Below, piece after piece: positions 1 to 64,000 of a DNA stretch of 64,000 bases; position 1 is the first letter of the stretch; each line of letters begins with the position of its first letter. Position numbers and translations under genes: made by a program. Source of the stretch: Mesorhizobium sp. CAU 1732 (GTDB taxonomy: Bacteria; Pseudomonadota; Alphaproteobacteria; Rhizobiales; Rhizobiaceae). The notes under the pieces were generated by a model. That model did not search any database. It worked only from the letters and a program-made list of their open reading frames with translations, and was not told where the DNA came from. Location of the stretch: NCBI RefSeq assembly GCF_039888675.1, contig NZ_JBDQQR010000001.1, positions 992,001 through 1,056,000 of the forward strand. The letters run 5' to 3'.

Positions 1-750
1 GTCGACGTGGACACGGACGCCGGATTTGCCCCTGCGCTCGACCTGCGTGACCCTGGCGTGTTCGCGCAATTCAATGCCCTCGGCGCGAAGCCTGGCCATG
101 ACGATCGCGGCGAGTTCCGGGTCCTCGCGACCCAGCATCGTCTCGGCCTCGATGACGACCACCTCCGCGCCGAGGCGGCGATACGCCTGGGCGAGTTCGC
201 TACCGATCGGCCCGCCGCCGATGATGACGAGCTTGGCCGGGCGCCGGGTGAGGTCGAAGATCGTTTCGTTGGTCAGGACCTCGACCGTATCGAGGCCCGG
301 AATCGGCGGAATCGCCGGCGACGAACCTGTCGCGACGACGAAGCGTCTCGCGCGGATTTCGTGGTCGCCCGCAATGACGGTGCGTGCATCCTTGAAGCGG
401 GCATGGTCCCGGATCACCCGCACGCCGAGCGCGGTGAACCGCTCGACCGAATCGTTGGGCGCAATCGCGTCGATGACGCCGTGAACGTGCCGGCCGACCT
501 TGCGGAAGTCGATGTCGGGCTCGGCGTCCGCAATGCCGAACTGCGCGCCATGCCGCATCGCATGCGCGTGCTTTCCGGCCGCGATGAGCGCCTTGGATGG
601 AACGCAGCCATAGTTCAGGCAGTCACCACCCATCTTGCCCTTTTCGACAAGGACGACCGATACGCCGAAGGCCGCCGCACCCGCTGCGACCGACAGACCG
701 CCCGAGCCGGCCCCGATGACGCAGATGTCGGGTGTGAGAGTCTTGGTCAT
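1..750 (-). CDS. FAD-dependent pyridine nucleotide-disulfide oxidoreductase (mercuric reductase/Lpd-like), 3' end cut off
   Basis: The first 250 codons are present and the gene runs off the left edge. The N-terminus has the FAD dinucleotide-binding motif VIGAGSGG followed by the redox-active disulfide region GGDCLNYGCVPSKAL (CxxxxC), the hallmark of the lipoamide dehydrogenase/mercuric reductase/glutathione reductase family. A second GGGPIGSE motif near residue 175 is the NAD(P)H-binding Rossmann site. The C-terminal dimerisation domain with the catalytic His is outside the window, so the substrate cannot be assigned. It starts 55 bp downstream of the TVP38-family gene on the same strand. This pairing recurs in bacteria and argues for one operon and a membrane-linked redox role. 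The generic flavin disulfide reductase call is firm; the exact name is not. Confidence 0.85.
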   Translation of the reverse strand, partial: MTKTLTPDICVIGAGSGGLSVAAGAAAFGVSVVLVEKGKMGGDCLNYGCVPSKALIAAGKHAHAMRHGAQFGIADAEPDIDFRKVGRHVHGVIDAIAPNDSVERFTALGVRVIRDHARFKDARTVIAGDHEIRARRFVVATGSSPAIPPIPGLDTVEVLTNETIFDLTRRPAKLVIIGGGPIGSELAQAYRRLGAEVVVIEAETMLGREDPELAAIVMARLRAEGIELREHARVTQVERRGKSGVRVHVD

Positions 751-805
751 GGCGTAGCTTGCATCCCGTCCCTGTGCCGCAGGCATGAAGTCCTGTCGGG
801 AAGAC

Positions 806-1525
806 TTACCCGCGGCGGTTCCGAAGCGTTCTTACGATGGCGGGGATGATCGCGACAAGCGCGAGGCCTGCAAAGGCGATGCAGATCTTCGGCGTGAGGA
901 GGTCGCCGAAGCTCGCCTCACGGCCAGCCTCATGGGCGGCAAGGATGACGCTCTCGATGCCCTCGCCCAGATAGGTGTAGGCGACGACGCCCGGCAGAAT
1001 GCCCAGAAAGGTGGCCGCCACATACGTCCTGAGACGCACGTCGAAGAGGGCAGGGGCAATGTTGACGACCACGAACGGAAAGATCGGGGCAAGCCGCAGC
1101 GCCAGCAGGTACAGGAACGCGTTGTCCTCGAAGCCCTTTGCCAATTTCGCGGCGCGTGGTCCGACGCGGGCTTTCAGCGTATCGCCAAAAGCCGAGCGGG
1201 CAGCGAGGAAGAGCGCGCTTGCACCGGTCGTGGCGGCAAACGCGACAAGCACGCTCGACAGGAGCCAGCCGAAAAGGAAGCCGCCGAAGATGGTCAGGAT
1301 GGATGCGGCGGGAAAGGCGAACGCGACGGCGAGCGCGTAGATGGCGGCAAAGACGAGCGGCGCGAGAATCGGGTTCGCGTCCCTCAGCCCGGTGAGGCGC
1401 TCGCGGCTATCGGCCAGGAATTCCAGCGTCAGGTAATGGTGCAGTCCCAGGAGATAGCCGCCCGCGAGGCCGGCGATGACGATTGTCGCCGGGAGATAGC
1501 GCCGAAGCATGGTGGTCTGTGCCAC
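806..1525 (-). CDS. TVP38/TMEM64 (VTT/SNARE-associated domain) membrane protein
   Basis: About 239 residues with several hydrophobic segments. One lies near the N-terminus (YLPATIVIAGLAGGYLLGL), followed by the conserved family core with the pattern FPAASILTIFGGFLFG and the later F-x-x-R-x-x-P-x-x-P-F stretch (LRLAPIFPFVVVNIAPALF). Family members are inner-membrane proteins related to DedA. Some VTT/DedA proteins have lipid scramblase or ion-coupling roles, but the function here is unknown. The frame is open further upstream, but a GTG at 1525 has a good AAGGAG ribosome-binding site six bases before it, so I chose that start. An ATG at 1546 is the alternative. It probably shares a transcript with the downstream flavin disulfide reductase. 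Confidence 0.85.
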   Translation of the reverse strand: MAQTTMLRRYLPATIVIAGLAGGYLLGLHHYLTLEFLADSRERLTGLRDANPILAPLVFAAIYALAVAFAFPAASILTIFGGFLFGWLLSSVLVAFAATTGASALFLAARSAFGDTLKARVGPRAAKLAKGFEDNAFLYLLALRLAPIFPFVVVNIAPALFDVRLRTYVAATFLGILPGVVAYTYLGEGIESVILAAHEAGREASFGDLLTPKICIAFAGLALVAIIPAIVRTLRNRRG

Positions 1526-1926
1526 AGCGTCTCCTTCTATCGCCATTATGTATGTCGTTTCATCTTGAGATTCAGTGGCTCTAGCGTTCATCGCAGTCGT
1601 CGTCCACTTCGTCACGGTGCTGGTCAGCGGGCGTGACGATGGGAGATGGCGCGTATCGTGGCTGGTTCACAAGCACCTCGCGCGTGGTCTCACCGGGTTT
1701 TGACCCACGGGTGATGGATTGTCACCACGCCGTGAAGCTTCGCCAAACGTCCAAGGGAGACCGATAGCGTCAATATTGACAGCTTTCGGCCGCATCCCTA
1801 TAAGCCCGCACACGCTCGGGCCCACGGTCCGGCGCAGCCTTTGGCTGTGCATGGACGATCCCGGCGAAAGCTCCTGCTCTTAAAGAGACAGATCCAAGAA
1901 GGGCCGCACTCCGCGGTATTAAAGAA
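1526..1926. other. Divergent intergenic region upstream of rpmH
   Basis: This 401-bp gap separates the minus-strand TVP38 gene from plus-strand rpmH. It holds a strong sigma-70-type promoter for rpmH (listed separately) and the untranslated leader. I found no coding sequence with a credible start and ribosome-binding site, and no RNA gene I recognise. Confidence 0.6.
1776..1804 (+). promoter_or_regulatory. Sigma-70 promoter of rpmH-rnpA-yidC
   Basis: A perfect -35 hexamer TTGACA (1776-1781) is separated by exactly 17 bp from a -10 hexamer TATAAG (1799-1804), about 120 bp upstream of rpmH. Housekeeping-strength promoters are expected for the ribosomal protein L34 transcript. The leader between promoter and rpmH is about 115 nt. 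Confidence 0.75.
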
Positions 1927-2061
1927 ATGAAGCGCACGTACCAACCATCCAAGCTTGTTCGCAAGCGTCGTCACGGGTTTCGTGCCCGTATGGCCACCAA
2001 GGGCGGCCGTGGCGTCGTCGCAGCTCGCCGCAATCGCGGCCGCAAGCGGCTCTCCGCCTGA
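1927..2061 (+). CDS. rpmH: 50S ribosomal protein L34
   Basis: A 44-residue, strongly basic protein beginning [20 protein letters not shown] and ending GRKRLSA, the highly conserved L34 signature. L34 is a small structural protein of the large ribosomal subunit. The length equals the usual bacterial length. It is followed almost immediately by rnpA, the near-universal bacterial arrangement, and preceded by a near-consensus promoter. Confidence 0.98.
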
Positions 2062-2062
2062 G

Positions 2063-2443
2063 TTGATCGAAGGCCGGACATCAGAGGTCGCAAAAACCTC
2101 GAACCGGCCGCTCGGCAACCCACCAGAGCGCTTGAAGAAGCGTTCGCAGTTTCTGGCCGTCCGGCGTGGTGAAAAGCGCCGCGGGCGGCTGTTCCTGTTG
2201 GAAGTTCTCGATCGCGGCGACGCTGAGCCGGCTCGCTACGGGCTGACCGTCACGAAGAAGGTCGGCAATGCGGTGACAAGAAACCGCATCCGTAGACGGC
2301 TTAAAGAAGCCACACGCGTCCATGCCGGTGGTGACATGGCTGCCGGCAAAGACTATGTGATCGTCGGGCGACGCGAGATCCTCGACGTCGGCTTCGACGA
2401 TCTCCGCCAAGAACTCTCCCGCAGACTAAGCGGCGCGCGGTAA
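2063..2443 (+). CDS. rnpA: Ribonuclease P protein component
   Basis: A basic protein of about 126 residues that assists the RNase P ribozyme in maturing tRNA 5' ends. The family signature is visible as [18 protein letters not shown] near the N-terminus and [18 protein letters not shown] (the RNR motif) in the centre. The start is uncertain. The frame is open back through rpmH, but there is no ATG in a sensible place. TTG at 2063, one base after the rpmH stop, gives the usual length, while TTG at 2132 would give a protein of about 103 residues. Neither has an obvious ribosome-binding site, so translation may be coupled to rpmH. yidC begins nine bases downstream. Confidence 0.93.
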
Positions 2444-2452
2444 GGGAACCGT

Positions 2453-4291
2453 ATGGAAAACAATCGCAACTTCTTCATCACGATCGCGCTTTCCGTGCTG
2501 ATCCTGACCCTGTGGCAGGTGTTCTACATGAACCCCCGCATCGAGGCTCAGCGTGAGACTGCCCAGATCGAGGCTGAGAGAAATCAGGCAGTGCAGGCGC
2601 CGCAACCCGGCACGCCGCCCGTTGCAGGCACGCCGGACGCAGCCGGCGACATACCGGGCGCTCCGGCCGCTGCTCCCGCGGTGCCGGGTGGCGGACAGGG
2701 CGCGCCTGTGGCCGCCACGCGACCCGCCGCCCTTGCAGCCAACCAGCGCATTCCCGTCGATACGCCGCGCATCGCCGGCTCCATCAATCTGGCCGGCGGC
2801 CGCATCGACGACCTGATTCTCAAGGACTACCGTCTCACCGTCGAGCCGAACTCAGCCAACATCGAACTGCTCAATCCGTCTGCGATGCCTGACGGCTACT
2901 ATGCCGAAGTCGGTTACGTCGCCGATGCGCAGGCAGGCTCGGTGCCGAGCGCGCAGACGGTCTGGACCGCGGAACCCGGCCAGACGCTGACGCCTTCGAC
3001 CCCGGTCACGCTCACCTACACCAACGATGCCGGCTTGACGTTCACGCGAACGATCGCGGTGGACAACGACTACATGTTCACAGTCTCGGACGCGGTCGCC
3101 AATAGCGGCTCCGCGCCTGTCGCGGTGACGAATTACGGCCGTATCCAGCGCATCGGAACGCCGAAGATCCAGGGCATCTACGTTCTCCACGAAGGCCTCA
3201 TCGGCGTGACCGGCGAAGAGGGGCTGCAGGAGATCGACTATTCGCAGTTGGCCGAAAGCAAGCAGATCACGCCGGGCAAATCGTCCGACGGCTGGCTCGG
3301 CATCACGGACAAGTATTGGGCTGTTGCGCTCGTGCCGTCCGGCCGCGCTCCGTTCCAGCCGCGCTACGCCTATTTCGACGACAACAACACCGTTCGTTAT
3401 CAGGCCGATTTCAGCATGGACCCGATCTCGGTGGCTCCCGGACAGACCGAGACGATCGAGACGCGCATCTTCGCTGGTGCCAAGGAAACGGCCAAGATCG
3501 ACGCCTATGAGGAATCGCTCGGCATCCGCAACTTCGATCTGCTGATCGACTGGGGCTGGTTCTATTTTATCACCAAGCCGATGTTCTACCTCATCGACTA
3601 TCTGTTCCGCCTGCTGGGCAATTTCGGTCTCGCGATCCTGGCCACCACGGTCGTCGTGAAGGCGGTCTTCTTCCCGCTCGCCAACAAGTCGTACAAGTCG
3701 ATGGCGAACATGAAGATGGTTCAGCCCAAGCTGCTCGAAATCCGCGAAAAATATGCGGACGACAAGATGAAGCAGCAGCAGGCGATGATGGAGCTCTACA
3801 AGACGGAGAAGATCAATCCGCTTGCGGGCTGCTGGCCGATCCTGATCCAGATTCCGGTGTTCTTCGCGCTCTACAAGGTGCTGTACGTCACGATCGAAAT
3901 GCGCCACGCGCCGTTCTTCGGATGGATACGCGACCTGTCCGCGCCCGATCCCACGTCGCTGTTCAACCTGTTCGGCCTGCTGCCCTACGACGTGCCGTCC
4001 TTCCTGATGATCGGCATCTGGCCGCTGATCATGGGTGTCACCATGTTCCTGCAGATGCGGATGAACCCGACCCCGCCGGACCCGACGCAGGCGATGATCT
4101 TCAACTGGATGCCAGTGATCTTCACCTTCATGCTGGCGACATTCCCGGCCGGTCTCGTGATCTACTGGGCATGGAACAACACGCTCTCGATCATTCAGCA
4201 GGGCGTGATCATGAAGCGCCAGGGCGCCAAGATCGAGCTGTGGGACAATCTGATCGGATTGTTCAAGAAGAAGCCGACACCGGCGGAGTAG
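2453..4291 (+). CDS. yidC: Membrane protein insertase YidC
   Basis: A 612-residue inner-membrane insertase and chaperone that works with or without SecYEG. Visible parts in order: an N-terminal membrane anchor (about residues 7-26), an Ala/Pro-rich linker (about 40-85), a periplasmic beta-domain (about 95-345), then the conserved YidC/Oxa1 core with hydrophobic segments. The core contains NPLAGCWPILIQIPVFFALY and the typical MRHAPFFGWIRDLSAPDP segment. The C-terminal tail is basic (MKRQGAKIELW...FKKKP). Length matches alphaproteobacterial homologues. It lies nine bases after rnpA in the conserved rpmH-rnpA-yidC order and is followed by a hairpin terminator. Confidence 0.98.
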   Translation: MENNRNFFITIALSVLILTLWQVFYMNPRIEAQRETAQIEAERNQAVQAPQPGTPPVAGTPDAAGDIPGAPAAAPAVPGGGQGAPVAATRPAALAANQRIPVDTPRIAGSINLAGGRIDDLILKDYRLTVEPNSANIELLNPSAMPDGYYAEVGYVADAQAGSVPSAQTVWTAEPGQTLTPSTPVTLTYTNDAGLTFTRTIAVDNDYMFTVSDAVANSGSAPVAVTNYGRIQRIGTPKIQGIYVLHEGLIGVTGEEGLQEIDYSQLAESKQITPGKSSDGWLGITDKYWAVALVPSGRAPFQPRYAYFDDNNTVRYQADFSMDPISVAPGQTETIETRIFAGAKETAKIDAYEESLGIRNFDLLIDWGWFYFITKPMFYLIDYLFRLLGNFGLAILATTVVVKAVFFPLANKSYKSMANMKMVQPKLLEIREKYADDKMKQQQAMMELYKTEKINPLAGCWPILIQIPVFFALYKVLYVTIEMRHAPFFGWIRDLSAPDPTSLFNLFGLLPYDVPSFLMIGIWPLIMGVTMFLQMRMNPTPPDPTQAMIFNWMPVIFTFMLATFPAGLVIYWAWNNTLSIIQQGVIMKRQGAKIELWDNLIGLFKKKPTPAE

Positions 4292-4596
4292 TCCGCCGAA
4301 CGCTTGCCCCCTATCGAACGGCCCGCCTCGCGCGGGCCGTTTGCGTTTCCGCCTTTTTCACGTTTCGGTCATCGTGAAACCAATGCCGGCGCCTACGCGT
4401 AATTGTTTCCGGGGATGGCGGTTATTCTGACCTCCGCGTACCCCTGAAGCCGGCTCCCGCAAAGCCCCTACGGCGGGGGCCGGCCCTTGAACCCGCCTCG
4501 ATCTGTGGTCTGGCCGGTTGACAAGATCACCCACAACCTTGATGCAATCCGCGAAGCCGATATCGAACGGCTGAAAGCTTCGGAGTAGCATCGGAT
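4292..4596. other. Intergenic region between yidC and engB
   Basis: This 305-bp gap holds the yidC terminator at 4319-4342. A short frame open from 4448 to the TAG at 4586-4588 reads like a protein C-terminus (its last residues include [15 protein letters not shown]), but it has no usable start or ribosome-binding site and I do not call it a gene. engB may have its own promoter here. Confidence 0.5.
4319..4342 (+). terminator. Hairpin terminator after yidC
   Basis: Perfect 8-bp stem CGGCCCGC (4319-4326) and GCGGGCCG (4332-4339) with a 5-nt loop, followed by TTT, 27 bases after the yidC stop. The same stem sequence recurs in the terminators at 48638 and 55884. Confidence 0.8.
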
Positions 4597-5253
4597 ATGG
4601 CGGACGCCCAGCAAAGCACGGCACGGGAGCTGTTCACGCGGCCGTGGATTTTCATACGCGGCGTGCCGTCGATGAAATTCCTGCCGCCGGAAGGCCCGCC
4701 CGAGATCGCCTTTGCCGGCCGCTCCAACGTCGGCAAGTCGTCGCTGATCAATGCGCTGGTCAACAAGAAGGGCCTCGCGCGCACGTCCAACACGCCGGGG
4801 CGCACCCAGGAACTCAACTATTTCGTGCCCGACGGCTATTCCGGCAATGCCGGTGACATGCCGCCGATGGCACTGGTCGACATGCCGGGCTACGGCTACG
4901 CAAAGGCGCCGAAATCGCATGTCGATGCGTGGACGAAGCTCGTCTTCGACTACCTCAAAGGCCGCGTGACGTTGAAGCGCGTCTATGTGCTGATCGATTC
5001 CCGTCATGGCATCAAGGCGAACGACGAGGAGGTGCTCGATCTCCTCGACAAGGCGGCCGTGTCCTACCAGATCGTGCTGACCAAGGCCGACAAGATCAAG
5101 GCCGCCGGCGTGCCGCGCCTGCTGGCCGAGACGGCGGAGAAGACCCGCAAGCGCCCCGCGGCCTTTCCGGCATTGCTGGCCACGTCGTCCGAGAAAGGCG
5201 AAGGGCTCGACGAGTTGCGCGAGGCCATCGCCGTGGCGGTCAACGGCGGCTGA
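4597..5253 (+). CDS. engB: Ribosome biogenesis GTP-binding protein EngB/YsxC
   Basis: A 218-residue TRAFAC-class GTPase needed for 50S subunit assembly. G1 is GRSNVGKSS (41-49), G3 is DMPG (95-98) with the family-typical GYGYAK after it, G4 is TKAD (162-165) and G5 is ATSSEK (195-200). Length is normal. In many rhizobia engB (yihA) follows yidC and is followed by argB. Here the order to engB is kept, but a BMP-type ABC transporter operon comes next instead of argB. A terminator hairpin lies 22 bp after the stop. Confidence 0.97.
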
Positions 5254-5275
5254 ACAGCCGCGTCCGCACGTTCCG

Positions 5276-5302
5276 GCGGCAGTCGCTCAGGCTGCCGCTT
5301 TT
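5276..5302 (+). terminator. Rho-independent terminator after engB
   Basis: Stem GCGGCAG (5276-5282) pairs with CTGCCGC (5292-5298) across a 9-nt loop and is followed by TTTT. It separates the housekeeping cluster from the transporter operon. Confidence 0.75.
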
Positions 5303-5428
5303 CTGTGCGCATGTCTCTCGTTCCCCGACGTCCCGATTGCCGGGTGACTGGTTTTCGCCTAGCGTTGACCAAACGATAAAAAGACGACGGGATGCCAGTC
5401 GAAACTCCCAGCCAGAGGTGGTCCAAAC

Positions 5429-6457
5429 ATGCCCAGTTTCTCGAAGATTTTGCCCGTATCCCGCCGCAGCCTGCTCAAGACGGCCGGTGCGGGCGTCGCC
5501 GCAGCAGCGACAATGGGATTGCCGACGCGCCTGTTCGCGCAGGACGTCCTGAAGGTCGCAGCCGTCTACACCGTGCCTGTCGAGCAGCAATGGGCCGGCC
5601 GCATCCATCAGGCCGCCAATGCCGCCAAGGAGCGTGGCGACATCGAATACGTGTACTCCGAGAACACGTCGAACAACGATTATGAGCGCGTGATGCGCGA
5701 ATATTGCGAGGCCGGCCACAAGCTGATCCTCGGCGAAGTGTTCGGCGTGGAGGACGCCGCCCGGCAGGTCGCGCGCGACTATCCGGACGTCGCCTTCCTC
5801 ATGGGCTCGAGCTTCAAGGAAGACCCGGACGTGCCGAATTTCGCCCCGTTCGACAATTACATTCAGGATGCCTCCTACCTCACCGGCATCATCGCCGGCG
5901 CGATGTCGGAGACCAAGAATTTCGGCATGGTCGGCGGCTACCCGATCCCCGAGGTCAACCGGCTGATGCATGCTTTCATGGCGGGCGTGAAGGAGAGTGC
6001 GCCGGACGCGAAATTCCAGGTCGCCTTCATCGGCTCCTGGTTCGATCCGCCCAAGGCGAAGGAAACAGCCTTCGCCCAGATCGATGCCGGCGCCGACGTG
6101 ATGTATGCCGAGCGCTTCGGCGTCTCGGACGCCGCCAAGGAGCGCAGCATCCTCGCCATCGGCAACGTCATCGACACGCAGGCCGACTACCCCGAAACGG
6201 TGGTCGCGTCCGCCCTGTGGCACTTCGAGCCGACGCTCGACAAGGCCATCGCCGAGGTCAAGGCGGGCACCTTCACGGCAGCCGACTACGGCGTTTATTC
6301 GTTCATGAAGGAGGGCGGCTGCTCGATCGCCCCGCTCGGGACGTTCGAGGGCAAAGTGTCTGCGGAAACCATGGCGATGGTCGCGGAAAAGGAAGCCGCC
6401 ATCAAGGACGGCTCGTTCACCGTGGAGATCAACGACGAGGAACCGAAGTCGAGCTGA
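5429..6457 (+). CDS. BMP family (Med/PnrA-like) ABC transporter substrate-binding protein
   Basis: A 342-residue periplasmic binding protein. The N-terminus is a Tat-type signal (SRRSLLKTAGAGVAAAATMG, cleavage probably near residue 38 after LFAQ). The mature part has BMP-family features, including the stretch SYLTGIIAGAMSETKNFGMV and a C-terminal FTAADYGVYSFMKEGG motif. BMP proteins such as PnrA bind nucleosides and related purines. It heads an operon with one ATPase, two permeases and a cytosine-deaminase-like enzyme, so a nucleoside or nucleobase ligand is likely (inference). A 243-bp gap containing a palindromic repeat separates it from the ATPase gene, which could lower downstream expression relative to the binding protein. 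Confidence 0.9.
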   Translation: MPSFSKILPVSRRSLLKTAGAGVAAAATMGLPTRLFAQDVLKVAAVYTVPVEQQWAGRIHQAANAAKERGDIEYVYSENTSNNDYERVMREYCEAGHKLILGEVFGVEDAARQVARDYPDVAFLMGSSFKEDPDVPNFAPFDNYIQDASYLTGIIAGAMSETKNFGMVGGYPIPEVNRLMHAFMAGVKESAPDAKFQVAFIGSWFDPPKAKETAFAQIDAGADVMYAERFGVSDAAKERSILAIGNVIDTQADYPETVVASALWHFEPTLDKAIAEVKAGTFTAADYGVYSFMKEGGCSIAPLGTFEGKVSAETMAMVAEKEAAIKDGSFTVEINDEEPKSS

Positions 6458-6463
6458 CGCTTC

Positions 6464-6662
6464 CTACTCCCCGTTTACGGGGTGACGAGCGGTCCGCGAA
6501 GCGGACGGAAAGCCAACGATTTGGCTTTTCGAGCGACGAACGCCCGGAGCGCAAGCGAAGGGCCGGGCCGTTAACTTGATGAGGGGGCTGAGCCAACCTT
6601 CCAAAACTCTCGCTGCCCCTCATCTGTCTGCCGGCATCTTCTCCCCTTAAACGGGGAGAAGT
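6464..6662. repeat. Dispersed palindromic element, type A copy 1
   Basis: The unit is bounded by CCCCGTTTACGGGG (6469-6482) and CTTCTCCCC/GGGGAGAAG arms (6638-6646 and 6653-6661). A core of about 42 bp (6509-6550) containing AAAGCCAACGATTTGGCTTT and CGACGAACGCCCGGAGC recurs almost identically at 13610-13652. It sits inside the BMP transporter operon and resembles rhizobial intergenic mosaic elements (RIME-like; family name is inference). Confidence 0.75.
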
Positions 6663-6700
6663 GCGCCTTCATATCCGTCTCGCGAACCCTCAACGAACCT

Positions 6701-8227
6701 ATGACCACTCCCGTCCTTCGCCTCTCCGCCGTCACCAAGCGCTTCGGACCGCTGGTCGCGAACGACGCGATTTCGCTCGAACTCGCGGCCGGCGAGGTCG
6801 TGGCGTTGCTGGGCGAGAACGGTGCCGGCAAGACGACGCTGATGAATATTCTCTTCGGCCACTACGTCGCCGACGAGGGAACGATCGAGGCGTTCGGCAA
6901 GCAGTTGCCGCCCGGCGATCCGCGCGCGGCGCTCGATGCCGGCATCGGAATGGTGCACCAGCACTTCACGCTTGCCGACAACATGACCGTGCTGGAGAAC
7001 ATCGTTCTCGGCACGCAGAGCCCCTGGTCGTGGCGGCTTGATCGCGCCGCTGCCCGCGAACGCATCGCCAAGCTCGCCGGCGATTTCGGCCTCGCCGTCG
7101 ATCCCGCGCGCACTGTCGGCTCGCTGTCGGTCGGCGAACGCCAGCGCGTCGAAATCCTGAAGGCGCTCTACCGGGACGCGCGCGTGCTGATCCTCGACGA
7201 ACCCACGGCGGTGCTGACGCCCACGGAAACCGACGCGCTGTTTGCGACGCTGAAAAAGCTCGTCGCGAGCGGGCTCTCGATCATCTTCATCTCGCACAAG
7301 CTGCACGAGGTCATGGCGGTCAGCGACCGTGTGCTCGTTCTGCGTGGCGGTAAGCTCGCCGGTGAGCGTGTGACGAAGGACACCACGCGGCAGGATCTGG
7401 CGGCGCTGATGGTCGGCCAGGACGTTGCCCAGCCAGCCGTGGAACCCGTCGAGCGCGGCGAAGCGCTTTACGTGCTCGATGCCGTGTCGACCGCGCCCGG
7501 TTCAGGCGGCAGCGCGCTGAGCGCCGTATCGCTCGCGCTGCATGCCGGTACGATCACCGGGCTGGCCGGCGTCTCCGGCAACGGGCAGGCAGCCCTTGCA
7601 GGCCTCCTCGCAGGCACGCAGAAGCCGGTCGCCGGCAGCATGCGGGTGGGAGATCGTGTTGTCGCGGACTGGTCGCCTCGCGCCGCGCTGGCGGCCGGCA
7701 TCGCCCGCATTCCCGAGGATCGTCACGCGGTGGGTTCCATCGCGGACATGAGCGTCACCGAAAACGTCATCGCCGAGCGATACCGCTCGCCGCGCTTCTC
7801 GCGCTCCGGCTTTCTCGACTGGAAAGCCGCACGCGCCTTCGCTGAGGACCTGATCCGCGACTACGATGTGAAATGCCCGTCGCCCGAGGCGCGCATTCGG
7901 CTCCTTTCGGGCGGCAACATGCAGAAGCTCATTCTTGGCCGCGCGCTCGACCCCGAGCCGGTCGTGATCCTCGCCAACCAGCCGACGCGCGGCCTCGATG
8001 TCGGCGCCGTCTCCTATGTTCATCGACGGCTGCTCGAAGCGCGAAAACGCGGTGCCGCGATCCTATTGATTTCCGAGGACCTCGACGAAATCCAGGCGCT
8101 GTCGGACGACATCTGCGTGATCTATCGCGGCAGGCTCTCCGCTCCCTCGGCGCGCGGCGAGCGAACCGTGCGAGAGCTCGGCGAACTGATGGCGGGGCAT
8201 GGATCGGAGATGGTCGATGCGGCTTGA
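6701..8227 (+). CDS. ABC transporter ATP-binding protein, double-NBD, nucleoside/BMP type
   Basis: A 508-residue ATPase with two nucleotide-binding halves, as in RbsA/MglA and the NupO/YufO nucleoside importers. First half: Walker A GENGAGKTT (38-46), signature LSVGERQRVEI and Walker B VLILDEPTAVL. The second half is degenerate, with SGNGQAALAG in place of Walker A, signature LLSGGNMQKLILGRAL, and NQPTRGLD at Walker B; this asymmetry is normal for the family. Its 3' end overlaps the first permease gene by 11 bases (ATG at 8217 inside the last codons), indicating translational coupling. Start at ATG 6701. Confidence 0.95.
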   Translation: MTTPVLRLSAVTKRFGPLVANDAISLELAAGEVVALLGENGAGKTTLMNILFGHYVADEGTIEAFGKQLPPGDPRAALDAGIGMVHQHFTLADNMTVLENIVLGTQSPWSWRLDRAAARERIAKLAGDFGLAVDPARTVGSLSVGERQRVEILKALYRDARVLILDEPTAVLTPTETDALFATLKKLVASGLSIIFISHKLHEVMAVSDRVLVLRGGKLAGERVTKDTTRQDLAALMVGQDVAQPAVEPVERGEALYVLDAVSTAPGSGGSALSAVSLALHAGTITGLAGVSGNGQAALAGLLAGTQKPVAGSMRVGDRVVADWSPRAALAAGIARIPEDRHAVGSIADMSVTENVIAERYRSPRFSRSGFLDWKAARAFAEDLIRDYDVKCPSPEARIRLLSGGNMQKLILGRALDPEPVVILANQPTRGLDVGAVSYVHRRLLEARKRGAAILLISEDLDEIQALSDDICVIYRGRLSAPSARGERTVRELGELMAGHGSEMVDAA

Positions 8228-9266
8228 GCCCAAGCCCGCCCCCTCGCTTGGCGTGACGCTCGCTTTTCCGGTGGGCGCGATCGCCGTCACGATCCTGATC
8301 TCGTCGCTTCTGGTACTCGCCGCCGGCGCGTCACCCTTTTCGGTCTTCGCACTCGTCGCGAAGGGCGCGGCCGGGTCGCAATTCGCGCTCCTCGAAACGC
8401 TGACACGCGCGACGCCGCTGATCTTCACCGGCCTGGCAATCGCGGTCGCCTTCCGCGCAAAGCTTTGGAACATCGGTGCCGAGGCGCAGCTTTATGCGGG
8501 CGGGGTTATCACGGTCGTTCTCGGCACCGGCCTCTTGCCGCTGCCCGCGCCGATCCTCATACCGCTGATCATGGTGGTGGCGATGGCGGCCGGCGCGCTG
8601 CTGCTGCTCGGTCCCGCGATCCTGAAGACCCGCTTCGGCGTCGATGAAGTGGTGACCACGCTGCTGCTCAACTTCATCATGCTGCTCTTCGTCTCGATGC
8701 TGCTCGAGGGCGTCCTGAAAGACCCGATGGGCATGGGTTGGCCGCAGTCGCAGCGCGTGGTGGCCGATGCGCAACTGCCTCGGCTGATCCCGCGCACGCG
8801 CCTGCATCTCGGCTTCGTCATCGCCGTCGCATCCGCTGTGATCATCTGGGTGATCATGAAAAAGACCACGCTGGGTTACGAGATGCGCGCCGTTGGCCAC
8901 AACCCCGAAGCCGCCGCCTTTGCAGGCATCCCGGTCAAGCGCGTGCTCATGAAAACGGCGCTGCTCTCCGGCGGTCTCGCCGCTCTGGCGGGCTTCTCCG
9001 AAGTGGCGGGCTTGAAGGGCAATCTCACCAGCGATCTCTCGCCCGGCTTCGGCTACACCGGCATCGTCGTAGCGATGCTGGCAATGCTCAACCCGCTCGG
9101 CGTCATCGTGGCCGCGATCTTCGTCGCCGGCATCTTCGTCGGCGCCGACGCGATGAGCCGCAGCGCGGGCGTGCCGTCCTACATCGCCAATGTCATGGTC
9201 GCGACGTCGCTGCTGACCATGGTCGTCGCGATCATGCTGACGCGGTTCAGGGTGAGGTGGCGGTGA
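8217..9266 (+). CDS. ABC transporter permease 1 (BMP/nucleoside type)
   Basis: A 349-residue polytopic membrane protein of the branched-chain amino acid/ribose-type permease family (BPD_transp_2). It has about eight to ten hydrophobic segments and the conserved NIGAEAQLYAGGV and GVDEVVTTLLLNFIMLL segments seen in nucleoside-importer permeases. The GFGYTGIVVAMLAMLNPLGV stretch near the C-terminus is also typical. The frame is open from 8199, but ATG 8217 has GGAG eight bases upstream and overlaps the ATPase stop, so I chose it. Its TGA stop overlaps the ATG of permease 2. Confidence 0.93.
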   Translation: MRLEPKPAPSLGVTLAFPVGAIAVTILISSLLVLAAGASPFSVFALVAKGAAGSQFALLETLTRATPLIFTGLAIAVAFRAKLWNIGAEAQLYAGGVITVVLGTGLLPLPAPILIPLIMVVAMAAGALLLLGPAILKTRFGVDEVVTTLLLNFIMLLFVSMLLEGVLKDPMGMGWPQSQRVVADAQLPRLIPRTRLHLGFVIAVASAVIIWVIMKKTTLGYEMRAVGHNPEAAAFAGIPVKRVLMKTALLSGGLAALAGFSEVAGLKGNLTSDLSPGFGYTGIVVAMLAMLNPLGVIVAAIFVAGIFVGADAMSRSAGVPSYIANVMVATSLLTMVVAIMLTRFRVRWR

Positions 9267-10210
9267 TGATCGAAGCCTTCGAGATCCTGTTCACGGCATC
9301 GTTCTGGGTCGCAGCGATCCGCATCGCGTCGCCGCTGATCTTCGCCACCATGGGCGAACTGATCTGCGAGCGCGCGGGCGTGCTGAACCTCGGCATCGAG
9401 GGCATCATGACGGTCGGCGCGTTCGCAGGCTGGGTAACCGTCTATGCCGGCGGCGACCTCTGGACGGGCGTCGCGATCGCAGCGCTTGCGGGCGCGATGT
9501 TCGGCCTCCTGCACGGCACGCTCACCGTGCCGCTCGGCCTGTCGCAGCATGTCGTGGGCATCGGCATCACGCTTCTCGCGACGAGCCTGACCTATTTCAC
9601 CTACCGCCTCGTCCTGCCGGAAGTGACCTCTCCACCCAAGATCGAGCCGTTCCAGCCTTTTTCTATTCCGGTCCTGTCCGACATTCCGATTGTCGGCCCC
9701 GCGCTCTTCAACCAGACGCCGCTGACCTATCTGGCCTTCGTCACCGTCGCGCTCGTCGCCTGGGTACTCTACCGCACACCGATCGGGCTTGCGGTGCGCG
9801 CCGCCGGCGAAAACCCGTCCGCGGTCGAGGCTCAGGGCATCAGCGTCACCGCGATCCGCATCGGCGCAGTGATGATCGGCAGTGCGCTGATGGCGGTCGG
9901 TGGGGCGTTCCTCACCATGTCGGCCTTCAACTCGTTCTTCTTCGAGATGATCAACGGTCGCGGCTGGATCTGCATCGCGCTCGTCGTCTTCGGGTCGTGG
10001 CGGCCAGGCAAGGCGCTGCTTGGCGCGATCCTGTTTGCCGCCTTCGATGCCTATCAGGTGCGGCTCCAGCAGATCACCGGCGGGGTCGTGCCCTACCAGT
10101 TGTTCCTGATGATGCCCTACGTGTTGTCGATCCTGGCATTGGTGCTGGTGGCGCGACGTGCGACTTACCCCAAGGCGCTGATGATTCCCTACCAGAAAGG
10201 TGAGCGATGA
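9266..10210 (+). CDS. ABC transporter permease 2 (BMP/nucleoside type)
   Basis: A 314-residue second permease of the same importer. It shows the signature ATMGELICERAGVLNLGIEG that marks this half of BMP-type systems, then repeated hydrophobic segments and YRTPIGLAVRAAGENPSAVEAQGI. ATG 9266 overlaps the previous stop (TGATG) and has GAGG eight bases upstream. GTG at 9263 is a possible alternative. The frame continues open upstream for about 500 bases, but that part is the shadow of permease 1. Its stop overlaps the start of the deaminase gene (ATGA at 10207). Confidence 0.93.
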   Translation: MIEAFEILFTASFWVAAIRIASPLIFATMGELICERAGVLNLGIEGIMTVGAFAGWVTVYAGGDLWTGVAIAALAGAMFGLLHGTLTVPLGLSQHVVGIGITLLATSLTYFTYRLVLPEVTSPPKIEPFQPFSIPVLSDIPIVGPALFNQTPLTYLAFVTVALVAWVLYRTPIGLAVRAAGENPSAVEAQGISVTAIRIGAVMIGSALMAVGGAFLTMSAFNSFFFEMINGRGWICIALVVFGSWRPGKALLGAILFAAFDAYQVRLQQITGGVVPYQLFLMMPYVLSILALVLVARRATYPKALMIPYQKGER

Positions 10211-11490
10211 GTTTCGACCTGATCGTCAAGGGCGGCATCCTGCCCGACGGGCGCGCGGCCGATATCGCCGTGTCAGGCGGCACGATCGCCGCGATCGAAC
10301 CGTCGATCCAGGCGGAAGCCGGCCGGATCGTTGATGCGAGCGATTGCCTCGTCGCACCGCCCTTCGTCGACCCGCATTTCCACATGGATGCGACGCTCTC
10401 CTACGGCATTCCGCGCATCAACGCGTCCGGAACGCTCTTGGAAGGCATTGCGCTCTGGGGCGAGTTGAAGCCGCTCTTGACGCATGAAGCCGTGAAGGAA
10501 CGCGCGCTCGCCTATTGCGACTGGGCGGTCTCGATGGGGCTGCTGGCGATCCGCACCCATGTCGACACTTGCGATGACCGCCTGCTCGCCGTCGAGGCGC
10601 TGCTGGAGGTCAAGCGCGACGTCGCGCCCTATATCGACCTGCAACTCGTGGCATTCCCGCAGGACGGGCTCTACCGCGATCGGACGGCGCGGGCCAACAC
10701 GATCCGCGCGCTCGACATGGGCGTCGATGTCGTGGGCGGCATCCCGCATTTCGAGCGCACGATGGCCGACGGGACGCGTTCGGTCACGGACCTCTGCGAG
10801 ATCGCGGCGACGCGCGGGCTGATGGTCGACATGCATTGCGACGAGACGGACGATCCGCTGTCGCGTCATATCGAGCAGCTTGCCTATGAAACGCAGCGTC
10901 TCGGTTTGCAGGGCAGGGTGGCCGGCTCTCATCTGAGTTCCATGCACTCCATGGACAATTACTACGTCTCGAAGCTGCTGCCGCTGATCGCCGAGGCGCA
11001 GGTTGCGGCGATCCCCAATCCGCTGATCAACATCATGCTGCAGGGCAGGCACGACACCTTCCCGAAACGGCGCGGCATGACGCGGGTCAAGGAGATGCTC
11101 GCGCACGGCATCCGTGTCGGCTTCGGACAGGATTGCGTGCTCGACCCGTGGTATTCGCTGGGCACGGCCGACATGCTCGACGTCGCCTTCATGGGGCTGC
11201 ACGTCGCGCAGATGTCGCATCCCGACGAGATGCGCAAATGCTTCGACATGGTCACCGTCGAAAGCGCGGCGATCATGGGGCTCGACCACTACGGCCTCGA
11301 AATCGGCAAGGCCGCGAGCCTCGTCGTGCTGGATGCCGCCAACCCGGTCGAGGCGCTGCGCCTGCGGGCCGAGCGCTTGTGCGTCGTCGCAAAGGGCAAG
11401 GTCGTCGCCGAGCGCGAGCGTCGCGACACGTCGCTCTCTATCGCCGGCCGGCCCGGCACCATCAATCGCCGTCACAAGCTGCCCGATTGA
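10207..11490 (+). CDS. codA: Cytosine deaminase-like amidohydrolase
   Basis: A 427-residue metal-dependent hydrolase, the same length as E. coli CodA. Every metal and catalytic position aligns with a constant offset of four: HFH (H57, H59; CodA H61, H63), H210 and E213 in MHCDE (CodA H214, E217), H242 in GSHLSSMHS (CodA H246), and D309 in GQDCVLDPWYSLG (CodA D313). Q152 matches the pyrimidine-contacting Q156. The residue after the metal Asp, D314 in CodA and a known specificity position, is Cys here. The reaction is probably hydrolytic deamination of cytosine or a related base. It is translationally coupled (ATGA) to the importer, so it likely processes the imported compound. Substrate identity is inference. 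Confidence 0.8.
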   Translation: MSFDLIVKGGILPDGRAADIAVSGGTIAAIEPSIQAEAGRIVDASDCLVAPPFVDPHFHMDATLSYGIPRINASGTLLEGIALWGELKPLLTHEAVKERALAYCDWAVSMGLLAIRTHVDTCDDRLLAVEALLEVKRDVAPYIDLQLVAFPQDGLYRDRTARANTIRALDMGVDVVGGIPHFERTMADGTRSVTDLCEIAATRGLMVDMHCDETDDPLSRHIEQLAYETQRLGLQGRVAGSHLSSMHSMDNYYVSKLLPLIAEAQVAAIPNPLINIMLQGRHDTFPKRRGMTRVKEMLAHGIRVGFGQDCVLDPWYSLGTADMLDVAFMGLHVAQMSHPDEMRKCFDMVTVESAAIMGLDHYGLEIGKAASLVVLDAANPVEALRLRAERLCVVAKGKVVAERERRDTSLSIAGRPGTINRRHKLPD

Positions 11491-11546
11491 CAAACTCGAC
11501 TACCGCGTTCCACTTTAACAGGCAGACGAGACCGGGGAGGTCACCC

Positions 11547-11801
11547 ATGAAACTGCAGATCGTAACGCTGCTGGCAGCCGCTTTGCTGGCCGGCTGCACG
11601 ACGATGACGCCGGAAGAACGCCGTTCCGCCGACGAGGAAACCTGCCGCTCATACGGCTTCACCAAGCGCAACGACGCCTTCGCCGAATGCCTCCAGCGCA
11701 TCGAACTCGACCGCAGGGCAGAACGTCGCTCGCAACTGGATTCAATGCAGTTCAGCAGGCCTATGGTCGTCTATCGGCCCGTGCCGGTTCGGGTCAGGTA
11801 G
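11547..11801 (+). CDS. Small predicted lipoprotein of unknown function
   Basis: An 84-residue protein with a short lipoprotein signal (MKLQIVTLLAAALLAGC) whose lipobox LAGC puts the lipidated Cys at residue 17. The rest is charged, with two further Cys residues (in ETCRSYG and FAECLQR) that could form a disulfide, and a basic tail. A GGGAGG ribosome-binding site precedes the ATG. I do not recognise a named family. It lies 56 bp after the deaminase gene on the same strand and ends three bases from the convergent kinase gene. Confidence 0.75.
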   Translation: MKLQIVTLLAAALLAGCTTMTPEERRSADEETCRSYGFTKRNDAFAECLQRIELDRRAERRSQLDSMQFSRPMVVYRPVPVRVR

Positions 11802-11804
11802 AAA

Positions 11805-12716
11805 TCACCATCCCGCTGCCACGGAAGCGACGTGGCGGGCGAAATCGGGCGTCTCCATCAGCGCCTTGCAGCGCGCGAAGCGTCCGTCCGCGTAGGCGCG
11901 GAAATCGTCGGCGGGGTTCTCGTTGGCAAGCTGGATGAGGCCCCACAGCGTCCAGAGAAGATCGCACATCGCCTTGTAGATGACGATCCGCCCGCGCTCC
12001 GCCGGGCTCGGCTCGCCGCCGAAATAGGCGCGGATCATCTCCTCGTCCTGCGCGGCATCGAACGCGCCTTCGACGGAGAGATCGCCGAGATCCCACATCG
12101 GGTCGTTCATGCCCGAATACTCCCAGTCGACGACCCACATGCGGCTTCCCGTATCCAGGAAATTCTCACAGAGCGGGTCGCAGTGGCATGCGACGAGCGG
12201 CAGCTTGTGGGCGTCGAGCGCGGCGCGCACAGCGCCATTCGCCTCGGCGACGATGTCGTGATAGCCGGCTGGCAGGGCGACATCCTTGGTCGAGAGGATT
12301 TTCAGATAGTCGTCGATCATCGAGAACAGCTCGAAGCGGAACGGGAAGACGGCACCTGACGCATGCAGCGTACGAAACGCCTCGCCGGCGCGCGCGGGCG
12401 AGCCCTTGCGCGCCTTGAACAGGTCGGGCGTCATCGTTGCGGCACCCTCGATGAAACGCGTGAGCATGATGCCGGTGTCGGGGTCGAAATGCAGAACGTC
12501 CGGGCTGACCCCCGCCTTGGCGGCCTCGCGTGCGGCGACTTCCTCATGCGCGCGGTTGATGTATTCCTCCGTGCCCTTGCCCGGAATGCGCAGGCAGTGG
12601 TCGCCGGCGCGAAACACCCGATTGGTCAGCCCGCCCATGCGCTCGAACGGGCCATCATAGCCTGCCAGGACCGGGATGGAAGCGATGAGGGGGCGGATTT
12701 CGGTCTCGTCGGTCAT
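11805..12716 (-). CDS. Choline/ethanolamine kinase-like (APH/LicA-type) phosphotransferase, paralogue 1
   Basis: A 303-residue small-molecule kinase. The Brenner motif is CHCDPLCENFLD with catalytic D180 and metal ligand N185, and the DFG-equivalent is VVDWEYSG with D197. The N-terminal GGLTNRVFR stretch resembles the nucleotide-positioning loop of LicA/choline kinases. The substrate is a small alcohol or amine that cannot be named from sequence. A second 303-residue kinase with the same architecture (D185, N190, D202) is encoded at 16288-17199 within the betaine-type operon, so this gene may be its duplicate or act on a related substrate. It is monocistronic by position: convergent with the lipoprotein gene and divergent from the methyltransferase gene across a palindrome. 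Confidence 0.85.
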   Translation of the reverse strand: MTDETEIRPLIASIPVLAGYDGPFERMGGLTNRVFRAGDHCLRIPGKGTEEYINRAHEEVAAREAAKAGVSPDVLHFDPDTGIMLTRFIEGAATMTPDLFKARKGSPARAGEAFRTLHASGAVFPFRFELFSMIDDYLKILSTKDVALPAGYHDIVAEANGAVRAALDAHKLPLVACHCDPLCENFLDTGSRMWVVDWEYSGMNDPMWDLGDLSVEGAFDAAQDEEMIRAYFGGEPSPAERGRIVIYKAMCDLLWTLWGLIQLANENPADDFRAYADGRFARCKALMETPDFARHVASVAAGW

Positions 12717-12747
12717 TCGGTATCCCTGTGCAGTTTCGAAGCTTCAT

Positions 12748-12891
12748 ATACCCCCACCCCTACCCCTCCCCACAAGGGGGAGGGATTTTGGCACTGCACA
12801 TCTTTCACGAATCGAACTCATGGCTGCCGGACGAGAAACTGCGTTTCCGCTCTCCCTCCCCCTTGTGGGGAGGGGTAGGGGTGGGGGTATG
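12748..12891. repeat. Dispersed long inverted repeat, type B copy 1
   Basis: Two arms built from runs such as CCCCCACCCCTACCCCTCCC and CACAAGGGGGAGGG (12751-12784) and their complement (about 12855-12889) flank a 65-bp centre. Close copies occur at 28496-28637 and 36182-36314. This copy lies in the divergent promoter region between the kinase and methyltransferase genes. Confidence 0.85.
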
Positions 12892-12927
12892 TAGTCACCT
12901 CCGTATGCAAGATCTCGAGGAACAGCC

Positions 12928-13587
12928 ATGGCCGACAATCACCACGAGGGCGCACTGGGCGCGGTCTATCAGGCCAAGCGCCCGGAGGAGGTCGCGGCGC
13001 TCTATGACGGCTGGGCGGACACCTACGATGCCGAAATGGCAGTGGCCGGTTATCGCCACCCCTCGATCTGCCTCGCTCTGCTCGCCCGGCACCTGCCACG
13101 CGGTGCCGCGCCGCTGCTCGACGCCGGCGCAGGCACCGGCCTCATCGGCGAATGGCTGGGCATCATGGGCTACCCGCATGTCGAGGCACTGGATATCTCG
13201 GAAGGCATGCTCGCCAAGGCCGCTGCCAAGGGCGTCTACGCGGCCCTGCATCGATTGGCGCTCGGCGGCGTGCTTCCCTTCGAGGACGGCCGGTTTGCGG
13301 GCATCGTATCCGCCGGCGTCTTCACCACCGGCCATGTCGGCGCGGAAGGCCTCGACGAGTTGATCCGCATTTGCCGGCCCGGCGGCGTCATCGTGCTGAC
13401 GGTGAAGAACACGCTGTGGGACGACGGTTTTTCGGCGCGGATCGCGGAACTCGAAGCTGGTGGCGTGGTGACGCGGGTAGAAGAGACGGAACCCTATGTG
13501 TCAATGCCCGGCGAACTCGGCACCGTGCCGAGCCGGGGGCTTGTGCTGCGGGTGGCGGTTCTTCCTTCTCCCCGTTTACGGGGGTGA
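12928..13587 (+). CDS. Class I SAM-dependent methyltransferase
   Basis: A 219-residue protein with the motif I sequence LLDAGAGTGLIGEWL (SAM-binding glycine loop), followed by VEALDISEGMLAKA and the post-II/III region GVLPFEDGRFAGIVSAGVF. The N-terminal LYDGWADTYDAEM matches UbiE/Williams-Beuren-type methyltransferases. The substrate is unknown. The last eight or so codons (VLPSPRLRG) are supplied by the left arm of palindromic element type A copy 2, suggesting that insertion of the element replaced the original C-terminus. Neighbouring kinases and a DMGDH-like enzyme hint at metabolism of methylated small molecules, but this is only context. Confidence 0.88.
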   Translation: MADNHHEGALGAVYQAKRPEEVAALYDGWADTYDAEMAVAGYRHPSICLALLARHLPRGAAPLLDAGAGTGLIGEWLGIMGYPHVEALDISEGMLAKAAAKGVYAALHRLALGGVLPFEDGRFAGIVSAGVFTTGHVGAEGLDELIRICRPGGVIVLTVKNTLWDDGFSARIAELEAGGVVTRVEETEPYVSMPGELGTVPSRGLVLRVAVLPSPRLRG

Positions 13588-13817
13588 GGCGTGGTTGCCG
13601 GAGGCAACAAAAAGCCAACGATTTGGCTTTTTGAACGACGAACGCCCGGAGCCATAGCGCAGGGCGGGGCTGCCGGATGAGGGGCGGCGCTGCGGTTTCA
13701 AGCGCTGGTCCCCGCTCCGTTTTCAGTCGCACTTATCTCTCAACCAAGACCTTCACCCTTCGCGCTGCCCCTCATCCGCCCTTCGGGCACCTTCTCCCCG
13801 TAAACGGGGAGAAGGGA
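13561..13817. repeat. Dispersed palindromic element, type A copy 2
   Basis: This has the same layout as the element at 6464-6662: CCCCGTTTACGGGG left arm (near 13570), the AAAGCCAACGATTTGGCTTT core (13610 onward), and a CTTCTCCCC/GGGGAGAAG right arm ending near 13815. The left arm overlaps the last codons of the methyltransferase gene. Confidence 0.8.
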
Positions 13818-13835
13818 AAACCGTCGCGCCAAACC

Positions 13836-16286
13836 CTACCCCTTCACCCTGTCCCCCACAGGGTCGTAGAGCGGCGCGAGATGCAGCGTGGCCGGCACGG
13901 TCTCCGTTGCCACCACCAGCTCGTATGAGCCGGACGTCAGGAAGTCGTCATCCACGCCGTCGGCGTTGCGCACATAGCCGTAGCCGATGCTCTTGCCGAT
14001 CGTGTAGCCGTAGCCGCCGGAGGTGAGGTAGCCGGCCGGCTTGCCGTCGCGCAGGATCGTTTCGCGGCCGAGCAGCACGGCGTCGGGAGCGTCGACGGTG
14101 AAGCACACGAGCCGCTTGGCGAGCGGCTTTGCGGCGGCGTCCTCACAGGCTTTCCGTCCGAGGAAATCGGTGTTCTTGCGAAGTTTTACGGCCCAGCCGA
14201 GGCCGGCTTCTGCGGTCAAGTCATTGGGCGTGATATCCGAGCCCCAGGCGCAATAGCCCTTTTCGAGCCGGAGCGATTCGAGCGCGCGGTAGCCGACGGG
14301 TCTGATGCCGAACGGGCGCCCGCCCTCCATGAGCGCGTCGAACACGTCGCCGGTGGCATCGATCGGAATGTGCAACTCCCAGCCGAGTTCGCCGACATAG
14401 GTGACGCGAAGCGCGCGCACGGTATGGCCCGCGATCTCGATCCCGCGTACATGGCCGAACGGGAAGGCGGCGTTCGAGATGTCGGCCTTGGTGACGTTGG
14501 CGAGCACCGCTCGGGCCTGCGGACCCATCAGCGACAGCGTGCCGAACTCTTCGGTCACGTCGGTGATCGTCACGTCGAGACCGGCCGGAACATGGTCCTC
14601 GATCCAGCCGAGATCGTGGGTACGGAAGCCGGTGCCGGTGACGATGTAGAACCGGTCCTCGTCCAGGCGCGCGACGGTCAGGTCGGCCTCGATACCGCCG
14701 CGCCGGTTGAGAAGCTGGGTGTAGGTGAGACGTCCGACCGGCTTCGAGACGTCGTTGGCGCAGATCCAGTCGAGGGCCTTGCCCGCATCCGGACCCGACA
14801 GCTCGTACTTCGCGAAGGACGACTGGTCGAACAGGCCGACATGCTCGCGGACATGGGCATGCTCCTTGCCGACCGGGCCGAACCAGTTCTGCCGGCCCAT
14901 GGAATAGACGTCTTTCGCGCCCGGTTCGGCCGAAAACCAGTTGGGCCGCTCCCAGCCGAGCTTGGAGCCGAACACCGCGCCATGCGCCTTGAGGCGGTCG
15001 TAGAGCGGCGAGACGATGGCCGGCCGGCCGCTGTCATATTCCTCGTGCGGGAAGCCGATCGTGTAGTGCTTGCCGTAGGCTTCGAGCGTGCGGTCGCGTA
15101 CCCAGGCGCGGTCGCAGTGCAGGCCGGAAAAGCGGCGGATGTCGACGACCCAGAGGTCGAGCGGCGCTTCGCCGTCGATCGCCCATTGCGCGAGAACCCA
15201 GCCCGCTCCGCCGCCCGACGCGATGCCGAAGGCGTTGAATCCCGCGCCGACGAACATGTTGGCGCATTCGGGTGCTGCGCCAAGGATGAAGTTCCCGTCC
15301 GGCGTGAAGCTTTCGGGACCGTTGATCATCTGCTTGACCCCGACCGTCTCCAAAGCCGGCACGCGCGCGATTGCCTGTGTCATGTGCTGCTCGAAATGGT
15401 CGTAGTCGTCATCGAACAGCCTGAACTCCCAATCGTCGGGCACGTCGCCGCCGAACTGGTCGAGATCCCAGGGCTGCGGGTTTGGCTCATAGCCGCCCAT
15501 CACCAGCCCCCCGACTTCCTCCTTGAAATAAGTGCGGCGGTCGGGATCGCGGATCGTCGGCGCATCGGACGACAGGCCGTCGACCTTCTCGGTGATGATG
15601 TACTGGTGTTTTACGGGCTGTAGCGGCACGGTGATCCCGGCCATCGCGCCCACCTGACGCGCCCATTGCCCGGCGCAATTGACGACCGTGTCGCAGGCGA
15701 TGTCGCCCTGCGTGGTCTTCACGGCCGTGATCCGTTTGCCCTCCATCTCGAAGCCGGTGACGCGCACCTCCTCGAACAGTTTCGCACCGTGCATGCGCGC
15801 GCCCTTGGCCAGCGACTGCGTGATGTCGGAGGGGCTGGCCTGACCGTCGGTCGGAAGCCACGACGCGCCGACCAGATCGCCGGTTTCCAGCAATGGCCAC
15901 ATGCGCTTCACCTCGTCGGGCGAGACGAGTTGCATGTCCATGCCGAAGCTTTTTGCGGTGGTGGCAAGGCGCTTGTACTCGGTCCAGCGGTCCTGGTTCG
16001 TGGCCAGCCGCAGGCAACCGGTCATCTTCCAGCCGGTGGCAAGCCCGGTCTCGGCTTCCAACTCCTTGTAGAGATCGACCGAATATTTGAGCACGCGCGT
16101 GATCGAGGCGGACGACCGCAACTGGCCGACGAGCCCCGCCGCGTGCCATGTCGAGCCTGAGGTGAGCTTGCCCTGCTCGAGCAGGATCACGTCGGCCTTG
16201 TGGTCGCGGGCGAGGTGGTAGGCGGTGGAGCAACCGATGATGCCGCCGCCGATGACGACGATCTGGGCGTGGGATGGCAGGGCCAT
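13836..16286 (-). CDS. FAD-dependent dimethylglycine/sarcosine dehydrogenase-like oxidoreductase with GcvT domain
   Basis: An 816-residue flavoprotein. The N-terminal half is a DAO-type FAD domain with VVIGGGIIGCSTAYHL (about 10-25) and SGSTWHAAGL, where H48 corresponds to the histidine that covalently binds FAD in dimethylglycine and sarcosine dehydrogenases. The C-terminal half (from about residue 430) resembles the tetrahydrofolate-binding glycine-cleavage T protein fold, including YVGELGWELHIP and CAWGSDITPNDLTAEAGLG. Such enzymes oxidatively demethylate N-methyl amines and pass the C1 unit to THF. The start at ATG 16286, one base after the kinase stop, gives the GGG motif at the usual place; the frame stays open upstream only as a shadow. 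It is the last gene of the betaine-type operon. The exact substrate is unknown. Confidence 0.88.
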   Translation of the reverse strand: MALPSHAQIVVIGGGIIGCSTAYHLARDHKADVILLEQGKLTSGSTWHAAGLVGQLRSSASITRVLKYSVDLYKELEAETGLATGWKMTGCLRLATNQDRWTEYKRLATTAKSFGMDMQLVSPDEVKRMWPLLETGDLVGASWLPTDGQASPSDITQSLAKGARMHGAKLFEEVRVTGFEMEGKRITAVKTTQGDIACDTVVNCAGQWARQVGAMAGITVPLQPVKHQYIITEKVDGLSSDAPTIRDPDRRTYFKEEVGGLVMGGYEPNPQPWDLDQFGGDVPDDWEFRLFDDDYDHFEQHMTQAIARVPALETVGVKQMINGPESFTPDGNFILGAAPECANMFVGAGFNAFGIASGGGAGWVLAQWAIDGEAPLDLWVVDIRRFSGLHCDRAWVRDRTLEAYGKHYTIGFPHEEYDSGRPAIVSPLYDRLKAHGAVFGSKLGWERPNWFSAEPGAKDVYSMGRQNWFGPVGKEHAHVREHVGLFDQSSFAKYELSGPDAGKALDWICANDVSKPVGRLTYTQLLNRRGGIEADLTVARLDEDRFYIVTGTGFRTHDLGWIEDHVPAGLDVTITDVTEEFGTLSLMGPQARAVLANVTKADISNAAFPFGHVRGIEIAGHTVRALRVTYVGELGWELHIPIDATGDVFDALMEGGRPFGIRPVGYRALESLRLEKGYCAWGSDITPNDLTAEAGLGWAVKLRKNTDFLGRKACEDAAAKPLAKRLVCFTVDAPDAVLLGRETILRDGKPAGYLTSGGYGYTIGKSIGYGYVRNADGVDDDFLTSGSYELVVATETVPATLHLAPLYDPVGDRVKG

Positions 16287-16287
16287 G

Positions 16288-17199
16288 TCAGGTCTTTCCG
16301 TAGGCTGTGCGGTGTGCGTCGAGCGCGAAGTCGAGGCGGGCAAGGTTTTCGTCGGAATAGGCGGCGTAGTCGATTCCCGTGGTATAGAGATGAAGCTCGG
16401 ACACCATGCTCCACATCGCCTCGCGCAGCAGCGAGGCGCATTGCATGGCCGACAGCGAGCGCATGAGGCGCGGGTCCGGCGCATCGCCGAAATAGGCGCG
16501 CAACAGCGCTTCGGACCGGGCCGCGTCGAACTCTGCATTGGACGAGACGCCGGCGAGGTCGAACATCGCCGTGGAAAACCCGGCATACTCGAAATCGATC
16601 AGCCAGAGCCGGTCGCCCGTGTCGAGGATGTTCGCGGGCAGGAGGTCGTTGTGGCCGAAGACGATCGGCAGCGGAACCTGCTCGCTTTCGAGCGCGTGCG
16701 AGAGCGCGAGATAGCGATCGAGCTCCGGCGTTTTGCGGCTGCCGCCATCGCGGAGGGTGCGGGCATAATCGCGGATGACGTGAAATACCCAGAACATGAA
16801 GCCCGCGCCGCTGACCTCGCCGGGCATCTCGTCGTGGAAGCGGCGCATCAGTGTGGCGATCCGCTCGACATTGGCGCGCACATCCTCCGGGCCGAAGGTC
16901 TTTGCGCCGAGGAACTCGCTCACCATCACGCCCGGCTGCGCGAATTCGAGCGCCGGCGCGAAGCCTGCGCGGTGCGCCGCGCGCGCGGTCATGATCTCGC
17001 GCTCGCGATAGACATGGTGGAACGGAAAATCCTTGCCGAAGCGTACGACGTGCCGCCCGGCGGAATCGGTGACGAGGTAGTTCTGGTTCGACAGCCCGCC
17101 CGCCAGCGGCTCGATGGTGATCGGACCGGACCAGCAGGGCAGGGCATGGATGCGGTTTTCGGTGGTGGTCACGTCGCCAGCTCTCGATACAGACATCAT
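16288..17199 (-). CDS. Choline/ethanolamine kinase-like (APH/LicA-type) phosphotransferase, paralogue 2
   Basis: A 303-residue kinase. The Brenner motif is FGHNDLLPANILD with D185 and N190, and LIDFEYAG supplies D202. The GGLSNQNYLV segment near residue 34 resembles the substrate-positioning loop of LicA/choline kinases. ATG 17199 overlaps the permease stop (ATGA), and the stop is one base from the start of the flavoenzyme gene, so it is firmly inside the transporter-flavoenzyme operon. A kinase between an uptake system and a demethylating dehydrogenase suggests phosphorylation of the imported alcohol or amine. This arrangement is unusual for classical betaine catabolism. The DeoR regulator nearby would fit a phosphorylated inducer (inference). 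Confidence 0.88.
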   Translation of the reverse strand: MMSVSRAGDVTTTENRIHALPCWSGPITIEPLAGGLSNQNYLVTDSAGRHVVRFGKDFPFHHVYREREIMTARAAHRAGFAPALEFAQPGVMVSEFLGAKTFGPEDVRANVERIATLMRRFHDEMPGEVSGAGFMFWVFHVIRDYARTLRDGGSRKTPELDRYLALSHALESEQVPLPIVFGHNDLLPANILDTGDRLWLIDFEYAGFSTAMFDLAGVSSNAEFDAARSEALLRAYFGDAPDPRLMRSLSAMQCASLLREAMWSMVSELHLYTTGIDYAAYSDENLARLDFALDAHRTAYGKT

Positions 17200-19220
17200 C
17201 ACACCAACCCCAGCCTTGCCTTCGTCCGGGCCGCCCCCGCCGAGATCAGCCGGTCGGCGATGATGGCGATGAAGGCGACGGCCAGACCGGCGACGAGGCC
17301 GCGCCCGGTGTCGGCCTTGGTCAGCGCGACATAGACCTCCTGGCCGAGATCGCGCGTGCCGACCAGAGCGGTGATCACCAGCATCGACAGCGCGAACATG
17401 ATCGTCTGGTTGATGCCCAGCATGATCTCCGGCAGCGCCAGCTTCAGCTTCACCTTGGTCAGGATCTGCCGGCGCGTCGCGCCCATGGCGCGGGCGGCCT
17501 CGACCAGCCGCGGATCGACGCGCTGAAGGCCGAGCACCGTGTAGCGGATCGACGGCGCGATGGCGTAAGCGACGACCGCGAGCATGGCGGTGAAATCGCC
17601 GACCCGGAACAGCATGACCGCCGGCATCAGATAGACGAAGGAGGGCAGCGTCTGGAGCGTGTCGATCACCACCCGGACGAAGCCCCAGAGGCGATCGCGC
17701 TCCGCCGCCATGATGCCCACCGGCACACCGATGAGACACGCGAACAGCACCGACACGCCGCAGAGATAGACTGTCACCATCGCGTTTTCCCATTGCCCCG
17801 TCGCGACGATCAGGAACGCAAGCGTGCCGACGAGCAATGCCAGCCGCAGCCCGCCCAGCACATGGCCCGCGAGCGCGAGCAGCGCGACGACGCCGAGCCA
17901 TGGAAGACCGAGCAGGAACCGCTTGAACGGTATCAGGATGTTGAGAAGAACCGCGTTCTTCAGCCCTTCCAGCGTGTCGAAATAGTTGATGTTGATCCAG
18001 CGCACGACGTTCGACCAGAAATCCCCCGTCGAAAGCTGGTAGGCGGCAGGGTAGGTCTGCACGGCGGGGATGACGAGGCCGGCGATGGCAGTGATCGCCA
18101 CGAAGGCGAGGGCAGCGATCGTGTAGGCATGGCGCAGATGCCACGCGCCTGTATGGGACTGTGCGGTGCGGCTGGCGAATGCCTGGCTCAGCCGGTCGAG
18201 CGCGATGGCCAGCGCGACGATCGCAAAGCCTGCCTCCATGCCCGCGCCGATATCGAGCCGGCGCAGCGCCGAGAGCACGTCGAAGCCGAGCCCGCCCGCC
18301 CCGATCATCGAGGCGATGATGACCATGTTGAGCGACAGCATGATCACCTGGTTGACGCCGACCATCAGGCTTTCCTTGGCCGAGGGCACCATGATCCGCC
18401 ACGTTATCTGGCGGCGCGTGCAGCCGACCATGCGCCCGAGATCGCGCACCTCGGCCGGCACGCCGTTGAGCGCGAGAACCGTGATGCGGATCATCGGCGG
18501 CATGGCGTAGATCAGCGTCGCGACGATGGCCGCGACCGGGCCGAAGCCGAACAGCACGAGGATCGGCACGAGATAGGCGAAAACCGGCATCGTCTGCATC
18601 AGGTCGAGAACCGGCCGGATCGCGCGCTCGAAGGCCGGCCAGCGATAGGCGGCGATGCCGAGGACGAGCCCGCCCGCGACGCCGATGGGCACCGCGACAA
18701 GGATCGACGCCAGCGTGATCATCGCGCTCTTCCACTGGCCGAACATGGCGAGGAACAGGAAGCAGGCGGCGACGAGGATGGCCAGTCTGCGCCCCCCGGC
18801 ATACAGCCCCATCAGGCCGACGATGGCCACGACCGCGATCCAAGACAGCGGCGGCACGATCTGGATGGCGGACGAGCCCTGGCCGGACAGGAAACCGGTT
18901 GAGATAAGGCTCAGCACAACGCGGTAGGGCGCATCGACAATCGCGGCGAGAAAACGCGTGAATTCGGTGAAGGTGAAGAGGCCGAAGCTCGCCTCGTTCA
19001 CCAGCCATTTCATGGCGTTGCCGATCCACCGGACAGCGGGAATTTGCCAGGCGCGCGGATAATCGAACGCCCACGCTGCGACGGGCTTGCCGAACTGCCA
19101 GAGCAGGATGCAGGCGAGGAGAATGATGGTGGCGACGAGGATGCGAGATGCCGACCGGCGCGGCGGCGTTTCGTTGCTGGTGAAGGCGTCCGCGTTGGAT
19201 GGGGCGGCCGGGACGCTCAT
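17199..19220 (-). CDS. Glycine betaine/proline-type ABC transporter permease, tandem-fused double permease
   Basis: A 673-residue protein carrying two ProW-type permease domains in one chain. Each half has its own EAA-like loop: GRMVGCTRRQITWRIMVPSA in the first half and ARAMGATRRQILTKVKLKLA in the second. Each is followed by a GVNQVIMLSLNMVIIASMIG-like or GINQTIMFALSMLVITALVG-like membrane segment. Standard ProW has one domain and works as a homodimer, so this fusion supplies both halves. About a dozen or more membrane segments are visible. ATG 19220 with an AGAGGA ribosome-binding site is the likely start; the upstream open frame is palindromic repeat. The stop overlaps the kinase start. 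Confidence 0.93.
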   Translation of the reverse strand: MSVPAAPSNADAFTSNETPPRRSASRILVATIILLACILLWQFGKPVAAWAFDYPRAWQIPAVRWIGNAMKWLVNEASFGLFTFTEFTRFLAAIVDAPYRVVLSLISTGFLSGQGSSAIQIVPPLSWIAVVAIVGLMGLYAGGRRLAILVAACFLFLAMFGQWKSAMITLASILVAVPIGVAGGLVLGIAAYRWPAFERAIRPVLDLMQTMPVFAYLVPILVLFGFGPVAAIVATLIYAMPPMIRITVLALNGVPAEVRDLGRMVGCTRRQITWRIMVPSAKESLMVGVNQVIMLSLNMVIIASMIGAGGLGFDVLSALRRLDIGAGMEAGFAIVALAIALDRLSQAFASRTAQSHTGAWHLRHAYTIAALAFVAITAIAGLVIPAVQTYPAAYQLSTGDFWSNVVRWININYFDTLEGLKNAVLLNILIPFKRFLLGLPWLGVVALLALAGHVLGGLRLALLVGTLAFLIVATGQWENAMVTVYLCGVSVLFACLIGVPVGIMAAERDRLWGFVRVVIDTLQTLPSFVYLMPAVMLFRVGDFTAMLAVVAYAIAPSIRYTVLGLQRVDPRLVEAARAMGATRRQILTKVKLKLALPEIMLGINQTIMFALSMLVITALVGTRDLGQEVYVALTKADTGRGLVAGLAVAFIAIIADRLISAGAARTKARLGLV

Positions 19221-19257
19221 CGACCATCCTCTGGGACCTGCAAACCGGTCGATGGCG

Positions 19258-19393
19258 CGGCACCCCCTCCGTCTCGCTTCGCTCGCCACCTCCCCCGCTT
19301 CGCAGGGGAGGATCCCCGGTCGAGGACTGCCGCAACGCGGATCCTCCCCCATTCATGGGGGAGGGGGACCGCCGTAGGCGGTGGAGGGGGTGA
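19258..19393. repeat. Dispersed palindromic element, type D
   Basis: An imperfect long inverted repeat: CACCCCCTCCGTCTCGCTTC on the left and a complementary GGCGGTGGAGGGGGTG on the right, with inner CCTCCCCCGC/GCAGGGGAGG-type hairpins. It fills most of the 199-bp gap between the transporter ATPase and permease genes. Confidence 0.65.
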
Positions 19394-19419
19394 TATCCGA
19401 AGAAGCGCAGACATCGCTG

Positions 19420-20430
19420 TCACCCCCGCATCAGGACGTCGACGACGTCCTCACGATGGAGCTGGCCAACGGTCCCGCCGCCAGCATCGACCACCCGCAG
19501 TGTCGTGGCGCCACCGTCGAACAGCGGGGCGGCTTCCGCAATGCGCGCGGTGTCGATGATGAATGCCGAACCCGTCGCGTCGCCCTCGACGGCACGCATC
19601 AGCGAGCGCACGCGAATGACTTTCGCCCTGGGCACGTTCCGCGTGAATTCGGCGACGTAGTCGGTCGCCGGGTCGAGCACCAGCGCTTCCGGCGTGTCGC
19701 ATTGTACGATCGCGCCGTCCTTCATGATGGCGATGCGGTCGGCAAGCCGGATCGCCTCGTCGAAATCATGCGTGATGAAGACGATCGTCTTCCTGAGCAC
19801 CGATTGCAGCCGCAAAAACTCGTCCTGCATCTCACGACGGATGAGCGGGTCGAGCGCCGAGAACGGCTCGTCCAGGAACCAGAGCTCCGGTTCGACCGCA
19901 AGCGAGCGCGCAATGCCGACGCGCTGTTGCTGCCCGCCCGACAGCTCGCGCGGAAACGCAGTCTCGCGCCCGGCCAGACCGACGAGCTCGATCATTTCGC
20001 GTGCCCGCGCCTCGCGCTTGTCGCGTGGCACACCCTGCACCTCGAGCGGGAAGGCGACGTTGGCGAGCACGCTCAGATGCGGCAGCAGCGCGAAGTGCTG
20101 GAACACCATGCCCATCTGGTGCCGGCGGATTTCGATCATCCGCTTTTCGTCGGCCGCCAGCAGGTTCTCGCCGTTGAACAGGATTTCGCCGGCGGTGGGT
20201 TCGACCAGACGTGACAGGCAGCGCACCAGCGTCGACTTGCCGGAGCCCGAGAGGCCCATGATAACGAAGATCTCGCCCTCACGGACCTCCAGATTGACGT
20301 CGCGCACGGCAGCGACCAGCCCGCTTCCGGGAAGGCGCGACGCGTCGATGCCGCCGCGCGCAAAGGCGTCTGCGCCGGAGCCGAACAGCTTCCAGACATT
20401 GCGGCAGATGAGTTTGGGGGTGGGGGTCAT
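19420..20430 (-). CDS. Glycine betaine/choline-type ABC transporter ATP-binding protein (ProV-like)
   Basis: A 336-residue ATPase. Walker A is GLSGSGKST, the signature is LSGGQQQRVGIAR and Walker B is LWFLDEPFSALDP, with an H-loop in VFITHDFDEAIRLADRI. The N-terminal VWKLFG region and the extra C-terminal domain of about 90 residues, a partial CBS-like regulatory module, are typical of ProV/OpuAA, where it senses ionic strength. ATG 20430 was chosen because the region upstream of it is palindromic repeat. It lies between the binding protein and permease genes, with repeats in both flanking gaps. Confidence 0.93.
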   Translation of the reverse strand: MTPTPKLICRNVWKLFGSGADAFARGGIDASRLPGSGLVAAVRDVNLEVREGEIFVIMGLSGSGKSTLVRCLSRLVEPTAGEILFNGENLLAADEKRMIEIRRHQMGMVFQHFALLPHLSVLANVAFPLEVQGVPRDKREARAREMIELVGLAGRETAFPRELSGGQQQRVGIARSLAVEPELWFLDEPFSALDPLIRREMQDEFLRLQSVLRKTIVFITHDFDEAIRLADRIAIMKDGAIVQCDTPEALVLDPATDYVAEFTRNVPRAKVIRVRSLMRAVEGDATGSAFIIDTARIAEAAPLFDGGATTLRVVDAGGGTVGQLHREDVVDVLMRG

Positions 20431-20459
20431 GTGACGATTGGCAGGGAGCGTTCTGTCGC

Positions 20460-20573
20460 GCCCCCCTCTGGCCTGCCGGCCATCTCCCCCACGAGGGGGG
20501 AGATCACGCAGTGTCGATGACGAGAGTAATCTCCCCCCTCGTGGGGGAGATGGCCGGCAGGCCAAAGGGGGGC
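20460..20573. repeat. Dispersed long inverted repeat, type E
   Basis: Two nearly perfect arms of about 45 bp (20460-20504 and 20529-20573), each containing GGCCTGCCGGCCATCTCCCC or its complement, flank a 24-bp centre. The element lies in the 176-bp gap between the binding-protein and ATPase genes and would form a very stable hairpin in the mRNA. Confidence 0.85.
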
Positions 20574-20606
20574 AACGTAGGGCATGGACGTCTAATCAGG
20601 CGATGT

Positions 20607-21578
20607 CTACTTCACCCACTCCGACCATTTCGCCTCGTTGGCCGTCATCCACTCGCCGACCACATCCGAGACGCTCTTGCCGTCGAGGTCGACGGCCGTG
20701 ATCATCGCGCCCATATCGTTATTGTCGAGTTGGAATGCCTTGATCGCCTCGTAGGCGCCCGGCCATTTGTCCTTCACGCCCGACCAGCCGACCTTCCAGA
20801 TTTCGCCGAACGGCTTGCCGCAGTCATACTGCATGTCGGGGTTCGAGCCCCAGGCCGGGTCAGTGTAGCATTCGGCGGTGTATTCCGGGAATTCGACCCA
20901 CTCGCCTTCATATTTGGCCGGGGCCCAATGCGGAGCGTAGATCCACAGCAGGATCGGCGCCTGCCGCTGATAGGCGGATTCAAGCTCGGCGAAAAGCGCG
21001 GCGTCGGTGCCCGCGTGGATCACCTCGAAGGGAAGATCGAGCGCCTCGACGCGCTCGTCGTCAAAGCCGCCCCAGGTCACCGGCCCGCCGAGATAGCGGC
21101 CCTTGGGCGCGGTCTCGGCCGTCGAAAACGCCTCGGCACAGGCTTCGTCCTTCAGCGCTTCCCAATTGGGCAGGCCGGGGCACTTCTCCTTCATGTAGGT
21201 GGGATACCACCACTCCTCCTTGGCCTGCATGCCGGTCGGGCCGAAATTCTCGACCTTGCCGGTCGCGGTCGCCGCGTCCATCGCCTCGCGCCCGGTCGTC
21301 TCCCACATTTCCATCGCGACGTGCAGGTCGCCGGATTCGAGGCCGGCGAACTGTGCGAGATAGTCTGCCTGAACGTATTCGACGTTGTAGCCGGCCTTCT
21401 TCAGCACTTCGCCCATGATCTCGGTGGTGATGAGCTGGCCCGTCCAGTCATGCAGCGTCAGCTTGATCGGGTCGGTGGATTCCTGCGCGTGTGCCGAAGC
21501 CGCACCCAGCGAGCACAATGCCGCGGAAACCGCGAGTGTCCGCAACGTCCTGAAAAACATGCGATGGTTCTGAAGCAT
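20607..21578 (-). CDS. Glycine betaine/choline-type ABC transporter substrate-binding protein (OpuAC family)
   Basis: A 323-residue periplasmic binding protein with an N-terminal signal peptide (cleavage after about residue 31, ASAHA). The OpuAC-fold features are seen in IKLTLHDWTGQLITTEIMGEVLKKAGY and in many aromatic residues (several Trp and Tyr, for example KEEWWYPTYMKEK and LLWIYAPHW) that form cation-pi cages for quaternary ammonium groups in this family. Two Cys pairs may form disulfides. It is the first gene of the operon leading to the ATPase, double permease, kinase and flavoenzyme. Start at ATG 21578; an internal ATG at 21560 is possible. The ligand is probably a betaine or a choline-like alcohol. 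Confidence 0.9.
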   Translation of the reverse strand: MLQNHRMFFRTLRTLAVSAALCSLGAASAHAQESTDPIKLTLHDWTGQLITTEIMGEVLKKAGYNVEYVQADYLAQFAGLESGDLHVAMEMWETTGREAMDAATATGKVENFGPTGMQAKEEWWYPTYMKEKCPGLPNWEALKDEACAEAFSTAETAPKGRYLGGPVTWGGFDDERVEALDLPFEVIHAGTDAALFAELESAYQRQAPILLWIYAPHWAPAKYEGEWVEFPEYTAECYTDPAWGSNPDMQYDCGKPFGEIWKVGWSGVKDKWPGAYEAIKAFQLDNNDMGAMITAVDLDGKSVSDVVGEWMTANEAKWSEWVK

Positions 21579-21755
21579 CTGGAAACTCCTGCTCGCCCTC
21601 TGTCAGCCTGTATCGTTGTTGGCGCGGGCTCAGGCAGGGTGAAGCGAGCTTCCCCTCGCGCCGGACCTAACGCAACGGCAGTGTCCGTCAGTGAAAGTCT
21701 CGTTGTCAATCAACCGTGTGGTATTTTTTGTTTTTTTGACCGATTATGCGAGACG

Positions 21756-21777
21756 AATTGGAGTAATCACTTCAATT
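21756..21777. promoter_or_regulatory. Imperfect 22-bp palindrome in the divergent DeoR/transporter promoter region
   Basis: The half-sites AATTGGAGTAA and TCACTTCAATT match at 9 of 11 positions as inverted repeats. They lie 48 bp before the DeoR start and about 180 bp before the binding-protein start, in an unusually AT-rich stretch. The site is a candidate operator for the adjacent DeoR regulator. Confidence 0.5.
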
Positions 21778-21824
21778 TGCACAAAATGCAGTCAACTGCC
21801 GATACCGTAACCTGTGAGGAGACG

Positions 21825-22613
21825 ATGGCGGGCGTGTCACGACGACATGGCGAGATATTGCGGCTCCTGCGCGAGGAGGGGACGCTGTCCGTCGCCGATC
21901 TTGCAGGTAGGCTGGGCGTGTCGCTGGAGACCGTGCGCCGCGACGTGAAGCCGCTGACCGATGACGGCCAGGTGCTCAAGATGCACGGCGCCGTCGGCCT
22001 GCCGTCGGATGTCGGCGAAGCGCCATTCGAGCGGCGGATGCGCGAAAACGCTGCGGCCAAGCGCGCGGTCGCGCGGCACGTAGCGGGCACCATCCGCGAT
22101 GGCGAATCCATCATGCTCGATACGGGCACGACCACCAGCTACCTCGCGCGCGAACTGCTCGGCCATCGGCGGCTGACCGTTGTGACGAACTCCTCCGACA
22201 TCGCGCGCACGCTGGCGACGGTGAACGGCAACCGCGTCTACATGGCCGGCGGCGAACTGCGCCCGGATTCAGGCGCGGCCTTCGGCGTATCCGCGATCGA
22301 GTTCGTGTCGCGTTTTTCCGTGGCGCACGCGATCATCTCGACCGGAGCGATCGACGCGGTGGACGGCGTGATGGACTACGATCTGGAAGAGGCCGAATTC
22401 GCCCGCATGGTGCTGTCGCGCGGCCAGCGCTCGCTGGTCGTCACCGACCAGACGAAATTCGGGCGGCGCGGACTGGTGCATGTCTGTGGCTTCGACGGGT
22501 TCGACGAATTGGTGGCAGACGCGGCGCCGTCACAGGACGTTGCCCAGGCGATAGAAGCAGGTCGGGCGAGGCTGGTTTTGGCCGGGCCGCAGGTCACGGC
22601 GGCCTACCCCTGA
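21825..22613 (+). CDS. DeoR/GlpR family transcriptional regulator
   Basis: A 262-residue repressor. The N-terminal helix-turn-helix is RHGEILRLLREEGTLSVADL and AGRLGVSLETVRRDVKPL, and the C-terminal DeoRC sugar-phosphate isomerase-like sensor has LDTGTTTSYLARELL, VVTNSSDIARTL and AGGELRPDSGAAFG. DeoR proteins usually bind a phosphorylated small metabolite. The frame is open upstream, but ATG 21825 has a strong GAGGAG ribosome-binding site; ATG 21786 is the alternative. It is divergent from the betaine-type operon, which encodes a kinase, so a phosphorylated inducer made by that kinase is plausible (inference). The 3' end overlaps the convergent fdsD by 10 bp. Confidence 0.92.
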   Translation: MAGVSRRHGEILRLLREEGTLSVADLAGRLGVSLETVRRDVKPLTDDGQVLKMHGAVGLPSDVGEAPFERRMRENAAAKRAVARHVAGTIRDGESIMLDTGTTTSYLARELLGHRRLTVVTNSSDIARTLATVNGNRVYMAGGELRPDSGAAFGVSAIEFVSRFSVAHAIISTGAIDAVDGVMDYDLEEAEFARMVLSRGQRSLVVTDQTKFGRRGLVHVCGFDGFDELVADAAPSQDVAQAIEAGRARLVLAGPQVTAAYP

Positions 22614-22954
22614 GAGGCGGCGATTTCGCCGACGGATTCGCCTGCCGCCTGTCCCTTGCCATCCGGGGAGCCGGCATTGGCCTTATCGCCGGCGCCCATC
22701 CCGACGCCGGGCGGGGCGTTGGGCCGCCGGATCGCGGCCGCCGCCTCGCGCACGATGGGCAGCAGGGGCTCGCCACCTGCATCCATCACCTCGAAGAAGT
22801 GTCCGCGCATGCGCGGTTCCCAGAATTTGTTGATGTGTTCGGCCACGCCCGCGACGCCTTCATCATGCGGCTTCGACAGGAAGAACGTGCCGATCTGGTT
22901 CGCCATGCGGATGATCTTGACGTGAGGGTCGAACGGGGCGTCTTCATGCGACAT
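22604..22954 (-). CDS. fdsD: NAD-dependent formate dehydrogenase delta subunit
   Basis: A 116-residue protein. The N-terminal 70 residues match the FdsD pattern: KIIRMANQIGTFFLSKPHDE, then VAEHINKFWEPRMRGHFFE. FdsD is a small accessory subunit of the cytosolic FdsABG(D) molybdenum formate dehydrogenase, involved in assembly and stability. The tail after about residue 75 (GDKANAGSPDGKGQAAGES) is low-complexity and longer than in many homologues. It is the last gene of the fds operon. Its start overlaps the end of fdhD by 11 bases, and its 3' end overlaps the convergent DeoR gene. Confidence 0.9.
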   Translation of the reverse strand: MSHEDAPFDPHVKIIRMANQIGTFFLSKPHDEGVAGVAEHINKFWEPRMRGHFFEVMDAGGEPLLPIVREAAAAIRRPNAPPGVGMGAGDKANAGSPDGKGQAAGESVGEIAASQG

Positions 22955-23768
22955 TCTGGGCTGCTCCGCTGGTCACGCGTTCAGGATGCGTGAAGATGTC
23001 GAATTCATCGCCGCGCACGAGCGCGACGAGCGTCATGCCGGCCTCGTCGGCCGTGCGAATGGCAAGTGCCGTCGGCGCCGAAACCGCGATGATGGCGGAT
23101 GCGCCAATCGCAGCCGTTTTCTGCACCATCTCGACGGAAACGCGGCTGGTGACCACGACTGCGCCCGACGCGCCGCCGATGCCTGCTTTTGCAAGCGCGC
23201 CGGCGAGCTTGTCGAGCGCGTTGTGGCGGCCGACATCTTCGCGCGCCAGCACGACGCCCTTGCCCGGAACGTAGAAGCCGGCCGCGTGCACCGCGCCGGT
23301 CTGGGCGTGCATGGGCTGCAGCTTGGACAGGAGTTTCACCGCCTGGGTGACGTCTTCGGCACCAAGCGTCAGCGTCGACTTACGCACGTCGCGGACCGAG
23401 CGCATCGCCTCGTCGATGGATTCGATGCCGCACAGCCCGCAGCCGACCGGACCGGCGAGCCGCCTGCGGCGCTGCTCGAACCGCGTGTTGGCGGTGTCCT
23501 TGAGACGGATTTGGATGTCGATGCCTGCCTCGACATCCTCAACCGCGATCGTGTCGATTTCAATGGAGGACGCGATGATGCCTTCGGTGAGCGAGAAGCC
23601 GAGCGCGAAATCCTCGAAATCCGCGGGCGAGGCCATCATCACCGCATGGGTCGTGCCCGCGTAGGACAGCGCGACGGGCGTTTCCTCCGGCACCATGCGC
23701 GCGGCTGCCTGCGTGCCGGAGGCGCGTCGTGCGATGCGGATCGTGGAGGTGAGGGGCGGGCGGGTCAT
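22944..23768 (-). CDS. fdhD: Formate dehydrogenase accessory sulfurtransferase FdhD
   Basis: A 274-residue protein that transfers sulfur from a cysteine desulfurase to the molybdenum cofactor of formate dehydrogenase. The catalytic CxxC is C110-G-L-C113 in GPVGCGLCGIESIDEA. Other conserved parts are FALGFSLTEGII and LAREDVGRHNALDKLAGAL. The start at ATG 23768 skips an upstream open stretch that is a palindromic repeat. It lies between fdsA and fdsD in the fds operon. Confidence 0.96.
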   Translation of the reverse strand: MTRPPLTSTIRIARRASGTQAAARMVPEETPVALSYAGTTHAVMMASPADFEDFALGFSLTEGIIASSIEIDTIAVEDVEAGIDIQIRLKDTANTRFEQRRRRLAGPVGCGLCGIESIDEAMRSVRDVRKSTLTLGAEDVTQAVKLLSKLQPMHAQTGAVHAAGFYVPGKGVVLAREDVGRHNALDKLAGALAKAGIGGASGAVVVTSRVSVEMVQKTAAIGASAIIAVSAPTALAIRTADEAGMTLVALVRGDEFDIFTHPERVTSGAAQNVA

Positions 23769-23781
23769 TGATGACAGCCTT

Positions 23782-23805
23782 CTTCTCCCCGTGAACGGGG
23801 AGAAG
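23782..23805. repeat. Short palindrome related to type A arms
   Basis: CTTCTCCCC (23782-23790) and GGGGAGAAG (23797-23805) form a hairpin in the 58-bp gap between fdsA and fdhD. It matches the outer arm of the type A elements without their core. Confidence 0.7.
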
Positions 23806-23826
23806 GGAAGGTCTGAGCCCCGCACA

Positions 23827-26706
23827 TCACTCCGCAGCTTCCATGTGCCCCGCGATGCGGCGCGAGCGCTGCGAGAGGTCTTCGTACTCTTCCTGCCAGT
23901 TGGAGGGGCCGTTGGAGGGGCCGACCTGAACCGCGGTGACCTTGTATTCCGGGCAGTTGGTCGCCCAGTCGGAGAAGTCGGTTGTGATGACGTTGGCCTG
24001 CGTGTCGGGGTGGTGGAATGTCGTGTAGACCACGCCCGGCGCGACGCGCTCGGTGATGAGTGAGCGCAGGGTCGTCTCGCCCGCGCGGCTGGTCAGCCGC
24101 ACCCAATCGCCGTCGCGCACGCCGCGCTGTTCGGCGTCGTGCGGGTGGATTTCCAGCCTGTCCTCACCATGCCAGACGACGTTGTCGGTGCGACGCGTCT
24201 GAGCGCCGACATTGTACTGCGACAGGATGCGGCCGGTGGTGAGCAGAAGCGGGAAGCGCGGGCCGGTCTTCTCGTCGGTTGCGACATATTCGGTGCGGAT
24301 GAACTTGCCCTTGCCGCGCACGAAGCCGTCGATATGCATGATCGGCGTGCCGAGCGGTGCCTGCTCGTTGCAGGGCCACTGAACGGAGCCCATTTCCTCG
24401 AGATAGGCATAGGAAACCTTGGCGAAGCTCGGCGTGGTTGCGGCGATCTCATCCATGATCTGCGACGGATGCGCATAGGACCAGCTAAGCCCCATCGCCT
24501 GCGCGAGTTTCTGCGTGACTTCCCAGTCCGACAGGCCGTTCTTGGGCGCCATCACCTTGCGCACGCGGTTGATGCGGCGCTCGGCATTGGTGAAGGTGCC
24601 GTCCTTCTCCAGGAAGGTCGAGCCCGGCAGGAAGACATGGGCGTAGCGTGCCGTCTCGTTGAGGAAGAGGTCGTGCACGACGACGCACTCCATCGCGGCG
24701 AGGCCGGCGGAGACGTGCTTCGTGTCCGGGTCTGACTGAAGGATGTCCTCGCCCTGGATGTAGATGCCCTTGAACGTGCCCTCGACGGCCGCGTCCAGCA
24801 TGTTCGGGATGCGCAGGCCCGGCTCGTTGTCGAGCTTGGTGCCCCAGAGCGAATCGTAGATGTCGCGCACGGCATCGCCCGAGATGTGGCGGTAGCCGGG
24901 AAGCTCGTGCGGGAACGAGCCCATGTCGCACGCGCCCTGGACGTTGTTCTGCCCGCGCAGCGGGTTCACGCCGACGCCGCGCCGGCCGATATTGCCCGTG
25001 GCCATGGCGAGGTTGGCGATCGCGATGACGGTCGTCGAGCCTTGGCTGTGCTCGGTGACGCCGAGGCCGTAATAGATCGCGCCGTTGCCTCCCGTCGCAT
25101 AGAGGCGCGCGGCGCCGCGGATTTCCTCGGCCGGCACGCCGGAGAGCTTCTCGACTTCTTCCGGCGAGTTCTGCGGCTCGGCGACGAAGGCCGCCCAGTC
25201 CTCGAACTCCGACCAGTCGCAACGCTCGCGGATGAACGCCTCGTCGAACAGGCCTTCGGTGACGATGACATGGGCGAGCGCGGTCAGCACCGCGACATTC
25301 GTGCCGGGCTTGAGCGGCAGATGGTGCGTCGCCTTGGCGTGGACGGAATCCACCGTCTCCGTGACGCGCGGATCGAGCACGATCAGCTTGGCGCCCTGGC
25401 GGATGCGCTTCTTCATGCGCGAGGCGAAAACCGGATGCGCAGCCGATGGATTGGCGCCGATCACCATGATCACGTCGGAATCCTCGACCGAGTCGAAATC
25501 CTGCGTGCCGGCCGAGGTGCCATAGGTCTGGCCGAGGCCGTAGCCGGTCGGCGAGTGGCAGACGCGGGCGCAGGTATCGACGTTGTTGTTGCCGAAACCC
25601 TGCCGGATCAGTTTCTGGACGAGATAGGTTTCCTCATTGGTGCAGCGCGACGAGGTGATGCCGCCGATCGCGGCGCGCCCGTACTGGTACTGGAGGCGGC
25701 GGAATTCATTGGCGGTATGGGTCAGCGCCTCTTCCCACGTGACCTCGCGCCATGGATCGGTGATCTTTTCGCGGATCATCGGGTTGAGGATGCGCTCCTT
25801 GTGCGTCGCATAGCCATAGGCGAAGCGACCCTTGACGCAGCTATGGCCGCGATTGGCCTTGCCGTCCTTCCACGGAACCATGCGAACGAGTTCGTCGCCG
25901 CGCATCTCGGCCTTGAAGGAGCAACCGACGCCGCAATAGGCGCAGGTGGTGATCACGGAGTGTTCCGGCTGGCCGATCTGGATCACCGACTTTTCGGTCA
26001 GCGTCGCGGTCGGGCAGGCCTGCACGCAGGCGCCGCAGGAGACGCACTCGCTCTCGAGAAACGGTTGGTGCATGCCGGGCGAGACGCGGCTTTCGAAGCC
26101 GCGACCTTCGATCGTCAGCGCGAAGGTGCCCTGCACCTCCTCGCAGGCGCGCACGCAGCGCGAGCAGACGATGCACTTTGACGGGTCGTAGGTGAAGTAG
26201 GGGTTGGACTCGTCCTTTGCCATCCAGCGGAAATTGTCCGCGCCGTCCTGCTTATTGAAGACGTGGTTCTCACCCTCGTAGCCATAGCGCACATCGCGCA
26301 GGCCGACGACACCGGCCTGCGTCTGCAATTCGCAGTCGCCATTGGCAGCACACGTCAGGCAGTCGAGCGGATGGTCGGAGATGTAGAGTTCCATCACGCC
26401 GCGACGGATATCCTTGAGGCGTGTGGTCTGGGTCTTGACCACCATGCCCGGCGCAACCGGCGTCGTGCAGGAGGACGGCGTGCCGTTGCGGCCTTCGATC
26501 TCGACGAGACAGAGGCGGCAGGACCCGAACGCATCGACCATGTCGGTCGCGCAGAGCTTGGGGATCGCGATGCCGGCCTCCATCGAGGCGCGCATGATCG
26601 AGGTGCCGGCGGGAACGGTGACGTCGAACCCGTCGACATTGAGCGTGACCTGCTCTGTCGATTTCGAGGCCGGTGTGCCGTAGTCGATTTCGTGAACGAG
26701 ACCCAT
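23827..26706 (-). CDS. fdsA: NAD-dependent formate dehydrogenase alpha (catalytic) subunit
   Basis: A 959-residue molybdenum bis-MGD enzyme that oxidises formate to CO2. N-terminal cluster ligands in order: [2Fe-2S] C52, C63, C66, C80; a His/Cys-ligated cluster site at H112, C116, C119, C125; two ferredoxin-type sets C178/C181/C184/C188 and C221/C224/C227/C231; and the proximal [4Fe-4S] C255, C258, C262, C290. The catalytic site is in CARVCHSPTGYGL, with C383 as the active-site Cys (no selenocysteine), close to Cys386 of Rhodobacter FdsA. The C-terminal MGD-binding domain has RTDNVVWHGEDRLEIHP. Electrons go through FdsB/FdsG to NAD+. An element-bearing 211-bp gap precedes it. Confidence 0.97.
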   Translation of the reverse strand: MGLVHEIDYGTPASKSTEQVTLNVDGFDVTVPAGTSIMRASMEAGIAIPKLCATDMVDAFGSCRLCLVEIEGRNGTPSSCTTPVAPGMVVKTQTTRLKDIRRGVMELYISDHPLDCLTCAANGDCELQTQAGVVGLRDVRYGYEGENHVFNKQDGADNFRWMAKDESNPYFTYDPSKCIVCSRCVRACEEVQGTFALTIEGRGFESRVSPGMHQPFLESECVSCGACVQACPTATLTEKSVIQIGQPEHSVITTCAYCGVGCSFKAEMRGDELVRMVPWKDGKANRGHSCVKGRFAYGYATHKERILNPMIREKITDPWREVTWEEALTHTANEFRRLQYQYGRAAIGGITSSRCTNEETYLVQKLIRQGFGNNNVDTCARVCHSPTGYGLGQTYGTSAGTQDFDSVEDSDVIMVIGANPSAAHPVFASRMKKRIRQGAKLIVLDPRVTETVDSVHAKATHHLPLKPGTNVAVLTALAHVIVTEGLFDEAFIRERCDWSEFEDWAAFVAEPQNSPEEVEKLSGVPAEEIRGAARLYATGGNGAIYYGLGVTEHSQGSTTVIAIANLAMATGNIGRRGVGVNPLRGQNNVQGACDMGSFPHELPGYRHISGDAVRDIYDSLWGTKLDNEPGLRIPNMLDAAVEGTFKGIYIQGEDILQSDPDTKHVSAGLAAMECVVVHDLFLNETARYAHVFLPGSTFLEKDGTFTNAERRINRVRKVMAPKNGLSDWEVTQKLAQAMGLSWSYAHPSQIMDEIAATTPSFAKVSYAYLEEMGSVQWPCNEQAPLGTPIMHIDGFVRGKGKFIRTEYVATDEKTGPRFPLLLTTGRILSQYNVGAQTRRTDNVVWHGEDRLEIHPHDAEQRGVRDGDWVRLTSRAGETTLRSLITERVAPGVVYTTFHHPDTQANVITTDFSDWATNCPEYKVTAVQVGPSNGPSNWQEEYEDLSQRSRRIAGHMEAAE

Positions 26707-26754
26707 CGTGGTTCTCCCTAGAACGAAGAGATAGCGCGGTTACGGAGGCCGGTC

Positions 26755-26905
26755 GACCCCCACTCCGCCTCGCTTCGCTCGGCACCTCTCCCCCGTTCGA
26801 CGGGGGAGAGGAAACCAAGCTGGATTGATGCCGGTGTTTCGGCAGCGCGTCCTCGACCCCGTCGAACGGGGGAGAGGTGGCCCGAAGGGCCGGAGTGGGG
26901 GTCGA
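26755..26905. repeat. Dispersed long inverted repeat, type C
   Basis: The left arm has GACCCCCACTCCGCCTCGCT, with inner CCTCTCCCCCGTTCGACGGG. The right arm has CCCCGTCGAACGGGGGAGAG, then CCGGAGTGGGGGTC. It fills most of the gap between fdsB and fdsA. Confidence 0.8.
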
Positions 26906-26917
26906 ATACCGCCGATA

Positions 26918-28471
26918 TCATTCCGCCGCCTCCAATTTCGCCTGTGGCGCGAAGTCGTCGGGGAAATGGTGGATGGCGCTCATGACGGGATAGGGCGTGA
27001 AGCCGCCGAGCGCGCAGAGCGATCCGAATTTCATCGTGTTGCAGAGGTCGGCGACGAGCGCGAGGTTCTTTTCCGGCTCGATGCCGGCGCCGATCTTGTC
27101 GATCGTCTCGACGCCGCGCGTCGAGCCGATGCGGCAGGGCGTGCACTTGCCGCAACTCTCGATGGCGCAGAACTCCATCGCGAAGCGCGCCTGCTTGAGC
27201 ATGTCGGCCGTATCGTCGAACACCGTGATGCCGGCGTGCCCGATCAACCCGTCCTTGGCCGCGAACGCTTCGTAGTCGAAGGGCGTGTCGAAAAGTTCAC
27301 GCGGGAAATACGCGCCGAGCGGTCCGCCGACCTGAACCGCCTTGACCGGACGACCGGTTGCCGTACCGCCGCCGATCTCGTCGACGATTTCGCCCAGCGT
27401 CATGCCGAAGCCGGCCTCGAACAGCCCGCCATGCTTCACATTGCCGGCAATCTGGATCGGGATCGTGCCGCGCGAGCGACCGATGCCGAAATCGCGGTAA
27501 TGGTCCGCGCCCTTGTCGAGAATGACGGGAACGGACGCCAGCGAAATCACGTTGTTGACGACGGTGGGCTTGCCGAAAAGACCCTGTAACGCGGGCAGCG
27601 GCGGCTTGGCGCGGACCACGCCCCGCTTGCCTTCGAGCGAGTTGAGCAGTGAGGTTTCCTCGCCGCAGACATAGGCGCCGGCACCGACGCGCACTTCCAT
27701 GTCGAAGGCGTTGGGCGAGCCGAGCACGGTCGCGCCGAGGATGCCGAAATGCCGCGCGACGTCGATGGCCGCGTTCATGGCGGCGATCGCATGCGGATAT
27801 TCCGAGCGGATGTAGATGTAGCCCTTGGTGGCGCCGGTCGCGATGCCGGCGATCGCCATGCCCTCGATGAGCACGAAGGGATCGCCCTCCATGATCATGC
27901 GGTCGGCGAAGGTGGCGGAGTCGCCTTCGTCGGCGTTGCAGACGATGTATTTGCGGTCAGCCACCGCATCCATCACCGTCTTCCACTTGATGCCGGTCGG
28001 AAAGCCTGCACCGCCGCGCCCACGCAGGCCGGAATCGGTCACGGTCTTGACGATGTCGGCGGGCGTCATGGAGACGGCCTTGCGCAGGCCGGTCAGGCCG
28101 CCATGGGCCTCATAGTCGCCGAGCGACAGCGGATCGGTGATGCCGCAGCGCGCGAAGGTGAGGCGGCTCTGGCGGGAGAGGAACGGGATTTCGTCGGTCT
28201 TGCCGCGTGATTTTTCGTGATTGCCGCCCGATAGAAAATCCGCATCGAAGAGCGACGCGACATCGGACGGCTTGACCGGGCCGTATGCGACACGGCCGGC
28301 CTCCGTCTCGATTTCGACCATGGGTTCGAGCCAGTAGAGGCCGCGCGATCCGGTGCGCACGATCTTCACGTCGAGCGAGCGCTTCTCGATCTCCGCGCGA
28401 ACGGCCTTGGCGACCTTTTCAGCGCCGAGCGCCAGCGCGCCGGAATCCTTCGAGATGTAGATTGTGGTCAT
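26918..28471 (-). CDS. fdsB: NAD-dependent formate dehydrogenase beta subunit (diaphorase)
   Basis: A 517-residue subunit homologous to NuoF. The N-terminal ~90 residues form a thioredoxin-like [2Fe-2S]-type domain without the cluster cysteines. Next come the NADH-binding GLRGRGGAGFPTGIKW motif, the FMN-binding stretch CNADEGDSATFADRMIMEGDP, and the C-terminal [4Fe-4S] motif ESCGKCTPCRIGSTRG. It accepts electrons from FdsA and reduces NAD+. ATG 28471 is the chosen start; the open frame above it enters a palindromic repeat. A 181-bp gap with a type B repeat separates it from fdsG. Confidence 0.96.
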   Translation of the reverse strand: MTTIYISKDSGALALGAEKVAKAVRAEIEKRSLDVKIVRTGSRGLYWLEPMVEIETEAGRVAYGPVKPSDVASLFDADFLSGGNHEKSRGKTDEIPFLSRQSRLTFARCGITDPLSLGDYEAHGGLTGLRKAVSMTPADIVKTVTDSGLRGRGGAGFPTGIKWKTVMDAVADRKYIVCNADEGDSATFADRMIMEGDPFVLIEGMAIAGIATGATKGYIYIRSEYPHAIAAMNAAIDVARHFGILGATVLGSPNAFDMEVRVGAGAYVCGEETSLLNSLEGKRGVVRAKPPLPALQGLFGKPTVVNNVISLASVPVILDKGADHYRDFGIGRSRGTIPIQIAGNVKHGGLFEAGFGMTLGEIVDEIGGGTATGRPVKAVQVGGPLGAYFPRELFDTPFDYEAFAAKDGLIGHAGITVFDDTADMLKQARFAMEFCAIESCGKCTPCRIGSTRGVETIDKIGAGIEPEKNLALVADLCNTMKFGSLCALGGFTPYPVMSAIHHFPDDFAPQAKLEAAE

Positions 28472-28495
28472 GCCGAAGTCCCCGCGATGCATGGA

Positions 28496-28637
28496 CCCCC
28501 ACCCCCAACCCCTCCCCACAAGGGGGAGGGAGACACGGGCGGTGTGGATTCCACGTCAATGTTGCGCCAGGCTGCAAAGAAGGCGCGACGCGGGCGACCT
28601 CCCTCCCCCTTGTGGGGAGGGGTAAGGGGTGGGGGTA
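28496..28637. repeat. Dispersed long inverted repeat, type B copy 2
   Basis: The arms (GACCCCCACCCCCAACCCCT with CACAAGGGGGAGGGA, and the complement ending GGTAAGGGGTGGGGGTA) match those at 12748 and 36182. This copy lies between fdsG and fdsB. Confidence 0.85.
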
Positions 28638-28652
28638 GCTGACTTGCCGCGG

Positions 28653-29132
28653 TCACGTCCGCACCTCTGCGACGATGTCGTCGATCGCATCCGCATCGAG
28701 CCTGCCGATCACCTCGCCGTCGAGCATCGCAGCCGGCGCGCAGGCGCAGAGCCCCAGGCAGTAGACCGGCTCGAGCGTGACGGAGCCGTCCGCCGCGGTT
28801 TCATGGAAGCCGATGCCGAGGGCCTGCTTGACCATCGCGGCAACGCGCTCGGAGCCCATCGACTGGCAGGCTTCGGCCTGACAGAGCTTCAGCACATGGC
28901 GTCCCGCGGGCTCTCGGCGGTAATCGTGGTAGAAGCTGACGACGCCATGGACCTCGGCGTTGGAAATGTTGAGCGCCGCCGCGATCACGGGGAGCGTTTC
29001 GGTCGGCACGAAACCGAACTCGTGCTGGATTTCATGCAGAATCGGCAGGAGCGGACCTTCGAGACCCTTGAGGTCGTCGATGATCGCGGCCACGCGTGCG
29101 GCGGTTTCGGTACCTTGCGGCTGCATCCTCAC
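28653..29132 (-). CDS. fdsG: NAD-dependent formate dehydrogenase gamma subunit
   Basis: A 159-residue NuoE-like subunit. The [2Fe-2S] ligands are in LCQAEACQSMG and YCLGLCACAPAAML. FdsG pairs with FdsB in electron transfer to NAD+. The start is GTG at 29132, with GGAGGG six bases upstream; ATG at 29126 is the alternative. It is the first structural gene of the fds operon and is preceded by a 135-bp region with several palindromes. Confidence 0.95.
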   Translation of the reverse strand: MRMQPQGTETAARVAAIIDDLKGLEGPLLPILHEIQHEFGFVPTETLPVIAAALNISNAEVHGVVSFYHDYRREPAGRHVLKLCQAEACQSMGSERVAAMVKQALGIGFHETAADGSVTLEPVYCLGLCACAPAAMLDGEVIGRLDADAIDDIVAEVRT

Positions 29133-29176
29133 GCAGCGCCCTCCCTATAAGATCGCGGAAGTCCGCTAAATCGCCA

Positions 29177-29240
29177 CGAAATCAGTCAATTTCGCCGAAA
29201 TCAATAAAGCCGTCTCGTCGCTCGATAGAAGATTTCTATC
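29177..29240 (-). promoter_or_regulatory. Palindrome cluster upstream of fdsG, candidate LysR operator
   Basis: Two kinds of site are visible. A perfect 17-bp dyad GATAGAA-GAT-TTCTATC (29224-29240) contains ATA-N9-TAT, a shape typical of LysR boxes. Nearer the gene, CGAAAT (29177), ATTTCG (29189) and CGAAAT (29196) form alternating half-sites, including the perfect 13-bp palindrome ATTTCGCCGAAAT and a repeated CGAAATCA 19 bp apart. The adjacent LysR gene lies immediately upstream. Confidence 0.55.
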
Positions 29241-29267
29241 AAAATTTTGCTTGGCTCTACGGGTAAG

Positions 29268-30167
29268 CTACTTACGGGCGGAAAAATCGTCGGCCAGCGC
29301 CTTTGCCTGGTCCAGAAGCGCCGCGACGAGGGGCGTGTGCGGCTCGCGTTCCGCTGCGACCAGTCCGACGAGATGGCTGGCATCCGGCTCGACGATGGGG
29401 ATGGCCCGGATCGGCTCCGCGAAGCCGAAGGTCTCGGCCAGGTTGAGCGGCATGATCGAGGACCATTTGCCGGTCCGGATATGGGAAAACAGCACGATCA
29501 TCGAATTGCTCTCCAGCGTCGGGCGCGCAGATGCGCCCGCTTCCGCCAGATGCTGGTCGATGATGCGGCGGTTCTGCATGTCGGGCGTCAGGAGGCAGAG
29601 CGGCAGGTCCGCCACTTCCGCCCAGGTGACCTGCGTACGGTCGGAATAGACGTTTCCTGCCGCGGTGATGAGTTGATACCGCTCCGAATAGAGCGGCACG
29701 GAAATGACGCGGCCGAGCGGCTCGTTGTCGAGATAGGTGATGCCGACCTCGATGTCGAAATTGCCGAGCAGCGACAGAACCTCGATCGACGTGCGCGACA
29801 GGACGGTGAAGGTAACGCCCGGGTGACGCTCGCGAAACGGCGTGGTCAGCCTGGGAACCATGGCCAGTGCGGTCGGGATCGCAGCGATGCGGACGCGACC
29901 CGAGAGGCCGTGCCGCGCGGCGCGCATTTCCTCGCGCATGGTACGTGCGTCGCCGGTGATGCGGCGCGCCCAGATCAGCACCTGCTCGCCCTCCGGCGTC
30001 AGACCCTGGAAGCGGGAGCCCCGCTGCACCAGCATGACGCCGAGCTGGTCTTCCAGTTGCTTGATCGCGGCAGAGAGCGTGGGTTGCGTGATGCCCAAAT
30101 CCTCCGCCGCCCGGCCGAAATGGCGGCTGCGGGCGAGAGCGATGAAGAATTCGAGCTTGTCGATCAT
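29268..30167 (-). CDS. LysR family regulator, probably of the fds operon
   Basis: A 299-residue LTTR. The N-terminal winged helix is MIDKLEFFIALARSRHFGRA followed by AEDLGITQPTLSAAIKQLED, and the C-terminal effector domain starts at about residue 90. It is co-oriented with fdsG and ends 135 bp before it, and rhizobial and other fds operons commonly have such a LysR gene upstream. Formate or a related signal as effector is inference. The divergent gene upstream encodes an FMN reductase. Confidence 0.92.
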   Translation of the reverse strand: MIDKLEFFIALARSRHFGRAAEDLGITQPTLSAAIKQLEDQLGVMLVQRGSRFQGLTPEGEQVLIWARRITGDARTMREEMRAARHGLSGRVRIAAIPTALAMVPRLTTPFRERHPGVTFTVLSRTSIEVLSLLGNFDIEVGITYLDNEPLGRVISVPLYSERYQLITAAGNVYSDRTQVTWAEVADLPLCLLTPDMQNRRIIDQHLAEAGASARPTLESNSMIVLFSHIRTGKWSSIMPLNLAETFGFAEPIRAIPIVEPDASHLVGLVAAEREPHTPLVAALLDQAKALADDFSARK

Positions 30168-30296
30168 GCGGCGGGCTCCGTGGGTGGACGATTTGTGCCG
30201 CTCGCGGCCCTGCTGTCAAACGCACCTCTGTTCACGCCCGCCTATAAGCCTATCTGGGGGTGACACGACATTGCACAGCACCGGAAGGAATTTGAC

Positions 30297-30860
30297 TTGA
30301 AGCCACGTCTGAACATCATCATCGCCAGCACACGACCCGGCCGCATCGGTCCAAAGGTCGCGGCATGGATCGACGCCTCTGCCAAAAAGCACGGAAAATT
30401 CGACGTGTCGCTGGTCGATCTCGTCGATTTCAACCTGCCGGTCTACGACGAGCCGAAGCATCCGAGCATGCAGGACTACAAGCACGACCATACGAAAGCG
30501 TGGTCGAAGAGCGTCGCGTCGGCCGATGCCTATCTGTTCGTGATGCCGGAGTACAATTACTGCGCGCCGCCGTCGCTGGTGAACGCGCTCACCTATGTCT
30601 CGAAGGAATGGGCATACAAGCCGGCCGGCATCGTCAGCTATGGCGGATTGTCAGGCGGGTTGCGCGCGGCGCAGTCGATCAAGCCGCTGCTCACGAGTGT
30701 TCGTGTCATGCCGTTGCCCGAGGGCGTGGCGATCCCCTACGTCTCCAAGGCCATCGAGAACGACGAATTCAAGGCGTCGGACATGATGGAGGAAGGTGCT
30801 GGCGTGATGCTCGGCGAACTCCATCGCTGGACCGAGGCGCTGAAATCCATGCGCTCATAA
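30297..30860 (+). CDS. NAD(P)H-dependent FMN reductase (flavodoxin-like fold)
   Basis: A 187-residue protein of the NADPH-dependent FMN reductase family. The phosphate-binding loop is IIASTRPGRIGPKVAAWI at the N-terminus. The FMN isoalloxazine region is MPEYNYCAPPSLVNALTYVS, and GIVSYGGLSGGLRAAQ follows. The only workable start is TTG 30297, with GGAAGGAA nine bases upstream. These enzymes reduce FMN, quinones or metals. The physiological role here is unclear. It is divergent from the LysR gene and followed by a strong bidirectional terminator. Confidence 0.9.
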   Translation: MKPRLNIIIASTRPGRIGPKVAAWIDASAKKHGKFDVSLVDLVDFNLPVYDEPKHPSMQDYKHDHTKAWSKSVASADAYLFVMPEYNYCAPPSLVNALTYVSKEWAYKPAGIVSYGGLSGGLRAAQSIKPLLTSVRVMPLPEGVAIPYVSKAIENDEFKASDMMEEGAGVMLGELHRWTEALKSMRS

Positions 30861-30868
30861 CAGCCGGA

Positions 30869-30901
30869 TGCGCCCGGAGGCATGACCTGTCTCCGGGCGC
30901 A
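30869..30901. terminator. Bidirectional terminator between the FMN reductase and VOC genes
   Basis: An 11-bp perfect stem, TGCGCCCGGAG (30869-30879) with CTCCGGGCGCA (30891-30901), and an 11-nt loop. It lies between two convergent stops, 30860 and 30907. Confidence 0.8.
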
Positions 30902-30906
30902 AATCC

Positions 30907-31329
30907 TTATGTTGACTGCTCGATCATCCCGGAATTGACCATCCACGGGATGCCGTATTTGTCGATCAGCATGCCGAACTTGCGCGCCCAGAACGTCGCC
31001 TCCATCGGCATGCGCACGTCGCCGTCCTCGGCGAGCGCGGCAAAGATGCGCTCCGCCCGCGCATCGTCGTCAAGCTGGATCGAGAGGGTGAAACCCTCCG
31101 GGGGTGCGTAGGGCATGCTGTCCGGCGTATCCGCGCCCATCAGTTCGGCGCCGTCGGCGACCAGATAGGCGTTCATGATCTTGTCCTGCGATTCCGGGCT
31201 GAAATGCTCGGCCATCGGCGTTTCGCCGTTGCTGATCATGGCCTTGATCTCGCCGTCCAGAACCCCGGCGTAGAATTCGAAGGCCTCGCGGCACTTTCCA
31301 TCGAATGAGAGGTAGGCAACAAATCGCAT
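30907..31329 (-). CDS. VOC family protein, PhnB-like (copy 1)
   Basis: A 140-residue glyoxalase/bleomycin-resistance fold protein of the PhnB/DUF899-like group: MRFVAYLSFDGKCREAFEFY at the N-terminus, with AMISNGETPMAEHFSPESQD and ATFWARKFGMLIDKYGIPWM later. Members are often annotated as 3-demethylubiquinone methyltransferase-like, but the enzymatic activity is unproven. An upstream co-directional PhnB-like gene (31482-31958) is separated by a 152-bp gap occupied by a nine-copy 14-bp tandem repeat. Confidence 0.88.
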   Translation of the reverse strand: MRFVAYLSFDGKCREAFEFYAGVLDGEIKAMISNGETPMAEHFSPESQDKIMNAYLVADGAELMGADTPDSMPYAPPEGFTLSIQLDDDARAERIFAALAEDGDVRMPMEATFWARKFGMLIDKYGIPWMVNSGMIEQST

Positions 31330-31342
31330 GACAGTCCTCCTT

Positions 31343-31468
31343 CAGGTTTTGCTTGGCAGGTTTTGCTTGGCAGGTTTTGCTTGGCAGGTTTTGCTTGGCA
31401 GGTTTTGCTTGGCAGGTTTTGCTTGGCAGGTTTTGCCTGGCAGGTCTTGCTTGGCAGGTCTTGCCTGG
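31343..31468. repeat. Nine tandem copies of a 14-bp unit
   Basis: The unit is CAGGTTTTGCTTGG. Copies 1-6 (31343-31426) are identical. Copy 7 has GCCTGG, copy 8 has GGTCTT, and copy 9 has both changes, so divergence rises toward the right end. 126 bp equals exactly 9 x 14. There are no spacers, so this is a minisatellite and not a CRISPR. It lies between two co-directional VOC genes, 13 bp upstream of the start of the first. Confidence 0.97.
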
Positions 31469-31481
31469 AACGAAATCGCAG

Positions 31482-31958
31482 TCAGCCGCGCGCGGCAGCT
31501 TCGAGCGCGGCGATGTCGAGCTTCACCATTTTCATCATCGCCTTGTTTACCCGGTTGGCCTTCTCGCGATCCGGGCCGGAATACAGCTCGATCAGCACGC
31601 GCGGCACGATCTGCCATGAGAGGCCGTAACGGTCGACCAACCAGCCGCACTGCACGTCCTTGCCGCCGTCGCCCAGTCTGTCCCAGTAATAGTCGACCTC
31701 GGCCTGGTCCTTGCACTCGACCTGGAACGAGATGGCGTGGTTGAAGCTGAAATCCATCTTTCCGCCGTTGAGGCCGACGAACTGGTTGCCTTCGATCTCG
31801 AACTCGACCGTCAGCGGGACCGAGCCGTCATTGCCCGGCGTATCCTTCGGAGCCTGGACGATGCGGCCCATCTTCGCGTTCTTGAAGATCGAGGTGTAGA
31901 AGCGGGCCGCTTCCTCGGCCTGGGTCTCGAACCACAGGCATGTTGTTATCGTCTGCAT
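31482..31958 (-). CDS. VOC family protein, PhnB-like (copy 2)
   Basis: A 158-residue PhnB-like VOC protein: MQTITTCLWFETQAEEAARF, a central VEFEIEGNQFVGLNGGKMDF, and CGWLVDRYGLSWQIVPRVL. The start at ATG 31958 has a perfect AGGAGG ribosome-binding site, while the open frame upstream is a shadow. It is probably co-transcribed with the downstream VOC gene through the tandem repeat. Function is unassigned. Confidence 0.88.
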   Translation of the reverse strand: MQTITTCLWFETQAEEAARFYTSIFKNAKMGRIVQAPKDTPGNDGSVPLTVEFEIEGNQFVGLNGGKMDFSFNHAISFQVECKDQAEVDYYWDRLGDGGKDVQCGWLVDRYGLSWQIVPRVLIELYSGPDREKANRVNKAMMKMVKLDIAALEAAARG

Positions 31959-32148
31959 GGTGTTTCCTCCTGCTGCGCCGGGGGTCGCGTTCCCTGCGCG
32001 ATTGCCCCAAGGACGGACGCGCTGCCCATCATCCGACATGGCTGTGGAATATTTTTGATGGTGCGCTTTTTGGCGTCCGCGTCTGCCATGCTTGGTTCGC
32101 GCGCCGAATTGCACTATCTCAGGCGCAGCATAGAACCAGAAGAGCGCC

Positions 32149-33321
32149 ATGTCCGTCACCAAAGAAGCCGTTTTAGAAACGCTCAAGACGATCAAGGGAC
32201 CCGACTTCGAGGGAGACCTGGTCTCGCTGGGCCTCGTTTCGGATATCTTCATCGCCAATTCGAAGGTGTTCTTCTCGATCACCGTACCGTCCGCCCGTGC
32301 GCAGGAACTCGAGCCCTTGCGCTCGGCGGCCGAACGCGCCGTGAAATCCATGCCAGGCGTGGAAGGCGCGGTCGTCGCACTGACGGCGGAAAAGAAGGGC
32401 GGCGGCATGGAAGCGGCGCCTCCGCGTCCCACACCGCCGCGTCCCGCAGCACCGGCTCGTCCAGCGCCCCCGCCCCCCGCAGCCGCACCGGCAAGCCGCC
32501 AGCAGGGCAGGCGCGGCGTGCCCGGCGTCGCGGCGATCATCGCTGTCGCATCGGGCAAGGGCGGGGTCGGCAAGTCGACCACCGCCGCCAACATCGCGCT
32601 CGGTCTTGCCGCTCTCGGGTTGAAGGTGGGCGTTCTGGACGCCGACATCTACGGCCCGTCCATGCCACGGCTTCTCGGTATCTCGGGCCGCCCGCAGACC
32701 GTCGATGGCAAGATCCTGAAGCCGATGGAGAATTACGGCCTCAAGGTCATGTCGATGGGTTTCCTCGTCGAGGAGGAGACGCCGATGATCTGGCGCGGGC
32801 CGATGGTGATGTCGGCGCTGACGCAGATGCTGCGCGAGGTGGAATGGGGTGCGCTCGACGTGCTGGTGGTGGATATGCCGCCCGGCACCGGCGACGCGCA
32901 GCTCACCATGGCGCAGCAGGTGCCGCTCGCAGGTGCCGTGATCGTCTCGACGCCGCAGGATTTGGCCCTGATCGATGCCCGCAAGGGGCTCAACATGTTC
33001 AAGAAGGTCGATGTGCCGCTGCTCGGCATCGTCGAGAATATGAGCTACTTCATCGCGCCCGACACCGGCGCGCGCTACGACATCTTCGGGCATGGCGGCG
33101 CACGCCGCGAGGCGGAACGTCTTGGCGTACCCTTCCTGGGCGAAGTGCCGCTGACCATGGACGTCCGCGAAAGCTCGGATGCCGGCACGCCGGTCGTCGT
33201 CTCGAACCCGGAAGGCCCGCAGGCCAAGGTGTATCGCGAGATCGCCGCCAAGGTCTGGGAGAGGCTGAAGGCGGAGCAGACCGCGACCGAAGCGGCAGCG
33301 CCTGCGATTGTGTTTGAATAG
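32149..33321 (+). CDS. mrp: Mrp/ApbC family Fe-S cluster carrier ATPase, cysteine-free
   Basis: A 390-residue P-loop ATPase. An N-terminal MIP18/DUF59-like domain (about 5-85) is followed by a Pro/Ala-rich linker (about 89-120) and the NTPase domain. The deviant Walker A is SGKGGVGKST (about 135-144), and later parts include DADIYGPSMPRLLG and VVDMPPGTGDAQLTM. Family members bind and transfer [4Fe-4S] clusters through a C-terminal CxxC in the ENMSY region. Here that region reads ENMSYFIAPDTGARYDIFG, and the whole protein contains no cysteine at all. A cluster-carrier role is therefore doubtful unless another ligand set is used; the ATPase features are intact. Plus-strand start at ATG 32149. 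Confidence 0.93.
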   Translation: MSVTKEAVLETLKTIKGPDFEGDLVSLGLVSDIFIANSKVFFSITVPSARAQELEPLRSAAERAVKSMPGVEGAVVALTAEKKGGGMEAAPPRPTPPRPAAPARPAPPPPAAAPASRQQGRRGVPGVAAIIAVASGKGGVGKSTTAANIALGLAALGLKVGVLDADIYGPSMPRLLGISGRPQTVDGKILKPMENYGLKVMSMGFLVEEETPMIWRGPMVMSALTQMLREVEWGALDVLVVDMPPGTGDAQLTMAQQVPLAGAVIVSTPQDLALIDARKGLNMFKKVDVPLLGIVENMSYFIAPDTGARYDIFGHGGARREAERLGVPFLGEVPLTMDVRESSDAGTPVVVSNPEGPQAKVYREIAAKVWERLKAEQTATEAAAPAIVFE

Positions 33322-33390
33322 GGGAGTAGGGGAATAGGGCAGTACGGCAGTAAGGAATTTTTTTCCTACTGCCCTATTCCCCTACTCCCC
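33321..33390. repeat. 24-bp perfect inverted repeat between mrp and the paaG-like gene
   Basis: The left arm (33321-33344, rich in GGGGAGTAGGGGAATAGGGC) and right arm (33367-33390) are perfect complements over 24 bp with a 22-nt loop. A second partial repeat of the arm (CGGCAGTAAGGAA) lies in the loop and could pair alternatively. The hairpin begins at the last base of the mrp stop and ends 21 bp before the next start. It may act as a terminator or a mobile palindrome. Confidence 0.85.
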
Positions 33391-33411
33391 TAACTTGAGG
33401 GAGGAAATGCA

Positions 33412-34209
33412 GTGCCAGAATCGACCGTCATCCACGAACGCCGCGACGGCTATCACCTCCTGACGCTGAACAGGCCGGATCGGCTGAATTCGTTCAACGA
33501 AGCGCAGCACGCCGCACTTCGCGCAGCGCTCGACGCCGCCGAGGCGGACGAAAGCTGCGGCGCGATCGTTTTGACGGGCGCGGGCAGGGGGTTTTGCGCC
33601 GGGCAGGATTTGTCCGACCGGGACCCGACCATGCTGGGCGAAAGCCCCGATCTCGGCCTGACGCTGGAGACCTACTACAACCCGCTCGTGAAAAAGCTGC
33701 GCGCGCTGGAGATGCCGGTCATCTGCGCCGTCAATGGCGTCGCGGCGGGAGCGGGTGCCAACATCGCGCTGGCCTGCGACATCGTCATCGCGGCGAAATC
33801 GGCCAAGTTCATCCAGGCGTTCTCCCGGATCGGCCTGATCCCGGACGCCGGCGGCACATACTGGCTGACCAAGCATCTGGGCGAGGCCCGCGCCAAGGCG
33901 CTCGCCCTGACCGCGCATCCGCTGAGCGCCGAGGATGCGGCCGAGTGGGGCCTGATCTGGAAGGCGGTCGATGACGACGTGCTCATGGACGAGGCGATCG
34001 CGCTCGCCGAAGGCTTCGCCAACGGACCGACAAAGGCCTACGCGCTGACGAAACAGGCCATCCAGGCCGCCACGACCAATTCGCTGGACGAACAACTCGA
34101 TGTCGAGCGCTCTTTGCAACGCGAGGCGGGCTGGTCGGACGACTACAAGGAAGGCGTCTCGGCGTTTCTACAGAAGCGCCCGGCGAACTTCAGGGGCAGG
34201 AAGACCTAG
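33412..34209 (+). CDS. paaG: Enoyl-CoA hydratase/isomerase family protein, PaaG-like
   Basis: A 265-residue crotonase-fold enzyme. The oxyanion-hole segments are GAIVLTGAGRGFCAGQDLSD and VICAVNGVAAGAGANIALAC, and FSRIGLIPDAGGTYWLTKHL follows. The GQDLSDR wording and overall match resemble 2-(1,2-epoxy-1,2-dihydrophenyl)acetyl-CoA isomerase PaaG, but no other phenylacetate genes are present here. The start is GTG 33412 with GGGAGG about nine bases upstream. A general enoyl-CoA hydratase role remains possible. Confidence 0.85.
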   Translation: MPESTVIHERRDGYHLLTLNRPDRLNSFNEAQHAALRAALDAAEADESCGAIVLTGAGRGFCAGQDLSDRDPTMLGESPDLGLTLETYYNPLVKKLRALEMPVICAVNGVAAGAGANIALACDIVIAAKSAKFIQAFSRIGLIPDAGGTYWLTKHLGEARAKALALTAHPLSAEDAAEWGLIWKAVDDDVLMDEAIALAEGFANGPTKAYALTKQAIQAATTNSLDEQLDVERSLQREAGWSDDYKEGVSAFLQKRPANFRGRKT

Positions 34210-34220
34210 CTTTGTCACGG

Positions 34221-35223
34221 ACGGGCGAGGCATGGATTCCCGGGTCTCCCTCCGCTTCGCTTCGGTCGCCCGAGAATGACGAAGGTGGGGTGGAGATCGC
34301 TAAGGTGGGGTGGTTTCGACTGAGCCAGATTCGGAGACGGTGACGGTTTTCGGTGAGCTTCACCCACCTTCGCCATCTCGAGGCATCCCCCACCCACTTC
34401 GTCGTGCTCGGGCGAAGCCTTGAGCGCAGCGAAAGGCGCAGACCCGAGTATCCATGCCTCTCCGGTCCCGCCGCGGGATGGTCCAGAACTTGGCGCTCCT
34501 GCGACCATTCGTGACCATCCAGTCCCTCCTCAACGGGCGAGGCATGGATTCCCGGGTCTCCCTCCGCTTCGCTCCGGTCGCCCGAGAATGACGAAGTGGG
34601 GTGGAGATCGCTAAGTGAGGTGGTTTCGGCTGGGCCAAGTTCGGAGGCGGTGACGGTTGTCGGTGAGCATGCCCCACCCTTCGTCATCCTCAAGGCAGAA
34701 CCTCCCACCTTCGCCATCTCGAGGCATCCCCCACCCACTTCGTCGTGCTCGGGCGAAGCCTTGAGCGCAGCGAAAGGCGCAGACCCGAGTATCCATGCCT
34801 CGCCGGGTCCCGCCGCTCGGTGGTGCAGAACCCGGCGCTCCTGCGACCAGTCGGGACCACCCCGCCTCTCCTCAACGGGCGAGGCATGGATTCCCGGGTC
34901 TCCCTCCGCTTCGCTCCGGTCGCCCGAGAATGACGAAGGTGGGGTGGAGATCGCCAAGGTGGGGTGGTTTCGGCTGAGCCACGTTCGGAGGCGGTGATGG
35001 TTGTCGATGAGCTTCACCCACCCACTTCGTCATCCTCGGGCGGAGCATTGAGCGAAGCTCGATGCGCAGACCCGGGGATCCATGCCTCGCCGGTTCCATC
35101 GCTCGGTGGTGCAGAACCCGGCGCTGCTGCGACCATTCGGCACCACCCCGCCTCTCCTCAACGGGCGAGGCATGGATTCCCGGGTCTCCCTCCGCTTCGC
35201 TCCGGTCGCCCGAGAATGACGAA
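34221..35223. repeat. Block of four related palindromic repeat units, about 1 kb
   Basis: A conserved segment starting ACGGGCGAGGCATGGATTCC and running through CTCCGCTTCGCT and GGTCGCCCGAGAATGACGAA occurs at 34221, 34533, 34875 and 35161 (spacings 312, 342 and 286 bp). Between copies lie inverted versions of the same segment (for example near 34390, 34735 and 35020, ending in ATCCATGCCTC), so each unit is a large imperfect palindrome. Open frames cross the block on both strands, but none has a ribosome-binding site. No gene is present from 34210 to 35392. Confidence 0.9.
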
Positions 35224-35392
35224 ATCGAGGTGGAGATCGCCGGTGGAGAGAATTTCACATCGCCGAAACCGTTTCCGACGCCCGATCAATCGCTTGCGAA
35301 ATACCCCCTCCGAACCCCACCCCATTTTATCCACCTCCCCCAAACCCGCGCGATAATCCCGCCGCCCTGACCAAATGGGCGCGGAGGGCGCG

Positions 35393-36151
35393 ATGGACTG
35401 GAAGGCCGCGATCGAGACGAACCGTCAGGCGCTGAAGCGCGTGCTGGTAACCCTTGTGGCGATGGCCGGCATCACCGGCAACGCAGACCGCACCGCCACC
35501 CTGCCGCGCCATCTCCACCGCGCCGTGCTGCGGCTGCTGCGCCCGGCGGAAGCAGCAGCGCGGCGGCTCATCATCGTCGCCGCGCATGGGCTGGTCGTCA
35601 CCCCGCCGCCGGCACGTCCGCGAAAGCCCGGGGCAAATCCCGCGGTGCCCGCTCCGCGCAGCTTCGGCATTGCCGCCGTCATGCCGTCAGCCGGGTTCGC
35701 GCGCCTTCCCGCCGGGCGGGCCGCAAAAGGCCGCGCCACGCGCACGCATGTCCTGCCGCTGTTCGATCCGGTGCGCCTGCCGGAGCGCGCGCGCCGCCGC
35801 TTTGTGCCGGCGCATGCGGCGCCGCGCATTTGCGTCCCCGGCGCCACGGCGCGGCATCGGCTTCCGCCGCCGCCCGCGCCCCATGACCTGCTGGACGCGA
35901 CGCGGCTTGGCCTCCGGCTCCGGGCGCTTGCCGCGGCACTCGACGACCTGCCGAAGCACGCTCGCCGTTTTGCCCGCTGGCGGGCGCGTCAAAGCCGTTC
36001 GATTGCGCACAACGGCCCGCGCCGCCTGTCGCCGCTGAAGCCCGGCCGCCCGCCCGGCTATCGGCTGAGACCGACACACGAAATCCACGGCATCCTCGCC
36101 GACCTGCATCATTTCGCACGCGAGGCGCTCACACCGCCGGATACGTCGTGA
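35393..36151 (+). CDS. Arg/Pro/Ala-rich protein of unknown function
   Basis: A 252-residue strongly basic protein. ATG 35393 has GGAGG about four bases before it and gives MDWKAAIETNRQALKRVLVT. A short hydrophobic or helical N-terminus is followed by long Arg/Pro/Ala-rich stretches with motifs such as PPPARPRKPG and LPLFDP, and by a C-terminal segment HEIHGILADLHHFAREAL. I recognise no named family. The frame is clearly the open one in this region, and coding is supported by the ribosome-binding site and by the well-ordered ends. The function is unknown. It is isolated between repeats. Confidence 0.6.
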   Translation: MDWKAAIETNRQALKRVLVTLVAMAGITGNADRTATLPRHLHRAVLRLLRPAEAAARRLIIVAAHGLVVTPPPARPRKPGANPAVPAPRSFGIAAVMPSAGFARLPAGRAAKGRATRTHVLPLFDPVRLPERARRRFVPAHAAPRICVPGATARHRLPPPPAPHDLLDATRLGLRLRALAAALDDLPKHARRFARWRARQSRSIAHNGPRRLSPLKPGRPPGYRLRPTHEIHGILADLHHFAREALTPPDTS

Positions 36152-36181
36152 CGATAGCCCTCGCATGGACAGCCCCGTGTT

Positions 36182-36314
36182 TACCCCCACCCCTCACCCC
36201 TCCCCACAAGGGGGAGGGGGATTCTGAAGCGTGGATGCTCGGCAGGAGCGTTGCTGGAAATGGCGGGACACCAACGTCTCCCTCCCCCTTGTGGGGAGGG
36301 TAAGGGTGGGGGTG
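36182..36314. repeat. Dispersed long inverted repeat, type B copy 3
   Basis: The arms start TACCCCCACCCCTCACCCCT and end GGGTAAGGGTGGGGGT, matching 12748-12891 and 28496-28637. This copy lies between the Arg-rich protein gene and coxG, both of which end at it. Confidence 0.85.
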
Positions 36315-36317
36315 CGA

Positions 36318-36788
36318 CTAGGCCGACGCTTCGGCCTTGTTGCCGCTGACCTGCTCGTTGAAGGACGAAAAGAACTGGCCCGCGAGCTTCTTCGACGTCG
36401 ATGTGATCAATCGGCTGCCGAGCTGTGCGATCTTGCCGCCGACATCGGCCTTCGCCTCGTAGGTCAGGATCGTCACCGTCGGGCTTTCCTCGGTCAGCTT
36501 GACGTCCGCGCCGCCCTTGGCGAAGCCGGCGATACCGCCCTTGCCTTCGCCTTCGATCGTATAGCTGTGCGGCGGCTTCAGGTTCTTGAGCTCGACCTCG
36601 CCGTTGAACTTCGCCTTGATCGGGCCGATCTTCAGCGTCACGACCGCGGCAAGCTGGTTGTCGCCGGTCTTTTCCAGACTTTCGCAGCCGGGGATGCACG
36701 CCTTGAGCGTCTCGGTGTCGTTCAGTGCTTCCCAGACCTTGGCGATCGGCGCTTCGATGCGTTCCTCGCCTTCGATGATCATCGCCAT
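36318..36788 (-). CDS. coxG: CoxG-like carbon monoxide dehydrogenase subunit G (SRPBCC fold)
   Basis: A 156-residue START/SRPBCC-fold protein. [20 protein letters not shown] and [17 protein letters not shown] are the CoxG signature, followed by [20 protein letters not shown]. In CO-dehydrogenase operons CoxG helps anchor or recruit the enzyme at the membrane and may bind menaquinone (established for mycobacterial CoxG). No coxMSL genes are near, so this orphan may serve another molybdenum hydroxylase or act independently. The C-terminus ([20 protein letters not shown]) is short compared with some CoxG proteins. Confidence 0.9.
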
Positions 36789-36938
36789 GGTATATCTCCC
36801 GCTGAGCTGGCGTTGGTGTTATCGCAGCCGCACATGGCTGTCCACGGGACGAAGGTACAGGACGCCAGCGGACTTGTGTGCCGTAGGCTACATGCTCTAG
36901 AGCCTTCATGTTGGAATGAATTCGGGAGAGAGAGAACG

Positions 36939-38738
36939 ATGGCCGGCGACGCAAAGACCAAACTTCGGTCCCAGCAATGGTTCGACAATCCCGCCGATCC
37001 CGGCATGACCGCGCTCTATATCGAGCGCTACCTGAACTACGGCCTGACACGCGCCGAACTGCAATCGGGCAAGCCGCTCATCGGCATCGCGCAGACGGGC
37101 TCCGACCTGTCGCCTTGCAACCGTCACCACCTCGAACTCGCCAAGCGCGTTCGCGAGGGTATCGTCGCGGCCGGCGGCGTGGCGTTCGAATTTCCGGTCC
37201 ATCCCATTCAGGAAACCGGCAAGCGCCCGACGGCGGCGCTCGACCGCAACCTCGCTTATCTCGGCCTCGTGGAGGTGCTTTACGGCTATCCGCTCGACGG
37301 CGTGGTGCTGACGATCGGTTGCGACAAGACCACGCCTGCGATGCTGATGGCGGCGGCGACGGTCAACATCCCGGCAATCGCGCTGTCTGTCGGGCCGATG
37401 CTGAATGGCTGGCATCGCGGCGAGCGCACCGGCTCTGGCACGATCGTATGGAAGGCGCGCGAGATGCTGTCGGCCGGCGAGATCGACTATGACGGCTTCA
37501 TGGATCTGGTCGCCTCGTCCGCGCCCTCGGTCGGCTACTGCAACACGATGGGCACCGCGACGACCATGAATTCGCTTGCCGAGGCCCTCGGCATGCAGCT
37601 TCCCGGCTCGGCAGCGATCCCGGCGCCGTACCGCGAGCGCGGCCAGATGGCCTATGCAACCGGCCAGCGTATTGTCGACATGGTCTGGGAAGATTTGAAA
37701 CCGTCCGACATCATGACCCGCGAAGCCTTCGAGAACGCGATCGTCGTCAACTCGGCGATCGGTGGATCGACCAACGCGCCGATCCATCTCAACGCCATCG
37801 CGCGCCATCTCGGCGTGCCGCTCGACAATGACGACTGGCAGGCGGTCGGCCATCACGTGCCGCTTCTGGTGAACCTCCAGCCGGCCGGCGAATATCTCGG
37901 CGAGGATTATCATCACGCAGGCGGCGTCCCGGCCGTCGTGGGCGAGCTGATGAAGACGGGCCTGCTGCCCTATCCCGACGCGAAGACCGTCAACGGCAAG
38001 ACGATCGGGGACAATTGCGCAACGGCCGAAAACCTCGATCCCAAGGTGATCAGGACGGTCGAAAGCCCGATGAAGGAGCATGCCGGCTTCATCAATCTGA
38101 GCGGCAATCTCTTCGACAGCGCGATCATGAAGACCAGCGTGATCTCGGCCGAGTTCCGCGACCGCTATCTGTCCAACCCGGACGATCCCGACGCGTTCGA
38201 ATGCAAGGCGATGGTGTTCGACGGGCCGGAAGACTACCACGCCCGCATCGACGATCCGGCGCTCGGCATCGACGAAAACACCATCCTGTTCATGCGCGGC
38301 ACGGGACCGGTCGGCTATCCCGGCGGTGCGGAAGTCGTCAACATGCAGCCGCCTGCCTACCTCATCAAGAAGGGCATCCATTCGCTGCCCTGCATCGGCG
38401 ACGGGCGCCAGTCGGGAACGTCGGGATCACCCTCGATCCTCAACGCATCGCCGGAAGCTGCCGTCGGCGGCGGGCTGGCGTTGCTCAAATCGGGCGACCG
38501 CGTGCGTATCGACCTGCGCAAGGCGACCGCCGACATCCTGATCTCGGACGATGAATTGTCGTCGCGCCGCGAGGCGCTGTTGCAGGCGGGTGGCTATCGC
38601 TATCCCGACCATCAGACGCCGTGGCAGGAAATCCAGCGCGGCATGGTCGACCAGCTATCCGCCGGCATGGTGTTGAAGCCGGCGGTCAAATATCAGCGCG
38701 TTGCGCAGACCAAAGGCATCCCGCGCAACAATCACTGA
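36939..38738 (+). CDS. IlvD/Edd family sugar-acid dehydratase (arabonate/xylonate-type)
   Basis: A 599-residue iron-sulfur dehydratase. C60 (SDLSPC), C128 ([10 protein letters not shown]) and C201 (YCNTMGTA) are the expected [2Fe-2S] ligands, matching the C59/C127/C200 pattern of rhizobial L-arabinonate dehydratase with an offset of one. Conserved downstream stretches include [20 protein letters not shown]. These enzymes convert aldonic acids to 2-keto-3-deoxy acids. L-arabonate and D-xylonate dehydratases are the nearest types, and the substrate cannot be decided by eye. ATG 36939 with GGGAG upstream fits the usual length; the frame open further upstream is a shadow. Neighbouring genes do not form a pentose pathway. 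Confidence 0.9.
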
Positions 38739-38745
38739 TCGGGCG

Positions 38746-41523
38746 CTACCACTTCAGCGTCAGGCCGACATTGCCTTCGAAGACCCGCTGCTTTTCGCCG
38801 CCGAGATTGGTGGTGTAATCGCCGGTGACATGCAGGCTGACGGCTTCGGAGAGCTTGGCGACGATGCCTCCGCCCAGTTCGAGCGACGTGCCCTCCATCT
38901 GCGTGACGATCGCATCCGACCCGAACAGGATCGCCTGTTCGCTGTCGAATGTGTGCCAGAGATTGGCCTTGAGATATGGCTGGAACTGGCCGGCCGAGGT
39001 GTCGAACGTACCCTGCAGGCGTGCGCCCAATCGCCCGGTCAGCGTGTCGCTGCCGTCGAACGAGACGGTGGAGAAGGTATCGCTCGTCTCGTCCAGCCAC
39101 GTCCGGTTCCAGATGAGCTGCGCCTGCGGCTCGAGCGTCCAGTCCGGCGTGAGGGCGAACGGGTATCCGCCTTCGAGCGATAGGGTCAGCGCGCTGCCGT
39201 CGAGGTCGATGCCGATCCCGCGGCTCGATGTCGACGACCCGTCGAACCACGTTCCCATGGCGATGGCATCGAGATACCAGCCGTTCTCGCCGATATGGGT
39301 GATGTTCGCGCCGAAGCTCGTCGCGGACAGATCGAGGTCGCCGACGGTGAGGTCGTTCCAGCCGAGCGCCTGGCCGCGCACCGTGCCGTCCAGTTCGGTG
39401 TGCACGAGGAATGCGCCCACCCGGGTGGAGCCGTAGGCGTTCTGCCATCCGGCGATGTCCTGCCCGGCCTGGAAGCCGTAGAGCGATCCGTCGAAGCCCG
39501 GTGCGACCGTGCCCGACCATTTCAGATCGGCGTCCTGGCCGAAGACGCGCGCCCAACTCGTGGGTAGCCAGCCCGCGCCGTTGACGAGGGCCTGCTCGCC
39601 ACGGCGCTCATGGAAGGTGCCGAGGGTCGAAATCGCCATGTGGTGGGCGACCGGCGGCACCACCGCGTAGGTCGGCACCTCGACGCGGAAGAGCGGAACG
39701 ATGTCCGCGATGACCGGCGTGGCGCCGGGTGTCGGCGGCGCTACGGGTGGCAGTCCGGGCGGTGCGGGTACGGGGGCGGCTTCCGTCGGCGGAACCGGAG
39801 GTGGCGGCGGCGCAACCGGTGGGGCTGCCTCTTCAGGAGCCTCGACCGCAGGCGGCGGCGGATCGACCGCCTCTACGGGCGGTGCCGGGTCTACCGGATC
39901 GGGGTCGACCGGTGTCGGCTCCGGCGGAAGCACGGGCGGGGGTGGAGGCGGCGGTGGGGCTTCCACGATGGGTTCGGGTGCGACCGGCGGCGGAGGCGGT
40001 GCGACCGGCTCCAGCGGCGGCGGCGCGGGGGCCGGCTGCGGCGGCTCGACGGTGGGCGGATTGATCAGGGTCGAGCGAAGATACCAGTTCTCTTCCTCGC
40101 CCGCCGAGACGCCGCCACGGAACAGGAGATACTCGTATGCGCCCGCAGCCACGGGGCCGTTCAGCGAAAACGCGCCTGCCTGCGTCGTCGCTCCCGCTGT
40201 CGCCTCGACCACCATGATGCCGCTCAAATTGGTGCTCGCGCCCGCTCCACCGACATTGACCACCGAGATCGATGTCGCGCCCGAGGCGTCTCCGCCCTGG
40301 ATGACGAGGCGGTCGGATGCCGAGCTGTCATCGCCGAGTTCGGTCTGGAGCAGAAGCAGGCCGCCATCGCCGATGTAATTGCCCGCGATGGTGAACGTGT
40401 CGCTGAGGCTGTCGCCGCCATTGGTGAGGTCGATGCGGCCGGCATTGGTGACCTGCGCCAGGCCGGCGGCGGAGAACGCCCGCACGACGCCATTGTTGCC
40501 GCCGCCGAACAGCGTGCTCGTCGCATCCACCGAAAGCACTCCGGTTCCCGTCCCGGCATCGCCAAGCACGAGATCCGTGTCGAATGTCAGCTCGGTATCG
40601 TTGGTGGCCGCGATCGATTCCCAGTTGGTCAGGCGGCTGAGCCCGTCCCAGGTCACGTTGTCGAGCGTCATCGTGTCCGTGCCGCTGCCGCCCGAGATGA
40701 CCGTGGCGCCGCCGAGATGGGCGTTGGTCAGGTTGCGCAGAACGGCGGTGTCGGTGTCCGCTTCCATGTCGATGTCGCCATAGACGACCCCGCCATTCTC
40801 CCAGAGGAAGGTGTCGTTGCCGTTGCCGGTGACGATCCCGTTGCCCACGGAGCCGCCACGGATGGTGATGCTGTCGGTGCCGTTGGAGACGCTGATGCGG
40901 CCGCCGACCGTACCGCCATCGATGATGATCGTATCATTCTGCAGGCCGGCGATCAGGTTGCGGTCGATCGTCCCGCCCGTCATTTCGAAATAGTTGTTCG
41001 CGGATTTGAGGTTGACGCGTCCGATGCGTCCGCCGGTCATGACGCCGTAGTCGCCATCGTCGAAGAAATCGATGATGCGCCCGCCGGACATGAAGAACGT
41101 GTCGAGTTCATCGCCCTGGTTGAGCGAGCCGATCACGCCGCCGGTCATCTGGAAGTCGTCGAGTCCCGACCCTTGCTGGATGTTGCCGTCGACCGTGCCA
41201 CCGGAGATGATGAAGCTGTCGTTTCCGCTGCCCTGATTGACGTCCCCGGTGATGCGGCCCGAATCCATCTCGATGCGGTCCGCGCCGTTTCCGAAGGTCA
41301 CGCCACCGTCGATGGTTCCTGTCCCGGCTGCCGGAAAGAGGAGCGTGTTGCTGCCGCCGGGATCGTTCAGGTTGCCGATGAACGTATCGCTGTCGCACAG
41401 GAACACGTCGTTGCCCGGCGTCGGAGCAAAGCTGCACGCCGCCTCGGCCGTCGATGAATAGGAAGAAATGAACAGGAAAGACGCAGACGCGAGAAGTCCT
41501 CGCCGGGTGACCGATCGATGCAT
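38746..41523 (-). CDS. Autotransporter with repeat passenger, Pro-rich linker and beta-barrel
   Basis: A 925-residue surface protein. The N-terminus is a signal with an RR motif (SVTRRGLLASASFLF). The passenger (about 30-470) has repeats of about 20 residues rich in Gly/Asn/Asp with the pattern GxGNDxFxxSGGxixGxi, typical of a beta-helix. A long Pro/Ala/Val/Glu-rich linker (about 490-620, many PPPPP runs) joins a C-terminal autotransporter barrel (about 660-925) that ends in GLTLKW. Such proteins act in adhesion or surface modification. The Tat-like RR signal is odd, because autotransporters normally use Sec. Start at ATG 41523. It is divergent from the small protein gene at 41690. Confidence 0.88.
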   Translation of the reverse strand: MHRSVTRRGLLASASFLFISSYSSTAEAACSFAPTPGNDVFLCDSDTFIGNLNDPGGSNTLLFPAAGTGTIDGGVTFGNGADRIEMDSGRITGDVNQGSGNDSFIISGGTVDGNIQQGSGLDDFQMTGGVIGSLNQGDELDTFFMSGGRIIDFFDDGDYGVMTGGRIGRVNLKSANNYFEMTGGTIDRNLIAGLQNDTIIIDGGTVGGRISVSNGTDSITIRGGSVGNGIVTGNGNDTFLWENGGVVYGDIDMEADTDTAVLRNLTNAHLGGATVISGGSGTDTMTLDNVTWDGLSRLTNWESIAATNDTELTFDTDLVLGDAGTGTGVLSVDATSTLFGGGNNGVVRAFSAAGLAQVTNAGRIDLTNGGDSLSDTFTIAGNYIGDGGLLLLQTELGDDSSASDRLVIQGGDASGATSISVVNVGGAGASTNLSGIMVVEATAGATTQAGAFSLNGPVAAGAYEYLLFRGGVSAGEEENWYLRSTLINPPTVEPPQPAPAPPPLEPVAPPPPPVAPEPIVEAPPPPPPPPVLPPEPTPVDPDPVDPAPPVEAVDPPPPAVEAPEEAAPPVAPPPPPVPPTEAAPVPAPPGLPPVAPPTPGATPVIADIVPLFRVEVPTYAVVPPVAHHMAISTLGTFHERRGEQALVNGAGWLPTSWARVFGQDADLKWSGTVAPGFDGSLYGFQAGQDIAGWQNAYGSTRVGAFLVHTELDGTVRGQALGWNDLTVGDLDLSATSFGANITHIGENGWYLDAIAMGTWFDGSSTSSRGIGIDLDGSALTLSLEGGYPFALTPDWTLEPQAQLIWNRTWLDETSDTFSTVSFDGSDTLTGRLGARLQGTFDTSAGQFQPYLKANLWHTFDSEQAILFGSDAIVTQMEGTSLELGGGIVAKLSEAVSLHVTGDYTTNLGGEKQRVFEGNVGLTLKW

Positions 41524-41689
41524 AGTGCCTCCTTCGCCGCCGCCGCGCCGCGAATGATGACCCGCCCCGCCGCAAATGTGGCGTGATTGCGGCAATCACG
41601 CAAGCACAAATTGCAGGGCGCGACACGCCACGGCATGGTCCTTGGCGCGGACGTCGTCGCCATGTACGGATTGTTCAGACGATCCAGCG

Positions 41690-42106
41690 ATGACGGCCAT
41701 AGACATGACGCGACGCAATTCCTCTCTCGGCTTTTTCGGTACATTCGGCCGCTCGGCCGATCTGCGCATGCTCGACAAGGCGCTGCGCGCGGTGGATTTG
41801 CATCCGGCCCAGGTCCCGGAGGGTGCGAAGCTGACCATCGTCAACCTGATGAAGGACCATTTCCCTCACGGGGAGCCGCCCGAATCCGCCTATGGCCCGG
41901 TTGCGGAGCTGTTCGGCTATTGCCTCGTCGGTCCGAACGTCTTTGCACTCGCCAACGGCCCCGACAGCACAGCGTCGGCGGAACGTCGGCTCGAGATGGC
42001 GATCGACCGCAGCGAAAGCCTCGACGGCCAGCTTGTTCTGCTCGCCATCCACTCGAAGCTCATCAGCCCCGTGGTGGTCGACCGATACGAGTTGAGTGTC
42101 GAGTGA
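41690..42106 (+). CDS. Conserved hypothetical protein
   Basis: A 138-residue protein (MTAIDMTRRNSSLGFFGTFG onward) that I cannot assign to a family. It is mildly amphipathic, with a central LTIVNLMKDHFPHGEPP and ELFGYCLVGPNVFALANG, and has no signal or membrane segment. ATG 41690 or ATG 41705 is the start; the frame is open upstream but without a good site. It is divergent from the autotransporter and convergent with the mttB-like gene, 13 bases apart. Confidence 0.7.
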   Translation: MTAIDMTRRNSSLGFFGTFGRSADLRMLDKALRAVDLHPAQVPEGAKLTIVNLMKDHFPHGEPPESAYGPVAELFGYCLVGPNVFALANGPDSTASAERRLEMAIDRSESLDGQLVLLAIHSKLISPVVVDRYELSVE

Positions 42107-42119
42107 CGGGCTGACGTTT

Positions 42120-43709
42120 CTACCAGCCCATCGCCTTGCGCGGCAGGTAAATGTTCGGATGCCGTGCGCGCAGCCCGTCGTCGACGTCGCGTGACACATG
42201 ACGAGGGAAGTGGGTGGCCAGGATGCGGTACTTTTCGGCGATCGCACGCTGGAGGATGTCGAGCCTGCCCTTTTCGTTCCACTCTTTCGGGCTGAAGCGA
42301 TCGGCGATGGCGGGGTAGAAATATTCGGTCTGCATCAGGGTCAGCGTCTGGGTGTGGCCGAGATAGTGGCCGGGTCCGTTGAGGCAGACATCGGTGATGG
42401 CATCGATCGAGAGGGCGGCGTCCGAAACCTCGATGCCGCGCACGCACCGCAGGCATTGGCCGATCATGTCGTTGTCGATGATCAGGCTCTCCAGGCAGAA
42501 GCCGAGCAGCGATGCATGCATGCCGGCGGATTCGTAGACGAGATTGAGGCCCGAGAGGCCCGCCATCACGTCGGTGATACCCTTTTCATAACCCGACTGG
42601 ACGTCCGGCAGCTTCGAATCCGCCATGCCGGCCGCGGACCCGCCCGGCAGGTCGTAATACTGCGCCATCTGCGCGCAGGCGGCTGTCAGGAGGGCCTGTT
42701 CGCCCGAACCGCCGGACATAGCGCCGGTACGCAGGTCGGACACGAACGGCCATGTGCCGAAGATGCACGGATGGCCCGGCTTGATCGCGTTGACATAGAT
42801 GAGGCCCGCGAGAACTTCCGCGACCGCCTGCACCACGGCACCCGCAATCGCGGCTGGCGCGGTCGCGCCGGCTTGGCCCGCGGACAGAAGCAGGATCGGG
42901 ATGCCGCCTTCGACGCAGGCTTCGAGCACGCCGCATGCGTCCTCGGCGAACTTCATCGGCGGCACGACGAAGCAGTTCGAATTGGAGACGAAGGGACGCG
43001 CTCGGAAATTCTCCTCGCCGCCGGCGATCGCGTAGAGGATGTCGAGCGCCGGCGCGACGTTCTCGCGAACCGTGAACGACGTGCCGACATGCTTGGTGGT
43101 CCCCGAAACGCAGGCATAGAGCGTGTTCAGATCCATGTCGGCGGGATCGACCATGTCGCGCGGGACCATGGGCCGCTGGAAGAAGTGGATGTTGTCCATG
43201 CGATCCACGATGCGGGCTGCGTCGTAGATGTCCTGAAGCAGGGATTCGCGATATTCGCGCTTTTCGACATCAACGAGATGCACCGCCGCGCCTGCGGTGC
43301 CATAGTGGACGCGCTTGCCCTGCACGACCATGTCGTGGCGCGGGTCCTGTCCGTGAAGGGTGAAGTGGCGTGCGGCCGTCCGGATCGTTTCCAGCACGAG
43401 GCGTCGCGGAAAGCGGATGCGTCCGTCCGCGCCATGCTCCGCGCCGACGCGCATGAGCGCCTCGTGGCATGTCGGGATCGCATTGGCGAAGCCGACGGTT
43501 TCGAGGACCGTCAGAACCGCTTCGTGGATGCTGTCGAGATCGGCATCGGAAAGCGGCCGGTAGCGCCCGCCTTCGAGGCCGGGCCGTACCGGATTGATGT
43601 CGTCGGACAATGGCGCTGCGCGAACCGTCCGCCTCGCTTCGCGCCCGCCTGATCGTCGGGACTGATGGATGGATGGGCTGGCTTCTTCGATCGCGACCGA
43701 CATCGACAT
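42120..43709 (-). CDS. Trimethylamine methyltransferase (MttB) family protein, non-pyrrolysine type
   Basis: A 529-residue MttB-fold protein: GKRVHYGTAGAAVHLVDVEK, FQRPMVPRDM, and the glycine-rich GMADSKLPDVQSGYEKG of the MttB superfamily. Classic MttB uses pyrrolysine at an in-frame UAG in mid-protein. This frame has no internal stop and ends in TAG at the normal C-terminus, so it belongs to the Pyl-free group, members of which demethylate glycine betaine, proline betaine or carnitine to a corrinoid protein. No corrinoid protein gene is nearby. ATG 43709 is preferred, with ATG 43703 an alternative. A MocR regulator gene lies immediately upstream on the same strand. Confidence 0.88.
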   Translation of the reverse strand: MSMSVAIEEASPSIHQSRRSGGREARRTVRAAPLSDDINPVRPGLEGGRYRPLSDADLDSIHEAVLTVLETVGFANAIPTCHEALMRVGAEHGADGRIRFPRRLVLETIRTAARHFTLHGQDPRHDMVVQGKRVHYGTAGAAVHLVDVEKREYRESLLQDIYDAARIVDRMDNIHFFQRPMVPRDMVDPADMDLNTLYACVSGTTKHVGTSFTVRENVAPALDILYAIAGGEENFRARPFVSNSNCFVVPPMKFAEDACGVLEACVEGGIPILLLSAGQAGATAPAAIAGAVVQAVAEVLAGLIYVNAIKPGHPCIFGTWPFVSDLRTGAMSGGSGEQALLTAACAQMAQYYDLPGGSAAGMADSKLPDVQSGYEKGITDVMAGLSGLNLVYESAGMHASLLGFCLESLIIDNDMIGQCLRCVRGIEVSDAALSIDAITDVCLNGPGHYLGHTQTLTLMQTEYFYPAIADRFSPKEWNEKGRLDILQRAIAEKYRILATHFPRHVSRDVDDGLRARHPNIYLPRKAMGW

Positions 43710-43855
43710 TCCCCGGCTCGAGGGAGCGCAAGCGATGCCGCCGTGAAGGACGCCGTCGTGCGCCGTCATCCGACTATGTCGCGCGTGCGGAGCCGCGCCT
43801 TGGGCCAGCGCCTTCGCGCAGATGAGCCAGCCGGGGCGGCTGGCTCAACCGCTGA

Positions 43856-45352
43856 TCACGCAGCCGCAGGCCTGCGGCCCGCCGCCGTGGCGAGCTCGCG
43901 AATGCCCGGCTCGATGTGCTGGAGCGCGATCGACGAGATGCCGAGCCGCAGGAAGCGGCCGTTCTTTTCCGGCCGGTCGAAGAAGCGCGCGCCGGGCTCG
44001 ATCAGCACGCTGCGCGCGGCGGCCGCTTCGGCAAGCGCGGCGCCGTCAGCGCCTTGCGGGCCTTCCAGCCACACCGATGTACCGCCCACGGAATCGCCTG
44101 TGCTCCATTCGGGCAGGAAGGCATCCACGGCCTGAGCCAGCCGCTTGCGGCGCTCGGTAAAGGCTGCCGACAGCTTGCGCACCAGGGCTTCGTGATGGCC
44201 GAGCGATAGGAACAGCGCGACCGCGCGCTGGTTGTTCGCGGGCGGGTGGCGCAGCATGAAGCGGCGCAGTGCGCGCAGTTCGGAGATGAGGCCCGCCGAC
44301 GCCACGATGTAACCGAGCCGCAGGCCCGGTGCGAGCGTCTTCGACAGCGAGCCGACATAGACGACACGGCCCGAGCGATCCATGCCGCGCAGCGCCTGCT
44401 GCGGCGCTTCATCCACGAGCTGGCTGTCATAGCCGTCCTCGATGATGATGCGGTCGTGCTTCTCGGCTTCCGCGATCAGGTGTTTCCGGCGGGCGTCGCT
44501 CAGCGCGACCATCGTCGGGCAGTGGTGGTTCGGCGTGACGAACACGAAACCGCAATCGGCAGGGATCGCCGACGTGTCGATGCCGTCCTTGTCGACCTTG
44601 ACCGGCACGACGTCCGCACCTGCGAGGCGGAAGATCGAGCGGGCGTCCGGATAGCCGGGATCTTCCATCGCGACGCGCGAGCCCTTGGTCATCAACAATG
44701 TGGCGAGCATGTAGAGCGCGTTTTGCGCGCCCAGCGTCACGATGATCTCGTCGGGATTGGCGAAGATGCCGCGCCGGGGGAGTAGGCGGGCCTGGATCTG
44801 CTCGATGAGCAGCGGATCGTCCCGATCGACCATGTCGGCCGCCCAGTTGCGGATTTCCAGAACGGCCAGCGCCATGCGGTTGCACTCGCGCCACTCGGCG
44901 GTGGGGAACAGGGCAGGGTCGAACTGTCCGTAGACGAACGGATAGGACGACTTGATCCAGTTCTCCTGCTTGGTCGGCTCCGGCATGTCGCTTGCGGCGA
45001 TCTGGCGGCGCGCCTTCCAGTCGATCGTGGAGACCGGCTCGCGGTTTGCCGCCTCGCGCATGCGCCCGGGCGTGGCGAGCACTTCGGGATTGACGAAATG
45101 CCCGCGCCGCTCCTTGGCGATGAGGAAACCCTGGTCGACGAGCTGCTGGAAAGCCAGCACGACGGTGCCGCGCGCGACGCCGAGCTTCTCGGCCAGGATG
45201 CGGCAGGACGGCAGGGGCATCGACGCCGCGATCTGCCGATCGAGGATCGCCGCCACGATCGCCTGTCGGATTTGCGCCTGGAGCGTCTGGCCGGAATCCG
45301 CGGAAATCCGGAAGAGGCCGGACCATATTGCCGGGTCGGTGCGTGTGGGCAT
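43856..45352 (-). CDS. MocR family GntR-aminotransferase regulator
   Basis: A 498-residue fusion of a GntR winged helix (about 20-90, with CRILAEKLGVARGTVVLAFQ) and a fold-type I aminotransferase-like domain. The PLP lysine is K338 in YVGSLSKTLAPGLRLGY, and other conserved parts are VAMEDPGYPDARSIFRLAG and VFVTPNHHCPTM. MocR proteins use PLP as a sensor. It is co-oriented with the mttB-like gene, 146 bp upstream of it, and divergent from pgi. The frame is open further upstream, but ATG 45352 starts the winged-helix domain at the usual place. Regulation of mttB or of itself is inference. Confidence 0.92.
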   Translation of the reverse strand: MPTRTDPAIWSGLFRISADSGQTLQAQIRQAIVAAILDRQIAASMPLPSCRILAEKLGVARGTVVLAFQQLVDQGFLIAKERRGHFVNPEVLATPGRMREAANREPVSTIDWKARRQIAASDMPEPTKQENWIKSSYPFVYGQFDPALFPTAEWRECNRMALAVLEIRNWAADMVDRDDPLLIEQIQARLLPRRGIFANPDEIIVTLGAQNALYMLATLLMTKGSRVAMEDPGYPDARSIFRLAGADVVPVKVDKDGIDTSAIPADCGFVFVTPNHHCPTMVALSDARRKHLIAEAEKHDRIIIEDGYDSQLVDEAPQQALRGMDRSGRVVYVGSLSKTLAPGLRLGYIVASAGLISELRALRRFMLRHPPANNQRAVALFLSLGHHEALVRKLSAAFTERRKRLAQAVDAFLPEWSTGDSVGGTSVWLEGPQGADGAALAEAAAARSVLIEPGARFFDRPEKNGRFLRLGISSIALQHIEPGIRELATAAGRRPAAA

Positions 45353-45413
45353 TGTGTGGCTCCCAGGAACTGCCGGGACTCGCGGTCTCTGGCGTAACGC
45401 ATTCAAGACTGGT

Positions 45414-45453
45414 CCAATCATTTGCGCCAATGAAATAATTTGATCATACCAAT
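45414..45453 (-). promoter_or_regulatory. Three CCAAT repeats in the MocR/pgi divergent region
   Basis: CCAAT occurs at 45414-45418, 45427-45431 and 45449-45453 (ATTGG on the MocR strand), spaced 13 and 22 bp apart in an AT-rich segment 62-101 bp before the MocR start. Direct repeats of this kind are typical of MocR operators, so this is a candidate autoregulatory site. Confidence 0.4.
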
Positions 45454-45564
45454 GTGTGCCAGTGATCATTCGTCGCTTGGGCCATTTGAGGCCTTGAACC
45501 TCCTTGCCGCGCGGGATTAAGACTCCCGCCGCGGCGGCAGCATCGAAAGAGTGCGGAGATCGAC

Positions 45565-47202
45565 ATGGACAAGACGAGTTTCGGCGCGGCGCTCGATGCG
45601 CTGAAGGCTCATCGCGAGGCAGCGGCACCGTTCGACATGCGCGCGGCATTCGCCACCGATGCAGGCAGGTTCGACGAACTGTCGATCAGCCTTGGCGATC
45701 TGCTGTTCGACTTCTCCAAATGCGCGGTGACGGCCGAGACGGTCGGTCTGCTGGAGACGCTGGCGCATGCGGCGGGCGTGGAAGAGCGCCGCGCCGCCAT
45801 GTTTTCCGGCGAGAAGATCAATACGACGGAAGATCGTGCAGTCCTGCATGTGGCGCTGCGCAACCAGTCGGGCCGCCCCGTGATCGTCGACGGTGTCGAC
45901 GTGATGGGCGACGTGCGCCTGGTGCTCGACGCGATGGCGGCGTTTGCCGATGGCGTGCGCTCCGGCACGATCGCGGGCGCGACCGGCAAGGCCATCACGG
46001 ATATCGTCAATATCGGGATCGGCGGCTCGGATCTCGGCCCGGCCATGGCGACGCTTGCGCTCTCACCGTTCCACGACGGCCCGCGCGCGCACTACGTGTC
46101 GAATGTCGATAGCGCGCACATTGCCGATACGCTGAAGACGCTGGACCCGGAGACGACGCTCTTCATCATCGCGTCGAAGACCTTCACCACGATCGAGACC
46201 ATGACCAACGCGCAGACGGCGCGCCGCTGGATCGCCGGCAAGCTCGGCGCGGACGCGGTTCCGGCGCATTTCGCGGCTGTCTCCACGGCGCTCGACAAGG
46301 TCGATGCGTTCGGCATCCCGCGCGACCGGGTCTTCGGATTCTGGGACTGGGTCGGGGGCCGCTATTCACTCTGGTCGGCGATCGGACTGCCGGTCATGAT
46401 CGCGGTCGGGCCCGCCAATTTTCACGACTTCCTCGCCGGCGCCCATGCGATGGACGTCCATTTCCAGACCGCGCCGCTGGCGCAGAACCTGCCGGCGATG
46501 ATGGGGCTGATCGGCTACTGGCACCGCGTGGTGTGCGGCTACCCGGCGCGCGCGGTCATCCCGTACGACCAGCGCCTGTCGCGGCTGCCGGCCTACCTCC
46601 AGCAACTGGATATGGAATCGAACGGCAAGGGCGTGACGATCGACGGATCGACGGTCACATCGCCGACCGGTCCGCTGGTCTGGGGCGAGCCGGGCACGAA
46701 TGGCCAGCACGCCTTCTTCCAGCTTCTCCACCAGGGCACCGACGTGATCCCGGTCGAATTTCTGGTCGCGGCGAGGAGCCACGAACCGGATTTGCGCGTC
46801 CACCACGACCTCCTGCTCGCCAACTGCTTCGCGCAGTCCGAGGCCCTGATGAAAGGCCGCACCCTCGAAGAGGCGAAGGCGCAGATGCGCGCCAAGGGCA
46901 TGGCCCCCGAGGCGGTCGACGAGATCGCGCTGCACCGCGTCTTCACCGGCAACCGTCCGTCGGTGACGCTGCTCTATCGCACGCTTGATCCCGAAACGCT
47001 CGGGCGGTTGATCGCGCTCTACGAACATCGCGTCTTCGTCGAAGCCCAGCTATACGGCATCAACGCCTTCGATCAGTGGGGCGTCGAACTGGGCAAGGAA
47101 CTGGCGACCGGTCTTCTCCCTGTCGTCGAAGGGAAGGATGATGGCGCAGGCCGCGACTCCTCCACCATGGGCCTCGTGCGACATATGCGCGACCTACTCT
47201 AG
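45565..47202 (+). CDS. pgi: Glucose-6-phosphate isomerase
   Basis: A 545-residue isomerase converting glucose 6-phosphate to fructose 6-phosphate. The phosphate-binding [14 protein letters not shown], the [15 protein letters not shown] stretch with the catalytic His, and DMESNGKG are all visible. Length is normal. ATG 45565 has GGAG 11 bases upstream. It is followed 15 bp later by a HAD phosphatase gene on the same strand and is divergent from the MocR gene. Confidence 0.98.
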
Positions 47203-47217
47203 AACCGGGGCAACCAA

Positions 47218-47925
47218 TTGGCCGATATCAAAGGCATCCTGTTCGACAAGGATGGAACGCTTGTCGACTTTCACGCGACGTGGTTCGCGATCGGCGACAT
47301 TCTCGCGCTGCGTGCCGCCGACGGCGATCGCGACCGGGCCAACGACCTGCTCGATGCGGCAGGTTTCGACTTTGTGGCGCATCGTTTTCGCGCCGACTCG
47401 GTCTTCGCGGCCGGAACCAATGCCGACATCGTGACGCTCTGGTATCCGCATCTGGCGCCGTCGCCGCGCCAGGAGATCATCAACGCGTTCGACCGCTTCA
47501 CGGCGGAGGAGGGCGCGTCGAAGTCGGTCGTGCTGTCGGGCACCCGCGATGCGCTGACGAAGCTTCATGCGGCCGGTCTGAAGCTGGGCGTCGCCACCAA
47601 CGATTCGACCGGCGGTGCGGAACGCACGCTGTCGGTGCTCGGCATCGCGCAGATGTTCGATGCGGCTTACGGATATGATGCCGTCGCAAACCCGAAGCCG
47701 GCGCCCGACACGGTGTACGCATTCTGCGACCTGACAGGCCTCAAGCCCGCGCAACTCGCCATGGTGGGCGACAACCGGCACGACCTCGAAATGGCGCGGG
47801 CAGGCGGGGTCGGGCTGGCTGTCGGCGTGCTGTCGGGAACCGGCACGCGCGAGACGCTGTCACCGCTCGCCGACGTCGTGCTCGACTCGATCGCGGACCT
47901 GCCGGACTATCTGTCGGCACAATAG
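47218..47925 (+). CDS. HAD-superfamily phosphatase (phosphoglycolate phosphatase-like)
   Basis: A 235-residue hydrolase. Motif I is ILFDKDGTLVD, with nucleophile D10 and acid D12. Motif II is GVATNDSTGG, a Lys lies in NPKPAPDT, and the final acidic motif is MVGDNRHDLEMARAGG. It resembles Gph and related phosphatases, but the substrate is unknown. The only start is TTG 47218, 15 bases after pgi, so translational coupling to pgi is likely. It may hydrolyse sugar phosphates formed by side reactions. Confidence 0.88.
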   Translation: MADIKGILFDKDGTLVDFHATWFAIGDILALRAADGDRDRANDLLDAAGFDFVAHRFRADSVFAAGTNADIVTLWYPHLAPSPRQEIINAFDRFTAEEGASKSVVLSGTRDALTKLHAAGLKLGVATNDSTGGAERTLSVLGIAQMFDAAYGYDAVANPKPAPDTVYAFCDLTGLKPAQLAMVGDNRHDLEMARAGGVGLAVGVLSGTGTRETLSPLADVVLDSIADLPDYLSAQ

Positions 47926-47997
47926 GCCTCGGCGAAAAGGGGCTGGACAGAGCCCGGGCAAGCTGCGTTTACAGTTTTCTTTAGCTGGAGAAAACCG

Positions 47998-48624
47998 ATG
48001 ATCGACGCAGCCACCCTCGCCACCTACATGGTCGTTGTGCTGGGACTTTTCCTCATTCCCGGCCCTGCCGTTCTCCTCACGGTCGCCCGCGCCGCAAGCG
48101 GCGGACCGCGCATCGGTCTCGCGACCGGTTTTGGAATCGCGGCGGGAGACCTCGTTCACACGATCATGGCCACGGTCGGCCTGTCGGCCATCCTGATGAC
48201 GTCGGCGCTGGCGTTTTCGATCGTCAAATATGCCGGCGTCGCCTACCTCGTCTATCTCGGCGTCCGCGCGATCCTGGAGAAGCCTGAGCCTCTCGACATG
48301 CCGTCGGTACGCGCCATCACCGGGGCAAAGGCGTTCCGCCAGGCCATGCTGGCCGAGGTTCTGAACCCGAAGACGGCCTTGTTCTTCCTCGCCTTCCTGC
48401 CGCAGTTCGTCCACCCGCAGAATGGCTCGCCCGTCTTGCAGCTTGCGACGCTGGGTCTCGTCTTCGTGGCCATGAGCGCCGCCTACACCGCGCTGATCGC
48501 GTTCGGCGCCGGTGCCCTGACGGGCTTCCTGCGCCGCAACGCCGCGATCTGGCGCTGGCAGGGCAAGGTCGTCGGTGCGGTCTATCTCGGGCTCGGCCTT
48601 CGCCTCGCGTTGCAGCAGCGGTAG
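47998..48624 (+). CDS. LysE/RhtB family amino-acid exporter
   Basis: A 208-residue membrane protein with about six hydrophobic segments. The N-terminal LGLFLIPGPAVLLTVARAASGGPRIGLATGFGIAAGD is the family signature, and GVRAILEKPEP and LNPKTALFFLAFLPQFVHPQ follow. Members export amino acids such as lysine, threonine or homoserine; the substrate is not known. It lies 72 bp after the HAD gene and is followed by a terminator shared with the convergent fadD-like gene. Confidence 0.92.
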   Translation: MIDAATLATYMVVVLGLFLIPGPAVLLTVARAASGGPRIGLATGFGIAAGDLVHTIMATVGLSAILMTSALAFSIVKYAGVAYLVYLGVRAILEKPEPLDMPSVRAITGAKAFRQAMLAEVLNPKTALFFLAFLPQFVHPQNGSPVLQLATLGLVFVAMSAAYTALIAFGAGALTGFLRRNAAIWRWQGKVVGAVYLGLGLRLALQQR

Positions 48625-48637
48625 AGCAAACGAAAAA

Positions 48638-48658
48638 CGGCCCGCGCGTGGCGGGCCG
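48638..48658. terminator. Terminator between lysE-like and fadD-like genes
   Basis: Perfect stem CGGCCCGC (48638-48645) and GCGGGCCG (48651-48658) with a 5-nt loop. An A-run lies on its left and a short T-rich segment on its right, so it serves both convergent genes. The stem sequence equals that at 4319. Confidence 0.8.
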
Positions 48659-48687
48659 TCTCATTTCGTCTGGTTAAAGCAGGTGAA

Positions 48688-50982
48688 CTACCGCAGTTCG
48701 CGCCGCAGGATCTTGCCGACATTGGTCTTCGGCAGTTCCTTGCGGAATTCCACCTTCTTCGGCCGCTTGTAGGCCGTCAGCTTGTCCTTGCAGAAGTCCA
48801 GAACGTCCTTCTCGGTCAGCTTGTCGTCTTTCTTGACGATGAACACCTTCGGCACTTCGCCGGACTTTTCGTCCGGCACGCCGATCGCTGCGACCTCGAG
48901 CACGCCGGGGTGCATGGCGATGACGTCCTCGATCTCGTTGGGATAGACGTTGAAGCCGGAGACGAGGATCATGTCCTTCTTGCGGTCGACGATCTTGATG
49001 TGGCCGCGGGCATCCATGAAGCCCATGTCGCCCGATTTGAAGTAGCCGTCCTTGGTCATGACCTTGGCGGTCTCGTCGGGCCTGTTCCAATAGCCGGCCA
49101 TGACTTGCGGTCCGCGGATCAGGACTTCGCCGACTTCACCGAGCGCCACATCCTTGTTGTCATCATCGCGGATGGCGACTTCGGTCGAAGGCAGCGGCAT
49201 GCCGATCGTGCCGGAGAACTCGTCCGCGTCGAAGGGATTGGCGGTCGCGACAGGCGACGTTTCGGAGAGGCCGTAGCCTTCCGAGATGACGATGCCGGTC
49301 AGCTTCTTCCAGCGTTCCGCCACGCCCTTTTGAATAGCCATGCCGCCGCCGAAGGTCAGGAGCAGAGGCTTGAAATCGAGCTTCTGGAAATCCTCGTTGT
49401 TGAGCAGAGCGTTGAAGAGCGTGTTCAGGCCCGGGAAGACGTTGACCTTGTAGGCCCCCAGTTCCTTCACGAAGGCAGGGATGTCACGCGGGTTGGTGAT
49501 CAGGATGTTCTGAGCACCCTGTTGCATGCCCATCAGCGCGTTCACCGTGAGCGCGTAGATGTGGTAGAGCGGCAATGCGCAGACATAGACGAGCGCTGCC
49601 GGCTTCGGCCGTTTCACATAGGCGCTTTCGACCCAGAGCGCGTTCTGCGCGACATTGGCCAGGACGTTGCTGTGAAGCAGGACCGCGCCCTTCGAAACGC
49701 CCGTCGTGCCGCCCGTATATTGCAGGAACGCGATGTCGTCCTGGGCGACGTCGACCTTGCGGAAGCTCTTGGAACGCCCTTCCTTGAGCGCTGCGTTGAA
49801 CCTGACGTGGCCCGGCAGCGACCAGGCCGGCACCATCTTCTTCACGCGGCGCACGACGAGATTGACGATCATGCCCTTGAGACCGAGCATGTCGCCCAGC
49901 GCGGCGACGACCACGTGCTTGACCTGCGTGTTCTTGATGACCGTCTGCAGCGTCGTCGCGAAGTTTTCGAGAATGACGATCGCCTCGGCGCCGGAATCCT
50001 TGAGCTGGTGCTCGAGTTCACGCGGCGTGTAGAGCGGGTTGACGTTGACGACCGTATACCCCGCGCGCAGCGCCGCCATCATGGCTATCGGATACTGAAG
50101 CACGTTCGGCATCATGATCGCGACGCGCGCGCCCTTCTTGATGCCTTTCGACTGAAGATAGGCGGCGAAGTGCTTCGACGCGTCTTCGAGTTCGCCGAAG
50201 GTCAGCGTCTTGCCCATGCAGGTAAAGGCCGGACGCGTAGCGTAGCTGCGGCACGCCTTGACCATCATGTCGCCGATGGATGCATCCTCGAGCGGCGCGA
50301 TCTCGTGCTTGACGGCAGCGGGATAGCTGGCAAGCCACGGCTTCGCGCCAGCCTTCGCAGGGGCTGACTTCGCGGTAGCCGCCTTCGGTGTCGCCGGCTT
50401 TGCAGGTGCCGGTGTTGCGTCCGCCGTCGCGGAGACGGGCTGTGCGGTGGCTGCAAGAGCCTTGAGCGGCTTGGCAGTGGCCTTGGTGCTCGCCTTGGGC
50501 GACGATGCCTTGGCGGCAGCTTTCGCCGCTACGGGCTTCGCGCCCGCCTTGGCGGCGGCAGGTTTTGCGGCGGGCTTGGACGCCGCCGGCTTTGCGGGTG
50601 ACTTGGCAACCGGCGCCTTGGCAGATGCCGCCGCGCTTTTTGCGAGCGCCTTCGCAGGCGCCTTGGCGGGAGATGCTGCCTTGGCTGGAGCTTTGGCGGC
50701 TGTGGTCTTGGCAGGCGCTGCGCTCTTGGCGGGAGCAGCTTTCGCCGCGGGCTTTGCGGCGGCGGCCTTTACAGCCGGCTTTGATGCTACCTTCACGGAC
50801 ACTGCGGGCTTGGCGGCGGACTTCGCTGGCGCAGCCTTGGTCGCTGCCTTCGCCGCTGGGGCTTTCGGCGCAGTCTTCACAGTTGCGGGCTTGGTTGCTG
50901 CCTTGGCCGGCTTCGCTTCCGGTTCCTTGGTGGTTGCGGTCGTCTTTTTGCTGGACGCGTTCTTTGCCGGTGTCTTGGCCAC
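48688..50982 (-). CDS. fadD: Long-chain acyl-CoA ligase with N-terminal histone-H1-like extension
   Basis: A 764-residue protein. Residues 1 to about 214 are a low-complexity Lys/Ala/Pro extension of AKPAAK/KAPAK-type repeats, like histone H1 or bacterial H1-like proteins. From there the chain is a normal acyl-CoA synthetase: the AMP-binding P-loop YTGGTTGVSKGAVLLH, SEGYGLSETSPV, the adenylation motif YFKSGDMGFMDARGHIKIVD, and the C-terminal catalytic region LPKTNVGKILRREL (with the acyl-transfer Lys). It activates fatty acids to acyl-CoA. GTG 50982 with a GGGAGGG site is the start. Whether the extension binds DNA, membranes or polymer is unknown. Confidence 0.9.
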   Translation of the reverse strand: MAKTPAKNASSKKTTATTKEPEAKPAKAATKPATVKTAPKAPAAKAATKAAPAKSAAKPAVSVKVASKPAVKAAAAKPAAKAAPAKSAAPAKTTAAKAPAKAASPAKAPAKALAKSAAASAKAPVAKSPAKPAASKPAAKPAAAKAGAKPVAAKAAAKASSPKASTKATAKPLKALAATAQPVSATADATPAPAKPATPKAATAKSAPAKAGAKPWLASYPAAVKHEIAPLEDASIGDMMVKACRSYATRPAFTCMGKTLTFGELEDASKHFAAYLQSKGIKKGARVAIMMPNVLQYPIAMMAALRAGYTVVNVNPLYTPRELEHQLKDSGAEAIVILENFATTLQTVIKNTQVKHVVVAALGDMLGLKGMIVNLVVRRVKKMVPAWSLPGHVRFNAALKEGRSKSFRKVDVAQDDIAFLQYTGGTTGVSKGAVLLHSNVLANVAQNALWVESAYVKRPKPAALVYVCALPLYHIYALTVNALMGMQQGAQNILITNPRDIPAFVKELGAYKVNVFPGLNTLFNALLNNEDFQKLDFKPLLLTFGGGMAIQKGVAERWKKLTGIVISEGYGLSETSPVATANPFDADEFSGTIGMPLPSTEVAIRDDDNKDVALGEVGEVLIRGPQVMAGYWNRPDETAKVMTKDGYFKSGDMGFMDARGHIKIVDRKKDMILVSGFNVYPNEIEDVIAMHPGVLEVAAIGVPDEKSGEVPKVFIVKKDDKLTEKDVLDFCKDKLTAYKRPKKVEFRKELPKTNVGKILRRELR

Positions 50983-51159
50983 GGAGCCCTCCCTCGATTG
51001 TTTGTCGGTCCTGCGCGGTTGATTGTTGTTTGGCCGCAGAGATGACATTGTAAATGCGGAACGACCGTAGCAAAGGCCCGATCCGCATCTACCTAAGTAT
51101 GGCGACAAGCGCAGCGGGTGCAAGTGTGCTGGGCAATGCAACCCGCACCCCATACATGC

Positions 51160-51714
51160 TTACTGGCCGTAGCCGGCATGACCCTTCAGGAATTCGGTCT
51201 CGGCGCTTGTGCTTTCGCGTCCCAGTACGCGGTTGCGATGCGGGAACCGGCCATAGGCGGCGACGATATCCCTGTGCTCGATCGCGTATTTCAGGCCGTC
51301 TTCGTTTCCGAGCATGCGGAAGAGATCGACGCAGCGCTCCTGATCGGCAGACACTTCCGAATGCATGAACGGCATGTAGAGGAACTGCTTTTCCTCCGGG
51401 CTCATGCCGTTGCCGAAATCATGCTCGACGGCGCGACGTGCTATCCCGATCGCGATGTCGTCGGTGCCGAAGGCAGCCGCAGACTTGCGGAACATGTTGC
51501 GCGGAAACTGATCGAACACGATCGTGGCTGCCAGCGCCGTGCGCGCGTCATCGACCTCGTCGATCTTGAAGCTGCCTTTGAGTTCTTCGTAGAGGCTCAG
51601 GAACCGGGAGCGGATTTTCTCATCGACGCTCGCCTCTCCCGCATACCAATCCTCTTTCGTGAGTTCGCCGAACCAGAACCCCAGCACCTCGTCGACCCAG
51701 CTTTTATCAGCCAT
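51160..51714 (-). CDS. DUF924 family protein
   Basis: A 184-residue protein: MADKSWVDEVLGFWFGELTK, TIVFDQFPRNMFR, and YGRFPHRNRVLGRES are the DUF924 signature. These proteins have a TPR-like alpha-helical fold and unknown function. ATG 51714 is favoured over two ATGs just upstream, because the GGGAG site is nine bases before it. It stands alone between the fadD-like gene and the peptide transporter. Confidence 0.88.
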   Translation of the reverse strand: MADKSWVDEVLGFWFGELTKEDWYAGEASVDEKIRSRFLSLYEELKGSFKIDEVDDARTALAATIVFDQFPRNMFRKSAAAFGTDDIAIGIARRAVEHDFGNGMSPEEKQFLYMPFMHSEVSADQERCVDLFRMLGNEDGLKYAIEHRDIVAAYGRFPHRNRVLGRESTSAETEFLKGHAGYGQ

Positions 51715-51831
51715 TTGCATCATCTCCCTCGCAGTCGTGGTTGGAATGCGGCCACCGCCGCATCCCGCTTTGCTTCCTGTTTTGCGTATGTCGTTATCCC
51801 AAAACCGCTACACACTTTTGGGCGACATGCT

Positions 51832-52827
51832 TTAGATTCGCCTTTCCTCGACCGCGTGGCAAGCCGTCGCGCTGATCCCGTTGGGCAGAAGCGCGGGAAT
51901 CTCCCTGGGGCACCGCTCGAAAATGAACGGACAGCGCGGATGAAAGGCGCAGCCGGACGGCGGATCGATCGGGTTCGGAATCTCGCCCTCGACCTTCTTG
52001 CGCTTGCGTCCGCTCATCTCCAGGTCGGGCACCGCGTCCAGAAGCATGCGCGTATAAGGATGCTTCGGTTCGCGGAACAGCGTCTTCGATTCCGACACTT
52101 CGGCAAGCCGCCCGAGATAGAGCACGCCGATGCGGTTCGCCATGTGACGGACCACCGACAAATCGTGGCTGATGAAGAGATAGGTCAGGCCGAATTCGGT
52201 CTGTAGATCCTTCATCAGGTTGAGGATTTGCGCCTGCACGGACACGTCGAGCGCGGAGGTCGGTTCGTCGCAGACGATGAATTCCGGCTTCGAGGCGAGC
52301 GCGCGCGCGATCGCGATGCGCTGGCGCTGGCCGCCGGAGAACTGGTGCGGGAATTTGATGCCGTCTTCCGCGGACATGCCGACGAGTTCGAGCAGTTCGC
52401 CCACCCGCTTGCGCCGGTCGAACGAACTCATCGAGCGCTCGAAGACCTTCAACGGCTCGGCGATGATGTCGGACACCCGCCAGCGCGCATTGAGGCTCGC
52501 GAACGGATCCTGGAAGATCATCTGGAACTTGCGGCGCAGACGACGCGCCTCGGCGCCCTTGAGGCCGGCCTTGAGCGACTTGCCCTCGAACAGGATGTCG
52601 CCCTCGCTGGCTTCAAGCAGGCCGACGATCAGCCGGGCGATCGTGGATTTGCCTGAGCCGGATTCACCCACGAGCGCGAAGGTCTCGCCCTTGTCGATTG
52701 TGAAGGAGACGTTGTCGACGGCCTTGAGATAGACCTTGTCGGTGCGTTCGATCACGCGATTGAGCCACGGTTTCGACACGTCGAAGCGCCGCGACAAATT
52801 GCGAACGTCGAGAAGAGGCGTGCTCAT
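51832..52827 (-). CDS. Peptide/opine-type ABC transporter ATP-binding protein (DppF/OppF-like)
   Basis: A 331-residue ATPase with Walker A GESGSGKST, signature FSGGQRQRIAIARAL and Walker B FIVCDEPTSALDVSVQAQI, plus the C-terminal oligopeptide-type region SGCAFHPRCPFIFERCPREI (which may bind an Fe-S or metal centre in this family). It is the last gene of the importer, with ATG 52827 overlapping the dppD-like stop (ATGA). Confidence 0.94.
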   Translation of the reverse strand: MSTPLLDVRNLSRRFDVSKPWLNRVIERTDKVYLKAVDNVSFTIDKGETFALVGESGSGKSTIARLIVGLLEASEGDILFEGKSLKAGLKGAEARRLRRKFQMIFQDPFASLNARWRVSDIIAEPLKVFERSMSSFDRRKRVGELLELVGMSAEDGIKFPHQFSGGQRQRIAIARALASKPEFIVCDEPTSALDVSVQAQILNLMKDLQTEFGLTYLFISHDLSVVRHMANRIGVLYLGRLAEVSESKTLFREPKHPYTRMLLDAVPDLEMSGRKRKKVEGEIPNPIDPPSGCAFHPRCPFIFERCPREIPALLPNGISATACHAVEERRI

Positions 52828-53804
52828 GCCGCGACCTCCTTTCGATCGTAAAGCCAGCAGGCGACCTTTTGGTCGTCGACGTCGATCGGGTCCGGACGCT
52901 CGATGAAGCAGCGCGCGAACGCCTCCGGGCAACGTGGGTTGAAGGCGCAGCCACGCGGGATCGCCGACAGCCGCGGCATGGAGCCGGGGATCTGGACGAG
53001 ACGGTCGAGTTCGCTCGCCAGCGTCGGGATCGAGCCCATCAGGCCCTTGGTGTAGGGGTGTTTGGCATTGCGGATGACGTCGCGGACCGGGCCGATTTCG
53101 GCGATGCGGCCGGCATACATCACCGCCACGCGGTCGGCGGTCTCGGCGATGACGCCCATATCGTGCGTGATCAGCATGATCGCCGCGCCGCGTTCGGCGC
53201 AGAGCTTCTTCATGACGTCGATGATCTGCGCCTGGACGGACACGTCGAGTGCGGTCGTAGGCTCGTCGGCGATGACGAGATCCGGCTCCGCGCAGAGCGC
53301 CAGCGCGATGACGACGCGCTGCCGCATGCCGCCCGAGAACTGGTGCGGATAGTCGTCGATGCGCCGCTCGGCTGCGGGAATGCCGACTTCGTCCAACAGG
53401 CCGACGGCACGCTTGCGCGCTTCGGCATGGTTGAGCGGAAGGTGCGTCTGGATCGTCTCGACCAGTTGTTCGGCAACCGTGTAGAGCGGGTTCAGCGACG
53501 TCAGCGGATCCTGGAAGATCACCCCGATGCGCTTGCCGCGTATCTTGCGCAGACCCTTTTCAGGAAGGTTGTCGATGCGTTCGCCCGAGAGCCTGATCTC
53601 GCCGCCGGCGATGCGGCCGGGCGGGTCTATCAGGCCGATCACGGCAGCGCTCGTCATCGACTTGCCGGCACCGGACTCGCCGACCACGCCGAGCACTTCG
53701 CCCGGCATGATGTCGAACGAGATGCGGTCGATCGCGGTCAGTACGCCGCGTCGCGTCGGGAACTGGACGGTCAGGTCTTTGACCGAAAGAATGGGTTCGG
53801 TCAT
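52824..53804 (-). CDS. Peptide-type ABC transporter ATP-binding protein (DppD/OppD-like)
   Basis: A 326-residue ATPase with Walker A GESGAGKSMTS, signature FSGGMRQRVVIALAL and Walker B LVIADEPTTALDVSVQAQI. The C-terminal domain has GCAFNPRCPEAFARCFIERP. It pairs with the DppF-like ATPase, whose start it overlaps. The start follows the permease stop by four bases. Confidence 0.94.
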   Translation of the reverse strand: MTEPILSVKDLTVQFPTRRGVLTAIDRISFDIMPGEVLGVVGESGAGKSMTSAAVIGLIDPPGRIAGGEIRLSGERIDNLPEKGLRKIRGKRIGVIFQDPLTSLNPLYTVAEQLVETIQTHLPLNHAEARKRAVGLLDEVGIPAAERRIDDYPHQFSGGMRQRVVIALALCAEPDLVIADEPTTALDVSVQAQIIDVMKKLCAERGAAIMLITHDMGVIAETADRVAVMYAGRIAEIGPVRDVIRNAKHPYTKGLMGSIPTLASELDRLVQIPGSMPRLSAIPRGCAFNPRCPEAFARCFIERPDPIDVDDQKVACWLYDRKEVAA

Positions 53805-53808
53805 CGTC

Positions 53809-54768
53809 CTACCTCAGCTTCGGGTTGAGCGCATCGCGCAGCCAGTCGCCGAGCAGATTCACGGCAAGCGCGAGGATGATGAGGGTGACTGCCGGGAAGA
53901 ACAGGATCCACCATTCGCCCGAGAACAGGAACTGCTGGCCGATGCGGATCAGCGTGCCGAGCGAGGGCTGTGTCGGCGGGACGCCGACGCCGAGGAACGA
54001 CAGCGTGGCCTCCTCGATGATGGCGAGGGCCAGGCCGATCGTGCCGATGACGAGAACCGGTCCGGTCACGTTGGGCAGGACATGCTTGATGAGGATCGCC
54101 AGCGGATGCACGCCCATGATGCGGGCGGCGGACACGTAGTCCTTCTGCCGTTCGACCATCGTCGCGCCGCGCACGGTGCGCGCGAACTGCGCCCAATTCG
54201 ACAGGCCGATGGCGATGATGAGCACATAGACGGCCATGCTCTCCTGCTGCGAGGGCGGGATGATGCCGCGCGCGATGCCGAAGATCAGCAGCGCGATGAG
54301 GATCGCGGGAAAGGAGAGCTGGATGTCGGCGACGCGCATGATGACGGAATCGGTCGTGCCGCCCAGATAGCCGGCCGTAAGGCCCAGCGACACGCCCATC
54401 GCCATCGCGAACAACGTCGCGGAGACGCCGACGAAGAGCGACACGCGGCTGCCGTACAGGATGGTCGACAGGACGTCGCGCCCCTGATTGTCGCTGCCGA
54501 GCAGGAAGTAGTTGCCCATCATCGAACTCTGATTGGGCGGCGTGAAACCGTCCATCAGGTTGAGGCTCGCGGGATTGAAGGGATTGTAGGGTGCGATCCA
54601 CGGCGCGAAGACTGCCGCCCCCACCAGGAGCAGGGTCACGATCGCGGCGACGATGGTCACCGGCGAGTGCCTGAACGAATAGGCGATATCCGAGTCCCAG
54701 ATGCGCCAGGCAAGGCCGGGTGGTTTCGGCGGCAGGACCGCTTCGGTGGTTTCTGTCGATTGGGTCAT
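53809..54768 (-). CDS. Peptide-type ABC transporter permease (DppC/OppC-like)
   Basis: A 319-residue permease with an N-terminal cytoplasmic segment and about six membrane spans. The EAA loop is DYVSAARIMGVHPLAILIKH. LLGSDNQGRDVLSTILYGSR near residue 90 is the DppC/OppC hallmark. ATG 54768 is the start, because the frame upstream is a shadow of the DppB-like gene. The DppB-like gene ends two bases upstream. Confidence 0.94.
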   Translation of the reverse strand: MTQSTETTEAVLPPKPPGLAWRIWDSDIAYSFRHSPVTIVAAIVTLLLVGAAVFAPWIAPYNPFNPASLNLMDGFTPPNQSSMMGNYFLLGSDNQGRDVLSTILYGSRVSLFVGVSATLFAMAMGVSLGLTAGYLGGTTDSVIMRVADIQLSFPAILIALLIFGIARGIIPPSQQESMAVYVLIIAIGLSNWAQFARTVRGATMVERQKDYVSAARIMGVHPLAILIKHVLPNVTGPVLVIGTIGLALAIIEEATLSFLGVGVPPTQPSLGTLIRIGQQFLFSGEWWILFFPAVTLIILALAVNLLGDWLRDALNPKLR

Positions 54769-54770
54769 GA

Positions 54771-55754
54771 TTACTTCCCCGAGCCGATGGCCTGAACGCG
54801 CAGGCGCGGATCGACGGCGTAGTAGAGGATGTCGACGATCAGATTGATGACGACGAAGACGAAAGCGATGAACATCAGGTAGGCGGCCATCACCGGCACA
54901 TCGACCACCTGCACCGATGCGATGAACAGCGAGCCGACGCCCGGCCACTGGAACACGGTCTCCGTGACGATCGAGAATGCGATGACCGAGCCGAGTTGCA
55001 GGCCGGTGATCGTGATGACAGGCACCAGCGTGTTCTTCAGCGCGTGGCCGAAATTGATCGCCCGCTGCGACAGGCCGCGTGCCTTGGCGAACCGGATGTA
55101 GTCGGCGCGCAGCACCTCCAGCATTTCGGCCCGCACCAGACGCATGATCAGCGTGAGCTGGAACAGCGACAGCGTGATCGCGGGCAGCACCAGCGAACGC
55201 AGGCCGGATTCGGTGAGCAATCCCGTTCGCCACCAGCCGAGGTCGACGACCGACCCGCGTCCGAATGACGGGAGCCATTGGAGTTCAACCGCGAAGACGT
55301 AGATCAGGCCGATGCCGATCAGGAAGGTCGGCAGCGACACGCCGACGAGCGAGAGCGTCATGATGACGGCGGTCGTCGCGCTCTTGGGGCGCAGCGCGGT
55401 GAGAACACCGAGCGTCACACCGAACACCAGCGCGATGAGCGCCGATGCGAAGGCGAGTTCGATGGTCGCCGGCAGCCGCGACACGATCAATTCGCTGACC
55501 GGCTGCTGCAGCCTGTAGGAGATGCCGAACTCGAATTGCAGCGCGTTGCCGATAAAGCGGCCGAACTGGACGTAGAACGGGTCATTCAGTCCGAGGCGAT
55601 CGCGCAGGGCCTCGATGTCGGACATGCGGGCTTCCTGGCCGACCAGATTGGCAACCGGATCACCGACATAGCGGAACAGCATGAAGGCGATGAGCGCGAC
55701 GACCGCCATCACGACGATGGACTGGGCGAGCCGCCGTAGAATAAAGGCAAGCAT
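54771..55754 (-). CDS. Peptide-type ABC transporter permease (DppB/OppB-like)
   Basis: A 327-residue permease: MLAFILRRLAQSIVVMAVVA at the N-terminus, the EAA loop RADYIRFAKARGLSQRAINF and the C-terminal LIVDILYYAVDPRLR. It is separated from the binding-protein gene by 178 bp that include a terminator, which would keep binding-protein expression higher than that of the permeases. Confidence 0.94.
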   Translation of the reverse strand: MLAFILRRLAQSIVVMAVVALIAFMLFRYVGDPVANLVGQEARMSDIEALRDRLGLNDPFYVQFGRFIGNALQFEFGISYRLQQPVSELIVSRLPATIELAFASALIALVFGVTLGVLTALRPKSATTAVIMTLSLVGVSLPTFLIGIGLIYVFAVELQWLPSFGRGSVVDLGWWRTGLLTESGLRSLVLPAITLSLFQLTLIMRLVRAEMLEVLRADYIRFAKARGLSQRAINFGHALKNTLVPVITITGLQLGSVIAFSIVTETVFQWPGVGSLFIASVQVVDVPVMAAYLMFIAFVFVVINLIVDILYYAVDPRLRVQAIGSGK

Positions 55755-55883
55755 GGCTGTGGTCCCCGTAAGGGCGCATGTCCCGGCCTATGGCAAACGG
55801 GCAATGCAATGCTTCACGATGACCCGTTTCGCGTGACGCGAAAGACAGGCCGGGAAGGCAATAAGGATGAACTCTATCGAAAA

Positions 55884-55917
55884 CGGCCCGCCGCGCAAAT
55901 AAACGCAGGGCGGGCCG
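55884..55917 (-). terminator. Attenuating terminator between the binding-protein and DppB-like genes
   Basis: Stem CGGCCCGCC (55884-55892) and GGCGGGCCG (55909-55917) with a 16-nt loop, just after the binding-protein stop on the minus strand. The core CGGCCCGC matches the terminators at 4319 and 48638. Confidence 0.75.
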
Positions 55918-55932
55918 TCGATATTGGCGAGC

Positions 55933-57513
55933 TTACTCGCTGATGGTGACTTCGTACATGCGCGGCTGGTTCTCCGGATGGACGTCCAACTGGTACTTGT
56001 CCTTCATCGCGTAAGCGAGCACCTGATTGTGGATCGGCAGGAGAACGCGGTCTTCCTGCACGGTTGCCCAGATCTCGGCGATCGTGGCGTCACGCTTCTC
56101 GATATCCACTTCCGTAGCGAGCGACTGGATCTTCGCATCCAGCTCCGGATTGCTGTAGCCACCCGGATTGTAGGCGCCGAAATCGCCTTCATTGGTGTGG
56201 ATCAGATCGTTGAAGATGTATGCCGAATCGAAGGTCGGAACACCCCAGCCGAGCAGGTAGAAGTCCGTGTCGGAGTTCTGGATCAGCGGCGAGTGCTGAG
56301 CGATCGGACGCGAGGCGAGCGTCACCTTGATGCCGATCTGGCCGAGCATGCCGACGACTGCCTGGCTGATCGCCTCGTCGTTGACATAGCGGTTGTTCGG
56401 CGTGTCGAGCGTGACGGTGAAGCCGTCTGGATAGCCGGCCTCGGCGAGCAGCGCCTTGGCGCCTTCGACATCAGCCTTCTCCGGGTAGGCGTCGAGCTCT
56501 GGCGTCCAGCCATTGACGAAGGGCGGGGTCGCAACGCCGCTCGGGACCGACTGTCCGCGCATCACGACCTGCTTGATCGCGTTGCGGTCGATGGCGAGAT
56601 GCATGGCTTCACGCACCTTGGGATCGGCGATCGGGTTCTTGTCGGTGACGTTGGAGGATTTCAGCGGCTCCTCGCCCATCTTGTAACCGAAATAGATGAT
56701 GCGGTTTTCGGGGCCGGTCGTGACCTTGACGCCGTCGGTGCCGCCGAGGCGCTCGACGTCCTGAACCGGCACGTCCTGAACGATGTCGACTTCGCCGGAC
56801 AAGAGCGCGGCGACGCGCGTCGCGTTGTCGGCGATGGGCAGGTAGATGATCTCGGTCACGGCAGGCTTCGTCTCGGCCCAGTGATCCTCGTTGATCTTCA
56901 TGACCGAACGGACGTCAGGGTCACGCGACTCCAGAACGTAAGGACCGGTGCCGTTGGTGTTGCGGACGGCATAATTGTCGTCCTGCGAACCGGCTTCCTG
57001 AACGGTTACGGCGTTGTTCGCCTCGGTCCAGGTCTTGTCCATCATGAACGTGTTGGTCATGTTGTTGGGATAAAGCGGCGACGGGCCGGTCATCTTCACT
57101 TCGACCGTGTAGTCGTCGATCGCGGTGACGCTGTCGACGGACGAATGCAACTGCCTCATGTTCGACTTGTCGGAGCGGGCGCGGTCCAGCGAGAAGACAA
57201 CGTCTTCCGCGGTGAAGTCGGCGCCGTCATGGAACTTCACGCCTTCGCGCAGCTTGAAGACCCAGACCGTCGGATCATCTTCCTTCACGGCCCACTCGGT
57301 GGCGAGGCGCGGAATGAGGGTGCCCTCGACGTCGCGGTCGACCAGTGTCTCGTAGATGTGGTGGATGAAGGTATGGGTCGTGCCCTGGTTCTGCGAATGC
57401 GGATCCAGCGTCAGCGCGTCCGAGTTGCGGGCCCAGCGGACGGTTTCGGCCGACGCAGGCATAGTCATTGCGCCGAGCGCGAGTACGCTCGCGGTGAGAA
57501 GAAGTTTACGCAT
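55933..57513 (-). CDS. Peptide-type ABC transporter substrate-binding protein (DppA-like)
   Basis: A 526-residue periplasmic binding protein (SBP_bac_5). The signal peptide MRKLLLTASVLALGAMTMPA ends near ASAE. The mature part has the family signature VKFHDGADFTAEDVVFSLDR, and later PSGVATPPFVNGW. Ligands in this family include peptides, opines and nickel; none can be singled out. ATG 57513 with GGGAG is the start. It leads the importer operon. Confidence 0.93.
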   Translation of the reverse strand: MRKLLLTASVLALGAMTMPASAETVRWARNSDALTLDPHSQNQGTTHTFIHHIYETLVDRDVEGTLIPRLATEWAVKEDDPTVWVFKLREGVKFHDGADFTAEDVVFSLDRARSDKSNMRQLHSSVDSVTAIDDYTVEVKMTGPSPLYPNNMTNTFMMDKTWTEANNAVTVQEAGSQDDNYAVRNTNGTGPYVLESRDPDVRSVMKINEDHWAETKPAVTEIIYLPIADNATRVAALLSGEVDIVQDVPVQDVERLGGTDGVKVTTGPENRIIYFGYKMGEEPLKSSNVTDKNPIADPKVREAMHLAIDRNAIKQVVMRGQSVPSGVATPPFVNGWTPELDAYPEKADVEGAKALLAEAGYPDGFTVTLDTPNNRYVNDEAISQAVVGMLGQIGIKVTLASRPIAQHSPLIQNSDTDFYLLGWGVPTFDSAYIFNDLIHTNEGDFGAYNPGGYSNPELDAKIQSLATEVDIEKRDATIAEIWATVQEDRVLLPIHNQVLAYAMKDKYQLDVHPENQPRMYEVTISE

Positions 57514-57903
57514 TGTAGCTCCCAATCTTTTTGATTGTTGTTCCGTTCCCCGTGAAGGCCATGAGCCCGCCCACGATTGGGACGGCACCTTAAGTGAGGG
57601 GATCGTGTTTGAAAAGCGCCGATTTCGCGGCTTTAACAGCGCGATGCTTACTCACCGTAAGCGTATGTGTTCGTTGGCATAAAACGCTCAGTCTCGCATG
57701 TTTGCGGTGACAGTACACATGCTCCGATACGCTTGTTGCGTAGCGTCGGGGTCCAGCGAAATATTGCTCTGCAAAGAGCATTGTTTGAGCAACTTCGTTC
57801 ATCGATGCGACGTTGCTGGCGACGTGTCGTGCAATTGGCCACAATCCCCTGACGCTCGAGTCGAGACGGCAGGTTGCTTGCGACGATGTATGCGGGAAGG
57901 AAA
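57514..57903. other. Intergenic region between the importer and tRNA-Thr
   Basis: A 390-bp stretch that is somewhat less GC-rich than its surroundings. It must contain the promoter and leader of the importer operon. I see short direct and inverted words but no gene with a start and ribosome-binding site, no integrase, and no tRNA fragment that would mark an attachment site. Confidence 0.5.
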
Positions 57904-57979
57904 TGGTGCCGCTTGTCAGACTCGAACTGACGACCTCCGCATTACGAATGCGATGCTCTACCAACTGAGCTAAAGCGGC
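57904..57979 (-). tRNA. tRNA-Thr (CGT anticodon)
   Basis: A full cloverleaf on the minus strand: acceptor GCCGCTT pairing with AAGCGGC, D arm GCTCAGTTGGTAGAGC, anticodon stem and loop with TTCGTAA (anticodon CGT at 34-36), T arm GTCAGTTCGAGTCTGAC, and encoded ACCA at the 3' end. It reads ACG (Thr) codons. Confidence 0.95.
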
Positions 57980-58150
57980 GACCGGTCCGCCACAGGGCGG
58001 CCCAAAAGTGAGCGCGTGATAGCTTCATTGCGGGCGAAAGACAAGCGTCTCGTTCGGTGATTTCCTCAACGCGGCGCTGCGCCGTCGTCGCGCTTGGCAA
58101 GCCGGCCGCAGTGCCTATGATCGCGCACGAGCAGTATCCTGGTTCCGGCA

Positions 58151-59707
58151 ATGTCTTTCATCGTATATCTGATCGTCTTCGCGGCGATATTTGCCGCAGC
58201 GTCATTTCTCGCGGTCCTGTCCTATGGACACTTCGCACGACGGGCGCGGGCGCCGAAGTCTTATGCGCTTGCCACTCATCCGCCGGTCACATTGCTCGAC
58301 ACCGAGATCGGGCCGCGCGTCGAGGCGCAGCAGGGCAAGAGCGGCCTCACGATGATCTCGGAAAATCTCGACGCATTCGCGATCCGCGCGCTCGCGGCCC
58401 GCACGGCGGGGCGCAGCCTCGATCTGATGTACTATTACTGGAAGCCTGATCTCACAGGCCGGCTTCTCACGCATGAAATCGTTCAGGCGGCGGATCGCGG
58501 CGTACGGGTGCGCCTGCTGATCGACGACATCAACACGCGCGGCCGCGATCGTGCCTATCTCGCGCTCGATACGCACCCGAACATTTCGGTGCGCCTGTTC
58601 AATCCGAGCCGTGCGCGCGATGCCGGCCTGCGCCGCGGCATCGAAATGGTGCTGCGTGCCTTCAGCACGACACGGCGCATGCACAACAAGGCGTGGATCG
58701 CCGACGGAAGGCTGGCGATCGTCGGCGGCCGCAACATCGGTGACGAATATTTTGACGCGGGCGAGAAATCCAATTTCCGTGACATCGATCTGACGATGGT
58801 CGGCCCGGTGGTCGGGCAGACGGAAAAGGTGTTCGACGCATTCTGGAACGCCACGGTCTCGATGCCGATCACCGCGCTGGCGGTGCGGCGCAGGGGCAAG
58901 CTGCGCCAGTTGCGGCGAAGCCTCCTCAGCCTGTCCATCTCGGCGAACGCGAAGCCGTATCTGGAGCGCGTGCTGGAGCGCATCTCGCTGCCCGCCATGC
59001 TCGACGCCAATCTGACGACGCATTGGACGGGCGATGCGCGGATCGTCTTTGATCCGCCTGAAAAGGCGATCGGGCGCGGCTCCGAGAACTGGATCATGTC
59101 GACGCTGACGCCGATCCTGGCGTCCGCCGACCGATCAGTCGAGATCGTGTCGCCCTATTTCGTTCCCGGAAACGAAGGCGTCTCCCGGCTGACGCGTATG
59201 ACCAAGGCCGGCATCGACGTGGCGGTGCTGACGAATTCGCTGGCTGCAAACGACGTAGCCGCCGTGCACGGCGGCTACGCACCGTATCGTTCGGCGCTGC
59301 TGGCAGGTGGCGTAAGGCTATACGAGCTTCAGCCGTTCCTGAACAAATCGGACATGTCGCTGTTCGGATCGCGCGGCGCCAGCCTACACACCAAGGCGTT
59401 CACCGTGGACGACGATACGGGCTTCGTGGGCTCGTTCAATTTCGATCCCCGCTCCATATCCCTGAATACCGAGATGGGCGTGCTCTTCGTGGCGCACGGG
59501 CTGGTGGGCGAGATGAAAGACCTGTTTGCCGAGGAGACGGGCCCGCAGATGAGCTATCGCGTGCACCTCACCCACGACGGCGCATTGCGCTGGGAGGGGG
59601 AGGCGGAAGGCGTCATGACCACCTATGACCGTGAACCGAAAGCGGGACTGACGCGGCGCGTGATCGCCGCCATCGTCACCTGGCTGCCGATCGAATCGCA
59701 GCTTTGA
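58151..59707 (+). CDS. Phospholipase D-like family protein (cardiolipin synthase-related)
   Basis: A 518-residue PLD-superfamily protein with an N-terminal membrane segment (about 5-25). Two HKD motifs are present: HNKAWIADGRLAIVGGRNIG in the first half and HTKAFTVDDDTGFVGSFNFD in the second. The family includes cardiolipin synthases, phospholipases and nucleases, and a transmembrane anchor points to lipid metabolism in the inner membrane. Start at ATG 58151. It lies 171 bp after the tRNA gene on the opposite strand and is followed by clpS2. Confidence 0.9.
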   Translation: MSFIVYLIVFAAIFAAASFLAVLSYGHFARRARAPKSYALATHPPVTLLDTEIGPRVEAQQGKSGLTMISENLDAFAIRALAARTAGRSLDLMYYYWKPDLTGRLLTHEIVQAADRGVRVRLLIDDINTRGRDRAYLALDTHPNISVRLFNPSRARDAGLRRGIEMVLRAFSTTRRMHNKAWIADGRLAIVGGRNIGDEYFDAGEKSNFRDIDLTMVGPVVGQTEKVFDAFWNATVSMPITALAVRRRGKLRQLRRSLLSLSISANAKPYLERVLERISLPAMLDANLTTHWTGDARIVFDPPEKAIGRGSENWIMSTLTPILASADRSVEIVSPYFVPGNEGVSRLTRMTKAGIDVAVLTNSLAANDVAAVHGGYAPYRSALLAGGVRLYELQPFLNKSDMSLFGSRGASLHTKAFTVDDDTGFVGSFNFDPRSISLNTEMGVLFVAHGLVGEMKDLFAEETGPQMSYRVHLTHDGALRWEGEAEGVMTTYDREPKAGLTRRVIAAIVTWLPIESQL

Positions 59708-59768
59708 GCGGGCACACCCTGCTCAAACCCCGATGGAAACCGGCGCACGGGAGCGATATACTGATACG

Positions 59769-60074
59769 ATGAATGACACCTCCACGAAGCGGAAGACGGC
59801 CCTCAAGCCGAAGGTCGAACGGCCGAAACTGCACAAGGTGATTTTGGTCAATGACGACTTCACGCCGCGTGAATTCGTCGTCACCGTGCTGAAGGGCGAG
59901 TTCGCCCTCAGCGAGGATCAGGCAAGCCGCGTGATGATCACTGCGCACCAGAAGGGTGTTTGCGTGGTTTCGGTCTACCCGAGAGACGTGGCCGAGACCA
60001 AGGCCACCCGCGCGACGGATGCCGGCCGCGAACAGGGCTTTCCGCTGCTGTTCACGACCGAACCGGAGGAATAA
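59769..60074 (+). CDS. clpS2: ATP-dependent Clp protease adaptor ClpS2-type
   Basis: A 101-residue N-end rule adaptor that delivers substrates to ClpAP. The core is LHKVILVNDDFTPREFVVTV and VMITAHQKGVCVVSVYPRDV, with ETKATRATDAGREQGFPLLF at the end. The VNDDFTPREFVV and C-terminal GFPLLFTTEPEE wording matches the alphaproteobacterial ClpS2 paralogue rather than ClpS1. ATG 59769 gives a normal length. clpA is not next to it. Confidence 0.9.
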   Translation: MNDTSTKRKTALKPKVERPKLHKVILVNDDFTPREFVVTVLKGEFALSEDQASRVMITAHQKGVCVVSVYPRDVAETKATRATDAGREQGFPLLFTTEPEE

Positions 60075-60078
60075 AGCC

Positions 60079-61077
60079 TCAGGCGTCCAGGGCGTCCACC
60101 AGCCTTCCCGCTCCATCACGGAACGGGTCGATCGCCGGCAACCCCATCCGCATCTCGACATCTGCGAGATAGGCCTTCGCGTCATCAGCGCTCATTCCGG
60201 CGGTGTTGACGGAAATGCCGATCACCTTGACGTCCGGGTTGACGATCCGCGCCATCTCCAGCGCCGTGTCGCGCAGCGTTTCGAGCGAGGGAAGCTGGTA
60301 ATGCGGCAGACCGCGCATATGCGTGCGTGTCGGCTCGTGGCACAGGACCAGCGCATCGGCCTGCCCGCCATGCACCAGCGCGAGCGTGACGCCTGAATAG
60401 GAGGGGTGGAACAGGCTGCCCTGGCCCTCAATCAGATCCCAGTGGTCGGCGTCGTTGTCGGGCGTGAGCCATTCGACGCTGCCGGCCATGAAGTCGGCAA
60501 CCACGGCGTCGAGCGGCACACCCGAACCGGTGATCAGGATGCCGGTCTGGCCGGTGGCGCGGAACGTCGCCTTCATGCCGCGTTCGCGCATGTCCTTTTC
60601 CATGGCCAGCGCTGTGTACATCTTGCCGACCGAGCAGTCCGTGCCGACTGCGAGGCAGCGCTTGCCGGCGCGCCTTTTGCCGTCCGCGATGGGGTATTCG
60701 ACCGTCGGCACGCGGACGTCAAAGAGTTCCACGCCGGCCTTCGTGGCCGCATCGACGAGTTCCTTTCTGTCGCGCAACAGATTGTGCAGGCCCGAAGCGA
60801 TATCCATGCCGGCCTCGATCGCCTCGACCAGCGTCGCGATCCACGCATCCGAGATGACGCCGCCGCGATTGGCAGCGCCGACGACGAGCGTCTGCGCGCC
60901 GGCAGCCTTCGCCTCGGCGATCGTCATGTCGGGCAGGCCGAGATCGGCCTTGCAGCCGGGCAGCTTGAGCTGTCCCAGAGAAAATTCCGGCCTCCAGTCC
61001 TTGATTCCCTGCGCGACTTTCGCCGCGAGCTGGTCCGGCGCGTCGCCGAGGAAGAGGAGGTAAGGGGTCTTCAACAT
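60079..61077 (-). CDS. dgcN: DUF1611 protein, DgcN-like (D-glutamate N-acetyltransferase family)
   Basis: A 332-residue DUF1611 P-loop-like protein. CLAVGTDCSVGKMYTALAME forms the nucleotide-type loop, and FRATGQTGILITGSGVPLDA and DLIEGQGSLFHPSYSGVT are conserved. In several bacteria DgcN works with the racemase DgcA in D-amino-acid and D-glutamate catabolism. dgcA is not adjacent here, so the pathway assignment is tentative. Start at ATG 61077. It is convergent with clpS2 and divergent from the 5'-nucleotidase gene. Confidence 0.75.
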   Translation of the reverse strand: MLKTPYLLFLGDAPDQLAAKVAQGIKDWRPEFSLGQLKLPGCKADLGLPDMTIAEAKAAGAQTLVVGAANRGGVISDAWIATLVEAIEAGMDIASGLHNLLRDRKELVDAATKAGVELFDVRVPTVEYPIADGKRRAGKRCLAVGTDCSVGKMYTALAMEKDMRERGMKATFRATGQTGILITGSGVPLDAVVADFMAGSVEWLTPDNDADHWDLIEGQGSLFHPSYSGVTLALVHGGQADALVLCHEPTRTHMRGLPHYQLPSLETLRDTALEMARIVNPDVKVIGISVNTAGMSADDAKAYLADVEMRMGLPAIDPFRDGAGRLVDALDA

Positions 61078-61199
61078 GAAATGCGAGCCTCGAATACGAA
61101 GAGTGTCGCCAAGCTTTAGCAGCGCTTTGCGCCTGCGTCATGCTCTGCCCGATGGGCCAGCGGCGCTGGCCGTGTGCGGCAGCCGGGCAAGGTTATTCC

Positions 61200-61215
61200 T
61201 TGACCAATCGGTCAG
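61200..61215. promoter_or_regulatory. Short palindrome upstream of the 5'-nucleotidase gene
   Basis: TTGACCAATCGGTCAG contains the perfect dyad TGACC-AATC-GGTCA, a shape common in TetR-family operators, 102 bp before the nucleotidase start and about 120 bp before the dgcN-like start. The TTGACC could also be a -35 element. Confidence 0.35.
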
Positions 61216-61316
61216 AGGACGTGAACATTCATCAAGCGATCATGGAGCACGGGTCATACGGGTAGCGAACCCGTGGATCGCGGGGAACGAAAACAAGCCT
61301 GAACAGGAGGCACTAC

Positions 61317-63011
61317 ATGGCGAAGAAGGATATCGAAAGCGGGATTGCCGCATCGGGCGTGATGGGCCGCAGGCGGTTCCTGCAACTGGCCGGCGCGAGC
61401 ATGGTCGTGACGGGCGGAGCCTCGGCCGCGCATTTCTCGATGACGGCAGCGCACGCGCAGGGCGCGTTCAAGCTGAACGTGCTGCACATCAACGACATGC
61501 ACTCGCGCGTCGAATCGATCAGTGCCTTCAATTCGACCTGCTCGGTGGAGGATGAAGGCGAGAACAAGTGTTTTGGCGGCTTCGGCCGCCTGGCGACCAA
61601 GATCTGGGAGCGCCGCAAGGAGATCGAGGACGCGGGCGAGAACGTGATCACGCTCGACGCAGGCGACCAGTTCCAGGGCTCGTTGTTCTACACCACCTAC
61701 CGCGGCAAGGCGGAAGGCGAGTTCATGAACAAGATCGGCTTCGATCTTATGGCCGTCGGCAATCACGAGTTCGACAACGGTCCCGACGTGCTGGCCGATT
61801 TCATCGATCTCGTCGAGTTCCCGGTCATCTCGGGCAACACCAAGGTCGCCGACGGCGAGAAACTCGCCGGCAAGATCGACGAATGGGCGATCCTCGATGT
61901 CGGCGGCGAGAAGGTCGGCGTCCTGTCGGTGCTGACGCCCGACACCGCCAACATTTCCTCGCCCGGCCGGAACGTCACGATCGGCGACGACATCGAATAC
62001 CTCAAGGAGGCGGTGACCCGCATCCGCGCCGAAGGCGTCAACAAGGTGCTGTTGCTGTCGCATGTCGGCTTCCCGCGCGATCAGGAAATTGCAGCGCAGG
62101 TCGAGGGCATCTCCGCCATCATCGGCGGCCACAGCCACACGCTTCTGTCCAATACCGAAGAGGGCGCGCCTGCCTACGCGACGATGGTCGAGAACCCGGC
62201 CGGCAAGGCCGTGCCGATCGTCCAGGCCGGTGCCTATTCGAAGCATCTCGGCGACCTGTCGCTGACCTTCGACGAAGACGGTTACGTGGCAGAGGCGACC
62301 GGCGACACGCGCATTCTCGATGCCTCCATCGAGCCCGACGCCGAGATCGAGGCACGCATTGCCGAACTCGCCGGTCCGATCGAGACCATGAAGGCGACAG
62401 AGGTCGGCGAGGTGGCGGCCCCGATCGACGGCAGCCGCGAAACCTGCCGCGCGCAGGAGTGTCAGATGGGCGTGCTCGTCACCGACGCTATCCTCGCGCG
62501 CACGGCCGACCAGGGCGTCACCATCGCCATCCAGAACGGCGGCGGCCTGCGTGCCTCGATCGACCAGGGCATGGCGACCGTGGGCGACGTGCTGTCGGTG
62601 CTGCCGTTCCAGAATACCCTTGCCACCATGAAGCTCAAGGGCGCCGACGTCGTCGGATCGCTCGAGGCGGCGGTGAACGACGTCGAGAACGGCGCGGGCA
62701 AGTTCCCGCAGGTCGGCGGCCTGAAATACACGCTCGACATGAATGTCGCGCCGGACCAGGGCCGCGTGAAGGACGTGATGGTCAAGGAAGGCGAGGAGTG
62801 GGTGCCGATCGACCCCGAAAAGGTCTACGGCGTCGGCACCAACGATTTCATGCGCAAGGGCGGCGACGGCTACGCTCTCTTCGCGTCGGGAGCAATCGAC
62901 CCATACGATTATGGCCCCGGCATGGAAGAAATCGTCGCCGAATACCTTGCCAACAACGCACCGTACCAGCCCAAGCTCGACGACCGCATCACGGTGATCG
63001 CGAAGAACTGA
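61317..63011 (+). CDS. Tat-exported bifunctional metallophosphatase/5'-nucleotidase
   Basis: A 564-residue periplasmic enzyme. The Tat signal contains GRRRFLQLAGASMVVTGGAS. The metallophosphatase domain (about 50-320) has LHINDMHSR, DAGDQFQGS, GNHEFDNGPD, and GGHSHT. The C-terminal 5'-nucleotidase domain (about 350-560) has IAIQNGGGLRASID and GGDGYALF. It is UshA/NadN-like and releases phosphate from nucleotides in the periplasm. The product nucleosides could feed the BMP importer at 5.4-10.2 kb (inference). The start at ATG 61317 has GGAGG eight bases upstream. Confidence 0.93.
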   Translation: MAKKDIESGIAASGVMGRRRFLQLAGASMVVTGGASAAHFSMTAAHAQGAFKLNVLHINDMHSRVESISAFNSTCSVEDEGENKCFGGFGRLATKIWERRKEIEDAGENVITLDAGDQFQGSLFYTTYRGKAEGEFMNKIGFDLMAVGNHEFDNGPDVLADFIDLVEFPVISGNTKVADGEKLAGKIDEWAILDVGGEKVGVLSVLTPDTANISSPGRNVTIGDDIEYLKEAVTRIRAEGVNKVLLLSHVGFPRDQEIAAQVEGISAIIGGHSHTLLSNTEEGAPAYATMVENPAGKAVPIVQAGAYSKHLGDLSLTFDEDGYVAEATGDTRILDASIEPDAEIEARIAELAGPIETMKATEVGEVAAPIDGSRETCRAQECQMGVLVTDAILARTADQGVTIAIQNGGGLRASIDQGMATVGDVLSVLPFQNTLATMKLKGADVVGSLEAAVNDVENGAGKFPQVGGLKYTLDMNVAPDQGRVKDVMVKEGEEWVPIDPEKVYGVGTNDFMRKGGDGYALFASGAIDPYDYGPGMEEIVAEYLANNAPYQPKLDDRITVIAKN

Positions 63012-63029
63012 GGGGGCTCAGGTGAACAT

Positions 63030-63059
63030 GAAGAAGCCGGCGGAGACGCCGGCTTCTTC
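63030..63059. terminator. Bidirectional terminator between the nucleotidase and LysR genes
   Basis: A perfect 13-bp stem, GAAGAAGCCGGCG (63030-63042) with CGCCGGCTTCTTC (63047-63059), and a 4-nt loop between two convergent stops. Confidence 0.9.
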
Positions 63060-63073
63060 CCAGGCGATCGATT

Positions 63074-63991
63074 TTACGCTGCGGTCGAGGATGCGACGAT
63101 CATCTCCCGCAACCAGCGCAGCGCGGGGTCGCTCCGGCGTCTGTTGTGCGAAATCTGGCTGAAGGGAATGGTGGGAAGCTGGATCGGCGGTGGAACGACG
63201 ATCAGCCGCCCGTCGTCCAGGGAGGATTTCAGGCTGCTCCGCGCCACGGTCAAAACCAGATCGGTCCCCGGAATCGTCTTTGGCGCGACGCTCCAATGCG
63301 GCATGATCAACGCGACGTGCCGGGCATACCCCGCCGCATGGATCGCTTCATCGATTTCCGTTGCTGCCTCGCCGTGAACGGCCACCAGCGCGTGAGGGCG
63401 GGCGAGATAGTTGTCCAGGTCGATCGACTGCGCCGATGGGGCAAGTGTCGCCCGGTCGACCAGGCAGGCGTAGTCGTCGACGAACAGAAGCTCGCAAAGG
63501 ATTTGCTCGGGCCGTGATGGAAACACCCCCAGCGCCAGATCGATGTCCCCGTCCATGACCGAGGCGATCATGCCCTCGCGGCTCAGTTGCGTGACGGTGA
63601 GATCGATATCCGGCGCCGAGCGCCGAAGCTCATGCATCAGTTTTGGCAGGACGATTTCCGCGCCGTAATCGGACATCGCCAGCCTGAAACTATGGCGTGT
63701 GCGGCCGGGCTCGAAGCTGTCAGGCCCCAGCACGGTGCGGATCTGGGAAAGCGCTTCATCCAGTGGCCTGGATAGCTCCATGGCCCTTATGGTCGGCACC
63801 AGCCCGCCGCCCTGCCTGGTAAACAGCGGATCGTCGAGCAGGGCCCGCAGGCGCGCGAGCGCATGGCTCACCGCAGGCTGGCTCATATTCAGGCGCAGCG
63901 CCGTGCGCGACACATGCCGCTCCACCAGCAATGCATTGAGAATGACGAGCAGATTGAGATCGATACCGCGAAGATTATTCATGTCGTGCAT
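63074..63991 (-). CDS. LysR family transcriptional regulator
   Basis: A 305-residue LTTR with winged helix RGIDLNLLVILNALLVERHV and SRTALRLNMSQPAVSHALAR, followed by a NodD/NahR-type effector domain (LPKLMHELRRSAPDIDLTV). ATG 63991 is the first start near the right edge, and an internal ATG at 63982 is the alternative. Its target is probably upstream, outside the window. Confidence 0.88.
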   Translation of the reverse strand: MHDMNNLRGIDLNLLVILNALLVERHVSRTALRLNMSQPAVSHALARLRALLDDPLFTRQGGGLVPTIRAMELSRPLDEALSQIRTVLGPDSFEPGRTRHSFRLAMSDYGAEIVLPKLMHELRRSAPDIDLTVTQLSREGMIASVMDGDIDLALGVFPSRPEQILCELLFVDDYACLVDRATLAPSAQSIDLDNYLARPHALVAVHGEAATEIDEAIHAAGYARHVALIMPHWSVAPKTIPGTDLVLTVARSSLKSSLDDGRLIVVPPPIQLPTIPFSQISHNRRRSDPALRWLREMIVASSTAA

Positions 63992-64000
63992 ATTATGAGG

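What the first reader, a model, noticed from the sequence alone, without database searches (positions are those of the whole stretch)
13836..22613. Betaine-type uptake operon with a kinase and a DMGDH/GcvT flavoenzyme, and a divergent DeoR regulator
The sequence shows one minus-strand operon: OpuAC-type binding protein, ProV-like ATPase, double permease, LicA/choline-kinase-like kinase and a DMGDH-like enzyme, with the last three genes overlapping or one base apart. A small-molecule kinase is not part of the known glycine betaine to sarcosine pathway. Together with a DeoR regulator, which usually senses phosphorylated metabolites, this suggests that an imported alcohol or amine is phosphorylated before or during oxidative demethylation. 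The substrate is unknown.
Basis: partly seen in the sequence, partly recalled or inferred. Interest (0 to 1): 0.7.

Follow-up and report, generated by a model that had tools for sequence, protein, structure and literature searches.

The report
Kinase-demethylase operon, probably for methylethanolamines
Many soil and some marine bacteria carry a paired kinase and methyl-removing enzyme that probably tag small methylated amino alcohols with phosphate and strip their methyl groups for use, a route that has not been tested in the laboratory.

Summary
The operon is real and the gene calls are right: binding protein, ATPase, double permease, choline/ethanolamine-type kinase (KIN1), DMGDH-like FAD/GcvT demethylase (DMG), divergent DeoR. 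Its conserved core is the pair KIN1-DMG. Of 56 full DMG-clade genes in 151 family genomes, 52 have KIN1 within 200 bp; the other 4 have a second kinase, KIN2, in the same cluster. The ABC transporter is optional: 37 of 106 non-redundant KIN1 loci have it, 9 have EutH, the ethanolamine permease family, none has both. All 50 binding proteins keep three Trp and the Glu of the TMAO pocket of TmoX, with three positions changed. Another DMGDH-like clade lies in clusters for 2-aminoethylphosphonate, the C-P analogue of phosphoethanolamine. I infer: N-methylated ethanolamines are imported, phosphorylated, then demethylated to phosphoethanolamine, methyls going to tetrahydrofolate and electrons to ETF. 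Substrate and order of steps are not shown. Five paper searches of an open-licence library found no description. New variant of a known kind.

The parts
13836..16286 (-). DMGDH-like FAD/GcvT demethylase (DMG), 816 aa
   Evidence: Pfam DAO, FAO_M, GCV_T, GCV_T_C; best solved relatives human and rat DMGDH, 549 and 548 bits; catalytic residues kept
16288..17199 (-). choline/ethanolamine-type kinase (KIN1), 303 aa
   Evidence: Pfam APH and Choline_kinase over cut-off; solved relatives 3dxq and LicA 4r77
17199..19220 (-). double permease of a betaine/choline-type ABC transporter, 673 aa
   Evidence: two BPD_transp_1 stretches; TIGR03416 416.5 bits, cut-off 363
19420..20430 (-). ProV-like ATPase, 336 aa
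   Evidence: TIGR01186 333.6 bits, cut-off 326.6
20607..21578 (-). OpuAC-type periplasmic binding protein with a TmoX-like pocket, 323 aa
   Evidence: OpuAC 3.6e-50; closest solved chain TmoX 4xz6, 6e-72; pocket pattern in 50 relatives
21825..22613 (+). divergent DeoR/GlpR-type regulator, 262 aa
   Evidence: HTH_DeoR and DeoRC; DeoR in 85 of 106 non-redundant KIN1 loci
11805..12716 (-). second choline-kinase-like kinase (KIN2), close relative of PDB 3dxq
   Evidence: Pfam; 3dxq 564 bits, 7.9e-169; in 44 of 106 KIN1 groups
12928..13587 (+). class I SAM methyltransferase, recurrent neighbour of KIN2, role unknown
   Evidence: Pfam; 35 of 106 groups
20460..20573 (.). palindromic repeat between binding-protein and ATPase genes
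   Evidence: 48-nt arms, 96% complementary; 41 matches of a 61-nt query in the genome

Best explanation
A catabolic module for N-methylated ethanolamines (N,N-dimethyl- and/or N-monomethylethanolamine, DMEA/MMEA). Uptake is by a TmoX-like ABC transporter (as here) or, in relatives, by EutH. KIN1 phosphorylates the hydroxyl group with ATP. The phosphate traps the compound and gives the DMGDH-like enzyme an anion in place of dimethylglycine's carboxylate. Its FAD oxidises an N-methyl to the iminium, whose one-carbon unit passes to tetrahydrofolate in the GcvT part as 5,10-methylene-THF. Electrons leave through ETF. The end product is O-phosphoethanolamine, used after dephosphorylation or directly. 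The DeoR regulator senses the phosphorylated amine. Shown: gene content, conserved pairing, conserved catalytic and pocket residues. Inferred: substrate, order of steps, electron acceptor here, effector.
For: 52 of 56 full DMG-clade genes in 151 family genomes lie within 200 bp of KIN1; two more, cut off by contig ends, also do (G150, G001); the remaining 4 (G080, G118, G015, G034) have KIN2 in the same cluster. Control: none of 13 loci chosen for a DMGDH-like enzyme of the AEP or 'other' clades has a KIN1/KIN2 hit in about 20 kb or less. The DMG clade is one side of a branch with 98% SH-aLRT. EutH follows DMG on the same strand in 8 of 134 KIN1 loci and lies next to it on the other strand in 2. 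In the family sample 5 of 151 genomes have EutH over cut-off, 3 of these 5 genes next to KIN1-DMG. In the class sample the only EutH over cut-off (1 of 289 genomes, G309) lies directly behind KIN1-DMG, but its contig has the length of L183's, probably the same genome. EutH and ABC never co-occur (0 of 134; P 0.017 on 106 groups, not corrected for kinship). Binding-protein pocket: W55, W102, E131, W177 of TmoX kept in 50 of 50; F106 to G in 49 (A in 1), F220 to W and W222 to Y in 50 (TmoX pocket from passages of PMC8918994). In 7 of 9 loci of the AEP clade there are PhnW, PhnA, PhnY, PhnS2 or PbfA genes, and in 8 of 9 a DeoR gene beside the enzyme. Candidate phosphate contacts, found after the fact: K442 is Lys in 150 of 150 of the KIN1 clade, 16 of 16 KIN2-linked, 8 of 9 AEP (Arg in 1), 1 of 6 other and 0 of 4 outgroup enzymes (His in human DMGDH by the alignment); R250, three residues before Tyr253, is Arg in 148 of 150 of the KIN1 clade and in no AEP or 'other' row. 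ETF genes lie behind the pair in two 1.4-Mb, 32% GC genomes (L218, L219); in Salipiger ETF, FolD and PurU follow. IMPase-type genes near 5 of 146 loci.
Against: No biochemistry. The residue patterns are post hoc: of 816 columns, 12 show a Lys/Arg excess in the KIN1 clade, the comparison groups are 4-16 rows, and a control pattern gives as many shared columns (12 against 8). The AEP clade groups with other DMGDH-like enzymes and not with the KIN1 clade, so the phosphonate argument is analogy, not descent. 6 of 60 KIN1 genes in the family sample have no DMG or DMG fragment beside them, nor do 8 of the 20 class-level KIN1 loci fetched (of 29 hits), one of them with the full transporter (L228). 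In L233 a KIN1 relative lies about 2 kb from an 'other'-clade enzyme. Two of 5 family EutH genes are not near the module (L202, L203). The window genome has no EutB and no fused class III aminotransferase/kinase, so the fate of phosphoethanolamine is open. An aromatic cage also fits fully quaternary ligands such as choline, which a flavin amine oxidase cannot demethylate (general chemistry).
Confidence: 0.55

Rival explanations
1. Demethylation first: the DMGDH-like enzyme acts on free dimethyl- or methylethanolamine, and the kinase phosphorylates the ethanolamine that results (for lipid synthesis or a phospho-lyase).
For: The same gene set and transporters fit equally; solved relatives of the kinase are named choline/ethanolamine kinases.
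Against: The best-known enzymes of this fold act on substrates with a carboxylate, and free DMEA lacks an anion (inference); DMGDH-like enzymes also sit in aminoethylphosphonate clusters. The window genome lacks EutB and a fused phospho-lyase/kinase.
Confidence: 0.17
2. Same mechanism on another methylated amino alcohol (for example an N-methylated aminopropanol or aminodiol), not ethanolamine derivatives.
For: The three pocket changes against TmoX point to a ligand other than TMAO but do not name it; some relatives have other ABC types in front of KIN1 (L080, L094).
Against: EutH, a family named for ethanolamine, is the recurrent replacement transporter.
Confidence: 0.17
3. An ordinary glycine betaine to dimethylglycine to sarcosine operon in which the kinase is an accidental neighbour.
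For: Transporter and flavoenzyme families match betaine catabolism.
Against: A kinase in the cluster of all 56 full DMG-clade genes of the family sample, a separate enzyme clade, and a Glu in the binding pocket, unfavourable for a carboxylate (inference).
Confidence: 0.05

Closest known systems
Dimethylglycine dehydrogenase (human/rat DMGDH; AgDMGO)
   Same: FAD + GcvT architecture, FAD-attaching His, His and Tyr of the presumed dyad, folate-part Asp
   Different: Separate clade that is clustered with a kinase in 56 of 56 cases of the family sample
TmoXWV trimethylamine N-oxide transporter
   Same: Binding protein closest to TmoX among solved structures; three Trp and the Glu of the TMAO pocket kept
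   Different: F106, F220 and W222 changed in all 50 homologues; tmm and tdm were not searched for, and none is annotated under these names in the tables
Choline/ethanolamine kinases (LicA 4r77; 3dxq)
   Same: APH/choline-kinase family, catalytic residues
   Different: KIN1 is only distantly related to LicA (49 bits); its genes sit beside a demethylase
N-methyl-aminoethylphosphonate oxidation (PbfB/C/D)
   Same: FAD enzymes in AEP clusters that act on N-methylated aminophosphonates (PMC10590968: abstract, outline, section 8 and passages seen)
   Different: PbfB-D share 20.6-31.2% identity over PF01266 with known enzymes in the paper's Table 1; GcvT and tetrahydrofolate have 0 occurrences in its main text. 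The AEP-cluster enzymes seen here are two-part DMGDH-like proteins

Membership tests
Dimethylglycine dehydrogenase family (architecture) | DAO + FAO_M + GCV_T + GCV_T_C in one chain with catalytic residues | tested here: met
Dimethylglycine dehydrogenase (function) | oxidises N,N-dimethylglycine | not testable with these tools
   none; separate clade
TmoX (TMAO-binding protein) | pocket residues W55 W102 F106 E131 W177 F220 W222 | tested here: not met
   four of seven kept; F106, F220, W222 changed
Choline/ethanolamine kinase family | Choline_kinase profile over cut-off and catalytic motifs | tested here: met
   72.5 bits, cut-off 29; H183, D185, N190, D202 in 168 of 168
Choline/ethanolamine kinase (function) | phosphorylates choline or ethanolamine | not testable with these tools
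   none
EutH as replacement transporter in relatives | PF04346 over cut-off | tested here: met
   L171, L100, L040; G070, G040, G098; G309; the others by clustering only
GntI pre-guanitoxin N-oxide kinase | score over the NCBIfam cut-off | tested here: not met
   132.5 bits, cut-off 357
PbfB/PbfC/PbfD | place within an AEP degradation cluster | tested here: not met
   among 146 fetched loci (L039-L184) one hit to these phn/pbfA probes at 45% identity or more: PhnS2 in L089, about 7 kb from KIN1

The most novel reading that the evidence does not exclude
A widespread, undescribed phospho-base demethylation pathway: methylated ethanolamines are phosphorylated and then oxidatively demethylated stepwise (KIN1-DMG, and KIN2-DMG2 where present) to phosphoethanolamine, the catabolic mirror image of the phospho-base methylation by which plants make phosphocholine (recalled). 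It reaches from rhizobia to 1.4-Mb, 32% GC alphaproteobacteria, and a Lys shared by kinase-linked and phosphonate-linked enzymes (K442) holds the phosphorus group.
Probability: 0.4. Interest if true: 0.75.

Novelty: new variant of a known kind. Interest (0 to 1): 0.62.

Why it matters
N-methylethanolamines come from membrane lipids and plant choline synthesis (recalled). A defined gene pair for their breakdown would give a marker for a carbon, nitrogen and one-carbon source in root and marine habitats. It would explain genes now annotated only as 'phosphotransferase' or 'choline/ethanolamine kinase family protein' and 'FAD-dependent oxidoreductase', and would show that DMGDH-type enzymes can be re-aimed by adding a phosphate to the substrate.

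Tried and rejected
Residue signature in the flavoenzyme: a first filter (positions up to 430) showed Lys406 and His390 as marks of the KIN1 clade, which I first overlooked; on re-checking, a scan of all columns gave 12 Lys/Arg columns, of which only K442 is shared by the KIN1, KIN2-linked and AEP clades. It is post hoc; I did not change the main confidence for it.

AEP enzymes as direct sister of the window clade: suggested by pairwise identity (50-54% against 41-48%) but not upheld by the tree, where AEP groups with the other DMGDH-like enzymes (quick method; 78 rows, made of the window, 14 drawn at random from the close rows, and all more distant rows).

A DeoR operator in the divergent promoters: k-mer and dyad counts on 85 promoters exceed mononucleotide shuffles, but related sequences inflate them and the window's own DeoR start was mis-called in that script; inconclusive.

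GntI (guanitoxin N-oxide kinase) as identity of KIN1: far below cut-off. Fused ethanolamine-phosphate lyase/kinase in the window genome: the class III aminotransferase matches lie in frames of at most 564 codons. EutB: absent.

Paper searches for the system: searches gave no description of it in their listings (open-licence library only; no listed paper was opened for this). Searches were for TmoX, DMGDH and phosphonate enzymes.

Gene calls in fetched loci came from my own composition rule; one search missed genes and was replaced, which still gives wrong starts for some genes and misses genes in low-GC or short loci. Rows dropped: BLAST hits below the coverage limits stated in the scripts; KIN1 loci with 95% or more identical kinases were merged for the group counts (134 to 106).
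Full report
Observation. On the minus strand: binding protein 20607-21578, ATPase 19420-20430, double permease 17199-19220, kinase KIN1 16288-17199 and flavoenzyme DMG 13836-16286; a DeoR regulator runs the other way at 21825-22613. Permease and kinase overlap by one base; kinase and DMG are one base apart. The window lies in a 5.44-Mb genome of 6 contigs. Named relatives of KIN1 are mostly Mesorhizobium, with Shinella, Aminobacter, Hoeflea, Phyllobacterium, Rhizobium and others. Just outside the stated range is a second kinase, KIN2 (11805-12716 -), 32% identical to KIN1 and close to PDB 3dxq (564 bits).

Conservation. A search with KIN1 in 151 genomes of the family gave matches at E<=1e-20 in 59 genomes, one of them (G118) by KIN2 only. 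Of 56 full DMG-clade genes (57% identity or more; listed rows), 52 have KIN1 within 200 bp. The other four, in G080, G118, G015 and G034, lie in clusters with KIN2 and a second DMGDH-like gene. Conversely 52 of 60 KIN1 genes have such a DMG gene within 200 bp, and two more have a DMG piece cut off by the contig end (G150, G001); six have none. Of the loci fetched in the family and from named genomes and plasmids, 134 had a called KIN1 gene (window included), in 106 groups at 95% identity: DMG in 97 groups, DeoR in 85, KIN2 in 44, ABC transporter in 37, EutH in 9. At class level 28 of 289 genomes have KIN1 at E<=1e-50. I fetched 20 of the 29 hits: 12 have DMG at 54% or more next to KIN1, and 8 do not, among them one with the whole transporter but no DMG (L228).

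Transport. In loci without the ABC transporter a EutH gene follows DMG on the same strand in 8 loci, and in 2 loci it lies next to it on the other strand. EutH was confirmed by profile for L171, L100 and L040 (1.4e-122 to 5e-125) and for the genomes G070, G040, G098 and G309; the other members rest on sequence clustering. EutH is rare here: 5 of 151 family genomes over the cut-off, 3 of these 5 genes beside KIN1-DMG; 1 of 289 class genomes over the cut-off, also beside it, although that contig has the length of L183's and is probably the same genome. No locus has both transporters, and 82 of 134 have neither within the fetched stretch. The two unlinked EutH genes (L202, L203) show that EutH is not exclusive to this module.

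Binding protein. Its closest solved relative is TmoX. The TmoX pocket residues come from passages of PMC8918994. In 50 of 50 homologues (near-duplicates not removed) W55, W102, E131 and W177 are kept, position 220 is Trp and 222 is Tyr; position 106 is Gly in 49 and Ala in 1. So the ligand is of the same chemical type as TMAO, a methylated ammonium with a group that bonds to Glu, but is probably not TMAO. A hydroxyl group fits (inference).

Enzymes. KIN1 keeps its catalytic residues in 168 of 168 relatives. The DMG clade of 150 sequences keeps the FAD-attaching His (149), His227 (150), Tyr253 (150) and the GcvT Asp (149) (identified by alignment to human DMGDH, whose His/Tyr dyad is described without residue numbers in section 14 of PMC5082570). 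In the tree of 78 rows the DMG clade is one side of a branch (98), the AEP-cluster clade another (100). The AEP clade groups with other DMGDH-like enzymes (99). The KIN2-linked enzymes of Proteobacteria branch outside, together with one 'other' row from L200; the actinomycete row L104 has no sure place (quick method, SH-aLRT only). Clade-specific positive residues exist: R250, K406 and R741 in the KIN1 clade alone, R667 in the KIN1 and KIN2-linked clades, K442 in the KIN1, KIN2-linked and AEP clades. K442 is the natural candidate for a phosphate or phosphonate contact, but it was found after the fact among 816 columns.

Link to phosphonates. Nine loci hold a DMGDH-like enzyme of the AEP clade. 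Seven have genes for 2-aminoethylphosphonate use: PhnW, PhnA, PhnY and PbfA in L194, PhnY and PhnS2 in L193 and PhnS2 in L196 are over NCBIfam cut-offs, the others were recognised by similarity. Eight have a DeoR gene beside the enzyme. AEP is the C-P counterpart of phosphoethanolamine. Enzymes of this fold therefore seem to have been recruited to ethanolamines that carry a phosphorus group, once by importing the phosphonate and once with a kinase. This is analogy from context, not proof. The paper on FAD enzymes of AEP clusters (PMC10590968: abstract, outline, section 8, passages) describes PbfB, C and D, which are other, distant proteins.

After the demethylase. In two genomes of 1.4 Mb and 32% GC (L218, L219), ETF-beta and ETF-alpha-like genes lie on the same strand about 600 bp behind DMG; the next gene in L218 is FixC-like, below cut-off, and looks like ETF-quinone oxidoreductase to me. 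In Salipiger abyssi the record annotates ETF-beta, a FAD-binding protein that I read as ETF-alpha, FolD and PurU behind DMG. This suits an enzyme that passes electrons to ETF and methyls to folate. In this window the convergent neighbours at 22944-26706 are FdhD and formate dehydrogenase alpha, both over cut-off. The fate of phosphoethanolamine is open here: no EutB and no fused aminotransferase/kinase. IMPase-type genes in 5 and FGase in 4 of 146 fetched loci, and glutamine-synthetase-like genes in 2 at 35% identity or more (three Shinella loci at 30-31%), hint at dephosphorylation and glutamylation in some relatives.

Judgement. The pairing of kinase and demethylase is well supported. The ethanolamine-type substrate is likely. 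Phosphorylation before demethylation is the best reading but is not shown.

Noticed in passing
L193, L194, L196, L197, L198, L199, L210: A clade of two-part DMGDH/GcvT-like enzymes lies in 2-aminoethylphosphonate degradation clusters, in 6 of these 7 beside a DeoR gene; it is not PbfB, C or D and may demethylate N-methylated aminoethylphosphonates.
   Followed up: partly
L104:7545-10882: In the actinomycete Nonomuraea gerenzanensis a KIN1-like kinase (35%) is divergent from and adjacent to a DMGDH-like gene (45%), hinting at the same pairing outside Proteobacteria.
   Followed up: no
window 20460-20573: Palindromic repeat (48-nt arms) between two operon genes; a 61-nt query from it has 41 matches in the genome.
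   Followed up: partly
L218 and L219: The kinase-demethylase pair with ETF genes occurs in two small (1.4 Mb), 32% GC alphaproteobacterial genomes; L219 also has, divergent from KIN1, a gene like homocysteine S-methyltransferases, below cut-off.
   Followed up: partly
L200:7281-16287: An AEP-clade DMGDH-like gene, a second DMGDH-like gene and a GbcA-like Rieske oxygenase (362 bits, cut-off 670) lie together; possibly a route for a trimethylated compound.
   Followed up: no
window 22944-26706: FdhD and formate dehydrogenase alpha genes are the convergent neighbours of the DeoR gene; similar genes lie within the fetched stretch of 6 (alpha) and 7 (FdhD) of 106 KIN1 groups.
   Followed up: partly
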